Shown piece by piece: positions 1 to 39,143 of a stretch of DNA of 39,143 nt; positions within the stretch are counted from its first letter, which is position 1; each line of letters begins with the position of its first letter. Origin of the DNA: a virus. The notes under the pieces are model-generated. The model worked only from the letters and a program-made list of their open reading frames with translations. It ran no database searches and was not told where the DNA came from. Location of the stretch: the IMG/VR virus record IMGVR_UViG_3300027974_000005, positions 1-39,143 of that record. The stretch is one strand, 5' to 3'. A program made the translations under genes and the position numbers.

Positions 1-126
1 CGCCAGAAACCAAAACCGATCTACACCGAGCAGCCGGTCAACGACGAGCTGCAAACAGGCGATAGCCGCGACCTTGGCGGTGAGATGCGCATCCAATCAC
101 CCTGGACGATAAATGACTGGCATTAA
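1..126 (+). CDS. 3' end of the 88-aa lysis-region protein (partial copy)
   Basis: This is the duplicated tail of the gene complete at 38876..39142, present because the circular molecule was opened within it. It ends at TAA 124-126 and overlaps the start of the C39 peptidase gene (ATG 113) by 14 bases, which suggests coupled translation. Function unknown; see the full copy. Confidence 0.85.
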   Translation, partial: RQKPKPIYTEQPVNDELQTGDSRDLGGEMRIQSPWTINDWH

Positions 127-127
127 G
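1..127. repeat. Terminal direct repeat, left copy (circular overlap)
   Basis: Bases 1..127 are identical to 39017..39143. The repeat lies inside the 3' part of the 88-aa lysis-region gene and the first bases of the C39 peptidase gene, and joining the ends restores both. Exactly 127 bp equals the largest k-mer commonly used by SPAdes-type assemblers, so it is probably the assembler's circular overlap and not a physical terminal repeat (inference). Confidence 0.95.
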
Positions 128-802
128 CTGCTTGACCTTTGCAAGTATTACAAAGGTTTGTCTTACCAGATGGCGGCCATCTCCGAGCTGGAAGAGGCGA
201 TCAACAACGCCAACCCGCACATCCTGGGCCGCGAGCAAGCGTGGTTTAAGACCTGGAGTCAGGCTGGTAAGCAGCAGGCAACCAACCCACTGCCGACGCC
301 GTACCAGAGCCAGCGGGACAACTACCGCGATGCCTGGCGGACGTGTTTCAGCTCAAGCTGCGCCATGCTGCTGATGACGCTCAAGCCGGGTGTGATCCAC
401 TCGGACGATGAATATATCAAGACCGTGTTCACGATCGGGGACACGACCAACTCAACCGTGCAGATCAAGGCGCTGCACCACTACGGCCTTGATGCACGGT
501 TCAAGACCAACGGCAATCGTGCCTTAGTGCAACAGCAGATCGATGCAGGCAAGCCGGTGCCAGCGGGTTTTTTGCATCACGGAAGCGCGTCCGCACCAAG
601 CGGCGGTGGCCACTGGCTGTGCATCATTGGCTACGACAACCAGCGCGGCTCCTACATCGTTCACGATCCATGGGGGGCCATGAACGTTGCAACCGGCGAG
701 TACGGCAGCACCTTTGGCGCAAAGCAACACTACGACTACAAGACCTTCGAGCCACGTTGGATGGTCGATGGACCCAGCTCAGGATGGTGCATCATCGCTT
801 AG
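113..802 (+). CDS. C39-like cysteine peptidase, probable endolysin
   Basis: A 229-aa protein with a papain-like peptidase C39 fold. The line CFSSSCAMLL (residues 78-87) aligns with the family's CGPTSLAMLL, making Cys78 the likely nucleophile. The HWLCIIGYD segment gives His167 and VHDPWG gives Asp185. No signal peptide or cell-wall-binding repeat is visible. It overlaps the preceding lysis-cassette gene by 14 bases and follows two small membrane proteins, so the likely role is cleavage of peptidoglycan cross-links at lysis, with a holin for export. C39-like domains do occur in phage lysins, for example some actinobacteriophage LysA proteins. A processing peptidase is the alternative. The N-terminal 70 residues are helical and unrecognised. 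Confidence 0.8.
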   Translation: MTGIKLLDLCKYYKGLSYQMAAISELEEAINNANPHILGREQAWFKTWSQAGKQQATNPLPTPYQSQRDNYRDAWRTCFSSSCAMLLMTLKPGVIHSDDEYIKTVFTIGDTTNSTVQIKALHHYGLDARFKTNGNRALVQQQIDAGKPVPAGFLHHGSASAPSGGGHWLCIIGYDNQRGSYIVHDPWGAMNVATGEYGSTFGAKQHYDYKTFEPRWMVDGPSSGWCIIA

Positions 803-827
803 GCTGCGGTGCGCTTAATTTTTATCT

Positions 828-1343
828 GTGCTGATTCCTGACCACGAGATTCGCCGCCTGTGCCAAATGCGGCAAATGGTCACGCCTTATGTTGAGGCGC
901 ACCTGAACCCAGCATCACTGGATGTAACGCTTGGTGATCGGATCATGATTGAGGTCACCGGCACCCGTGAACTGGAGATCACCGGCATCCATAACTACAG
1001 CGAAGAGCAGCCGTATTGGATTAAGCCGGGTGAATTTTTCCTTGCTGAAACCAGGGAAATCTTCCACCTGCCTGATTACGTCGGTGCTCAGTTTGTGCTG
1101 AAGTCAAGCCGTGCCCGTGATGGTTGGGACCACGCAGAAGCTGGTTGGTGTGATCCAGGTTGGTATGGGTCACGGCTGACCATGGAGCTTAAGAACAGCA
1201 GGCGGTTAAATGCGCTGCCGATTTGGCCTGGGATGCGGATTGGGCAGATGAAATTCATCTTGGTGTCAGGCACACCAGAAAGCACATATGCCCAAACCGG
1301 CCGCTACAACTGCGATCTCGGCGTTACGGCGAGCAAGGGTTGA
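828..1343 (+). CDS. dcd: dCTP deaminase / dUTPase-family protein
   Basis: A 171-aa member of the trimeric dCTP deaminase/dUTPase fold. Visible family blocks are NPASLDVTLGD near residue 27, the stretch KSSRARDGWDHAEAGWCDPGW around residues 92-112, then LTMELKN with Glu120 at the position of the catalytic glutamate of Dcd, and PGMRIGQMKF near residue 134. It ends in a short YNCDLGVTASKG tail of the kind that closes over the nucleotide. Expected role is dCTP to dUTP (deaminase) or dUTP hydrolysis, keeping uracil out of phage DNA. The sequence alone does not decide between mono- and bifunctional enzyme. GTG start at 828, 25 bases after the peptidase stop, so probably the same transcript. Its 3' end overlaps a small minus-strand gene by 20 bases. 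Confidence 0.85.
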   Translation: MLIPDHEIRRLCQMRQMVTPYVEAHLNPASLDVTLGDRIMIEVTGTRELEITGIHNYSEEQPYWIKPGEFFLAETREIFHLPDYVGAQFVLKSSRARDGWDHAEAGWCDPGWYGSRLTMELKNSRRLNALPIWPGMRIGQMKFILVSGTPESTYAQTGRYNCDLGVTASKG

Positions 1344-1494
1344 ACCTATGGATCAACCCCGGTGCCTCTGCGGGGTCGTACAACTCAATCATTGAGTAGT
1401 TGTCAAAGCCGTTTTGCTCGGCAAAGACCGTGGCGGCGATGTGGGTCGTGAATGGACCCACTTGGATGGCATCGATCAAAAGTGCGTAATTCAT
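1324..1494 (-). CDS. Small hypothetical protein
   Basis: A 56-aa frame starting MNYALLIDAIQ and containing an aromatic/acidic stretch (NGFDNYSMIELYDP). Its composition looks protein-like, unlike an antisense shadow of dcd, which it meets tail to tail with a 20-base overlap. An upstream in-frame ATG at 1557 would add 21 residues rich in Arg and Gln; neither start has a clear Shine-Dalgarno. No recognised domain or function. The GGGTTGA/TCAACCC and CCCCG/CGGGG inverted repeats at 1337..1375 fall inside this gene. Confidence 0.5.
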   Translation of the reverse strand: MNYALLIDAIQVGPFTTHIAATVFAEQNGFDNYSMIELYDPAEAPGLIHRFNPCSP

Positions 1495-1608
1495 TGAAAT
1501 TTGATTTAACGGATCGACAATAAGCCGCGACCTGCCCCACTGGTAAGGCAGTTGCATTTCTTTACGTTTGTGCCCGTTGGCTAGCCTAGGGGCAGCGGCA
1601 ACTGCCCG

Positions 1609-1839
1609 GTGCGGTCTTACATCTTTGAGATCGGAGCCAAGGTAGTCGTCCGTTCGGACGGCGATCCCGATGAGTTGCCAGCGGACATGTACGCACGGAT
1701 CACCGAGTTCATTGAGAACGAGGAAGATCTGCTGTCGCTTGAAATCGAGCTGTTCCCCCTGCCAGACGCCAACAGTGGATCATCAGATCGATGGAACGAC
1801 TCTGATTCCGAGGAAGGAGGCGAAGCGGCGATGGCGTGA
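1609..1839 (+). CDS. Small acidic hypothetical protein
   Basis: A 76-aa, strongly acidic protein (GTG start). The N-terminal 50 residues look like a compact alpha/beta unit (YIFEIGAKVVV, then a helix with NEEDLLSLEIELF). The last 20 residues are Ser/Asp/Glu-rich and probably disordered. It overlaps the following HNH gene frame, so the two are probably co-transcribed. Its acidity would suit a DNA mimic or inhibitor of a host DNA-binding protein, but that is speculation. No family recognised. Confidence 0.6.
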   Translation: MRSYIFEIGAKVVVRSDGDPDELPADMYARITEFIENEEDLLSLEIELFPLPDANSGSSDRWNDSDSEEGGEAAMA

Positions 1840-2086
1840 TGCCGTGCTGCTTCGCAGTGATTACTGTTGCGCCTACTGCAACGAGCAGCTTGGCCCCCGT
1901 AGCGCCACGCTTGACCACATTATCCCAAAGGTTATGGGTGGGTTAACCGTGCCAGAAAATTTGTGCGGTGCTTGCATCACCTGCAATGGCAGCAAAGGAC
2001 ACCGTGACTGGCGTGATTGGTTTCGCAGCCAAGCGTTCTACAACGTGACCCGCGAAGAAGCCATTGACTCTTGGCTTGCTCAGTAA
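1775..2086 (+). CDS. HNH endonuclease
   Basis: About 103 aa from the GTG at 1775. The HNH core is clear: a zinc knuckle YCCAYC, then TLDHIIPKVMGG with the catalytic His, then ENLCGACITCNGSKG with the central Asn and the second Cys pair. The tail DWRDWFRSQAFYNVTREEAI is typical of small free-standing phage HNH proteins. The frame stays open upstream to 1670, but that part is a shadow of the previous gene (Cys/Ser-rich, low plausibility). The true start is unsettled between GTG 1775 and GTG 1844; the strong AGGAAGGAGG at 1811-1820 is badly spaced for both. Possible roles are homing, DNA processing at packaging, or superinfection competition. It converges with the minus-strand operon and overlaps its last gene by 7 bases. 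Confidence 0.8.
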   Translation: MDHQIDGTTLIPRKEAKRRWRDAVLLRSDYCCAYCNEQLGPRSATLDHIIPKVMGGLTVPENLCGACITCNGSKGHRDWRDWFRSQAFYNVTREEAIDSWLAQ

Positions 2087-2226
2087 TACTGCACGTAGAT
2101 CTCAGCCTGCCATAGATCGTTTGTATAGCGACAAATGGCGCCATGCTGTCCGCAGGCACGATACACAGGCTCTTCGCCAAAGCTGTGGTCTAGCAATTCA
2201 ATCCAGCGTCCATCGCCCCTGTCCAT
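2080..2226 (-). CDS. Small hypothetical protein, end of leftward operon
   Basis: A 48-aa frame beginning MDRGDGRWIELLD and ending in EIYVQYY. A GGAG lies 3 bases upstream of ATG 2226 and supports this start over longer ones. It overlaps the 3' end of the preceding Cys-motif gene by 29 bases in another frame. It contains two cysteines and many aromatic residues, with no recognised domain. As the last gene of the leftward operon it converges with the HNH gene. Confidence 0.5.
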   Translation of the reverse strand: MDRGDGRWIELLDHSFGEEPVYRACGQHGAICRYTNDLWQAEIYVQYY

Positions 2227-2578
2227 TCGCTCCAGTACTGCCCTTTCCATCGTCGTAAAGCTCGCATCGAGCCGCAAACCGCCCCTTATTCTGCCGTGCC
2301 TCAGGGAACCCAAAGCTACATTTGTCACCTCTGGGCAACCAATGGATGCAAGACCAGCACTTGGCTTTTTTGTTAAGAGTTTCTTCAATTTTTTCAAATG
2401 ATTCATTGTGTAAAAGTGCAACGTAATGGTATTGAGCGCGGATGTAAGCCTCCCTTACATCAGGAGTACAAAGGTCAATAATTGTTTCATCTCGGTGCGG
2501 TAGCCGAAATTTGGCGCGCCAGTTTTCGGACAGCGTGCGCCGTTCGACAATAATCCGACCGTTGTACAGGCTGATCAT
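2198..2578 (-). CDS. Four-cysteine (CxxC...GFPE) protein
   Basis: A 126-aa protein. The C-terminal half carries Cys74-x2-Cys77, Cys87 and Cys105 around the signature KCSFGFPEARQ, a likely metal-binding knuckle. The same arrangement recurs in the 97-aa protein at 3711..4004 of this operon. The N-terminal half (RIIVERRTLSENW, PHRDETIIDL) looks like a separate small domain. Start ATG 2578 overlaps the upstream stop as ATGA, indicating translational coupling. A longer frame to 2818 exists but its extra part is a shadow of the 78-aa gene upstream. Molecular function unknown; its early-operon position suggests takeover of host nucleic-acid processes (inference). Confidence 0.65.
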   Translation of the reverse strand: MISLYNGRIIVERRTLSENWRAKFRLPHRDETIIDLCTPDVREAYIRAQYHYVALLHNESFEKIEETLNKKAKCWSCIHWLPRGDKCSFGFPEARQNKGRFAARCELYDDGKGSTGANGQGRWTLD

Positions 2579-2811
2579 TCCAGTTCGCCGTAGGCCGGCT
2601 CGTGGTACATCCGTTCCAGCAGCATGGATGCTGGTTCTGGCTCGTGGTATGTCGGACCAAATTCGGCAGCAACGGCTGGGTCCGAAAAATCCCGAGCAAT
2701 GTAAATGGCTTCTGTGCTGTGCTGCTTGATGACAACCAAGCTGACATTGGGACTGCTGATCAGAACACGCATTGCGCAATTCTCCAGCCAGTTGAGGAAT
2801 GGTGCTTTCAT
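2575..2811 (-). CDS. Hypothetical protein
   Basis: A 78-aa protein starting MKAPFLNWLENCAMRVLISS with a beta-alpha-like N-terminus and an acidic, Pro/Tyr-containing C-terminus (GPTYHEPEPASM). It shares ATGA with the next gene and starts 4 bases inside the end of the DUF3310 gene, fitting a chain of coupled small early genes. No domain recognised. Confidence 0.6.
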   Translation of the reverse strand: MKAPFLNWLENCAMRVLISSPNVSLVVIKQHSTEAIYIARDFSDPAVAAEFGPTYHEPEPASMLLERMYHEPAYGELE

Positions 2812-3023
2812 GATTCAATGGTAGTAATAAGACGATCCAAATACCAGCGTGCCTTCTTCAGTGATTCTGGCCCGCCTTTATGGCGCTCACGCCAAACGTA
2901 CTTGGCAATATTCCCTTTCAGGTAGCCTCTGTACTCTTCTGGCGTTAGCTGCGCTGCAATTGCGTCGATGCATTCGATGGATCCGTCGTTGTAATGCGAC
3001 GGGTGGTTGACCGCGTCAGTCAT
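2808..3023 (-). CDS. DUF3310 family protein (T7 gp1.7-like)
   Basis: A 71-aa protein matching the short DUF3310 domain almost end to end: NHPSHYNDGSIECIDAI, then YLKGNIAKYVWRERHKGG, then SLKKARWYLDRLI. The family includes the C-terminal part of T7 gp1.7, a nucleotide kinase involved in dTMP phosphorylation and dideoxythymidine sensitivity. Whether the isolated domain is catalytic is not established. Start ATG 3023 is chosen because the family begins at NHPSHY; it overlaps the preceding stop by 8 bases. Nucleotide metabolism would fit with the dCTP deaminase elsewhere in the genome. Confidence 0.85.
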   Translation of the reverse strand: MTDAVNHPSHYNDGSIECIDAIAAQLTPEEYRGYLKGNIAKYVWRERHKGGPESLKKARWYLDRLITTIES

Positions 3024-3285
3024 CGCTGGCCAGTGACATTTCAATCTTGATGGCAGCCTGGAAGTAGCCAGCAATTTTCATGCGGGCAAATGTCGGGCCA
3101 GCATCAGCCGAATGCTTGTTGTCAATCTGACCGTACTCAAAACGAGACTCATCAAGCGAGGCAAGCGTCTCAACGTTCAATGTCCGCAAGTCTTGGTCGG
3201 ACATATCCTTGAGATCATCAAGCTGGACGTTACGGCCCAGCAGGTAAGACTTAAAGAAGATTGGTGCGGGTGCTGAATTGGTCAT
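3016..3285 (-). CDS. Hypothetical early protein
   Basis: An 89-aa protein beginning MTNSAPAPIFFKSYLLGRNV. AAAGGA sits 5 bases upstream of ATG 3285, one of the few good Shine-Dalgarno sites in this operon. Sequence is mostly acidic helix with the end QAAIKIEMSLASDD. It shares ATGA with the upstream gene and 8 bases with the downstream gene. No family recognised. Confidence 0.65.
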   Translation of the reverse strand: MTNSAPAPIFFKSYLLGRNVQLDDLKDMSDQDLRTLNVETLASLDESRFEYGQIDNKHSADAGPTFARMKIAGYFQAAIKIEMSLASDD

Positions 3286-3545
3286 TCCCATCCTTTCATT
3301 AGGTGAATTCGAATTGCTTCCATGCAAGCCATAGCGTGCTTTTCGGCAAGGTGGCTTTCGGTGCCACCGATTGCCTTGATGCAATCATCCAGGATCATAC
3401 GCCCATCCGTGTCGCGCAAGTTGGCGCCAAGGTCAGCGCAAAACTCTTGCCACAAATTGGTGTAGGTGCCGTTTGTACGGCCACTGGCCGTATACAACGC
3501 ATCAATGAAGTGGGCGCGATTCAGGTCAAGCTCGTGTGGTTTCAT
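3282..3545 (-). CDS. Hypothetical early protein
   Basis: An 87-aa, mainly helical soluble protein (MKPHELDLNRAHFIDALY near the start, AEKHAMACMEAIRIHLMKGWE at the end). It overlaps both neighbours by ATGA. The pattern of helices with His and Cys is not diagnostic, and no domain is recognised. Co-expression with the recombination genes upstream suggests an early role. Confidence 0.65.
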   Translation of the reverse strand: MKPHELDLNRAHFIDALYTASGRTNGTYTNLWQEFCADLGANLRDTDGRMILDDCIKAIGGTESHLAEKHAMACMEAIRIHLMKGWE

Positions 3546-3718
3546 TTGATGATGTCAAGCAGGTTGCGGCATTCTTGCCAGGCTATCGAATTGTGGTGCA
3601 ACTGGTCCATGCGGACACGAATCAAAGCCTTGACGTGTTCGCGCTCATGCTCGCGGCCAGCCTTAAACAGGCCAGAATCGCTTACCAGTGCTTGTAGACG
3701 CTGAAGAGGTTCAATCAT
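3542..3718 (-). CDS. Small helical hypothetical protein
   Basis: A 58-aa charged helical protein (QRLQALVSDSGLFKAGREHE, then VRMDQLHHNSIAWQECRNLL). ATG 3718 lies within the last 8 bases of the upstream gene. A longer frame to 3841 is a shadow of that gene's cysteine region. Function unknown. Confidence 0.6.
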   Translation of the reverse strand: MIEPLQRLQALVSDSGLFKAGREHEREHVKALIRVRMDQLHHNSIAWQECRNLLDIIK

Positions 3719-4004
3719 TGGATGCTTTGGTAAAGATGTTGCATTCTCCTGCAAAGTAAAGATTTTGTGCTGGTTCGGGAAAGCCAAGAGAACATTTGCC
3801 TTTAAGCCACAGGGCACAGCATTCACAGGAATGCTTAGCAAAAGAATTTCGCCGAGGAATTTCGGGAAATAACTTTTTGTGGCCTACACCAAAACGTATT
3901 TGCTCAACAGTTTGGCGTGAAATGCCATACCGTTGAGCCATGGCTTTGTGGGTGTCAGGCGACAGAAGGATGTCGCGCACCGCTTCTGGCGGAACCTTAG
4001 TCAT
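3711..4004 (-). CDS. HTH plus four-cysteine (GFPE) protein
   Basis: A 97-aa protein with two modules. Residues about 18-38 (HKAMAQRYGISRQTVEQIRF) form a helix-turn-helix of the resolvase/transposase-like type. Residues 60-90 carry Cys60, Cys63, Cys71 and Cys88 around KCSLGFPEPAQ, the same knuckle as in the 126-aa protein at 2198..2578. A DNA-binding domain joined to a probable zinc knuckle points to a transcriptional or DNA-targeting role; the target is unknown. It overlaps the upstream gene by 8 bases. This is the best candidate for a phage-encoded regulator in the operon. Confidence 0.7.
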   Translation of the reverse strand: MTKVPPEAVRDILLSPDTHKAMAQRYGISRQTVEQIRFGVGHKKLFPEIPRRNSFAKHSCECCALWLKGKCSLGFPEPAQNLYFAGECNIFTKASND

Positions 4005-4140
4005 CGTCTGTCATCCATTCCATTTGGCTGAGATATGGCAACCACTCTTCAGTGGTTGATTCCTTGGCTTCAAGCAGCGTAGGTGCCTGTACAAATTCAA
4101 GGACTGATGCTTCTGGAATGCAAAAATAATAAGTGTTCAT
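3997..4140 (-). CDS. Small hypothetical protein
   Basis: A 47-aa acidic protein starting MNTYYFCIPEASVLEFVQAP and ending in EWMTDDD. The pattern (short beta strand, then an acidic helix) resembles small single-domain phage proteins that modulate a host target, but no family is recognised. The start ATG 4140 shares ATGA with the membrane-protein gene upstream. Confidence 0.55.
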   Translation of the reverse strand: MNTYYFCIPEASVLEFVQAPTLLEAKESTTEEWLPYLSQMEWMTDDD

Positions 4141-4280
4141 GGCTTGAGCACCTGTTGGCAAACGGGTTCGCTTTGAGCCGTAAGAACGGTCTGCTCGCGA
4201 CCATTGCTGATACCCGCGGCATAGACCGCAAACATCAAAGCGATGACGGCAAGGCGGTTGACAAATGGATTGCTGATCAT
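4137..4280 (-). CDS. Small membrane protein
   Basis: A 47-aa protein with a single hydrophobic segment, LAVIALMFAVYAAGI (about residues 10-24), after a short basic N-terminus. It could be one transmembrane helix or an uncleaved signal anchor. A short soluble tail with one Cys follows. The ATG at 4280 has no obvious Shine-Dalgarno, and a GTG further upstream is possible. Early expression of a small inner-membrane protein would fit superinfection exclusion or a spanin/antiholin-type accessory, neither shown. Confidence 0.5.
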   Translation of the reverse strand: MISNPFVNRLAVIALMFAVYAAGISNGREQTVLTAQSEPVCQQVLKP

Positions 4281-4359
4281 TGGATTGGATTTGATTGGAT
4301 ACAGGAGCGTTGCCCCGTGTGACCACACTACACCATGCACGGCGCATCTGCGATGCCTG

Positions 4360-4662
4360 TTAAAAATCTTCACCGTGCTTAAGCGCCGTTTTTCTTTGGA
4401 TGGCAGCGTTGGCCTTGGCAAGGTTTTCCATCACGTCAGCAGCCTCAACAAAGCTTGGCTCCAGCGTGAGCCGAGTTCGCAGCACCGGCTTGTGCTGGTG
4501 GCGGTCAGACCAGCCAATGGCGTAATCAGGGACAGCTATTTCGACCGTAAACCACGCATGACCACAAGACCCACAGACCCGTTTGCGCACCACCTCATTA
4601 GGCAAATGGCCATTGGTCACGGGTGTCCTGTTGTTCTTGCTACCGCACTCGGGACAATTCAT
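4360..4662 (-). CDS. Zinc-ribbon protein, NrdR-N-terminus-like
   Basis: A 100-aa protein. Cys3-Pro-Glu-Cys6 and Cys30-Gly-Ser-Cys33, with VVRKRVCGSCGHAWFTVE between and after, match the N-terminal zinc ribbon seen in NrdR and related regulators. The ATP-cone that completes NrdR is absent; the remaining 60 residues are helical. It may bind DNA as a small regulator or act on ribonucleotide reductase promoters, but only the zinc-ribbon assignment is firm. It is divergent from the plus-strand gene at 4694, with a short palindrome between them. Confidence 0.65.
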   Translation of the reverse strand: MNCPECGSKNNRTPVTNGHLPNEVVRKRVCGSCGHAWFTVEIAVPDYAIGWSDRHQHKPVLRTRLTLEPSFVEAADVMENLAKANAAIQRKTALKHGEDF

Positions 4663-4673
4663 TAGGCATCATG

Positions 4674-4686
4674 GGGCAGTCTGCCC
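4674..4686. promoter_or_regulatory. GC-rich palindrome in a divergent intergenic spacer
   Basis: GGGCA-GTC-TGCCC is a 5-bp perfect inverted repeat with a 3-base centre. It sits in the 31-base gap between the minus-strand zinc-ribbon gene (start 4662) and the plus-strand gene (start 4694). It could be an operator for a dimeric regulator controlling both directions, or a small hairpin; the sequence does not decide. Confidence 0.3.
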
Positions 4687-4693
4687 GTAAAAA

Positions 4694-4900
4694 GTGGAAG
4701 ATTTTGGTCAGTGGATGATCCCCAAGGTGGCGACGGAAGATCAGCTCAAGATTGAGGTAATGGCCCGGCGTCTTGAGATCACCCAAAACGTCGGACCACT
4801 TGCAGCATCGCTTTACCGCTCTTGGAACCTTCAGCAGGCATTGCTCCAGCAAGCGACCAATGAAATCGCACGACTGGAGCTGCTACTGATGAAGCCTTAA
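4694..4900 (+). CDS. Small helical protein, plus-strand gene inside a minus-strand operon
   Basis: A 68-aa frame (GTG 4694; ATG 4715 gives 61 aa). The sequence is strongly helical and amphipathic (DQLKIEVMARRLEI, LQQALLQQATNEIARLELLL), suggesting a coiled coil. It is the only plus-strand gene within 2080..6935 and ends 4 bases into the 3' end of the SSB-like gene. Opposite-strand frames here look like shadows (Arg/Cys/Trp-rich). No family recognised. Confidence 0.5.
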   Translation: MEDFGQWMIPKVATEDQLKIEVMARRLEITQNVGPLAASLYRSWNLQQALLQQATNEIARLELLLMKP

Positions 4901-5277
4901 AACAGGTCGACCTCGACAATCTCGACCACAGAGCCACCCGTTGCCTTGGCCAAGCTCTCAGCAGCGCCGGAAGCTGCCATCTTCTCCTCAATTGCCTTCA
5001 TGGTCTTGTAGTCAGGTTCGAAGGCAAGACTCAGGTAGTTCTGGCCGCTGCTGGCAGCTTGCTTAGTCCAGCCACTGATCTTGACCGGAATCTCACCGCG
5101 ATCATTGGCGCCGGCATTCATCACGTAGGACGCAAACGCCATGCGGTCCTCTTCTTTGATGCTGAACACGCCATCAAATGCCGGATAATTACGGCTGGGG
5201 TCGTAGCGATCCTTGAAGCGTTCTTGCAATTTCTCAGGTGTGTTTTTAAACAATGCGCCGCTGGCTTTAAAAGTCAT
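4897..5277 (-). CDS. Probable single-stranded DNA-binding protein
   Basis: A 126-aa protein with a beta-rich pattern consistent with an OB fold (ALFKNTPEKLQERFKD, IPVKISGWTKQA, QNYLSLAFEPDYKT). It ends in VEIVEVDLF, an acidic-hydrophobic tip reminiscent of the SSB C-terminal peptide that recruits partner proteins. It sits directly after the exonuclease, annealing protein and HTH genes, the usual place for a phage SSB. ATGA overlap with the upstream gene. The assignment rests on context and pattern, not on a clear family motif, so confidence is moderate. Confidence 0.5.
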   Translation of the reverse strand: MTFKASGALFKNTPEKLQERFKDRYDPSRNYPAFDGVFSIKEEDRMAFASYVMNAGANDRGEIPVKISGWTKQAASSGQNYLSLAFEPDYKTMKAIEEKMAASGAAESLAKATGGSVVEIVEVDLF

Positions 5278-5465
5278 TGGTTATCAGGTGTGATGGTGTT
5301 GGCCTTTTCGTATTGCTCCACCTCGGCCAGGGGATAGAGCACGCGACCGTTGATCTTGGTAAAGGCAGGGCCAGTATTACTGGACCGCCACCTGATCAAC
5401 GTCTGGCGGTGGAGGTGCCACCGCTCAGCCAGTTGCAAATCAGTAAAAAATTCAGAAGAGGTCAT
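5274..5465 (-). CDS. Excisionase-like helix-turn-helix protein
   Basis: A 63-aa winged-HTH of the excisionase/AlpA (MerR-like) type: FFTDLQLAERWHLHRQTLIRW, then a wing region INGRVLYPLAEVEQYE. Such proteins act in excision or as small transcription factors. With no integrase recognised in the genome, a regulatory role is more likely. Start ATG 5465 is within the last 14 bases of the RecT-like gene; the longer frame to 5552 is a shadow. It shares ATGA with the SSB-like gene. Confidence 0.75.
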   Translation of the reverse strand: MTSSEFFTDLQLAERWHLHRQTLIRWRSSNTGPAFTKINGRVLYPLAEVEQYEKANTITPDNQ

Positions 5466-6093
5466 CAGGCTCGGTTTCAATAACTGGTGCAGACTGTACC
5501 TTGGCGTTGAGATCGTCAACATTGGCAGAAACCTTAACGGTTTGCACGTCAATCACCTCCTCCTGGGTCTGAAGACCCACCAGCAGGTCGCCAGCAAAGA
5601 GGCGGCCCCAAAATGCTGCGCTTCTGTACCTGATCATCAGCTCCGGCATGGTCAGCCATTTGCTGCCTGCCTTGGTGGCCCATCCTTCCTTTTTGGCCAT
5701 CGCCATCGTGATGGTTGGGCCCTTCAGCTCTTGATCTGTCTTGATGTCAGTAGCCACGGCGTAGCAAGCAAGGCTGTCACCTTCGCCGCTGATCTCAAAC
5801 CGCAGCGGCGTGAACCGGCCGCAGCCGTTGACCATGGCAATAATAAAAGCGCTGCTCCAGCTGGGGCGGCCATGGATGATGTGCAAATGCTGCATACACA
5901 GGAAAGGCGAAATGCCCATCCGGTTTGCAATCTCAAGCGCCACCAAACAGTTGGCAAAACCCTGCTGCCCCTGGAACTGGGGCGGGATTAATGTTGAGCT
6001 AGCCAATGCCTTCGCAATGCGTTGGGCATCTTCAAAAGCTTGGATGCCAGAGAAGACTGAGTTGCTGGTCGTTGTAATTGCTGTGTTTTCCAT
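5452..6093 (-). CDS. RecT-like single-strand annealing protein
   Basis: A 213-aa protein with features of the RecT/Bet superfamily. CLVALEIANRMGISPFLCMQ (about residues 49-68) followed by HIIHGRPSWSSAFIIAMVN is the conserved helical-plus-hairpin region. The block PTITMAMAKKEGWATK and MPELMIRYRSAAFWGRLF is the later conserved part preceding the disordered tail. It would anneal complementary strands resected by the exonuclease encoded just upstream (the genes overlap by one base, TAATG). The C-terminus ETEPDDLF resembles the acidic tip of the SSB-like protein nearby. Confidence 0.75.
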   Translation of the reverse strand: MENTAITTTSNSVFSGIQAFEDAQRIAKALASSTLIPPQFQGQQGFANCLVALEIANRMGISPFLCMQHLHIIHGRPSWSSAFIIAMVNGCGRFTPLRFEISGEGDSLACYAVATDIKTDQELKGPTITMAMAKKEGWATKAGSKWLTMPELMIRYRSAAFWGRLFAGDLLVGLQTQEEVIDVQTVKVSANVDDLNAKVQSAPVIETEPDDLF

Positions 6094-6935
6094 TAGTAAG
6101 TTTCAATTTCAGTTGGTGTAGGCATAGTCCCATCAGCCTTAGGTCGCATCCAGGGTGGAAGGTTAATGACCTCCACTTGATCGCTGTACCCAGGCCAATA
6201 GTCAGCAGCCTTGCAAATGTTGAGTTTGTCAAGATCTGCGCGAGCAGTCTGGCCGCCGATCTCAACCATTTGCAGGTCTGCAACGTACACCGCGCAGGCA
6301 TACGGTGGCTTTTTCTCAACGGCAATAAAAATAAATTGCTCCGGGCGTTTGCCCGTTGCTTTTTCAATGCCGTCCAAATACCACGCAGCCTGTACGTGGT
6401 AACGCCACTTGGCGATCGACTGCTGAAATGCCTTGGGACTGGCATCCTCGGTGGTTTTGAGATCCACGATCATGCTGCCGTCATTTAGCAGCCAATCGGG
6501 GCGGCACTTGCATTGCAGGCCGCTAATCTCGTCATGCCACATGTGCGTCGTCTCTGCCTTACCGGGTAAGCCGAGCAGATAAGCCGCAGCCGGGTGACTG
6601 AGCACTGATCGCCCAATCCGCATCACAAGATCTGCATCCTCACGGCTGATAACCGTGCGGGTGCCAATGGCCGTTTGGAATACCTCCCACTCAGCCTTGC
6701 CAACCTTGGTGCGCCTGTCAATTCCGGCGGGCGCCACAACGTATTGCGCGTCCCATTGGTCCAGTTCTAAGACGTGCGTATGCACAGCAGATCCGATGGC
6801 CATTGCAGCGGTAGGCTCCTGCGGCACACGGTTGGGATCCAAGTAGCGTGCCCAATAATGCAGCGGACTTTTGGCCACTAGGTCAAGGTGGCTTTTGCTG
6901 ACGGCTGCGTGGGCGTGGTAGGCCGCGTTGTCCAT
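6093..6935 (-). CDS. RecE-like 5'-3' exonuclease (PD-(D/E)XK, DUF3799 type)
   Basis: A 280-aa nuclease. Family landmarks are the N-terminal SKSHLDLVAKSPLHYWARYL, GSAVHTHVLE with His52, CRPDWLL (Asp147) followed by VDLKTT (Asp158, Lys160) as the D-(D/E)xK core, and QAAWYLDG (Gln182) of the RecB/RecE/YqaJ group. It degrades the 5' strand of double-stranded DNA to feed the annealing protein. As the first gene of the leftward operon it is divergent from 6992, with only 56 bp between, where both promoters must lie. This is a two-gene phage recombination system. Confidence 0.85.
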   Translation of the reverse strand: MDNAAYHAHAAVSKSHLDLVAKSPLHYWARYLDPNRVPQEPTAAMAIGSAVHTHVLELDQWDAQYVVAPAGIDRRTKVGKAEWEVFQTAIGTRTVISREDADLVMRIGRSVLSHPAAAYLLGLPGKAETTHMWHDEISGLQCKCRPDWLLNDGSMIVDLKTTEDASPKAFQQSIAKWRYHVQAAWYLDGIEKATGKRPEQFIFIAVEKKPPYACAVYVADLQMVEIGGQTARADLDKLNICKAADYWPGYSDQVEVINLPPWMRPKADGTMPTPTEIETY

Positions 6936-6991
6936 AGCGGGTTGCGGAAGACCTGCCGATCCTATACCATCAGCACACCTATTGCAACCTC
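6936..6991. promoter_or_regulatory. Divergent early promoter region
   Basis: The 56 bp between the leftward recombination operon and the rightward replication operon. TATACC at 6963-6968 reads as a weak -10 rightward and, on the other strand, TATAGG leftward, with TTGCGG and TTGCAA as possible -35 elements at 15-base spacing. These are weak matches, so only the existence of divergent control is well supported. Confidence 0.35.
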
Positions 6992-7453
6992 ATGCAACTC
7001 ACCCATCAAGATCTTTACGTGCCGGCCCAGGCTGGAATTCTTCGCCAGATCAGCGCTTTGGCCCGTAAAAGACACGAGCCACACGGTTCCCCAACAATTG
7101 AGCTTTGGGGCGTTGCCATCGAAAGCTGCATCGCTGAATACCTCGTTGCTCAATCTCTTGACCTTTCATGGCGTCCGTTTGTTGCAAACCCTGGAGAGCT
7201 GCTAGCGGACGTTGGCAATTCTTTACAAGTTCGCCAAACAAATCATTTAAATGGTTCATTAATTATTTATACAAAAGATCCGGTAAATCATGATTACGTT
7301 TTGGTTGTTGGCTCAATGCTTGAGCAGCGAATTGTTGGCTGGATAGAAGGCAAGAACGGAAAGCAAGACAAGTATTGGCGCACTGACGTGCGTAAAGCTT
7401 CGTACTGGGTTCCCCAGTCAGATCTTCATTTAATTTCTAAATTAATCAAATGA
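6992..7453 (+). CDS. Hypothetical protein, possible PD-(D/E)XK fold
   Basis: A 153-aa protein. The order GVAIESCIAEYL (helix with Glu), LLADVGNSLQVRQT (Asp then a strand) and YVLVVGSMLEQRIVGWIEGKN is the helix-Asp-strand-strand arrangement of many small PD-(D/E)XK proteins in phages, although the diagnostic E/QxK is not clean (QVR occupies it). It is the first gene rightward from the divergent promoter and overlaps the helicase gene by ATGA. If active it would be a DNA-processing nuclease working with the helicase; a degenerate, structural version is also possible. Confidence 0.45.
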   Translation: MQLTHQDLYVPAQAGILRQISALARKRHEPHGSPTIELWGVAIESCIAEYLVAQSLDLSWRPFVANPGELLADVGNSLQVRQTNHLNGSLIIYTKDPVNHDYVLVVGSMLEQRIVGWIEGKNGKQDKYWRTDVRKASYWVPQSDLHLISKLIK

Positions 7454-8718
7454 CAAAACTTCGTCTGTATCAACAGGAGGCGGCTTGCGATCTCGTCGCC
7501 ATCCTCAACAAGCAGCGCATCGCCTACCTTCGCGGTGAGGTCCGCACCGGCAAAACCTTTACAGCACTTGAAACTGCCCGCCGGCTGGGCGTGCTTAATT
7601 GCCTCATTGTTACTAAAAAGAAGGCCATTGCCTCAATTGAGGCAGATCGTGACGCCCTTGGCTTGACCTCCAAAGTCGAGGTGACCAACTACGAGCAGGT
7701 GCCCAAACGTGCTGGTCGCCACTACGACCTTCTCATCATTGACGAGGCGCACAGTGTCGGTGCCTATCCCAAACCCTCCAAACGCTGGCATGACCTGCAA
7801 TCCATTCATTTCAAATACCTGCTCCTGATGTCCGGTACTCCATCGCCGGAGTCCTACAGCCAGCTCTACCACCAATTCGCCCTAGGCCCTACGCGTTGGT
7901 CCGGCTACCGCAATTTCTACGACTGGGCAAAGGCCGGATACGTCTCTATTGGCACCAAATACGTCGGCACCGGCCAGCAGGTCAACGACTACAGCAAAGC
8001 TGACGAGGCTCGCATCATGGCCGATATCCAGCCGTTAACCGTCACCATCACCCAACAGCAGGCAGGTTTTACCACCCAAATCGAAGAGCAGGTGCATCAG
8101 GTCCAGATGAAGCCGCGCACCTACCGTCTGGCCCGCCGCATCATGAAAGATGGCGTGATCGGTCGCCCGGACTGCCGCAGCGTCCTGGCTGACACCGGAG
8201 CAAAAGCCATGTCAAAGCTCCGCCAGATCTACTCCGGCACCGTCATCACCGAGGCGCATGGCGCTGTCATCTTTGACCGCTCCAAGGCCCATTACATCCG
8301 TGACCACTTTGCTGGCCGCAAGCTGGCCATCCTTTACTGCTTCAACGCAGAAGGCGACATGCTCCGTAAGGTCTTTGCTAACACCTGCACCGATAGTCCC
8401 GAAACCTTTAACGCCGACCCCCAAGCCACTTACATCGGCCAAGTGCAAGCATCCCGCGAAGGCGTCAACCTATCCACCGCCGATGACCTTATCTTCATTG
8501 GTATCGACTACAGCGCCCTGTCCTACCTCCAAGGTCGGGACCGTGCCAGTTACCTTGGCCGTGATCGCGCAAACCGTGTCCATTTCATCTTTGCCGCACG
8601 CGGCATTGAGCCACGGGTCTACGCTCAGGTTCGCGACAAGCAGAATTACACCACTGCGCACTATGCGGCAGACCGAGGCATCCTTTCAAAAGAAGCTGAT
8701 CAAGCAGTACGAAGCTGA
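7450..8718 (+). CDS. Superfamily 2 (DEAH/SNF2-like) helicase
   Basis: A 422-aa ATPase. LYQQEAACDLV is a Q-motif-like start. Walker A is GEVRTGKT (residues 29-36), Walker B is DEAH (98-101) and motif III is SGTPSPESY near 129. The second RecA lobe has SREGVNLSTADDLIFI followed by QGRDRASYLGRDR, a shortened motif V/VI. It is compact compared with cellular SNF2 proteins and typical of phage replication modules, where it may open the origin or remodel replication intermediates. Followed by a VRR-NUC nuclease gene overlapping by 56 bases. Confidence 0.85.
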   Translation: MTKLRLYQQEAACDLVAILNKQRIAYLRGEVRTGKTFTALETARRLGVLNCLIVTKKKAIASIEADRDALGLTSKVEVTNYEQVPKRAGRHYDLLIIDEAHSVGAYPKPSKRWHDLQSIHFKYLLLMSGTPSPESYSQLYHQFALGPTRWSGYRNFYDWAKAGYVSIGTKYVGTGQQVNDYSKADEARIMADIQPLTVTITQQQAGFTTQIEEQVHQVQMKPRTYRLARRIMKDGVIGRPDCRSVLADTGAKAMSKLRQIYSGTVITEAHGAVIFDRSKAHYIRDHFAGRKLAILYCFNAEGDMLRKVFANTCTDSPETFNADPQATYIGQVQASREGVNLSTADDLIFIGIDYSALSYLQGRDRASYLGRDRANRVHFIFAARGIEPRVYAQVRDKQNYTTAHYAADRGILSKEADQAVRS

Positions 8719-8905
8719 TGGCTGGTACGTCTTGAAAGTTATCCAATGCAACAAACCCGGCTGGCCGGATCTGATGCTGTTAAAACCAGATGAGCTAAGG
8801 CTTGTCGAAGTCAAAGCCGCAGACGGTCGCGTCTCATCCATCCAGGCATACCGCCACGCAGAGCTGCAAATGCTCGGCTTCAACGTAGAAATCATCAAAC
8901 CATGA
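8663..8905 (+). CDS. VRR-NUC domain nuclease
   Basis: An 80-aa stand-alone VRR-NUC protein. It starts MRQTEASFQKKLIKQYEADG, then NKPGWPDLML with the metal-binding Asp, then LRLVEVKAADGRVSSIQAYR with the ExK pair, ending in the usual QMLGFNVEII strand. VRR-NUC proteins are PD-(D/E)XK structure-specific nucleases related to FAN1 and are often placed next to a helicase in phages, as here. ATG 8663 is chosen because the family starts just before the first helix; earlier codons of the frame (from 8258) are a shadow of the helicase gene. It shares ATGA with the primase gene. Confidence 0.85.
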   Translation: MRQTEASFQKKLIKQYEADGWYVLKVIQCNKPGWPDLMLLKPDELRLVEVKAADGRVSSIQAYRHAELQMLGFNVEIIKP

Positions 8906-11007
8906 GCCTTATCGAACAACTGCACACCCTGCCGTCCGAGTGGGGTTACGTTGCAGTCGGCCACAGCAAACGTCCATACCAAGCCAAATGGCAGGACAAT
9001 CCGCTTAACCAAGATCAGCTCACAACTGAGATCAAAGCTGGACGTGCCCACGCCATTGGTGTCATAGCAGGCCCCCAATCCGGCGGCCTTCTCTTTGTCG
9101 ATCATGACGGCATCTCGGCTGGTGAAGTACTTGAATCAATCGGTGCTCCAAGCCGTGATTTACCCAAATCTTGGGCCGTCACCTCGGGCCGTAATGGCCG
9201 CTTTCAAATCATCTACAAAGTCCCAGTCCAATATTGGGACCAGATCAAGACACGCAAGATTAAGTCTGGTAAGTACGACGAAGACGGCAACGTCGAGCAG
9301 CTTGAACTTCGCTGGACCGGTTGCCAATCCGTCGTAGCAGGTAGCCATCCAATGACCGGCGGCTACCGCTGGCTTAAAGGTCGAGCACCTGCTGACCTGC
9401 CATTGGCTGAAGCGCCAGTTGCATTGATCGAGCAAATGCTCCAAAAGGCGCCAGAACCAGTGCAACCGCTGATCCCACCAGCTCCCCGCAGGAAGGAACG
9501 CACCGATAGCGAATGGGCACGTATCTGGCTTGATGCGCTTAACCCATCACGAGCCTCCGATTACGACGAATGGATAGCCGTTGGAATGGCTCTTCAATCC
9601 GTTGGCGATAACTCTCTACTCACCGACTGGGACCGATGGTCTGCTCAATCTGCCAAATACGAGCCAGGATCGTGCGACGAAAAGTGGCGCACCTTTGAAC
9701 CGGGCGATGGCTACAGCATCAAGGCGCTTTGCAACATGGCTAAGCAAGACGGCTGGCGGGCAAAAGAAAAGCTCAGCCGGACAAAGCCAACTGAGCCAGG
9801 GATCCTTTCATCCGACACCAAATTAGCCAAAAAAGACAAAGACGACGACGAATACAAAGTTGAAAAGCTGGAGGCCAACAAACTCTTAGACATCCTGCGG
9901 CCACAAGGGACCGATGAATCAAAATTTCGTTACAACATTTTTACCCAGCAGATTGAAATACAGGGTAAGGTGGCCAAAAATATTGAGCATTTTTATCTTG
10001 AATTATCGGAAAAGGGATGGAAAGTTGGAAAAGAAGTTGCCCTAGATTGCGTTGTAAAAGTTGCTCATGAGCACTCATATGATCCTGTTCGGTTATACCT
10101 TGAGCACGTTGAAGCGCAAGTACCTCCAACTTGCATTGATCGCATCGCATCCACTTATTTGCGGCCAGAAGATGGCACTTTAAGGGAACCCACTCTTTAC
10201 GACCACATGATCAAGCGGACGCTAATTGCAGCTGTTCGACGTATTTTTGAGCCCGGCTGCAAACACGACCACGCATGCGTGCTCATGGGCGATCAAGGTG
10301 CCCGCAAGTCATCATTTTGGTCTGCTATCGGCGGACCTTTCTTTTCCGATGCGCTAAGAAGCATTAAGTCGAAAGATGATTTAATGGTTTTGCATAGCTC
10401 ATGGATTATGGAGTGGGCCGAAATTGATCACATTGTAGGCAAACAACATGCTGGTGAAATTAAAAGTTTTCTCTCTCAATCCACCGATAAGTTTCGCGTG
10501 CCCTATGGCAAGGCTACTGAAGCTTTTCCGCGTCGCGGAATCATCGTTGGTTCAACCAACCGCGACAACGGTTTCCTCGTCGATGACACTGGCAACCGCC
10601 GCTTCTGGGTCATACCCGTCACATGCACGCTTCAGAGGCCCATAGACGTGCCCAACCTCATGATTGAGCGCGATTCCATCTGGGCCGCGGCCATGGCCGC
10701 CTACAGGGCCGGAGAGACCTCAATCCTGACGACCAGCCAGGAGGTACAGGTCCAAAACGAGAACACTTCATACCTCGTCGAGTCTCCTTGGGTTGCCCCC
10801 ATTGATGCCTGGCTACGCGCACCCCACAACCGCGCCAAAACCATCACGACCGGCCTTCTCCTGGCCGAAGCAATCCAGAAACCGATCGAGCGTCAAACCC
10901 GTTCAGACCAGATGCAGGTCGGCAGCATCCTCCGCGACCTCGGTTACGCCAAAAAACGCACCACGGTCGATGGCTGCCAGAAATGGGTTTTCTTCCAACC
11001 TCGGTAA
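8902..11007 (+). CDS. Primase-polymerase / VirE-type helicase fusion
   Basis: A 701-aa replication protein. Residues 1-180 form a bifunctional primase-polymerase (AEP) domain, with VDHDG (Asp67, Asp69) as the metal-binding pair and GRFQIIYKVP following. Residues about 205-265 (DEWIAVGMALQSVGDNSLLTDWDRWS) are a PriCT-like helical linker. The C-terminal part is a VirE/VapE superfamily ATPase with Walker A GDQGARKS (463-470), EWAEID, and GSTNRDNGFLVDDTGNRRFW near 550. It would both prime and unwind at the origin. No DNA polymerase was recognised elsewhere, so elongation probably uses the host enzyme. It is the last gene of the rightward replication operon. Confidence 0.9.
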   Translation: MSLIEQLHTLPSEWGYVAVGHSKRPYQAKWQDNPLNQDQLTTEIKAGRAHAIGVIAGPQSGGLLFVDHDGISAGEVLESIGAPSRDLPKSWAVTSGRNGRFQIIYKVPVQYWDQIKTRKIKSGKYDEDGNVEQLELRWTGCQSVVAGSHPMTGGYRWLKGRAPADLPLAEAPVALIEQMLQKAPEPVQPLIPPAPRRKERTDSEWARIWLDALNPSRASDYDEWIAVGMALQSVGDNSLLTDWDRWSAQSAKYEPGSCDEKWRTFEPGDGYSIKALCNMAKQDGWRAKEKLSRTKPTEPGILSSDTKLAKKDKDDDEYKVEKLEANKLLDILRPQGTDESKFRYNIFTQQIEIQGKVAKNIEHFYLELSEKGWKVGKEVALDCVVKVAHEHSYDPVRLYLEHVEAQVPPTCIDRIASTYLRPEDGTLREPTLYDHMIKRTLIAAVRRIFEPGCKHDHACVLMGDQGARKSSFWSAIGGPFFSDALRSIKSKDDLMVLHSSWIMEWAEIDHIVGKQHAGEIKSFLSQSTDKFRVPYGKATEAFPRRGIIVGSTNRDNGFLVDDTGNRRFWVIPVTCTLQRPIDVPNLMIERDSIWAAAMAAYRAGETSILTTSQEVQVQNENTSYLVESPWVAPIDAWLRAPHNRAKTITTGLLLAEAIQKPIERQTRSDQMQVGSILRDLGYAKKRTTVDGCQKWVFFQPR

Positions 11008-11184
11008 AGCAGGTTGGCAAGCCAAAAAGCCAGTCGTGCAAAGGCGTTTTCTATCCTTTCTAACCATCTAACCTATATATATAAGTAGTAGTAGTAAGTA
11101 GTAGTAGGGGTATAGGGGGTACGTACAGGGGGGTGTGGGTGCCTCCTAAGGGAAAGGTAGGCATGGTTGGAGGTTGGAAAGGGC
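11008..11184. other. Low-complexity convergent intergenic region with G-rich tract
   Basis: No gene is seen in these 177 bases, which lie between the convergent primase gene and the minus-strand gene at 11185. They hold TATATATATA, then GTA/AGT trinucleotide runs (about 11083-11106), then four G runs at 11107-11110, 11115-11119, 11128-11133 and 11137-11139. The G runs have loops of 4, 8 and 3 bases, so this is a possible intramolecular G-quadruplex on the plus strand. No clear rho-independent terminator was found. Confidence 0.6.
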
Positions 11185-11379
11185 CTAGACGGCCTCCTCC
11201 TGGCCGATCCAGTCCTTCAGCTCACGCACGTACCCCCGGAGCGTTGCCGCTTGGCTGAGGTGCTTCTGGTCGCCAGTAGCGAGGTGAAACGCCACGTGAC
11301 GGTCCACGGCATTCAGGCATTCCTTGATCAACGGGTTCCACGGTTCCCGCACCGGCGTATTCCACTCGCGCTTGCTCAC
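11185..11379 (-). CDS. Small hypothetical protein
   Basis: A 64-aa, almost entirely helical protein (KECLNAVDRHVAFHLATGDQ, then AATLRGYVRELKDWIGQEEA). Composition and lack of stops make it more credible than the plus-strand frame opposite. It is alone on this strand, divergent from the gene at 11439 with a 59-bp gap that must hold its promoter. The clustering of His and charged residues along the helix suggests a small helical bundle protein. Function unknown. Confidence 0.6.
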   Translation of the reverse strand: MSKREWNTPVREPWNPLIKECLNAVDRHVAFHLATGDQKHLSQAATLRGYVRELKDWIGQEEAV

Positions 11380-11438
11380 GGCTCCAAGAGTCGTAATGGT
11401 GTCGGCCTTAGCCTAAGAAATATTGAGCTACGCGCCAG

Positions 11439-12194
11439 ATGGCTGAGTTTGCAATTGAGTTCAATCCAGAACAAATGATTGGCAAACTGAATGACCTGCA
11501 AAAGCTTGTCATTCCAAAGGCTGCTGAGATGGCGCTAAACGAAACTGCGTTTGCCATTCGTGAACACATGAAGAAAACCACCATGGAAGTTTTTGATCGT
11601 CCTGTGCCGCTCACGGTTAACAGCACGTTGTACAAGAAAGCTTCAGGTGACCAGCAGCAATTGCAGGCCACAATTTTTATCCGTGATGACGTGCCAAAAG
11701 GTAACGCACCATCCCGCTATTTGAATTCACAAATCAACGGTGGTTTGGCGTACAGAACGCGCTTTGCTAAGAAGCTTGGAAATATGGCAGACCCTGATGA
11801 ATCTGGTGGCAATGCACCGATCTTGGCGCCTAACCGCGTAATGGTTCCCGCAATCGGGTCCAAGAATGTCAGGTTAAATCAATACGGCAACATGTCCCCC
11901 GGTCAGTTCACGCAGATTATTGCTGCGTTGGAGAACTCAAGCTCCGCTGGTGGGGGCAGCTGGCAGGGCAAGGGCGGTGTGAACTATGTGTATTTCAACC
12001 AAACAATGGTTGATGAGAAGAGGCTGCGCAACACCAAGCCAGGCATTTTCAGGTTGAAAGGGCGTGAGCTGAGCAGGGTGATGACCGAGATTCCCACGCC
12101 TACAAACACGGGTAAGTTCAAATTCTTTGATATTGGCCGGCAGATTGCTGAGACTGAATTTCCAAAACGATTTTTTCAGCGAATTATTTTGTGA
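11439..12194 (+). CDS. GpZ-like minor tail / virion morphogenesis protein
   Basis: A 251-aa protein. An N-terminal helix (VIPKAAEMALNETAFAIREHMKK) followed by FDRPVPLTVNSTLYKK, NSQINGGLAYRTRFAKKLG, VPAIGSKNVRLNQYGN and a later YFNQ...GIFRLKGRELS is the pattern of a phage family related to lambda gpZ, a minor protein at the head-tail interface that helps terminate or connect the tail. The assignment is from pattern memory. Unusually, it is about 10 kb upstream of the connector/tail genes and before terS, not between FII and U as in lambda. A substrate-like or scaffold role cannot be excluded. Confidence 0.5.
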   Translation: MAEFAIEFNPEQMIGKLNDLQKLVIPKAAEMALNETAFAIREHMKKTTMEVFDRPVPLTVNSTLYKKASGDQQQLQATIFIRDDVPKGNAPSRYLNSQINGGLAYRTRFAKKLGNMADPDESGGNAPILAPNRVMVPAIGSKNVRLNQYGNMSPGQFTQIIAALENSSSAGGGSWQGKGGVNYVYFNQTMVDEKRLRNTKPGIFRLKGRELSRVMTEIPTPTNTGKFKFFDIGRQIAETEFPKRFFQRIIL

Positions 12195-12197
12195 CTC

Positions 12198-12299
12198 AGT
12201 TCTTGCGAGGTATCGGTTTAAGGGCCGCAGTTCCTGCAAGGGTTCGGTTTAAGGAGTGCCTAGTTCTTGCGGGGTACCGGTTTAAAGGCGGTTTAAGGG
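12198..12299 (+). repeat. Tandem 31-33 bp repeats (three copies plus a partial)
   Basis: Three imperfect copies of AGTTCYTGCRRGG...CGGTTTAARG start at 12198, 12229 and 12262 (spacing 31 and 33), and a partial CGGTTTAAGGG follows at 12289. The conserved ends are AGTTC-TGC and CGGTTTAA, with the middle more variable. They begin 4 bases after the GpZ-like gene stop. Short-phased repeats in a control region suggest protein-binding sites (initiator, terminase or regulator), or remnants of slippage. Confidence 0.8.
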
Positions 12300-12315
12300 T
12301 TTTGCCTTAGATGCA

Positions 12316-12391
12316 TGTACTATCTGTAGTACAAATACACGCTAGTACACTTGGGCCATAGTACAGACAAACGGGGAGTTTGCGTGTACTA
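12316..12391. promoter_or_regulatory. TAGTACA box array (iteron- or operator-like)
   Basis: Five copies of TAGTACA lie in 76 bp. Three direct copies at 12327, 12343 and 12359 are spaced exactly 16 bp. Two inverted copies (TGTACTA) flank them at 12316 and 12385. The second box is extended to the palindrome TGTAGTACA. A 16-bp phase places boxes about 1.5 helical turns apart. With the AT-rich tract just downstream, the array could bind a replication initiator or a transcription regulator of the late operon. No matching binding protein can be named from sequence. Confidence 0.7.
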
Positions 12392-12400
12392 CTGCCCCTA

Positions 12401-12480
12401 ATCAACATTTCTTAATATTAAATAAACTGATTAAAAGCATAACAAATATTTATATTTCAAAATACAACAATTGTCCCCGC
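12401..12480. other. AT-rich tract, candidate DNA-unwinding element
   Basis: About 80 bases, mostly A/T (ATTTCTTAATATTAAATAAAC and onward, with AATATTTATATTTCAAAATAC), contrast with the roughly half-GC surroundings. No gene is seen. The position beside the phased TAGTACA boxes is the layout of many replication origins (iterons plus unwinding element). An alternative reading is an UP-element-like region for the promoter at 12498. Confidence 0.5.
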
Positions 12481-12503
12481 TTGTGCCTCCAACTTGATAT
12501 AAT
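12471..12503 (+). promoter_or_regulatory. Putative promoter with consensus -10 (TATAAT)
   Basis: TATAAT at 12498-12503 is a perfect -10 hexamer inside the inverted repeat CTTGA...TCAAG (12493-12512). The nearest -35-like hexamer, TTGTCC at 12471, is too far (21 bases), so activation by a factor is likely if it is used. It would transcribe the 52-aa gene at 12542, reading to the terminators at 12720-12772. Confidence 0.45.
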
Positions 12504-12541
12504 TATTTCAAGTCGCAACTTGCGGCCCTAAATCTAATCAA

Positions 12542-12700
12542 ATGAACATCACCGAAAAGAACACCAAGGCCGAGATTGTTTCCGCTTCGTGTGAAATTAT
12601 CGACAGCCAAGCAGACATCATCAATCAGCTCCAAGAGCGTCAGCTCGTACTTTGGTCCCTGGTTGGCGTGCTAGCCGTGCTCCTCGCCTTCGGCGCTTAG
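12542..12700 (+). CDS. Small membrane-anchored protein (52 aa)
   Basis: A 52-codon gene. It starts MNITEKNTKAEIVSASCEII, continues with an amphipathic helix (SQADIINQLQERQ) and ends in one transmembrane helix, LWSLVGVLAVLLAFGA. It resembles short proteins I recall from cyanobacterial phages and their hosts; function unknown. A consensus -10 lies 39 bases upstream and a strong terminator 20 bases downstream, so it is probably its own transcription unit. The C-tail anchor with a cytoplasmic helix would suit recruitment of a partner to the inner membrane. Confidence 0.75.
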   Translation: MNITEKNTKAEIVSASCEIIDSQADIINQLQERQLVLWSLVGVLAVLLAFGA

Positions 12701-12719
12701 GTTACGAATTGTGACAATC

Positions 12720-12751
12720 CCCCACACTCTCCATGGTGTGGGGTTATTCTT
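12720..12751 (+). terminator. Rho-independent terminator
   Basis: CCCCACAC (12720-12727) pairs perfectly with GTGTGGGG (12736-12743) around an 8-base loop, followed by TTATTCTT. It ends transcription of the 52-aa membrane protein gene. Confidence 0.8.
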
Positions 12752-12758
12752 GTTTCAG

Positions 12759-12777
12759 CGGGAGAGGTCCCGTTTTA
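12759..12777 (+). terminator. Second short terminator-like hairpin
   Basis: CGGGA (12759-12763) and TCCCG (12768-12772) form a 5-bp stem with a GAGG loop, followed by TTTTAT. It is 15 bases after the stronger hairpin and may be a back-up terminator. Confidence 0.5.
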
Positions 12778-12796
12778 TCCCATCGAATGTTTCAAA

Positions 12797-13246
12797 ATGT
12801 TCCAACATCTTTCGCGCCTGCTCGATCTCAACCTCAAGCAGAGCACCAGGGCAGACGGGTCACAATTCTTCGCACTTCACGAAGACGCCCCAGATTGGAT
12901 GCGCCAGGCCCTGTTCGCTTGTCACCAGGACGAGCACCCCAATGATTGGCGGTATTCAACCGTTAAGAGGCTGGCGGAAGACCTCAGCCAATACGCCTAC
13001 GCAGAGGAAGCCAGGGAGCACACGGGGGACACGGCGGACAATCTGAACGTCGTGTCACACCACCAGCTCTTTACCTGGTATGCAGACTGCCCCAGCAGGG
13101 CCTCCTACGTTGACCAGTACAGAAGCGACTTCGGCGCTGAAGCATCAGAAGATGTGATGTCCGATCTTTCTCTTGGCCACTGGTACGCGATCGAGCAAAT
13201 GCTGGGAATCCTGATCAATCACATCGAGGACCAAGTAGAAGCCTGA
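12797..13246 (+). CDS. Conserved-looking hypothetical phage protein
   Basis: A 149-aa acidic protein. Notable stretches are DWRYSTVKRLAEDLSQYAY, EEAREHTGDTADN, HHQLFTWYADCPSRASYVDQ and LGHWYAIEQMLGILINHIED. It is rich in His, Trp and Tyr, suggesting a folded soluble protein with many buried aromatics. I recall similar proteins in marine phages but cannot name a function. It is flanked by terminators on both sides, hence a single-gene transcription unit between the candidate origin and the packaging region. No Shine-Dalgarno at ATG 12797. Confidence 0.7.
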   Translation: MFQHLSRLLDLNLKQSTRADGSQFFALHEDAPDWMRQALFACHQDEHPNDWRYSTVKRLAEDLSQYAYAEEAREHTGDTADNLNVVSHHQLFTWYADCPSRASYVDQYRSDFGAEASEDVMSDLSLGHWYAIEQMLGILINHIEDQVEA

Positions 13247-13274
13247 GCCTAACAGTCTCGCTGCTTGCACAACC

Positions 13275-13303
13275 TACTCCGCCTATTGGTGGGGTATTTT
13301 TTT
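13275..13303 (+). terminator. Rho-independent terminator
   Basis: TACTCCGCC (13275-13283) pairs with GGTGGGGTA (13288-13296), nine pairs with two G-U wobbles and a TATT loop, followed by seven T. It separates the upstream gene from the packaging region. Confidence 0.8.
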
Positions 13304-13541
13304 GTGCCTTTATATTGAGAATCAATTGCAATGCTATCGAGACGCAATTGCGGGTCCTTACTGACACCTACGGTGCAGGTAATTTCGAACCCCCTTACAA
13401 AATTAGCGTCAGGCGCATACGAGTCTCAACAAGAGACGCAATTGAGACTCATTTAAGACCAAAAAATCAAAAGCTGACCATTGTATGCCAAAAAACACCT
13501 ATGTGGTGTTATTTGCCATAAAAGCAGGCTAAATTGAACAG
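13304..13541 (+). promoter_or_regulatory. Repeat-rich region before terS, candidate cos/pac and late promoter
   Basis: No gene is seen in 238 bases. It contains two exact copies of GAGACGCAATTG (13339-13350 and 13433-13444), a perfect 9-bp inverted repeat GAGTCTCAA/TTGAGACTC (13421-13429 and 13442-13450, 12-base spacer), several CAATTGC-type words, and a small hairpin AACACC/GGTGTT at 13494-13510. In lambda-type phages the packaging site with its small-terminase binding repeats lies just before the small terminase gene, as here. The late promoter should also be here, but no convincing -35/-10 pair was found. Confidence 0.5.
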
Positions 13542-14024
13542 ATGGAGCCTGTTTCAACTAAAGAGCTGTCCCAGACGCTTGGGATCACCATCGGCCGCAT
13601 CTCTCAGCTCAAGACAGAAGGCCGTTTTGCAGGATGTTTCACGGTTGAGCGCAACCGCATCCTTTGGGATGAGGAGAAGGCTGTGGATGCCTACAAGAAT
13701 GCCAACCCCAGCACAGTTACGTCACCAGAGCGGCTGGCCACCTCTGCCCTGGACATCCCAACCTTTAACGAAAGCAAGGCCAAGTCCGAGCACTTTCGTG
13801 CCGAGCTGGCACGGCTTGAGCTTGAGACAAAGGAGGAGCAGCTGGTCGAAGCCAGCCGCGTGGAGCGCGAAGCGTTTACGGTGGCCCGCAGCGTCCGTGA
13901 TGCCTTGAACACCATTCCAGATCGGGTATCCAACCAGTTGGCTGCCGAAAGCGATCCGGTGATCATCCACAAAAACCTGAGCGAAGAGATCCGCAAGGCG
14001 CTGGAGAGGTTGACTGATGCGTGA
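13542..14024 (+). CDS. terS: Terminase small subunit (Nu1-like)
   Basis: A 160-aa DNA-recognition subunit. The N-terminus (VSTKELSQTLGITIGRISQL, then NRILWDEEKAVDAY) is a winged HTH as in lambda Nu1. It is followed by a long helix (AKSEHFRAELARLELETKEEQLVEA) for oligomerisation and a C-terminal helical region that should contact the large subunit. It binds the packaging site, probably the repeats just upstream. The gene overlaps terL by 8 bases. Size is slightly below lambda Nu1 (181 aa). Confidence 0.9.
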   Translation: MEPVSTKELSQTLGITIGRISQLKTEGRFAGCFTVERNRILWDEEKAVDAYKNANPSTVTSPERLATSALDIPTFNESKAKSEHFRAELARLELETKEEQLVEASRVEREAFTVARSVRDALNTIPDRVSNQLAAESDPVIIHKNLSEEIRKALERLTDA

Positions 14025-15921
14025 TGGCGCACGGATCTACAAGCAGGCTTTTCTTAATGGCTTGAAGCCTGACCCTGACCTGACCGTGAGCGAATGGTCG
14101 GACTTGTACAGGATGCTGTCCAACAAGGCATCAGCGGAACCCGGGCCGTGGCGCACCGATCGCACGCCTTACCTGCGGGAAATCATGGACTGCATGTCTG
14201 CTAACAACACCACGCAGAAGGTGGTGTTCATGGCTGGTGCGCAGTTGGGCAAGACCGAGGCAATCAACAACGTGGTGGGGTACATGATTGCCCACGCACC
14301 TGGACCGGCGTTATTTGTGCAACCCACGATTGAGATGGCCAAGCGTCTCAGCAAACAGCGCTTGGACTCATTGATTCATGAGACGCCATGCCTTGCAGAT
14401 AAGATCGCGCCAGCCAGGAGTCGAGATAGTGGGAACACAATGTTCAGCAAGGAATTCCCAGGGGGGATCCTGCTTCTTACTGGTGCAAACAGCGCCACTG
14501 GTCTTCGCTCTGCTCCTTGCCGGTGGGTATTGCTGGATGAGGTGGACGCTTTCCCGTCCGACGTTGATGGCGAAGGAGACCCTTGTGCATTGGCTGAACG
14601 TCGTGCATCCACTTTCAGTCGGCGAAAGATCATCCTGACTTCAACGCCAACTGTCAAAGACATGTCTCGGATTGAGACTGAGTATTTAGCTAGCGACCAG
14701 CGCCGCTTTTTTGTGCCGTGCCCACATTGTGACCACAAGCAGTGGTTGCAATGGAAGAATTTGCAATGGCGCGATGGGGATCCAAAAACCACGGCTTACG
14801 TGTGCGAGAGCTGTGGCGCTCACATCCCCGAGCACTTCAAGTCGGAGATGCTACGCAAGGGTGAATGGCGGGCAACTGCGACGAGTGAAGACCCGCGTAC
14901 CGTTGGGTTTCACCTGTCCTCGCTGTACTCCCCACTTGGTTGGAAGAGCTGGGAGGAGATTGTCATTGAGTTTTTGCGTAGCAAGAATGATGCGCCGCTG
15001 CTCAAAACTTTTGTCAACACCGTGCTTGGCGAGACGTGGGAGGAAGAAGTCGGGGCAAAGCTTGGCGCCGAAGGCTTGGCGGAGCGTGCCGAGTTCTACC
15101 CGGCCAGTGAAATCCCGCGGGATGCGTCGATCGTCACGGCTGGCGTTGACGTGCAGGACAACCGCGTGGCTGTTGGCATTTACGCATGGGGCGCTGGTGA
15201 GGAGTGCTGGCTGATCAGCCATGGGGAGGTTTACGGCGATCCAGCAAGTGGCAAGTTGTGGGAGCAAGTTGATGACCTCGTACTAAGGGACTATCCAAGG
15301 GAAGGTGGTGGGTCTACGCGCATTTCGGCTGTTGGCATTGACTCTGGGGGTCACTTCACCTCAGAGGTTTACGCTTACGCCCGCAGCCGTCGCGGTGATG
15401 GTGTGTTTGCTTTGAAGGGGCAGTCGGTCCGTAACAAACCGCCGATTGGAAAACCTTCCAAGGTGGATATTAACTACAAGGGAAAAGTGCTTAAAAATTC
15501 AGCCGAGGTGTTTCCGGTCGGTAGCGACACGATCAAAACAACGCTGTTTGGCCGGATGAAGCACAACGAGCCGGGGCCTGGGTACATTCACTTTCATGCC
15601 GAGGCTGGTCTGGAGTACTTCAAGCAATTGACGGCTGAACGGCAGGTGGTGCGGTACGTCAAGGGATTTGCTATTCGCGAATGGAAGAAAAAGGCAGGTG
15701 ACCGCAACGAAGCGTTGGACTGTTTTGTGTATTCGTTTGCGGCGCTGAATTATTTATACATGCGATTCAACCGGGCCACAATATTTGAGCAATTTGCGCG
15801 TAAGCTGGGCGCTGAGCCTGTCAAGGCTAAAAAGACAGAGCCAATGCCGATAGAATCTCCCTATCGGCCGCAACGACAGCGTAAGGCCCGCGCCTCTTCA
15901 TCATTCGTAACAAACTGGTGA
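14017..15921 (+). CDS. terL: Terminase large subunit (GpA family)
   Basis: A 634-aa packaging motor and nuclease. Walker A is GAQLGKT (residues 74-80) and Walker B is VLLDEVD with Asp174/Glu175, followed by TSTP as the coupling motif. A zinc ribbon is visible at Cys235/238 and Cys263/266. The nuclease domain follows, with VDVQDNR near 375, GIDSGGH near 445 and EALDCFVY near 567 as candidate metal ligands. Length matches lambda gpA (641). GpA-type terminases usually act on cos sites, so cohesive ends are more likely than headful packaging (inference from family). Confidence 0.95.
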   Translation: MRDGARIYKQAFLNGLKPDPDLTVSEWSDLYRMLSNKASAEPGPWRTDRTPYLREIMDCMSANNTTQKVVFMAGAQLGKTEAINNVVGYMIAHAPGPALFVQPTIEMAKRLSKQRLDSLIHETPCLADKIAPARSRDSGNTMFSKEFPGGILLLTGANSATGLRSAPCRWVLLDEVDAFPSDVDGEGDPCALAERRASTFSRRKIILTSTPTVKDMSRIETEYLASDQRRFFVPCPHCDHKQWLQWKNLQWRDGDPKTTAYVCESCGAHIPEHFKSEMLRKGEWRATATSEDPRTVGFHLSSLYSPLGWKSWEEIVIEFLRSKNDAPLLKTFVNTVLGETWEEEVGAKLGAEGLAERAEFYPASEIPRDASIVTAGVDVQDNRVAVGIYAWGAGEECWLISHGEVYGDPASGKLWEQVDDLVLRDYPREGGGSTRISAVGIDSGGHFTSEVYAYARSRRGDGVFALKGQSVRNKPPIGKPSKVDINYKGKVLKNSAEVFPVGSDTIKTTLFGRMKHNEPGPGYIHFHAEAGLEYFKQLTAERQVVRYVKGFAIREWKKKAGDRNEALDCFVYSFAALNYLYMRFNRATIFEQFARKLGAEPVKAKKTEPMPIESPYRPQRQRKARASSSFVTNW

Positions 15922-16496
15922 CCATTCTTGTTCCAGAACTGATTTACGCCGGGGACACGGTTGTTTTTGACGTGCCCGAGTTTACGGATGCAATTGGCAC
16001 CACCATTTCCAGTGGCACCTATACGTTGAAGTGGTACGCCAGAACCAATACTGCATCTGAAGGCACCACCATTACTGCTGCCGCCGAAAGCACAGGCTGG
16101 CGGGTAACGGTGCCAGCCGCCACAACATTGGCCTTTGATGCTGGCTTGTGGACGTGGCAGGCAATTGCGTCCTATTCCACAGTGCAATACACCGCAGGCC
16201 GCGGTCAGTTCACCGTCAAAGCAAGCGCGGCTTACACCGGCACACCGGGTGCGTTTGATGATCGCTCCCGCGCTGAAATCGATCTTGGCTTTGTGGAGGC
16301 CGCCATCCGCACCTTGGCGCAGGGTGGCGCGGTACAGGAGTACACGATCGGCAACCGCAACCTCAAGCGTTACAAGATGCCTGAGCTGTTGCAATTGCGT
16401 GATGTGCTTAAAGCTGAAGTTGACAGGGAGCGAAGAGCTGAAAAGATTAGGCAGGGACTCGGCAACCCTGGCGTCGCTCGCGTGAGGTTCACCTAA
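15918..16496 (+). CDS. Head-tail connector, gpW-like domain with extra N-terminal domain
   Basis: A 192-aa protein at the position of lambda W, between terL and portal. Residues about 115-175 resemble gpW: a helix (DLGFVEAAIRTLAQG), a two-strand turn (VQEYTIGNRNLKRYKM) and a second helix (ELLQLRDVLKAEVDRERRAE). Lambda gpW is 68 aa. Here about 110 extra N-terminal residues form a beta-rich domain (GTYTLKWYARTNTA, WRVTVPAATTLAFDAGLWTW) like an immunoglobulin-type sandwich. gpW plugs the portal after packaging and makes the site for the tail connector; the added domain may decorate the connector. ATGA overlap with terL. Confidence 0.7.
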   Translation: MTILVPELIYAGDTVVFDVPEFTDAIGTTISSGTYTLKWYARTNTASEGTTITAAAESTGWRVTVPAATTLAFDAGLWTWQAIASYSTVQYTAGRGQFTVKASAAYTGTPGAFDDRSRAEIDLGFVEAAIRTLAQGGAVQEYTIGNRNLKRYKMPELLQLRDVLKAEVDRERRAEKIRQGLGNPGVARVRFT

Positions 16497-18055
16497 TGGC
16501 TTTCTTTGGTTTCGGTCGCGTCTCGAGCGTCCAAAAGGATCTACGCAAGGCGCAAGAGCGCAACGCAAATCTCAAGCGGGCATATGCAGCTGTTGCAAGC
16601 AATCGACTCACATCTGATTGGATCAGTCTTGGCACAAGTGCCGACAGTGAAATCAAAAATAGCCTCAGGCTGCTTCGAAATCGCGCTCGCCAGTTGGTTC
16701 GTGATTCTGACTTTGCCAAGGCGGCGTTGAGAGCAGTTCGCAACAACGTGGTTGGCACGGGCATTAAGCACCAAGCGCAGGTGCAATTCCAGCGTGGCGG
16801 TAAGCTTGATGATCGGATCAACCGGTTGATTGAAAAGGCATGGGATGAATGGACCTGTGCAGACACCTGTCACGTTGCTGGCCAATTGAGCTGGCAAGAC
16901 ATTCAGCGGTTGTCGATCACATCAATGATTGAATCAGGCGAAGTTTTTATTCGTCTGGTCAACCAAACATTTGGCGACAGCAAGGTTCCGCTTGGCCTTG
17001 AGGTGCTTGAGGCTGATCTGCTTGATGACGATTACACCGGCGTCGAGGCTAACGGCAACCGCGTTCGCATGGGCGTTGAGATTGATGAGTGGGGCCGTCC
17101 AGTTGCCTATCACTTCCTGCGCACGCACCCTGGTGACTACCAATTCACCGGCACTGCTGCTGTTGCCAAAAGGCGCCAGCGCATTTCTGCCAAGGATGTC
17201 ATCCACTTGTATTCCATCGAGCGCCCCGGCCAGACGCGTGGCGTCACAGGATTTGCCTCCGCAATCATGCGGCTCCGCAACTTAAGCGGATACGAGGAGG
17301 CCGAGATTGTGGCTGCACGGGCGTCTTCAGCAATGATGGCGTTTGTGCGCACGCCAGATCAGGAGCTGTTTGAGGACGGCAAGTTTCAAGATGATTCGGT
17401 CCTTGATTTTTCGCCTGGTTCAATCCGCCGGTTGGCACCTGGCGAAGAGATGCAATTCTTCTCGCCCAACCGCCCAGACGATGCGTTTACGCCTTTTGTG
17501 GCGCAGATGTTGCGCGCAGTCGCTTCCGGTGTTGGCTGCTCCTATACCCAAGTCAGTTCTGACTTCAGCAAGAGCAATTACAGCTCTTCACGGCTTGAGC
17601 TGCTGGAAACGCGGACGCATTACAAAACTTTGCAGCAGTATTTGGTTGAAGCATTGTGTGAGCGGGTCTACGAGCGTTGGTTGGAAATGGCTGTTATGGC
17701 AGGCGTTTTGAACTTGCCTGGCTACGAAATCGACCCTGAGCGCTATGAGGAGTCCAAGTGGATTCCCCCTGCCGCTCAATTTGTGGATCCACAGAAAGAA
17801 GCTGATGCTTACAAGTCATTGATCCGTAATGGCATTATGACTCTTTCGCAAGTCATCGCCTTGCATGGCGGTGATTTTGAGGAGCAAATGCGTCAGCGGG
17901 CGCATGAACTGGCGTTGGCCGATGAGCTTGGCATTGTGCTTGACAGTGATCCCAGTCAGGTCAGTGGATCTGGTATACAACAGCCGCAAATGGTGGAAGA
18001 TACCGCCGAACCCGATAATCTGGAAGAAGATGAGGTTGAGGAACTGGATTCGTGA
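16496..18055 (+). CDS. Portal protein (lambda GpB family)
   Basis: A 519-aa portal. Landmarks are the N-terminal RARQLVRDSDFAKAALRAVRNNVVG (family helix after the clip start), then EVFIRLV, VLEADLLDD, VIHLYSIERPGQTRGVTGFA and the later FSKSNYSSSRLELLETRTHY, typical of the lambda portal family. Dodecamer at one capsid vertex through which DNA is pumped. The final 30 residues are acidic and probably disordered. Size agrees with lambda gpB (533). It shares one base with the gpW-like gene and 4 with the next. Confidence 0.95.
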   Translation: MAFFGFGRVSSVQKDLRKAQERNANLKRAYAAVASNRLTSDWISLGTSADSEIKNSLRLLRNRARQLVRDSDFAKAALRAVRNNVVGTGIKHQAQVQFQRGGKLDDRINRLIEKAWDEWTCADTCHVAGQLSWQDIQRLSITSMIESGEVFIRLVNQTFGDSKVPLGLEVLEADLLDDDYTGVEANGNRVRMGVEIDEWGRPVAYHFLRTHPGDYQFTGTAAVAKRRQRISAKDVIHLYSIERPGQTRGVTGFASAIMRLRNLSGYEEAEIVAARASSAMMAFVRTPDQELFEDGKFQDDSVLDFSPGSIRRLAPGEEMQFFSPNRPDDAFTPFVAQMLRAVASGVGCSYTQVSSDFSKSNYSSSRLELLETRTHYKTLQQYLVEALCERVYERWLEMAVMAGVLNLPGYEIDPERYEESKWIPPAAQFVDPQKEADAYKSLIRNGIMTLSQVIALHGGDFEEQMRQRAHELALADELGIVLDSDPSQVSGSGIQQPQMVEDTAEPDNLEEDEVEELDS

Positions 18056-20484
18056 GCAGGTATTTTCGAGAGCTTGCCAAACGCGCAAAGGTAGGCGATA
18101 GCGAAATCAACCTGATGCCAACTGAAGGCATGAGGACTGAAGCGCAGCGCTACAAAGATTGGAAAGCGGACGGCAAAGCAGGCGGCACGGACGTTGCCGC
18201 TAGTCGGGCCAACCAGATCTTGTCTGGCGAAGAGTTGTCGCCTGCCGTTGCAATCGAAATGAACGCATGGTTTGCTCGCCACGAGGTTGACAAAAAAGGC
18301 AAAGGGTTTACTCCTGGTGATAACTACCCGTCTCCTGGTCGGGTAGCATGGGCGGCATGGGGCGGAGACGCCGGACAATCGTGGAGCGCCATGAAATCAT
18401 CTGCCATTAAAAAAGCACAGGAGCGATCCATGGAACCAATCATTGAAGGTCGTCCCTATCCAAATGAGCACGCCGCTCGTTTGAAAGAACCGGGGCAGTA
18501 CGACTCGATTCGTCGCGTAAACAATGAAGGCGGCGAAGGTGTTGATTTTATTTACGGCATTAAAGATGGCACGTCTGAAATCCAAGCCATTCGTTTTGAC
18601 GCAGATCGGTTTTCTCCTGCCGAAGCGCGCAAATGGTTGACTGACCATGATTTTAATGCGATTAGTTTTGAAGCTGCAACCATTGAACGCTCCGAAGAAG
18701 AAATGCGCAAAATTGAAGGCGAATCGTTTCAGCGTGCGCTGGTAACTGATTTTCGTGCTGCTGGCGAAGAGCGCACCATTGAGTTTCCTTTTGCCTCTGA
18801 GGCTCCTGTTGAGCGTTATTTCGGCATGGAAGTACTGAGCATGGATGAGAGCGCCATGGACCTCAGCCGCCTGAACGATGGCGCCCCGCTGCTGTTCCAA
18901 CATGATCCTGATCGGATCGTTGGCGTTGTCGAGCGTGCCTACATCAAAGACAAGCGCGGCTATGCCAAGGTCAAGATGGCCAACAACGACCTTGGCCGTG
19001 AAATGCAGGAATTGATCAAAGACGGCATTCTCCGCAATGTCAGCTTTGGTTACAGGATTAACTCGATGGAAACAGACAACAACACTGACCCAATCACGTA
19101 CCGCGCTACGTCATACCAACCGTTTGAAATCTCGCTGGTGACCGTGCCTGCTGATCAATCAGTAGGCATAGGTCGAACTCTTACTATTAGTGAGAGTTCA
19201 ACTACGGCCTCAGCCGTGACCAATTCACCTCTCTCGGAGTCAAAACCCGTGGAACCCACCTTCGACATGGAGGCGATCCGCGCTGAGGCCGCACAGGCCA
19301 AGGCAAAGGAGCTTTCCGAAATGATTGCCCTAGGCAATCGCACCAACAACAGCGACATGGCCCAAGAATTCATCACGAATTCTCGTGGTCTTGATGAGCT
19401 GCGCACTGCACTTCTTGAAAAAATGAGCACTCCCGCCCAGCCTGTGGACACCACAGTCGCCGACATCGGCCTTTCCAAAGAGGAGACCCGGTCTTTCTCT
19501 TTCCTTCGCGCCATTAACTACCTGGCCAACCCTGCTGATCGCCAAGCGCGTGAAGCTGCTGGCTTTGAAATTGAAGCTTCCGAAGCTGCTGCCGCCAAGC
19601 TTGGCCGTCAAAGCCGTGGCATCACGATCCCCCAGGAAGTGCTTCGCCGCGACCTGAGCGTTGGCGTAGCTACCGCCGGTGGTAACGTCGTCGCCACCGA
19701 GCTGGATTCCGCTTCCTTTATTGACCTGCTGCGCAACGCTTCCGCCCTTGATCAGGCTGGCGCTACCGTGCTGACCGGTCTGGTTGGCAACGTTGCAATT
19801 CCGCGTCAGTCGGGCGCTGGGACCGGCTACTGGGTGTCGGAGGCAGGTGCTCCTACTGAGAGCCAGCAGACCGTGGATCAGGTCAGCATGACCCCCAAGA
19901 CGGTTGCTGCTTTCACTGATTACAGCCGCCGCTTGATGCTTCAGTCTTCGATTGACATCGAGAACATGGTTCGCCGTGATCTTGCTGCCGTCCTTGGTTT
20001 GAAGATTGACGCCGCTGGTCTTTATGGCACTGGTTCCAACAGTGAGCCTTTGGGTCTGAAGAACACCACCGGAATCGGCACTGAAGACTTCGCCGCTGAT
20101 GCTCCCACTTTTGCAGAAGTGGTTGCCATGGAATCCGACGTGGCTACTGCCAACGCCTTGCTGGGTTCACCTGTTTATCTGATGAACGCTGCAATGCGCG
20201 GCAATCTGAAGACCACCAAGAAGGATGCCGGCTCCGGCATCTTCCTGATGGAAGGCGGTGAAGTCAACGGCTATCGCGGTGTGCTGTCCAATCAAGTTGC
20301 TTCTGGCGATCTTTGGTTTGGCAATTTTGCAGACCTGTTGATTGGCTACTGGTCTGGCTTGGACATCATGGTGGACCCTTACACCAACAGCACCAGCGGC
20401 ACCGTTCGCGTGGTTGCAATGCAGGACGTTGACGTAGCCATTCGTCATCCTGAATCCTTCAGCCGCGGCAACAACACTCTCTGA
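18052..20484 (+). CDS. Fused prohead protease and major capsid protein
   Basis: One 810-aa frame with several parts. Residues about 20-125 (NLMPTEGMRTEAQRYKDW, GYPSPGRVAWAAWGGDAG-like) are an N-terminal module found attached to some phage head proteases. Residues about 140-220 (PYPNEHAARLKEP, FDADRFSPAEARKWL) are a second accessory module. Residues about 230-370 are a U35/HK97-type protease with His284 in FQHDP and Ser331 in RNVSFGY. A Glu/Ala-rich scaffold-like delta segment spans about 403-470. The HK97-fold capsid protein follows to the end (SGAGTGYWVSEAG, GLYGTGSNSEPLGL). The protease should release itself and the scaffold from the capsid protein during maturation, leaving a mature subunit of roughly 310-330 aa. 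No frameshift or stop interrupts the frame, and no separate protease or capsid gene exists. Confidence 0.9.
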   Translation: MSRYFRELAKRAKVGDSEINLMPTEGMRTEAQRYKDWKADGKAGGTDVAASRANQILSGEELSPAVAIEMNAWFARHEVDKKGKGFTPGDNYPSPGRVAWAAWGGDAGQSWSAMKSSAIKKAQERSMEPIIEGRPYPNEHAARLKEPGQYDSIRRVNNEGGEGVDFIYGIKDGTSEIQAIRFDADRFSPAEARKWLTDHDFNAISFEAATIERSEEEMRKIEGESFQRALVTDFRAAGEERTIEFPFASEAPVERYFGMEVLSMDESAMDLSRLNDGAPLLFQHDPDRIVGVVERAYIKDKRGYAKVKMANNDLGREMQELIKDGILRNVSFGYRINSMETDNNTDPITYRATSYQPFEISLVTVPADQSVGIGRTLTISESSTTASAVTNSPLSESKPVEPTFDMEAIRAEAAQAKAKELSEMIALGNRTNNSDMAQEFITNSRGLDELRTALLEKMSTPAQPVDTTVADIGLSKEETRSFSFLRAINYLANPADRQAREAAGFEIEASEAAAAKLGRQSRGITIPQEVLRRDLSVGVATAGGNVVATELDSASFIDLLRNASALDQAGATVLTGLVGNVAIPRQSGAGTGYWVSEAGAPTESQQTVDQVSMTPKTVAAFTDYSRRLMLQSSIDIENMVRRDLAAVLGLKIDAAGLYGTGSNSEPLGLKNTTGIGTEDFAADAPTFAEVVAMESDVATANALLGSPVYLMNAAMRGNLKTTKKDAGSGIFLMEGGEVNGYRGVLSNQVASGDLWFGNFADLLIGYWSGLDIMVDPYTNSTSGTVRVVAMQDVDVAIRHPESFSRGNNTL

Positions 20485-20486
20485 TC

Positions 20487-20678
20487 ATGAAGATTCGCAT
20501 CCTTAGGCAAACAATCGCCGGCGGTTGCGTGGTTCGTATGGGGGATGTCATTGAGGCATCCCCTGACGACGCCAGACTTCTGATTGGTATTGGTAAGGCT
20601 GAACAAGTTATTCAGGCTCCGGTTGAAGAGCCAATTAAGACCACACCTACACCTTCCAAACGGAGGAAACCACAATGA
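20487..20678 (+). CDS. Small head-associated protein
   Basis: A 63-aa protein starting MKIRILRQTIAGGCVVRMGD with a beta-barrel-like N-terminus (GDVIEASPDDARLLIGIGKA) and a basic Pro/Thr/Lys tail. Short proteins of this pattern routinely follow phage capsid genes. Their role is not established; binding to the capsid or completion of the head is likely. The start is 2 bases after the capsid stop and its end overlaps the next gene by 4. Confidence 0.7.
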   Translation: MKIRILRQTIAGGCVVRMGDVIEASPDDARLLIGIGKAEQVIQAPVEEPIKTTPTPSKRRKPQ

Positions 20679-21055
20679 CCGTCCATAACCTTGGGACCAA
20701 GACAACCCAAATTGCTCTGTTCCCTACTGCCGTTGGTGCTTCTACCACCACTGGTAGCGCCATTGACATGCAAGGCTACGAAGGCGACATGGTCGTTCTT
20801 CTTGACGCTGCTGCAGGTGGCGCCAGCATCACCTTTGCTGTCAAGCTGACCAGCTCTGACACTTCTGGTGGTACCTACACCGACGTCACTGGCGGTGGTT
20901 TTACAACCACAACCGCCAACACTGCTTCCCGCCAGAAGCTGTATGTCAATGTCACCGACATTAAGCGTTTCGTCAAAGTCTCGCTGACTGTTGCTGGTGG
21001 TACTGGCACCGGTGCTCTGTCTGTTCAAGGCCTGGCTTCTGCCAAGTACGGCTAA
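20675..21055 (+). CDS. Probable capsid decoration/structural protein
   Basis: A 126-aa beta-rich, Gly/Thr/Ala-rich protein: an initial strand ALFPTAVGAST, then DMQGYEGDMVVLLDAAAGG, ITFAVKLTSSDTSGGTYTDV and RFVKVSLTVAGGTGTGALSV. This family commonly sits right after the capsid gene, in the place of lambda D. It may stabilise the mature head. AGGAGGAA-like GGAGGAAA lies upstream of ATG 20675, one of the better ribosome binding sites here, consistent with high expression. Specific function unproven. Confidence 0.6.
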   Translation: MTVHNLGTKTTQIALFPTAVGASTTTGSAIDMQGYEGDMVVLLDAAAGGASITFAVKLTSSDTSGGTYTDVTGGGFTTTTANTASRQKLYVNVTDIKRFVKVSLTVAGGTGTGALSVQGLASAKYG

Positions 21056-21060
21056 TTGCC

Positions 21061-21339
21061 ATGGCGTTGACTGAAGATCTAGGAATGTTCCTTGCTGATT
21101 TTGGCGTCACCTGCGTGGCTGGCGCCGTAACAGCAAACGGAATTCTGGACACCCCCAGCCAGGTAATCAGCGATGGGATGGTCTTAACGACTGACTACAC
21201 GCTAACCGTTAGATCTTCAGATTTTGGCAGTCTCGTTCGCGGTGGCTCGATCACTGTGGGCGGGACTGCTTTTACTGTTCGGGAGACAATGCTGATTGAC
21301 GACGGAGCTTTTGTTCAAATTGCGTTACAAAAAACATGA
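21061..21339 (+). CDS. Head-tail joining protein (FII-like)
   Basis: A 92-aa beta-barrel-like protein (VTANGILDTPSQVISDGMVL, then LTVRSSDFGSLVRGGSITVG, TVRETMLIDDGAFVQIALQK). The arrangement and place (after capsid/decoration, before tail terminator) match lambda gpFII, 117 aa, which caps the head side of the connector. ATGA overlap with the next gene. Confidence 0.7.
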   Translation: MALTEDLGMFLADFGVTCVAGAVTANGILDTPSQVISDGMVLTTDYTLTVRSSDFGSLVRGGSITVGGTAFTVRETMLIDDGAFVQIALQKT

Positions 21340-21974
21340 GCGACGTAATAAATACCAACAGCCGTGAAAATTGGGCAACAATTAATCCAACCCTTGCCAG
21401 GGGTGAGGTTGGTTATGAATTGGAGCTTGGCAATTTAAAAATTGGCGACGGACGCAAACCTTGGAACAGTTTGCCCTATCACGGTTCGCCTGGGCACTGG
21501 GGATCGTTTTATGACACAACTTCCCAGACTGCGACTGCAAACACACCTACGCCAATCAAGCTGCGGTCAACTGATTCCTTAAGTCGTGGCGTTCGAATTG
21601 AATCGGAATCAAGGATGACATTTGAACGCACAGGCATTTACAGTATTATTTATTCAATTCAATTTAGCAATACAGGATCCAGTATTCATGATGCAGACGT
21701 GTGGTTGCGAAAAAACGGCGGCGGCACTGCTGGCAATTTGGCAAATACTGATACACGTTTTAGCGTTATTTCCAGCCATGGCGGCATTGAAGGCAATATT
21801 GTTGGCACCGTAAATTACGTTTTGCGTGTTGAGGCCAACGATTACTTGGAATTGATCTGGGCAACTACAAGCGCCGAAGCATATATTCACGCAGAAGGTG
21901 TTCAAACAAGTCCCTTTGCCCATCCAGCCATTCCAGGCATTATTTGCACAGCCACTCAAGTCGCTTCCGCATAG
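21336..21974 (+). CDS. C1q/TNF-like trimer protein with fibre-anchor N-terminus
   Basis: A 212-aa protein with two parts. Residues about 8-50 (WATINPTLARGEVGYELELG, NLKIGDGRKPWNSLPY) match the N-terminal module found on phage receptor-binding proteins such as the major tropism determinant group. Residues about 55-205 are a jelly-roll domain of C1q/TNF type (RMTFERTGIYSIIYSIQFSN, WLRKNGG, YLELIWATTSAEAYIHAEGV), expected to trimerise. It sits in the connector operon, not with tail fibres, so it may be a head fibre or neck whisker that binds the cell surface or particles. The ligand is unknown. Confidence 0.7.
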   Translation: MSDVINTNSRENWATINPTLARGEVGYELELGNLKIGDGRKPWNSLPYHGSPGHWGSFYDTTSQTATANTPTPIKLRSTDSLSRGVRIESESRMTFERTGIYSIIYSIQFSNTGSSIHDADVWLRKNGGGTAGNLANTDTRFSVISSHGGIEGNIVGTVNYVLRVEANDYLELIWATTSAEAYIHAEGVQTSPFAHPAIPGIICTATQVASA

Positions 21975-21976
21975 CC

Positions 21977-22402
21977 ATGGCTGATACTCGCCGCGAATTG
22001 ATCCTGAGCCGCATCAAGACCAACCTTGACGCAATCGCCGGTGCAACGGTCTACCGCAGCCGGGTAGAGCCGTTGTCGCGTTCAGAAGTGCCTGCCGTCA
22101 TTGTCGAACCGGTCAACGACAGTCCGGTTGGCACCAATTTTTACGACAAGCTTGACTGGACAATGCGGGTGCGGGTCACCACGTTTGTTCGGGCCGCCAC
22201 GCCAGACGACACGTCAGACACGTATTCCCAGCAAGTTCACTCATTGCTGATGGCGGATCAGACGCTGAACGGCTACGCCCTTGATCTGCTGCCCGACCGC
22301 ACAGACTTTGCAATGTACGAAGCTGATATTCCTGTCGGTATGATTACGCAAGACTTCTTGGTGCGATACCGCACAAGTCGCACCAACCTAACTTCTGCCT
22401 AG
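21977..22402 (+). CDS. Tail terminator protein (GpU-like)
   Basis: A 141-aa protein starting MADTRRELILSRIKTNLDAI at ATG 21977. The short upstream frame is a shadow of the previous gene. The helix, the strand VPAVIVEPVNDS, and the domain YDKLDWTMRVRVTTFVRA fit the gpU/tail-terminator fold (lambda U is 131 aa). A hexameric ring that stops tail-tube growth and joins the head. Directly before the tail tube gene, as in lambda (U-V). Confidence 0.7.
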   Translation: MADTRRELILSRIKTNLDAIAGATVYRSRVEPLSRSEVPAVIVEPVNDSPVGTNFYDKLDWTMRVRVTTFVRAATPDDTSDTYSQQVHSLLMADQTLNGYALDLLPDRTDFAMYEADIPVGMITQDFLVRYRTSRTNLTSA

Positions 22403-22406
22403 CACC

Positions 22407-22559
22407 ATGGCTAAGATTGAGAAGGAAATCCCTACCCCTGGAGTGGGCGGCAGTTATCTGTACGACCCCAAGACTGGGAAGCTTACACTGACTACAACCA
22501 CTCCTGCTTTACAGAACAATGGCTCTGACTCGGAAGAAGTTTCTGCTCGCGAAGATTGA
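22407..22559 (+). CDS. Small hypothetical protein (50 aa)
   Basis: A 50-codon gene, ATG 22407, starting MAKIEKEIPTPGVGGSYLYD and continuing through KTGKLTLTTTT. It starts 4 bases after the tail terminator stop and overlaps the tail tube gene start by 41 bases in another frame. The short overlaps and fairly regular composition support a real coupled gene. Function unknown; its location suggests a tail role. Confidence 0.5.
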   Translation: MAKIEKEIPTPGVGGSYLYDPKTGKLTLTTTTPALQNNGSDSEEVSARED

Positions 22560-23460
22560 GGCTACCTACGGGACGGATTCAATCCCTGTTGGTGGTAGCA
22601 ATGCCATTCAGGTCACCAATCTTGAGGTGACTCCTATCGAGTCAGACAACGTTCAGGCGGCGTCATACCAAGGCTTCATTGGTAACAGCACTCGCGGAAC
22701 GTTGGTTGCTAACAAGCGGGTTTCGGTAACTTTTGAAGTTGAACTGGGTGGCTCTGGAACGGCTGGCACGGCTCCTGCCTTTGGTCCGTTGCTTCAAGCC
22801 GCTGGCATGAGCGAAGTGGTTGTAAGCAGCACATCTGTTACCTATGCAGGCGTAAGCGCCAGTTTCTCTAGCGCTTCCTTGTACTGCTTCTACGACGGCA
22901 CTCGCCACAAGATCACTGGTGCCCGTGGCACGGTGACCTTCAACATGACGGCTGGGCAGTTCCCGACCGCCAGCTTCCAGTTCATCGGAATCTACAACGC
23001 TCCTGACGGCACGGCTGCTTCTGGTACTTTTACGGTTGCCAACCAAGCAGCTGCACTGGAAGTCAACGACACCAACGTCACAACCTGCACATTCCACGGC
23101 GTCACAAGCACTCGCCTAGAAAGCATTGACCTGGCTCTGAACAACACACTTCTTTACAAGGAAACCGGTTCCAGCCAGGAAGTGCTGATTACTGACCGCG
23201 CCGCTGGCGGTACCGCAGTGATCGAAGCGCCTGCTGTTGGTACTACCGATTTCTTTGCCAAGGCAGTTGCTTCTGCGACCGCAGCAAGCACCATCGTGCT
23301 GGGCGCTACCGGTGGCAACATTGTCACGCTTAACGCACCTCAGACCGACATTACTGGTTGCAGCTACGGCGACACCAACGGTGTTATCTCGCTGTCCATG
23401 CCCTACTTGGCACTTCCCACCACAGCAGGCAATAATGAGGTGAGCTTGGTTTTCACCTGA
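22519..23460 (+). CDS. Major tail tube protein
   Basis: A 313-aa protein with the phage tail-tube pattern. N-terminus LTRKKFLLAKIEATYGTDS, the segment SVTFEVELGGSGTAG, and a Gly/Thr/Ala-rich remainder with long beta stretches (TFNMTAGQFPTASFQFIG). It should form stacked hexamers around the tape measure protein. Larger than lambda gpV (246); the C-terminal third (AAGGTAVIEAPAVG onward) may be a surface Ig-like addition. Followed by the assembly chaperone genes, as in lambda (V-G-T). Confidence 0.85.
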   Translation: MALTRKKFLLAKIEATYGTDSIPVGGSNAIQVTNLEVTPIESDNVQAASYQGFIGNSTRGTLVANKRVSVTFEVELGGSGTAGTAPAFGPLLQAAGMSEVVVSSTSVTYAGVSASFSSASLYCFYDGTRHKITGARGTVTFNMTAGQFPTASFQFIGIYNAPDGTAASGTFTVANQAAALEVNDTNVTTCTFHGVTSTRLESIDLALNNTLLYKETGSSQEVLITDRAAGGTAVIEAPAVGTTDFFAKAVASATAASTIVLGATGGNIVTLNAPQTDITGCSYGDTNGVISLSMPYLALPTTAGNNEVSLVFT

Positions 23461-23466
23461 TCCTGC

Positions 23467-23793
23467 ATGGCATTCGTTCTTAAAAAGGTTGCATCTTACA
23501 AATGGCCAGTCACGGTGGAAACACCCATCGATGGCGGCAAGTTTGAAAAGACTACGTTTGATGCAACCTTTCGCAAGATGAGCCGCTCGGCTTTTAACAA
23601 TTTGGTTGACGAAGGCGACGATGCCTTACTTGATCAAATTCTTGAAGGTTGGGATGGCGTTAAGGACGAAGATGGTAAAGACGTGCCTTTTACACAGAAA
23701 ACCAAGGAAGAACTTTGCGATGATCCGTATGTGGTCAGGGCACTGATCAATGCGTACAGCGCAAGCGTGCTTGGAGCACCTGCAAAAAACTAG
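23467..23793 (+). CDS. Tail assembly chaperone G
   Basis: A 108-aa product of the unshifted frame, ending at TAG 23791-23793. It begins MAFVLKKVASYKWPVTVETP and is largely soluble and acidic, like lambda gpG (140 aa), which binds the tape measure protein and keeps it soluble before tube assembly. The stop follows directly after the slippery heptamer A_AAA_AAC (23784-23790), so a fraction of ribosomes continue as the GT fusion. Confidence 0.85.
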   Translation: MAFVLKKVASYKWPVTVETPIDGGKFEKTTFDATFRKMSRSAFNNLVDEGDDALLDQILEGWDGVKDEDGKDVPFTQKTKEELCDDPYVVRALINAYSASVLGAPAKN

Positions 23794-24134
23794 AAGCCGC
23801 GGCCCAGTATTGGGCACAGGGCGGCGTTGCAGATGAACGTGAGGTTGACCTCAAAGCACTAGGTGCATCTGAAGAGCAGATTGCTGCGGCACGCCTAGAA
23901 GCGGCTGAGCAGCATTGTGAAGTTTGGGAAGAAAACTGGGATACTGTTGCCATGTTCCTGCGCATGGGCACCCAGTGGAACGTCAGCATGGCTGGCCTTA
24001 CTGGCTTAAACTATCCATCACTAGACTGGCTTTGTAGACTGTATGCAGTGGAGGAGCCGCTTGAGATGTTTGAAGGCATCCGGGTCATGGAATCAGCGGC
24101 CCTGCTGTGCCTCAATAGCAAGCGTGCAAAGTAA
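23467..24134 (+). CDS. Tail assembly chaperone GT (programmed -1 frameshift product)
   Basis: Reading 23467..23790 and, after a -1 slip on A_AAA_AAC, continuing from base 23790 to TAA at 24132-24134. This gives 222 aa. The shifted frame has no start of its own near its beginning (first ATG 23952 would give only 60 aa), yet reads cleanly and contains the DUF1799-like block FLRMGTQWNVSMAGLTGLNY. A hairpin GCCCA-GTAT-TGGGC (23802-23815) begins 11 bases after the heptamer, a normal stimulator position. As in lambda, GT would carry the T domain to the tail tube protein during assembly. Confidence 0.85.
23784..23815 (+). promoter_or_regulatory. -1 ribosomal frameshift signal
   Basis: Slippery heptamer A_AAA_AAC in the correct frame at 23784-23790, directly followed by the 0-frame stop, and a 5-bp hairpin GCCCA/TGGGC with a 4-base loop at 23802-23815. 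After slippage the frame is open for 115 codons to the start of the tape measure gene. Confidence 0.85.
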
Positions 24135-26857
24135 TGGCAGCAACTGAACAAAAATTTAATATCAAGGTTGCAACGCAGGGCACGGAATCCCTGACAACCT
24201 TGAAAGCCAAGCTGGCCAATCTTGGCAAAGAAGTCAACGCGACCAAAACTGGCTTTCAAGGCGCAGCAGCAGAAATTAAAAAAGTCCAGTCCAACACTGA
24301 TCAATCTGTAAATTCATTGCGCAATTTTGCGTCTTCTTGGCGTGAACTGGCCAACAGCGTCAGCGTTACAAGCAAAGAATTCCGTGACTACACACGAGAA
24401 GCCGAAAAAGCTGAGCGTGCTGCGGCAAAATTTTCTACTACGCAAGGCAAAGGTGGCCGACTTAGTGGCGCTGCAAAGATTGCGGGTACAGTAGCTGCTG
24501 GCGGTGTGTTCGGTGGCCCTGAAGGCGCCCTTGGCGCCCTTGGTGGCGGAATCATTGGCGGAGTGCCAGGGGCAGCTGTTGGCGCAGCTTTTGGCGCTCA
24601 GCTTGGTCAATTGCGCCAGCAAGCCGCAGCACTAAGCACATTTGTTGCAGAAATTAATAAATCTAGAATTGCTTTAGCTGGAGTCAGTAAAGACCAGCAA
24701 GATTATGGAAAATCAATTAAAGACGTAACTGCGCTTTCTAGGGATTACTTATTGCCAATTGGCCAAGCCACCAGTCAATACACAAAGCTTAAAGCTTCTG
24801 TTGTTGGCGCTGGTCTTGGAACAAAAGAAACAACAGCAGTCTTTCGTGGTATTGCTTCCGCAATAGTTGCAACTGGTGGATCAGCTGAAGATTTAAATTC
24901 AGCACTAAGAGCAACATCTCAAGTATTTAGCAAGGGCAAGGTTTCTGCTGAAGAATTGCGACAGCAGATTGGGGAACGCCTTCCTGGTGCTTTTACAATT
25001 TTTGCTCAATCTCTTGGCAAAACTCCTCAAGAATTAGACAAAGCGCTAGAAGATGGCAAGGTTACGCTGGCAGATTTCTATACGTTTACGCAAGAATTAT
25101 TAAAACGATATGGGTCCACCGCTGAAATCCTTGCCAAGGCTCCAGAGAACGCTGGCGCTCGATTGAAAGTAGCCTTATCAGTAGCCGGTATTCAATATGC
25201 AGGTTTTTTCCAAGTGGTTGGAGCAGGGTTTCAAAATCAAGCAACACAACTTGTTGAATGGGCGTTAAATAATGAAGTAGCAATTAAACGCGTTGTAACT
25301 GTATTTGCAATTGGTTTCAATGAACTCAGCAAGGTTGTCACAACTTTTGCTAAATTCTTAGTTGGAATATTTAACGCAGCCTTTACTTCATTGCTTGGAA
25401 ACCTAAACACAGTCATGCAGCGAGTTGAAAACTCAATTAACCGTATGAAAGCGGTGCAAAAATTAACTCCAGGAAGAATTGAAAAATTTCAACAAGAAGC
25501 GCAAGCCGCAACAAATAAAAAATTTGGTGGTTTTGGCGGATTGTTTACTTTTGCGCGAGCAGGAGAGGCAGAACCATATTACAATAAATATTTTGATAAT
25601 TTGGTTGACACTGCTACCAAGTCTGCTGGAGCTGAAAAATATACCAATAAAATTCAAAATATTTTATTTCCTGATTTTAAGCCATCTTCGTTTGGGGCAG
25701 GTGTTGGTGCCTCGCTTCCGACTGGTGCAACTGGTGATGGCGAAACCAAAGGAAGTAAGGCAGCCGCAAATGCCGCTAAGCGTTTGGCTGAAAAAATAAA
25801 AAATCAATTGGATGCGGCAATAAAACTTGACAAGCTTGCGCAAGCCAACCTTGATATTCAAGTCTCAATGACTGATGAAGAAAAATTGCAAGGAGAACTT
25901 GATAAAATTAAACTTGAAAGGGAATTAAAATTTGCTGATTTACGCAAAAAATCTCTTTCTGTTAAAGAGCGTGAATATCTTGCCAGCGCGGAAATTTCGC
26001 AAAGATTAGTTGACGATAATAAAGCGCAAAAAGCAAAAGCAGACTTGCTGACCAAGCAAACCACAGAACTGTATCTGCAAATTGGTTTGGCCGATGTACT
26101 TGGCAAGAAATTCCAAGCTGCTCTTGGCGGGGCGTTTGGTGGCGATAGTACGGCTGGTCGGTTCAGAACTGATTTGAATCTCATGCCCGGCCTGACTGGC
26201 GGTGAGATGGGAGCGTACTACGATGATTTGCAAACAAAATTTAAAGATCTTATTAGCGCATCTAATCAAGTTAAAACAGCAGCTGAGTCAATTGGCACTG
26301 CTTTTGGCGAAACTTTTAAAGGATTGATTACCGGATCAATGGGAGCACGTGAAGCTTTTGCCGGATTCTTCCAAAGCATTGCTAATCATTTTGCGGACAT
26401 GGCGTCTCAAATGATTTCGCAATACATTCGAATGCAGATTATTGGCTTGGCCCAAAAATTCTTGCCAGCTGTTGGTGGAATTTTTGGTGCTGGTGGAGCG
26501 CCAAATCTTTCTGGATCACTGGGTAAAATTCCGGCACTAGGTTCAAGCCAATTCATGCCTGGCGTTCCGTCGCTTGTTGGAGGCAGGGCGGCTGGAGGCC
26601 CTGTTGCTGGCAGTGGAGCTTACTTGGTTGGTGAACGCGGCCCCGAACTCTTTATGCCAGGGCGCAGCGGCACAATCGTCCCCAATGGCGGCGGCAGCAC
26701 CAGCGTTGTGGTCAACGTAGACGCCAGTGGCAACTCCAACGTCCAAGGCGACCAGGCGCAAGGCAAGCAGCTGGGCCTTGCGGTTTCCTCTGCTGTTCAG
26801 GCAGAATTAATCAAACAACAACGCCCAGGTGGCCTCCTGGCCAGTACGCGACGCTAA
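24134..26857 (+). CDS. Tape measure protein
   Basis: A 907-aa protein. N-terminal coiled-coil helices, a Gly-rich hydrophobic segment (about residues 116-157, GTVAAGGVFGGPEG onward), then the tape-measure domain (about 190-340: QATSQYTKLKASVVGAGLGT, SALRATSQVFSKGKVSAEEL). A long helical/charged part follows, then a hydrophobic region near 756-790 (MISQYIRMQIIGLAQ) and an end with VGERGPELFMPGRSG. The length would specify a tail of roughly 135 nm at the usual 0.15 nm per residue. The middle (about 24640-26100) is visibly more AT-rich than the genome average. It overlaps the GT stop by one base. Confidence 0.9.
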   Translation: MAATEQKFNIKVATQGTESLTTLKAKLANLGKEVNATKTGFQGAAAEIKKVQSNTDQSVNSLRNFASSWRELANSVSVTSKEFRDYTREAEKAERAAAKFSTTQGKGGRLSGAAKIAGTVAAGGVFGGPEGALGALGGGIIGGVPGAAVGAAFGAQLGQLRQQAAALSTFVAEINKSRIALAGVSKDQQDYGKSIKDVTALSRDYLLPIGQATSQYTKLKASVVGAGLGTKETTAVFRGIASAIVATGGSAEDLNSALRATSQVFSKGKVSAEELRQQIGERLPGAFTIFAQSLGKTPQELDKALEDGKVTLADFYTFTQELLKRYGSTAEILAKAPENAGARLKVALSVAGIQYAGFFQVVGAGFQNQATQLVEWALNNEVAIKRVVTVFAIGFNELSKVVTTFAKFLVGIFNAAFTSLLGNLNTVMQRVENSINRMKAVQKLTPGRIEKFQQEAQAATNKKFGGFGGLFTFARAGEAEPYYNKYFDNLVDTATKSAGAEKYTNKIQNILFPDFKPSSFGAGVGASLPTGATGDGETKGSKAAANAAKRLAEKIKNQLDAAIKLDKLAQANLDIQVSMTDEEKLQGELDKIKLERELKFADLRKKSLSVKEREYLASAEISQRLVDDNKAQKAKADLLTKQTTELYLQIGLADVLGKKFQAALGGAFGGDSTAGRFRTDLNLMPGLTGGEMGAYYDDLQTKFKDLISASNQVKTAAESIGTAFGETFKGLITGSMGAREAFAGFFQSIANHFADMASQMISQYIRMQIIGLAQKFLPAVGGIFGAGGAPNLSGSLGKIPALGSSQFMPGVPSLVGGRAAGGPVAGSGAYLVGERGPELFMPGRSGTIVPNGGGSTSVVVNVDASGNSNVQGDQAQGKQLGLAVSSAVQAELIKQQRPGGLLASTRR

Positions 26858-27225
26858 TGGCAACCTTTAACGATGCAACAGTTGGAGTGGCCACGGGCCA
26901 AACCACGCCAGATTTTGGCGCGCAACGCAGCAGTGAGCCAGTAACAAAAAAAGTACGCTTTGGCGATGGCTATGAACAGCGCTTGGTTGTAGGGTTAAAT
27001 CAAAATCCCAAAACATGGTCTCTTACTTGGAGTGCAAAAACTAACGCGGTTGCCAATGCCATTGAAGCATTTTTTGACGCAAGGCAGGGGCAAGAATCTT
27101 TTAATTGGACTCCAATTACAGAGGCAACTTCTTCAAAGTTTGTTGTAGAATCCTGGAACCGCGAATATCAATACGCAGATATTTCTACAATTACAGCAAC
27201 TTTTAGAGAGGTATTTGAACCATGA
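26857..27225 (+). CDS. Minor tail protein M
   Basis: A 122-aa member of the lambda gpM family: RSSEPVTKKVRFGDGYEQRL, then WSLTWSAKTNAVANAIEAFF, FNWTP and YADISTITATFREVF. gpM is part of the tail tip hub built before the tube. Lambda M is 109 aa. It shares one base with the tape measure stop and 4 with the L gene. Confidence 0.9.
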   Translation: MATFNDATVGVATGQTTPDFGAQRSSEPVTKKVRFGDGYEQRLVVGLNQNPKTWSLTWSAKTNAVANAIEAFFDARQGQESFNWTPITEATSSKFVVESWNREYQYADISTITATFREVFEP

Positions 27226-28808
27226 GCGAAGTATTTCAGGAACTACTTAAAAGTTCACCGTATGCGATTATTGAGTTGTACGAATTACATCTCGTGTTTG
27301 AGCTGCACGGCAGTAGTGAAATTGTGCGATTTCATGGTGGCGTAAACGAAACGCTGCCCAGCGGTGACGTGGTATGGAGAACAAATACATACCAAGCATT
27401 GCCTATTGAAGCTGATGGTTTTGAGTACAGCGGCAATGGTCAACTGCCTAGGCCAAAAGTACGAGTAGCAAACCTGTTTGGCAATATATCTGCCTTATTG
27501 CTTGGCATTAATGAAATTACCCCTGGCAACGATCTTACCGGCGCGAAATTTGTCCGCATTCGCACGCTAAGCCGTTTTCTAGATCCGCAAAACTTTACAG
27601 GCAACGTTAATCCATACGGCATCCCTGATCCTTCTGCTGAAATGCCGCAGGAGATTTATTACGTTGATCGCAAAGTAGCAGAAAATCGCGACCTGGTCGA
27701 GTTTGAATTGGCAGCAGTTTTTGACTTGGCAGGTGTACGAGTGCCTCGCCGCCAGTGTATTGCAAACATCTGTCAGTGGACCTATCGCGGCCCTGAATGC
27801 GGCTACACCGGCACTACGTATTTTGACGAGTTTGATGACACTGTGCTTAAAGAGCCAGCACCAAATATTGCGGCAACATTTTCAGCGCTTGGGTTTGGAC
27901 AGAATTTATTTTCACCAAACCAAATGGTTTCCAGCAATGGCTGGTATAGGGCAGTCATGCAATCCGATGGAAATCTGGTGGTTTACAGTAAAAACGGAAC
28001 AACTGTATGGGCCAGCAATAGTGTTAGAGGTGAAGGCTCTTACAGGCTACGAAATGGTGTAGATGGAGATCTGACAATTATTGACGTCAATGCAAATGTA
28101 TACATATGGCGTACTTACACTGCCAACCAAGGTGTTGGGGTGACAAGTGTTGCATATGTTAGGGATGGGAGTGGTGCAATTGGCTGGGTTCCGGCTGACA
28201 TCCTAGAAGGTCGTTCAGGGGCATTTGGCTATGAGCTGTTTGGATCGGCTAGTAGCGGCGGTTCTGCATCGGCCACGCGCACATTTTATTCACCAACCAG
28301 CATTTCTCCCGGTCGATACATATCCGTTCAATTTACGGCAATATCTCTAGCGTTACCCGCTGGTCACTTTAGTGGACAAAGTTACAAATGGGAGTTGCAA
28401 ACAATCACAAGAACTGCATCTGGAGGTTTTTGGGATTTAAACGAAACATTTAATGCAACAGTAAGCGTTGGGGGAGGAAACCCGTTTAGGAATACTCAGT
28501 ACGGCACTTTGACTTATGCAGGGCCTCAGGTTCAAATTACAGGAACCAGTGGCTACGCCAACAACAATTTGGTTATTCAGACCGATGGAAATTTTGTGTT
28601 GTACAACAGTAGTAGCCAATCGATTTGGGCGTCCGGGTACGTGTCAAACGATGAACCTTTGATCGTTTCACAATCTGCATCATTGATCACCGTTGACCCT
28701 GCCAAAGATGTTTGCGGCAAACGGTTATCAAGTTGCAAGGCACGGTTTGGAGCGAATTCTGAATTACCATTTGGTAGTTTCCCCAGCATTGGCACCTATT
28801 ATGGTTAA
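27222..28808 (+). CDS. Minor tail protein L with inserted bulb-lectin domain
   Basis: A 528-aa protein; lambda gpL is 232. Residues 1-200 match gpL, ending with [20 protein letters not shown] (Cys179, Cys184, Cys193). The family's closing motif [13 protein letters not shown] (Cys498, Cys505) appears only after about 290 extra residues. These carry bulb-type (B-type) mannose-binding lectin signatures QxDxNxVx[11 protein letters not shown] (Q247-Y255) and [10 protein letters not shown] (Q453-Y461), with a partial third near 283 (DVNANVYIW). Between them is a beta-rich stretch with fibre-like composition. The cysteines of gpL bind an iron-sulphur cluster in lambda. The inserted domain probably projects from the tail tip and binds surface glycans. 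No frameshift is present. Confidence 0.85.
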
Positions 28809-29511
28809 GTGGAAGCAAAACGCACTTGAACATGCCTTGGCCGAAACGCCACGAGAAGCATGTGGATTGCTTGTCGTAATAAAAGGTCGCAACCGGTATT
28901 GGCCTTGTAACAACCTGGCCGAAGAGGATGAGTTTTTTGTGCTGTCACCTGACGATTTTGCTGCCGCCGAGGATGCTGGGGAGGTGATTGCAGTCATTCA
29001 CAGCCACCCCAAAACACCTCCAACGCCAAGTCAGGCAGACCTTGTAGCGTGCGAAAAATCTGGCCTTCCGTGGTTCATTGTTAACCCTGGCACCGAAGTC
29101 TGGACTGAAACTAAACCATCAGGCTTCAAGGCGCCGCTACTAGGCCGTGAATGGGTATGGGGCGTGCAAGACTGCTGGAATCTGGCTCACCAGTGGTACG
29201 AAGAGTCCTGGATGCTTGCGCTGCAAGACTGGCCAAGACCAATTAATCCAAATGATTTCAATGCCGATCCAATGTTTGATCGTTGCTGGAGAGAAACTGG
29301 TTTTGTTGAAGTGGACGCAAAAGACATCCAGTTTGGCGATTTGCTTTTGATTTCGCTGCACAGCACTGGCTTGAACCATTGCGCGGTCTACGTTGGCAGC
29401 CAGTTGATCCTGCACCATGTTCAAGGGCGTCTTAGCTCACGGGACATCTACGGCGGTTATTATCAGAAGAACACAGGTCGCGTGCTTCGCCACTCCAGTA
29501 GGTGCCAGTAA
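28801..29511 (+). CDS. Tail tip protein K (JAB/MPN + NlpC/P60)
   Basis: A 236-aa protein with the two-domain gpK layout. The JAB/MPN domain has Glu19 (EACGLL), His67 and His69 ([14 protein letters not shown]) and Asp80, a complete JAMM zinc site. The NlpC/P60 domain has Cys125 (GVQDCWNL), His193 (LNHCAVYVG) and His205. It probably cleaves peptidoglycan during DNA entry. ATG 28801 overlaps the L stop by 8 bases; the longer frame is a shadow of L. Confidence 0.9.
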
Positions 29512-30116
29512 TGCGTGTTATCAAGGTTTACGGACCACTGGCCAAGTTTCTAGGGCGCCGTCAGTTCAAGGCAGTTGTCAACACACCAGCAGAAGCCATC
29601 AGATTTTTGGTGGCAAATTTTCCCAAACTGAAAGCGCACATGGCTGATCAATATTACAAAGTGTGTGCAGGGAAGAATGAACTTGATGTTGGTAGCCATT
29701 TGGAGCAATTGCACTATCCAATGGCCCAAACCGAATGCATTCGCATTATTCCGGTCATTGCAGGCGCTGGTGGCGCAGCGGCCAAGATTGGAATTGGAAT
29801 TGCTCTTATTGCGGCCGCAATTTTATTCCCAGTTGGTGGGGCACTTGCCAGTAGTGCATTTACCCTTGGCGCGGCCGCAGCAACGGCAATTGGTTCAATT
29901 GGCGCGTCTTTAGTCCTTGGCGGCGTTGCCCAATTAATCTCACCAACGCCAAAAATATCTTCTGGTGAAGATTCAACAAATGATCCAAGGAAATCATATA
30001 GTTTTTCTGGCATTCAAAACGTAGCTAGGCAAGGAGTTCCGGTGCCAGTTGTTTACGGTGAGATGATCGTCGGGTCTGTGACAATTTCTGCTGGCATTAA
30101 CACGGAGGATGATTGA
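29511..30116 (+). CDS. Tail tip assembly protein I
   Basis: A 201-aa gpI family protein. N-terminus RVIKVYGPLAKFLGRRQFKA is a ubiquitin-like domain. A Gly/Ala-rich hydrophobic middle (IGIGIALIAAAILFPVGGAL) and the ending NVARQGVPVPVVYGEMIVGS are both hallmarks of gpI. It assists tip assembly with K and J. TAATG junction with K sets this ATG over the GTG at 29502. Confidence 0.85.
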   Translation: MRVIKVYGPLAKFLGRRQFKAVVNTPAEAIRFLVANFPKLKAHMADQYYKVCAGKNELDVGSHLEQLHYPMAQTECIRIIPVIAGAGGAAAKIGIGIALIAAAILFPVGGALASSAFTLGAAAATAIGSIGASLVLGGVAQLISPTPKISSGEDSTNDPRKSYSFSGIQNVARQGVPVPVVYGEMIVGSVTISAGINTEDD

Positions 30117-30117
30117 G

Positions 30118-33100
30118 ATGGCACGCAAAGATCGTAATTTGATTATTGGTTCTGGCGGCGGCGGCGGCGGAAAAGGTGGCCGTAGTGGTGGTGGCGGCAG
30201 TGCCAACGTTGCTGCCGACAATTTAGATTCCAAGCAAATAGCTAGAATTTTAGATCTGCTTGGCGAAGGCGAGATCGAAGGCTTTCCATCTGCAAGGGGA
30301 TACGACTGGGGCACTGACAATTACAATACAGCAGCATTAAAAGATGTTTATTTTAATAACACACCAGTATTGCGCCAAGAAGCTGTAATAGGTAATATCC
30401 AGTCATCTGACTACAATTTTGACATTACCCAAGCAGCATTTGCACTTCGCAAAGGCACCCAAGACCAATCCTATACCGACATTATTGGGGATGCCAACCA
30501 GCAAGAGCGCTTGGTTAATGTTAAGGTCCTAGAAAACTCTCCAGTCACTCGTTCAATCACAGATACTGACGTAACGTCGGTTCGTGTAACTGTATCCGTG
30601 CCGGCACTGCAAGTATTTAAGAGTAATGGAAACGTTGAAGGTTCATCTGTCCAATACCAAATCCAAACGTCGTACGCCGGTGGTGCATATACAACCGTAA
30701 TCACGGATACCATTACAGGTCGCACAGCGGATTTATACCAACGCAAGCAGCTTGTAACGCTTACTCAATCTGCACCAGTATCCATCAGGGTCAGGCGAGT
30801 TACTGCTGACGCACCGCCATCTGGTACTAATGGCGAAACCGTAAACAATGATCTGTTCTGGGCGTCATACACAGAAAAAATTAACGCAAAAACAACATAT
30901 CCAAACAGTGCGCTATTTGGATTAAAGATCAATGCCGAGCAATTTAGCTCAATACCAACGCGGGCCTACAAAATCCGTGGCATTAAAGTTCGCATCCCAA
31001 GTAATGCAACGGTTGACCAAAACAATGGGCGACTGACTTATGCCGGTGTTTGGAATGGAACGTTTCAATCAGCCAAATGGACATCAGATCCAGCTTGGAT
31101 TCTATGGGATTTGCTTACATCAAAACGCTATGGATGTGGCGATCATGTCTCGGAAGACCAACTAGACCGTTACAGTTTTTTTGCTTGCAGCCAGTACGCA
31201 TCGGCGCTTGTGCCGGATGGTTTTGGCGGCCAAGAACCACGCTTTTCATGCAATGTAAATATACAAACGCAAGAAGAAGTATTCCAACTTATCAATAATC
31301 TTTCATCGGTAATGCGTGCCATGCCTTTCTGGGCAACAGGCAGCCTGACGCTTTCTCAAGACGCACCATCAGACTTTGCCTACGTTTTTAATCAATCAAA
31401 TGTTACCGAAAGCGGCTTTAACTACAGTGGCAGCAGCTTAAAAACTCGGCACACTGTTGTAGTCGTGTCCTACATGGACATGGAAGCACGCGACAAAGCA
31501 TATGAAGTTGTCGAAGACAAGGAAGGCATTGATAAATTTGGGGTAATAAAGGCAGAAATCGAAGCTTTTGGCTGCACAAGCCGTGGCCAAGCACGCCGAC
31601 TTGGCGAATGGCTGATTTACGAAGAACAAAACGCCACCGAAACATGCAGTTTTACAACCGATATTGCAGCTGGAACAGTAGTTCGCCCTGGCGACATCAT
31701 CAAAATTGGTGATCCATCACGTGCTGGTGTTGTCCGCAGTGGACGCTGTTCTGCCGGGTCCACAATCAATTCAATTGTTCTTGATCGGACAATTACTGAC
31801 ATTTCACCTACATTTACGTTAAATGTAATGCTACCAGATGGCACAATTGCAATTAAAAGTGAATCAACGATAAGCGGCAACATTGTTACCCCAGGCAGTG
31901 CCTTAAGCCTTGCGCCGGTTGCTGGTGCTCCCTATGGATTAGGCGACGCTGCGGTAAGCCTGTCACTGTGGCGAGTATTGGCAGTGCAGGAGCAAGACAG
32001 TCTTACATACTCAATAACAGCGCTGTCTTACAACCCCAGCAAATACGACTACATCGAACGTGATGTCCCATTGCAACAGCGGGATGTCAGCGACCTTAAT
32101 TCACCACCGCCAACACCGCAAAACATACAAGCGCAAGAAATTCTATACGAAAGCAATGGGCAAGTGCAGGCCAAAATTATTGTCAGCTGGACACCAACAA
32201 ACCGCACAAGCCGTTACGAACTTCGTCATCGCTTGAACAATGGCAATTACATTACGCTTAATACTCGCGCACCCGACAGCGAAATTGTAAACAGTGATGT
32301 TGGAACATATTCAATTGAAGTGGTTGCCATTGGTGCTAGTGGCAAGCGGTCTTCACCTGCAATTTTAAATTTCAATGCTATTGGCAAGACTGCCCCACCT
32401 ACAACCATTCCTGATCTATTCATTGCGCCAATTGACGAAAAAACTGCCGAATTGTACTGGCCACAAACTTTAGATATTGACGTGCGCATTGGCGGTGAAA
32501 TTCGCATCCGTCATTGCTCGCTGACTGATGAAACAGCCAGCTGGGGCCAGAGTAATGACATTGTTCCATCCGTACCTGGATCCGCTACGCGCAAAATTGT
32601 TCCATTGCTGGAAGGTACCTATTTCATCCGTGCAGTTGACTCCCTTGGCAATGAATCATCAGGGGTTGCCTCAGTAATTGTTGACCTACCAGCACCACAG
32701 GACAGTTTGCTGATTCAGACGTACCGCGAAGATGACAACTCACCACCGTTTAATGGCACGCCAACTGACATGGTGTACAGCACCGATGAAGTCGGTTTGA
32801 TTCTTAGCGCCAATACGTTGATTGATTCCATGGCCACCGACGGCAACTGGGATGGCCTTGGGTTGATTGATTACATTGGCGGCTCCGTTGCTGAAGGAAC
32901 TTACGTCTTTAGTGAAACGCTCGACCTTGGCGCCACGTATGACATGGATTTGCAAGCCATTCTCAAGAGTCGTACATTTGAACCGGACAACCTAATTGAT
33001 GATCGCATTGCAGATATAGATCTATGGGATAGCTTTGATGGTGATGACCTTGGGTCTGCAAATGCTGGCATGTACGTGCGAACAACGGCCGACAACCCAT

Positions 33101-33492
33101 CTGGGTCACCAACTTGGGGGATTTGGCAGCCATTCGTCAACAACACAACCCGTGGCCGTGGGTTTCAGTTCAAACTGGAGGCGACCACAACCAACCCAGC
33201 ACAAAACCTTGTAGTCGAGCAGCTCGGTGTGACGACCACCTTCCAGCGCCGTACTGAGGCGCAACGCAACCTAACCAGTGGTGCTGGCACCTATACCATC
33301 ACCTTCCCGACGGCTTTCTACGGATCACCCAGCATCGGCATTACGGCTCAGGATATGGGCACCGGCGAATACTTCACTGTGACTTCCGTTTCACGTACTG
33401 GCTTCTCGGTTACGTTTAGGAATAGTTCGGCTAGCATGGTGAGTAAGAACTTCGACTACCAGGCCGTTGGTCACGGCAGGCAAATCGTATGA
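30118..33492 (+). CDS. Central tail fibre / host specificity protein J
   Basis: A 1124-aa gpJ homologue (lambda 1132). Conserved blocks include NSALFGLKINAEQFSS, GVWNGTFQSAKWTSDPAWIL and VPDGFGGQEPRFSCNVNIQT, plus EAFGCTSRGQARRLGEWLIY. Two fibronectin III-like repeats follow (about 660-850), then a C-terminal domain with AYFGSPSIGIT-type strands that should reach the receptor. ATG 30118 is preferred to ATG 30109 because GGAGG at 30104-30108 is 9 bases away from the former and abuts the latter. A Gly-rich start (SGGGGGGKGG) resembles many gpJ proteins. Confidence 0.9.
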   Translation: MARKDRNLIIGSGGGGGGKGGRSGGGGSANVAADNLDSKQIARILDLLGEGEIEGFPSARGYDWGTDNYNTAALKDVYFNNTPVLRQEAVIGNIQSSDYNFDITQAAFALRKGTQDQSYTDIIGDANQQERLVNVKVLENSPVTRSITDTDVTSVRVTVSVPALQVFKSNGNVEGSSVQYQIQTSYAGGAYTTVITDTITGRTADLYQRKQLVTLTQSAPVSIRVRRVTADAPPSGTNGETVNNDLFWASYTEKINAKTTYPNSALFGLKINAEQFSSIPTRAYKIRGIKVRIPSNATVDQNNGRLTYAGVWNGTFQSAKWTSDPAWILWDLLTSKRYGCGDHVSEDQLDRYSFFACSQYASALVPDGFGGQEPRFSCNVNIQTQEEVFQLINNLSSVMRAMPFWATGSLTLSQDAPSDFAYVFNQSNVTESGFNYSGSSLKTRHTVVVVSYMDMEARDKAYEVVEDKEGIDKFGVIKAEIEAFGCTSRGQARRLGEWLIYEEQNATETCSFTTDIAAGTVVRPGDIIKIGDPSRAGVVRSGRCSAGSTINSIVLDRTITDISPTFTLNVMLPDGTIAIKSESTISGNIVTPGSALSLAPVAGAPYGLGDAAVSLSLWRVLAVQEQDSLTYSITALSYNPSKYDYIERDVPLQQRDVSDLNSPPPTPQNIQAQEILYESNGQVQAKIIVSWTPTNRTSRYELRHRLNNGNYITLNTRAPDSEIVNSDVGTYSIEVVAIGASGKRSSPAILNFNAIGKTAPPTTIPDLFIAPIDEKTAELYWPQTLDIDVRIGGEIRIRHCSLTDETASWGQSNDIVPSVPGSATRKIVPLLEGTYFIRAVDSLGNESSGVASVIVDLPAPQDSLLIQTYREDDNSPPFNGTPTDMVYSTDEVGLILSANTLIDSMATDGNWDGLGLIDYIGGSVAEGTYVFSETLDLGATYDMDLQAILKSRTFEPDNLIDDRIADIDLWDSFDGDDLGSANAGMYVRTTADNPSGSPTWGIWQPFVNNTTRGRGFQFKLEATTTNPAQNLVVEQLGVTTTFQRRTEAQRNLTSGAGTYTITFPTAFYGSPSIGITAQDMGTGEYFTVTSVSRTGFSVTFRNSSASMVSKNFDYQAVGHGRQIV

Positions 33493-34835
33493 GCCAAGCA
33501 ACTGATTACGTCTTAGCCAACCAATCCGGCGCAAATTTCCGCTCTGAGTTGAATAGCGTGTTGGCTGCTGTGTCCAGCACCAACAGCGGATCGACGGCAC
33601 CGACAACCATGTACGCCTACATGATGTGGGTGGACACGGGTGTTTCACCAGCACTGCTTAAGCTGCGCAACGGTGCCAACAACGCCTGGATCACGCTTGG
33701 TGATGTCACGCTTACCAACTTTGGTTTTGCCACACTGGCATCACCCACGCTTACGGGAACGCCTCTTTCCACCACGGCTGCGGTTGATACCAACACCACG
33801 CAAATAGCAACAACGGCATACGTGGTGGCACAGGCTGGTTCTGCTACGCCACTTCTCAACGGCACAGCTGCGGTTGGCACAAGTACGCGTTTTGCTCGGC
33901 AAGATCACGTTCACGGCACAGATACAACTAGAGCTCCACTGGCATCGCCAACATTTACAGGCGCGGTCACAATTCCTGCTGGAACAGCCGCCGCACCCAG
34001 CATCACCGTTACCGGCGACACCAACACCGGCATCTACTCACCAAATGCAGACGAAGTAGCCATCAGCACGGGTGGCGCGGGGCGGTTGGTTGTAGATTCT
34101 TCAGGCCGATTGCTGGCCGGCACATTTACAGCGCGTAATAATTTCTTTGGCACCACTCTTAGTTCTGTAGCTCAAATAGAAGGTACAGGCAGCGCCGCTG
34201 GTCGAGGAGCGTTAAGCGTAATCAACAATGATGTAAGCAATAATCCTCCCTATCTGCTTTTGGGCAGATCTGGTGCAGCATCGCTTGGTTCAAATGCTGT
34301 AGTTGTTAGCGGTAGCCGTCTTGGAACTTTAACTTTTCACGGCGCAGATGGTACTAGTTTCATCGAAGCTGCAACTGTTGCCGGTGAGGTAGACGGCACA
34401 CCAGGCAGCACCGACATGCCAGGTCGCTTGGTCTTCAGTACCACAGCAGACGGCGCGGCTAGTCCTACTGAGCGGATGAGAATTTCTTCAGCAGGCAGGA
34501 TCACTGTTGCGGGTAGCGCACTTAATACACCCGTAGCACTGACCGATGCTGCAACGGTAGCTGTTGACCTGAGCCTATCTAATAACTACTCGCTCACATT
34601 GGGTGGCAGCAGAACCTTGGGGGCACCAACCAACCAGACGGCTGGTCAGTCAGGCGTGATTGTCATTACTCAGGATGGCACTGGATCTAGGACTTTGGCG
34701 TACAATGCAGTCTGGAAATTCCCAGGTGGCACCGCTCCAACTTTGACCACCACAGCCTCAGCCGTGGATGTAATTGCTTTTTATGTTGAAAGTGCTACAC
34801 GCATTACTGCCCGCCTCGTTAGCGACGTCAAATGA
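33489..34835 (+). CDS. Tail fibre protein
   Basis: A 448-aa fibre. N-terminal module (SQATDYVLANQSGANFRSEL, MMWVDTGVSPALLKLRNGAN) attaches to the tail tip. Then collagen-like and beta-helical short repeats (SPTLTGTPLSTTAAV, SPTFTGAVTIPAGTAAAPSI) and a C-terminal knob ending in ESATRITARLVSDVK. Phage fibre repeat motifs of the SPTFTG type are common. ATGA overlap with J and with the next gene. It is probably a side fibre. Confidence 0.8.
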   Translation: MSQATDYVLANQSGANFRSELNSVLAAVSSTNSGSTAPTTMYAYMMWVDTGVSPALLKLRNGANNAWITLGDVTLTNFGFATLASPTLTGTPLSTTAAVDTNTTQIATTAYVVAQAGSATPLLNGTAAVGTSTRFARQDHVHGTDTTRAPLASPTFTGAVTIPAGTAAAPSITVTGDTNTGIYSPNADEVAISTGGAGRLVVDSSGRLLAGTFTARNNFFGTTLSSVAQIEGTGSAAGRGALSVINNDVSNNPPYLLLGRSGAASLGSNAVVVSGSRLGTLTFHGADGTSFIEAATVAGEVDGTPGSTDMPGRLVFSTTADGAASPTERMRISSAGRITVAGSALNTPVALTDAATVAVDLSLSNNYSLTLGGSRTLGAPTNQTAGQSGVIVITQDGTGSRTLAYNAVWKFPGGTAPTLTTTASAVDVIAFYVESATRITARLVSDVK

Positions 34836-37702
34836 GCGTGATTAACAACAATCTTTTACTGACTGCACCGGCAGCCGGTGGTGGTGCTTACGAGGTGAGT
34901 AGGTCTCTGCGCTTCTCTGCTCCCGATTCGGCCTATTTATCGAAAAATTTTGCCTCTGCCGGTAACAGAAAAACCTGGACGTGGTCTGGCTGGGTAAAGC
35001 GCAGTGCTCTAGGAACTGATCAAAATATCTTTGGGACTAACAGCACCACAGGTCTTTATTTTCAATTTCAGGGCGACAATACCTTTAAGGTTCTTGACTA
35101 CACAGGCTCTACGTCTAATTACCGTCTAGAAACAACTCAGGTTTTCAGGGATGTTGGTGCTTGGATGCACATCCTTTTTGCACTTGATACCACTCTCGCT
35201 ACTGCCAACGACCGTGTCAAGCTTTATGTAAACGGAACTCAAATTACGGCGTTTTCCACCAGAGTCAATCCATCTCAAAATTACGATGGCGTTGTAAACA
35301 GTGCCACCACACACACGCTTGGACGATTAGACGCTCAGTGGTATCTAGATGCTTATCTAGCTGAGTGCATCTTCCTTGATGGCATCGCCACCGACCCATC
35401 ATCATTTACAACTACTGACCTGACCACGGGCCAACTGATTCCTAAGGCATACACCGGCAGTTACGGCAGCAATGGCTGGAAACTTTCTTTCTCGGATAAC
35501 TCCACCACCGCAGCATTAGGGACGGACACTTCGGGGAATGGGAATACGTATACGGTGAACAACTTTGCGGTCGGAACTCCCCTTTACAGAAATCAGATAA
35601 CTGGCACAGTACAGGAAAGTGATGGTGGGAACACAGGTGCAAGTTACAACAGGCTGCTGTTTGACGGCAATAGCGGATCACCTTATGTTCGCGCTAACCC
35701 TAATGGCACTGTCACTTGGACCCCTGGAGCAGCGTATACTTCTGTTTCTGATATTGCCTTCTATACATACTATCCAAGCGGAAATACTGCTGCCGGCACT
35801 CTCTTTTATGTAAACGGCTCCCTGGTAACGCCCACAGCAAAAACTCAAGGCGGGTGGACAACTCTGCCGATTCCTAGCGGTGGGACAGTCAACTCTGTTG
35901 GATTTGGAACTTCGGGTGGCGATTATGTTTACGTTGCGCAGATCCGTATTAACAACGTAGTTATTACAGAAGTTACTGCACAAAACGACAGCCTCCTGGA
36001 CACCCCCACTAGTTATGGCACGGATACAGGCGTGGGCGGGGAAGTACGAGGCAATTATGCAACTCTAAATCCGCTCAAAGCCAGCACTAACGCTCCAGCA
36101 ATTACAAATGGAAATCTTGATTTTGCCTTTGGATCGGGTACAGCAACTTGGAAAAATATTGCCGCAACATTTGGACTAACTAGCGGTAAATGGTATTGGG
36201 AAGTTACCGCTAGTGCAGTTGGCGGGAGTGGGCAACTTGTAGGAATTGCATCTGCTGCATATAATTTCAATAAAGATACAGTTAGCGGCGGCGAATATGT
36301 TGGCGTAGATGCTAACTCATGGGGGTATTACTCCAATGATGGCAAAGTTTACACATCAGGATCCGGCAGTGCTTACGGAAACAGCTATGCTGCCGGCGAT
36401 GTTATTGGCGTGGCCCTTGATGTAGACAATGGCAAAGTTTGGTTTAGCAAAAACGGAACATACCAGAATAGTGGTAGTCCCACTGGGGGAACCAATGCTG
36501 CCGCAACAGGCTTGCCATCAACTGGAATTTTTCCGGCGTTTAGTGTTCACGGCACAGGTGGCAGCACTCAGGCAGCCAACTTCGGCCAACGCGCCTTTGT
36601 TTACACAGCACCATCAGGCTTCAAGGCACTGGTCGATACAAACCTGCCCGCACCAGTAGTCGCCAAGCCTTCGAGTTTGTTTGATGTAGTTACCTATGTT
36701 GGAAATGGTGCATCAACCAAAACAGTTAGCGGACTTGCTTTTTCTCCTGATTTGGTTTGGACTAAAGCCAGAAGCCAAGCCTATGGCCAGAACTGGTACG
36801 ACGTTATTAGGGGTGGCGGGAAAGTCTTGCGTAGTGACCTAACCGATTCAGAGCTGACCAATTCGTCTGAAGGTTACGTTTCTTCGTTTACTTCCGATGG
36901 TTATGTCGGCACAGCCGGTTCCAACAGCGCCAAAAACGTAAACGAAAATGGAACATCATATGTGGCCTGGGCCTGGGACGCCGGGACATCAACGGTCACC
37001 AACACAGCAGGCAGCATCACTAGTCAGGTGAGAGCAAATGCTAGTGCTGGGTTCTCGGTAATTACTTATACGGGAAATGCCACCAATGGTGCATCAGTGG
37101 GACATGGTTTAGGAGTTCAGCCAAGCCTTGTAATTATTAAAAAACGGAACGCTTCTGAAGTTTGGGTTGTGCATCACGGTTCGTTTTCCAATACAGCACG
37201 CGACTTTCTTATTCTCAACGCCACGGATGCTGTCAGCCAAACGGGATCAGATTGGTTTGCAAAGTCATCTACAACTATTACATTCACAAACTGGTATGGC
37301 GGTACTAATGCTTCTGGCGATACATACGTAATGTACGCCTTCGCCCCAGTATCCGGGTACTCTTCTTTTGGCAGCTATGTAGGAAATGGAAGCTCAAGTG
37401 ATGGTCCCTTTGTGTATACCGGGTTTAGGCCGAGGTGGATTCTAATTAAGTCCACGACAGGCGCCAGAGATTGGCTGATGTGGGATACAGCGAGAGATCC
37501 TTACAACGTTTCAACAGCAGGCAAACTTTCGCCAAACCTCTCAGATGCTGAGTATTACGGCGCTGGTGCTTACGCTATTCCTGACGTTTGTTCTAATGGA
37601 TTCAAGATTCGAGTCGCCACTACCAACATCAACGCTAATGGAGAAACACATGTATACGCAGCATTTGCTGAAAACCCCTTCCAATACGCCCGCGCCAGGT
37701 GA
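34832..37702 (+). CDS. LamG/SPRY-domain fibre protein, probable receptor-binding
   Basis: A 956-aa protein. Residues about 20-230 form a concanavalin A/LamG-like domain (SLRFSAPDSAYLSKNFASAG, WSGWVKRSA, KLYVNGTQITAF). Around 260-380 is a beta domain with ten-residue strands. Residues about 440-610 form a SPRY-like domain (GKWYWEVTA, GVALDVDNGKVWFSKNGTYQ). The rest is a repeated domain (FDVVTYVGNGASTKTVSGL, later FSVITYTGNATNGASVGHGL) seen on marine and cyanophage fibres. Multi-lectin architecture implies glycan binding on the host envelope. End of the late tail operon. Confidence 0.8.
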   Translation: MSVINNNLLLTAPAAGGGAYEVSRSLRFSAPDSAYLSKNFASAGNRKTWTWSGWVKRSALGTDQNIFGTNSTTGLYFQFQGDNTFKVLDYTGSTSNYRLETTQVFRDVGAWMHILFALDTTLATANDRVKLYVNGTQITAFSTRVNPSQNYDGVVNSATTHTLGRLDAQWYLDAYLAECIFLDGIATDPSSFTTTDLTTGQLIPKAYTGSYGSNGWKLSFSDNSTTAALGTDTSGNGNTYTVNNFAVGTPLYRNQITGTVQESDGGNTGASYNRLLFDGNSGSPYVRANPNGTVTWTPGAAYTSVSDIAFYTYYPSGNTAAGTLFYVNGSLVTPTAKTQGGWTTLPIPSGGTVNSVGFGTSGGDYVYVAQIRINNVVITEVTAQNDSLLDTPTSYGTDTGVGGEVRGNYATLNPLKASTNAPAITNGNLDFAFGSGTATWKNIAATFGLTSGKWYWEVTASAVGGSGQLVGIASAAYNFNKDTVSGGEYVGVDANSWGYYSNDGKVYTSGSGSAYGNSYAAGDVIGVALDVDNGKVWFSKNGTYQNSGSPTGGTNAAATGLPSTGIFPAFSVHGTGGSTQAANFGQRAFVYTAPSGFKALVDTNLPAPVVAKPSSLFDVVTYVGNGASTKTVSGLAFSPDLVWTKARSQAYGQNWYDVIRGGGKVLRSDLTDSELTNSSEGYVSSFTSDGYVGTAGSNSAKNVNENGTSYVAWAWDAGTSTVTNTAGSITSQVRANASAGFSVITYTGNATNGASVGHGLGVQPSLVIIKKRNASEVWVVHHGSFSNTARDFLILNATDAVSQTGSDWFAKSSTTITFTNWYGGTNASGDTYVMYAFAPVSGYSSFGSYVGNGSSSDGPFVYTGFRPRWILIKSTTGARDWLMWDTARDPYNVSTAGKLSPNLSDAEYYGAGAYAIPDVCSNGFKIRVATTNINANGETHVYAAFAENPFQYARAR

Positions 37703-37755
37703 GTAGTGAACACGTCTAGCCAGTTGCTCTACAGTACCCACAACGCTTTTTAACC

Positions 37756-38292
37756 ATGTTCATCCTTGACGGCAAGCCACTAGCTCCAGACGTGGCCTTC
37801 ACCCACAAAGGCATCCAGTACCCAGCCAACTGGTTGCGCCTGTCCACACTGGAAGAAAAAGAAGCCATCGGCATCACTGAGGTGCCTGATCCGCCGACCT
37901 GGGATCAGCGTTTCTACTGGGGTTATGACGAGCACGGTGACCTGATCCCCAAAGATCACGATCAGTTGGTTGAGCAGTGGACCCAGCAGACCCGCACAAC
38001 GGCTGGTACGTTGCTGGTGCCTACTGACTGGCAGGTGATCCGCCAGTCGGACAATGGCGTGGAGATGTCCGCCAGCGTCAAAGAATTGCGTGAAGAGATC
38101 CGCCTAGCCGCAGGTGCTAAGAATGCAGAAATCGCCGCAACAGCTGACACCGCTGAGCTGGCCGCCTACATTACTGGCACCGATTACCCAGCTTGGCCAC
38201 CTTATGCAGACCCTGTTCCTGTTGACGCTACTGGCGATTCTGTATCTGATGGGTTGGTGTCTGATAGCGATCAATCCGCCGGAGCCGATTGA
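37756..38292 (+). CDS. Tail fibre-associated hypothetical protein (DUF4376-like)
   Basis: A 178-aa acidic protein. Start MFILDGKPLAPDVAFTHKGI is followed by QYPANWLRLSTLEEKEAIGI and a WDQRFYWGYDEHG block. Then an alpha-helical part (SVKELREEIRLAAGAKNAEI) and a disordered acidic tail. This arrangement is typical of proteins placed after fibre genes, sometimes chaperones or fibre tips. Its function is unproven. The next gene overlaps its TGA by one base. Confidence 0.65.
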   Translation: MFILDGKPLAPDVAFTHKGIQYPANWLRLSTLEEKEAIGITEVPDPPTWDQRFYWGYDEHGDLIPKDHDQLVEQWTQQTRTTAGTLLVPTDWQVIRQSDNGVEMSASVKELREEIRLAAGAKNAEIAATADTAELAAYITGTDYPAWPPYADPVPVDATGDSVSDGLVSDSDQSAGAD

Positions 38293-38429
38293 TGGCAGTT
38301 CGCAGCAAGACTGGCTCAGCCGCGATTGACCACCAAGCTGGCAGGCCAAAGCTGACTAACCAAGGCCAAGGCAAACGGTCAAGGCCAAACCATGGCCGGA
38401 AGAAGCGTCGCGGCCAAGGCAAAGGCTGA
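38292..38429 (+). CDS. Small highly basic protein (45 aa)
   Basis: A 45-codon gene with an ATG overlapping the upstream TGA by one base (TGATG). Starts MAVRSKTGSAAIDHQAGRPK, then a Gln/Gly/Lys/Arg-rich end (NHGRKKRRGQGKG). Such small basic proteins follow fibre genes in several marine and cyanobacterial phages as I recall. Nucleic-acid binding is likely from charge; function unknown. Real by the stop-start overlap. Confidence 0.65.
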   Translation: MAVRSKTGSAAIDHQAGRPKLTNQGQGKRSRPNHGRKKRRGQGKG

Positions 38430-38463
38430 ATCTTGCTAAAATAAGGGCACCTAATAGCGTGCC

Positions 38464-38706
38464 GTGTCAACCCCTGAACCACAACCAGGGTTCTGGCGCG
38501 GCGTCCGTCAGGAAGCTTTGGCTGGCATCGTTGTGCTTTCAGTCGGCAGCGCTGGTGCTGGCATTTTCTACCTCTGCTACACCGTCCCAACTAAGCTGGA
38601 TGACGTGCTCAGCAACCAGCAGCTGATCCAAAAAAAGCTTGGTGACGTTGAAGACAAGGTTATGGATCATGATGTCCGCTTGATCAAGCTGGAATTGCGG
38701 CGCTAA
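38464..38706 (+). CDS. Holin-like membrane protein
   Basis: An 80-aa protein from GTG 38464. Basic N-terminus (QPGFWRGVRQEA), one transmembrane helix LAGIVVLSVGSAGAGIFYLCYTV (about residues 19-41), then an amphipathic coiled-coil (LDDVLSNQQLIQKKLGDVED). This is the layout of single-pass holin or XhlA-like proteins. It starts the lysis cassette. Alone it may be a holin or an antiholin partner of the next protein. Confidence 0.6.
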   Translation: MSTPEPQPGFWRGVRQEALAGIVVLSVGSAGAGIFYLCYTVPTKLDDVLSNQQLIQKKLGDVEDKVMDHDVRLIKLELRR

Positions 38707-38732
38707 GCTGGGCAAAACCACCTTTTCCAGTC

Positions 38733-38879
38733 ATGGAAGCTATCCTTGCTAATCCGATCTTTTGGATCGCTGTTGCAGCCGCATCTGAGATCATTGGCCT
38801 TAATCCCAAGTGGAAAGCTAACAGCATTGTTCAGTTGATCTTTCAAGTCCTGCGGACGCTGAAGCCAAAAAAGGGTTGA
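38733..38879 (+). CDS. Small hydrophobic protein, possible second holin component (48 aa)
   Basis: A 48-codon gene, ATG 38733. MEAILANPIFWIAVAAASEI is a hydrophobic helix with few charges, a second helix (SIVQLIFQVLRTL) follows and it ends in KPKKG. Proteins of this kind are common beside phage lysis genes as I recall. Its TGA overlaps the TTG start of the next gene as TTGA. Probably membrane-active with the 80-aa protein. Confidence 0.65.
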   Translation: MEAILANPIFWIAVAAASEIIGLNPKWKANSIVQLIFQVLRTLKPKKG

Positions 38880-39142
38880 TCTGGCAGTTTGATACGCGAT
38901 CTGATTTTGAGCGGGCACAGCGGTACATCGAACGTAAGAAGTTTGAAGCTACCCTGCCCGCCAAAATTGACGTTGCTGTAGCCGAGGCTGCGGCTGTCAT
39001 TGATCGTGAGATCGAACGCCAGAAACCAAAACCGATCTACACCGAGCAGCCGGTCAACGACGAGCTGCAAACAGGCGATAGCCGCGACCTTGGCGGTGAG
39101 ATGCGCATCCAATCACCCTGGACGATAAATGACTGGCATTAA
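38876..39142 (+). CDS. Lysis-cassette hypothetical protein (88 aa)
   Basis: An 88-aa soluble protein from TTG 38876 (TTGA overlap with the preceding stop), with a charged helix RAQRYIERKKFEATLPAKID and a second helix VAEAAAVIDREIERQKPKPI, then an acidic, flexible end. No signal or membrane segment. Its position between holin-like genes and the endolysin suggests an accessory lysis role, unproven. Across the circular junction it overlaps the endolysin start by 14 bases. Confidence 0.6.
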   Translation: MIWQFDTRSDFERAQRYIERKKFEATLPAKIDVAVAEAAAVIDREIERQKPKPIYTEQPVNDELQTGDSRDLGGEMRIQSPWTINDWH

Positions 39143-39143
39143 G
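39017..39143. repeat. Terminal direct repeat, right copy (circular overlap)
   Basis: Exact copy of 1..127. Removing one copy gives a 39,016-bp circle. The reading frame of the gene at 38876..39142 is complete here and its last 41 codons plus stop are repeated at the left end. Confidence 0.95.

Follow-up and report, generated by a model that had tools for sequence, protein, structure and literature searches.

A predicted bulb-type lectin, interrupted by a nested domain, within the iron-sulphur loop of a gpL-type tail-tip protein of uncultured phages

In the tail of phage lambda, three copies of gpL and three copies of gpJ form a closing ring, with the iron-binding domain of gpL on the outside (PMC10721106). 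The structure of lambda gpL has four iron-sulphur ligands, Cys173, Cys182, Cys205, and Cys212, and the purpose of the cluster was stated to be open (PMC10721106). A recent paper called the C-terminal region of gpL hypervariable (PMC13243795). Some related hub proteins carry an additional domain at this place. In Rcc01696, the hub protein of RcGTA, an oligosaccharide-binding domain (residues 168-249) splits the ion-binding domain (143-167 and 250-263; PMC7296036). Similarly, in the hub protein of phage R4C, the ion-binding domain (142-161 and 244-266) is interrupted by an oligosaccharide-binding domain (162-243; PMC10276861). In gp50 of phage JBD30, the metal cysteines are 147, 156, 238, and 245, which leaves 81 residues between the pairs (PMC11445458).

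We analyzed the full 39,143 nucleotides of the IMG/VR record IMGVR_UViG_3300027974_000005, from an uncultured virus, and we refer to this stretch of DNA as the window. A terminase, a portal, a major head protein, and a tape measure were all found in it. The terminase is less than 60% identical to any GenBank phage, so the phage has no close isolate. The gpL-type gene (Table 1) lies in the lambda-like order M-L-K-I-J, and we expect the gpJ-type protein to be its partner. (The start codon of gpK was taken from reading the sequence.) The window also encodes a 956-amino-acid protein (34832-37702) with LamG-like, SPRY, and DUF7483 domains, which adjoins a 448-amino-acid fibre protein. These two proteins are candidates for additional adhesins.

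Table 1. Features of the gpL locus, with positions in the window and the evidence for each
Feature	Position	Strand	Evidence
gpM-type distal tail protein, directly 5' of gpL	26857..27225	+	Phage_min_tail, E 1.4e-26
gpL-type hub protein of the tail tip, 528 aa, carrying the inserted domains	27222..28808	+	ORF and translation; Phage_tail_L; PHROG 18
gpL N-terminal HDI beta-sandwich, residues 1-166	27222..27719	+	VIA-align to lambda gpL
First predicted iron-sulphur cysteine pair, C184 and C193, C-x8-C	27771..27800	+	Alignment to lambda C173/C182
Whole insert, residues ~207-491	27840..28694	+	Loop-length comparison; 22-residue loop in insert-less relatives
Residues 220-300, repeats 1 and 2 of the predicted bulb lectin (beta-prism II)	27879..28121	+	AF2 block pLDDT 84-91; match to 1xd5/1xd6
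Putative sugar motif QSDGNLVVY, residues 247-255, repeat 1	27960..27986	+	Sequence; intact in 24/42 distinct lectin-gpLs
Nested domain, residues ~301-444, cassette-exchanged in relatives	28122..28553	+	AF2; no PDB match; L003/L005 allele swap
Residues 445-475, repeat 3 of the predicted bulb lectin (beta-prism II)	28554..28646	+	AF2 and VIA-align
Putative sugar motif QTDGNFVLY, residues 453-461, repeat 3	28578..28604	+	Sequence; intact in 10/42 distinct lectin-gpLs
Second predicted iron-sulphur cysteine pair, C498 and C505, C-x6-C	28713..28736	+	Alignment to lambda C205/C212; invariant in relatives' alignment
gpK-type protein (JAB and NlpC/P60), overlaps gpL stop	28801..29511	+	Prok-JAB 1e-16; NLPC_P60 7e-13
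gpI-type tail assembly protein	29502..30116	+	PHROG 32, E 2.6e-51
gpJ-type central tip protein	30109..33492	+	PHROG 31, E 3e-207; FNIII-A_GpJ, E 2e-32

The 528-residue product matches PHROG 18, annotated as a minor tail protein, with E 1e-81, and Pfam's Phage_tail_L (PF05100; E 1.3e-56). The Phage_tail_L match is in two stretches, one N-terminal and one C-terminal. All 22 of the full-length relatives that we aligned match this profile as well. The HDI fold aligns to lambda gpL (8iyk_L) with a VIA-align Z of 16.5 and an rmsd of 3.2 over 153 residues. The nearest solved relatives of the protein are the F2-pyocin hub, lambda gpL, and the T1 hub, followed by garlic lectin, putidacin L1, and pyocin L1.

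An earlier note on this sequence gave the reading frame, the cysteines (179, 184, 193, 498, and 505), and the positions of the two sugar motifs, all correctly. It also described a cluster of five cysteines split by an insert. The cluster is indeed split and its ligands are kept, but alignment to lambda gpL predicts four ligands: C184, C193, C498, and C505. We rejected C179 as a fifth ligand because it is extra in this alignment and is missing from several relatives. Among 58 distinct gpL proteins with a lectin insert (lectin-gpLs), all 58 retain the four cysteines, and 56 have exactly C-x8-C ... C-x6-C; in the other two, the first pair is stretched, with all four cysteines kept. The same pattern is also kept with every other type of insert in this loop. 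In the AlphaFold2 (AF2) model, the core and both cysteine segments have low confidence (pLDDT < 50), so it is homology, and not the model, that predicts that the four cysteines come together. By homology to lambda gpL, the window's gpL probably binds a 4Fe-4S cluster.

The insert is about 285 residues long and lies between the pairs C184/C193 and C498/C505. Pfam's B_lectin (PF01453) matches between the two stretches of Phage_tail_L, with E 7.7e-6 and 26.8 bits against a gathering score of 32.4; the domain is split. B_lectin also matches 21 of the 22 full-length relatives (best E 2.9e-10). In an AF2 model built from 22 relatives, residues 210-480 are well modelled (block means of 77-95). Gastrodianin (1xd5/1xd6) aligns to this model with Z 18.4 and an rmsd of 1.3 Å over 110 of 110 residues, at positions 220..475 (VIA-align). 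Since these 110 aligned residues span 256 residues of the model, about 145 residues must lie inside the lectin. In the model, residues 220-300 and 445-475 form one beta-prism II lectin, which is split between repeats 2 and 3. The proposal of a bulb lectin between the cysteine groups of gpL, and of a beta-prism II fold within the insert, is therefore borne out by the two-piece Phage_tail_L match and by the fold prediction. The earlier note had also counted about 290 extra residues with two bulb-lectin signatures. The lectin holds up, but both motifs belong to a single lectin that is interrupted by another domain; we discarded the possibility of two separate lectins, at 247-255 and 453-461, because a single prism covers 220..475.

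The canonical motif QxDxNxVxY is present in two of the three repeats of the window's lectin, and the motif of repeat 2 is degenerate. When we shuffled the insert 200,000 times, at least one such motif arose in 28 shuffles and two motifs arose in none. In profile comparison, the bacterial lectins that match best are pyocin L1/L2 and putidacin L1, and one structure entry for pyocin L1 is titled as bound to D-rhamnose. These similarities suggest that the insert binds a glycan. However, 13 of 42 distinct lectin-gpLs lack the canonical motif entirely. Together with the degenerate repeat 2, this implies that canonical mannose-type binding is not the property that is conserved. Given the 13 motif-less proteins, binding must vary or must sit partly in the nested domain.

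The nested domain is a domain without a recognised relative. When residues 300-446 were folded alone (AF2, 46 relatives), the pLDDT was 92 and the pTM was 0.86. Against the PDB, no fold match was found (best Foldseek E of 0.43; best VIA-align Z of 3.2), although the lack of a PDB match does not prove that the fold is new. Comparison with Pfam and PHROGs gave only chance-level matches. We dropped a sequence match to PDB entry 6xi1, as it was one weak match of 40 residues that was repeated four times along a repeat protein, each with an i-Evalue above 2. A search of the rest of the 39,143 nucleotides for silent insert copies, as in a shufflon-like switch, gave none.

To see how widespread the insert is, we scanned IMG/VR. 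A first scan gave about 40 loci with a lectin insert, and 80 loci were found when the insert was the sole query. Wherever the contig reaches the flanks, the insert is in gpL and at the same site, so the insertion point named in the earlier note recurs. There was no tblastn match for the insert in 50,697 GenBank phage records, and so we discarded the idea that cultured phages carry the insert. With the gpL core, 1515 GenBank phage records were matched; among the 120 matches listed, nearly all are compact. The sole match in bacterial genome assemblies is a partial lectin insert in RGVP01000028.1 (MAG WB9_2_209; L155:1391-2614), whose reading frame breaks off after repeat 2 of the lectin, by frameshift or decay.

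Across the relatives, the protein identity of the insert is about 35%, versus about 65% for the core, so the insert diverges about twice as fast. The median dN/dS is 0.09-0.15 for the insert and 0.07 for the core, which implies that the insert is translated and selected. The insert is under purifying selection and is real rather than an artefact.

The loop between the cysteine pairs ranges from 8 residues (in one gpL) to 718 residues, as measured by motif searches on automatic ORFs, with 23 proteins outside the classification. The classified distinct gpLs include 58 with a lectin insert and 62 with no insert; sampling started from insert-bearing queries, so these frequencies are not representative. 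Three of the 58 lectin-gpLs are arrays, with six canonical motifs each and loops of 577-718 residues. These proteins (L041, L256, and L259; 800-941 amino acids) have several bulb-lectin units in the same loop, and L041 matches B_lectin with E 1e-29 (103 bits). Another 10 distinct gpLs have a different insert of ~175-190 residues, which looks helical and has a small middle part. Inserts of this type are found in L044, L178-L187, L069, and L190 (gpLs of ~394-419 amino acids), have alanine/asparagine-rich stretches, and had no match in Pfam. Three more distinct gpLs have inserts of 92-107 residues.

Not all of the insertions are in this loop. In eight distinct gpLs (L049, L053, L054, L056, L074, L079, L205, and L230), the insertion is at a second site, C-terminal to the last iron-sulphur cysteine, and is about 230 residues long. 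These inserts precede the LPFGSFPG tail and have glycine/threonine-rich repeats, and those that we compared to Pfam had no match. A third insertion, of about 130 residues, is found in a gpL that lacks the iron-sulphur domain (L280:2486-3478, from MH327491, Marine virus AG-345-A17). It is inside the HDI, after the RYLDAVNF motif, and by eye it resembles a cupredoxin. There are also gpLs of about 190 amino acids that lack the whole iron-sulphur domain and keep the C-terminal FPGVGTYI (L238, with 190 amino acids; L239-L254 matched alike).

In a tree built from the gpL core, two changes account for the lectin insert, which may have a single origin, while the other inserts come and go. L218, with an insert, and L231, with none, have 90-92% DNA identity on either side of the insert, and the flanking DNA of L072 and L052 is 85-89% identical. 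Overall, the region between the two cysteine pairs resembles a socket into which surface-recognition parts are fitted.

The nested domain behaves as a cassette that phages exchange. In L003 and L005, the 3 kb leading to codon 300 is 99.7% identical and the sequence after the nested domain is 97.7% identical, yet the nested domains are about 50% identical in nucleotides. Over codons 1-300 of gpL, L003 (2761-4359) and L261 are 100% identical in nucleotides to L005 (2173-3801) and L027. The L003-type allele is found in L003 and L261, and the L005-type allele is found in L005, L027, and L276; two or more contigs have each allele, which speaks against an error of assembly. L023 and L025 are the reverse case: the two halves of the lectin are 70% and 72% identical, versus 93% for the nested domain and 94% for the core. 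Thus, the lectin halves change jointly, as one fold, and the nested domain changes separately, which matches the prediction from the structural model.

We propose, with a probability of roughly 70%, that the iron-sulphur domain of gpL acts as a clasp that holds a surface adhesion module, made up of the lectin and the nested domain. With C184, C193, C498, and C505 bound to a 4Fe-4S cluster, the gpL fold would be closed, and the loop between the pairs bears the lectin. With three copies of gpL per tip, there would be a ring of three lectins and as many nested domains near the outer membrane. The earlier note had taken gpL to be a buried tip protein, but the iron-sulphur domain is exposed at the surface in lambda (PMC10721106), and by analogy the window's insert would lie at the surface too. 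Most likely, the module would bind a host surface glycan (LPS or capsule) reversibly, before J engages its receptor irreversibly. Swapping the nested-domain cassette would then retune recognition without disturbing tail assembly. An effect of the insert on host range is plausible, given its rapid divergence and the cassette swaps. On the other hand, J, the fibre, or the SPRY/LamG protein could be the true receptor binders.

The nested domain might instead act as the recognition head, whose receptor would be a protein or a glycan, with the lectin as its stalk. Its position within the prism, after repeat 2 and before repeat 3, and its confident fold would fit this, and it shows the most abrupt allelic replacement, in L003 and L005, where it is 50% identical within an otherwise identical gene. 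But in L023 and L025 it is the lectin halves that changed while the nested domain stayed the same, and no fold or ligand match in the PDB, Pfam, or PHROGs links the nested domain to recognition. We consider this division of labour possible but doubtful.

It seems unlikely that the insert is a structural decoration, that is, a prism that no longer binds sugar and serves as a rigid spacer or as a lattice contact that places gpL against J or the side fibres. Lectin-fold domains devoid of sugar binding do exist, the 13 of 42 lectin-gpLs without any canonical motif might be of this kind, and the phage has other candidate adhesins. However, the insert outpaces the core in divergence and its domains are swapped as cassettes, unlike a contact surface that is conserved for assembly, and related gpLs have different inserts or none. 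Finally, an assembly chimera or an unrelated ORF fused to gpL might have been suspected from a single metagenomic record in which the B_lectin score of the protein alone is under Pfam's cutoff, but this is refuted by dozens of independent contigs that share the architecture, with an open frame, purifying selection, and a conserved M-L-K-I-J order.

The constancy of the ligands across such a range of loop lengths offers a testable reason for the cluster: it would be a clasp that tolerates insertions. More tentatively, we speculate that insertion tolerance is why the iron-sulphur cluster exists, by clasping the ends of the loop so that it would accept any domain, and that environmental siphophages use the loop as a socket for swappable recognition modules, including a nested domain of undescribed fold whose cassette exchange would alter host recognition. 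Also, gpL is usually seen as a fixed structural part, and our results make it a place to seek host-recognition modules in uncultured phages. The natural pairs of alleles, with the same tail and different nested domains, provide material for testing what the module recognises.

It is useful to compare the window's gpL to the known systems. The hubs of lambda (gpL, 8iyk), F2-pyocin, and T1 (gp36) have the HDI, a four-cysteine iron-sulphur domain, the M-L-K-I-J order, and the partner gpJ in common with it. The 9/7 spacing of the cysteines is that of lambda gpL. The difference lies in the loop between the pairs, which is 22 residues in lambda and 304 residues in the window's gpL, where it holds the lectin and the nested domain.

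The hubs of RcGTA and R4C share with the window's gpL a sugar-binding-type domain between two cysteine pairs. In these hubs, a single domain with an oligosaccharide-binding fold, about 82 residues long, makes up the insert, whereas the window's insert is ~285 residues, with a predicted beta-prism II lectin and a nested domain whose lack of a PDB match argues neither for nor against such a fold. The sequences of these hubs have only distant similarity to the window's gpL. A profile comparison of the relatives' alignment against single R4C and JBD30 hub sequences was not significant, although the C-terminal cysteine motif was aligned for R4C. The equivalence with the R4C and JBD30 hubs is therefore based on structures (HDI Z of 10.3-10.8) and on the published domain maps.

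Gastrodianin (1xd5), pyocin L1, and putidacin L1 resemble the window's lectin in having a beta-prism II fold with three repeats and QxDxNxVxY in repeats 1 and 3. Unlike these GNA lectins and bacteriocins, the window's lectin is inside a phage hub protein, is split by a nested domain, and has a degenerate motif in repeat 2. The "evolved Dit" proteins of Gram-positive siphophages are similar in that carbohydrate-binding modules are placed in loops of a tail-tip protein (PMC7291167). They differ in that the carrier is Dit, the loops are those of the galectin domain, and there is no iron-sulphur clasp (PMC7291167).

In the open-access literature, we found no gpL with a lectin, no phage bulb-type lectin, and no mannose-binding lectin in a tail; nor did we find a lectin interrupted by another domain, a comparable variety of inserts among close relatives, or the swapping of a nested domain. 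The earlier note's statement that no gpL with such an insertion had been described holds for the lectin, as far as we searched, but the oligosaccharide-binding domains of RcGTA and R4C occupy the same loop. Thus, a domain in the iron-sulphur loop of a hub protein is already known from RcGTA and R4C, and what appears to be new, within the literature that we searched, is a bulb lectin at that position.
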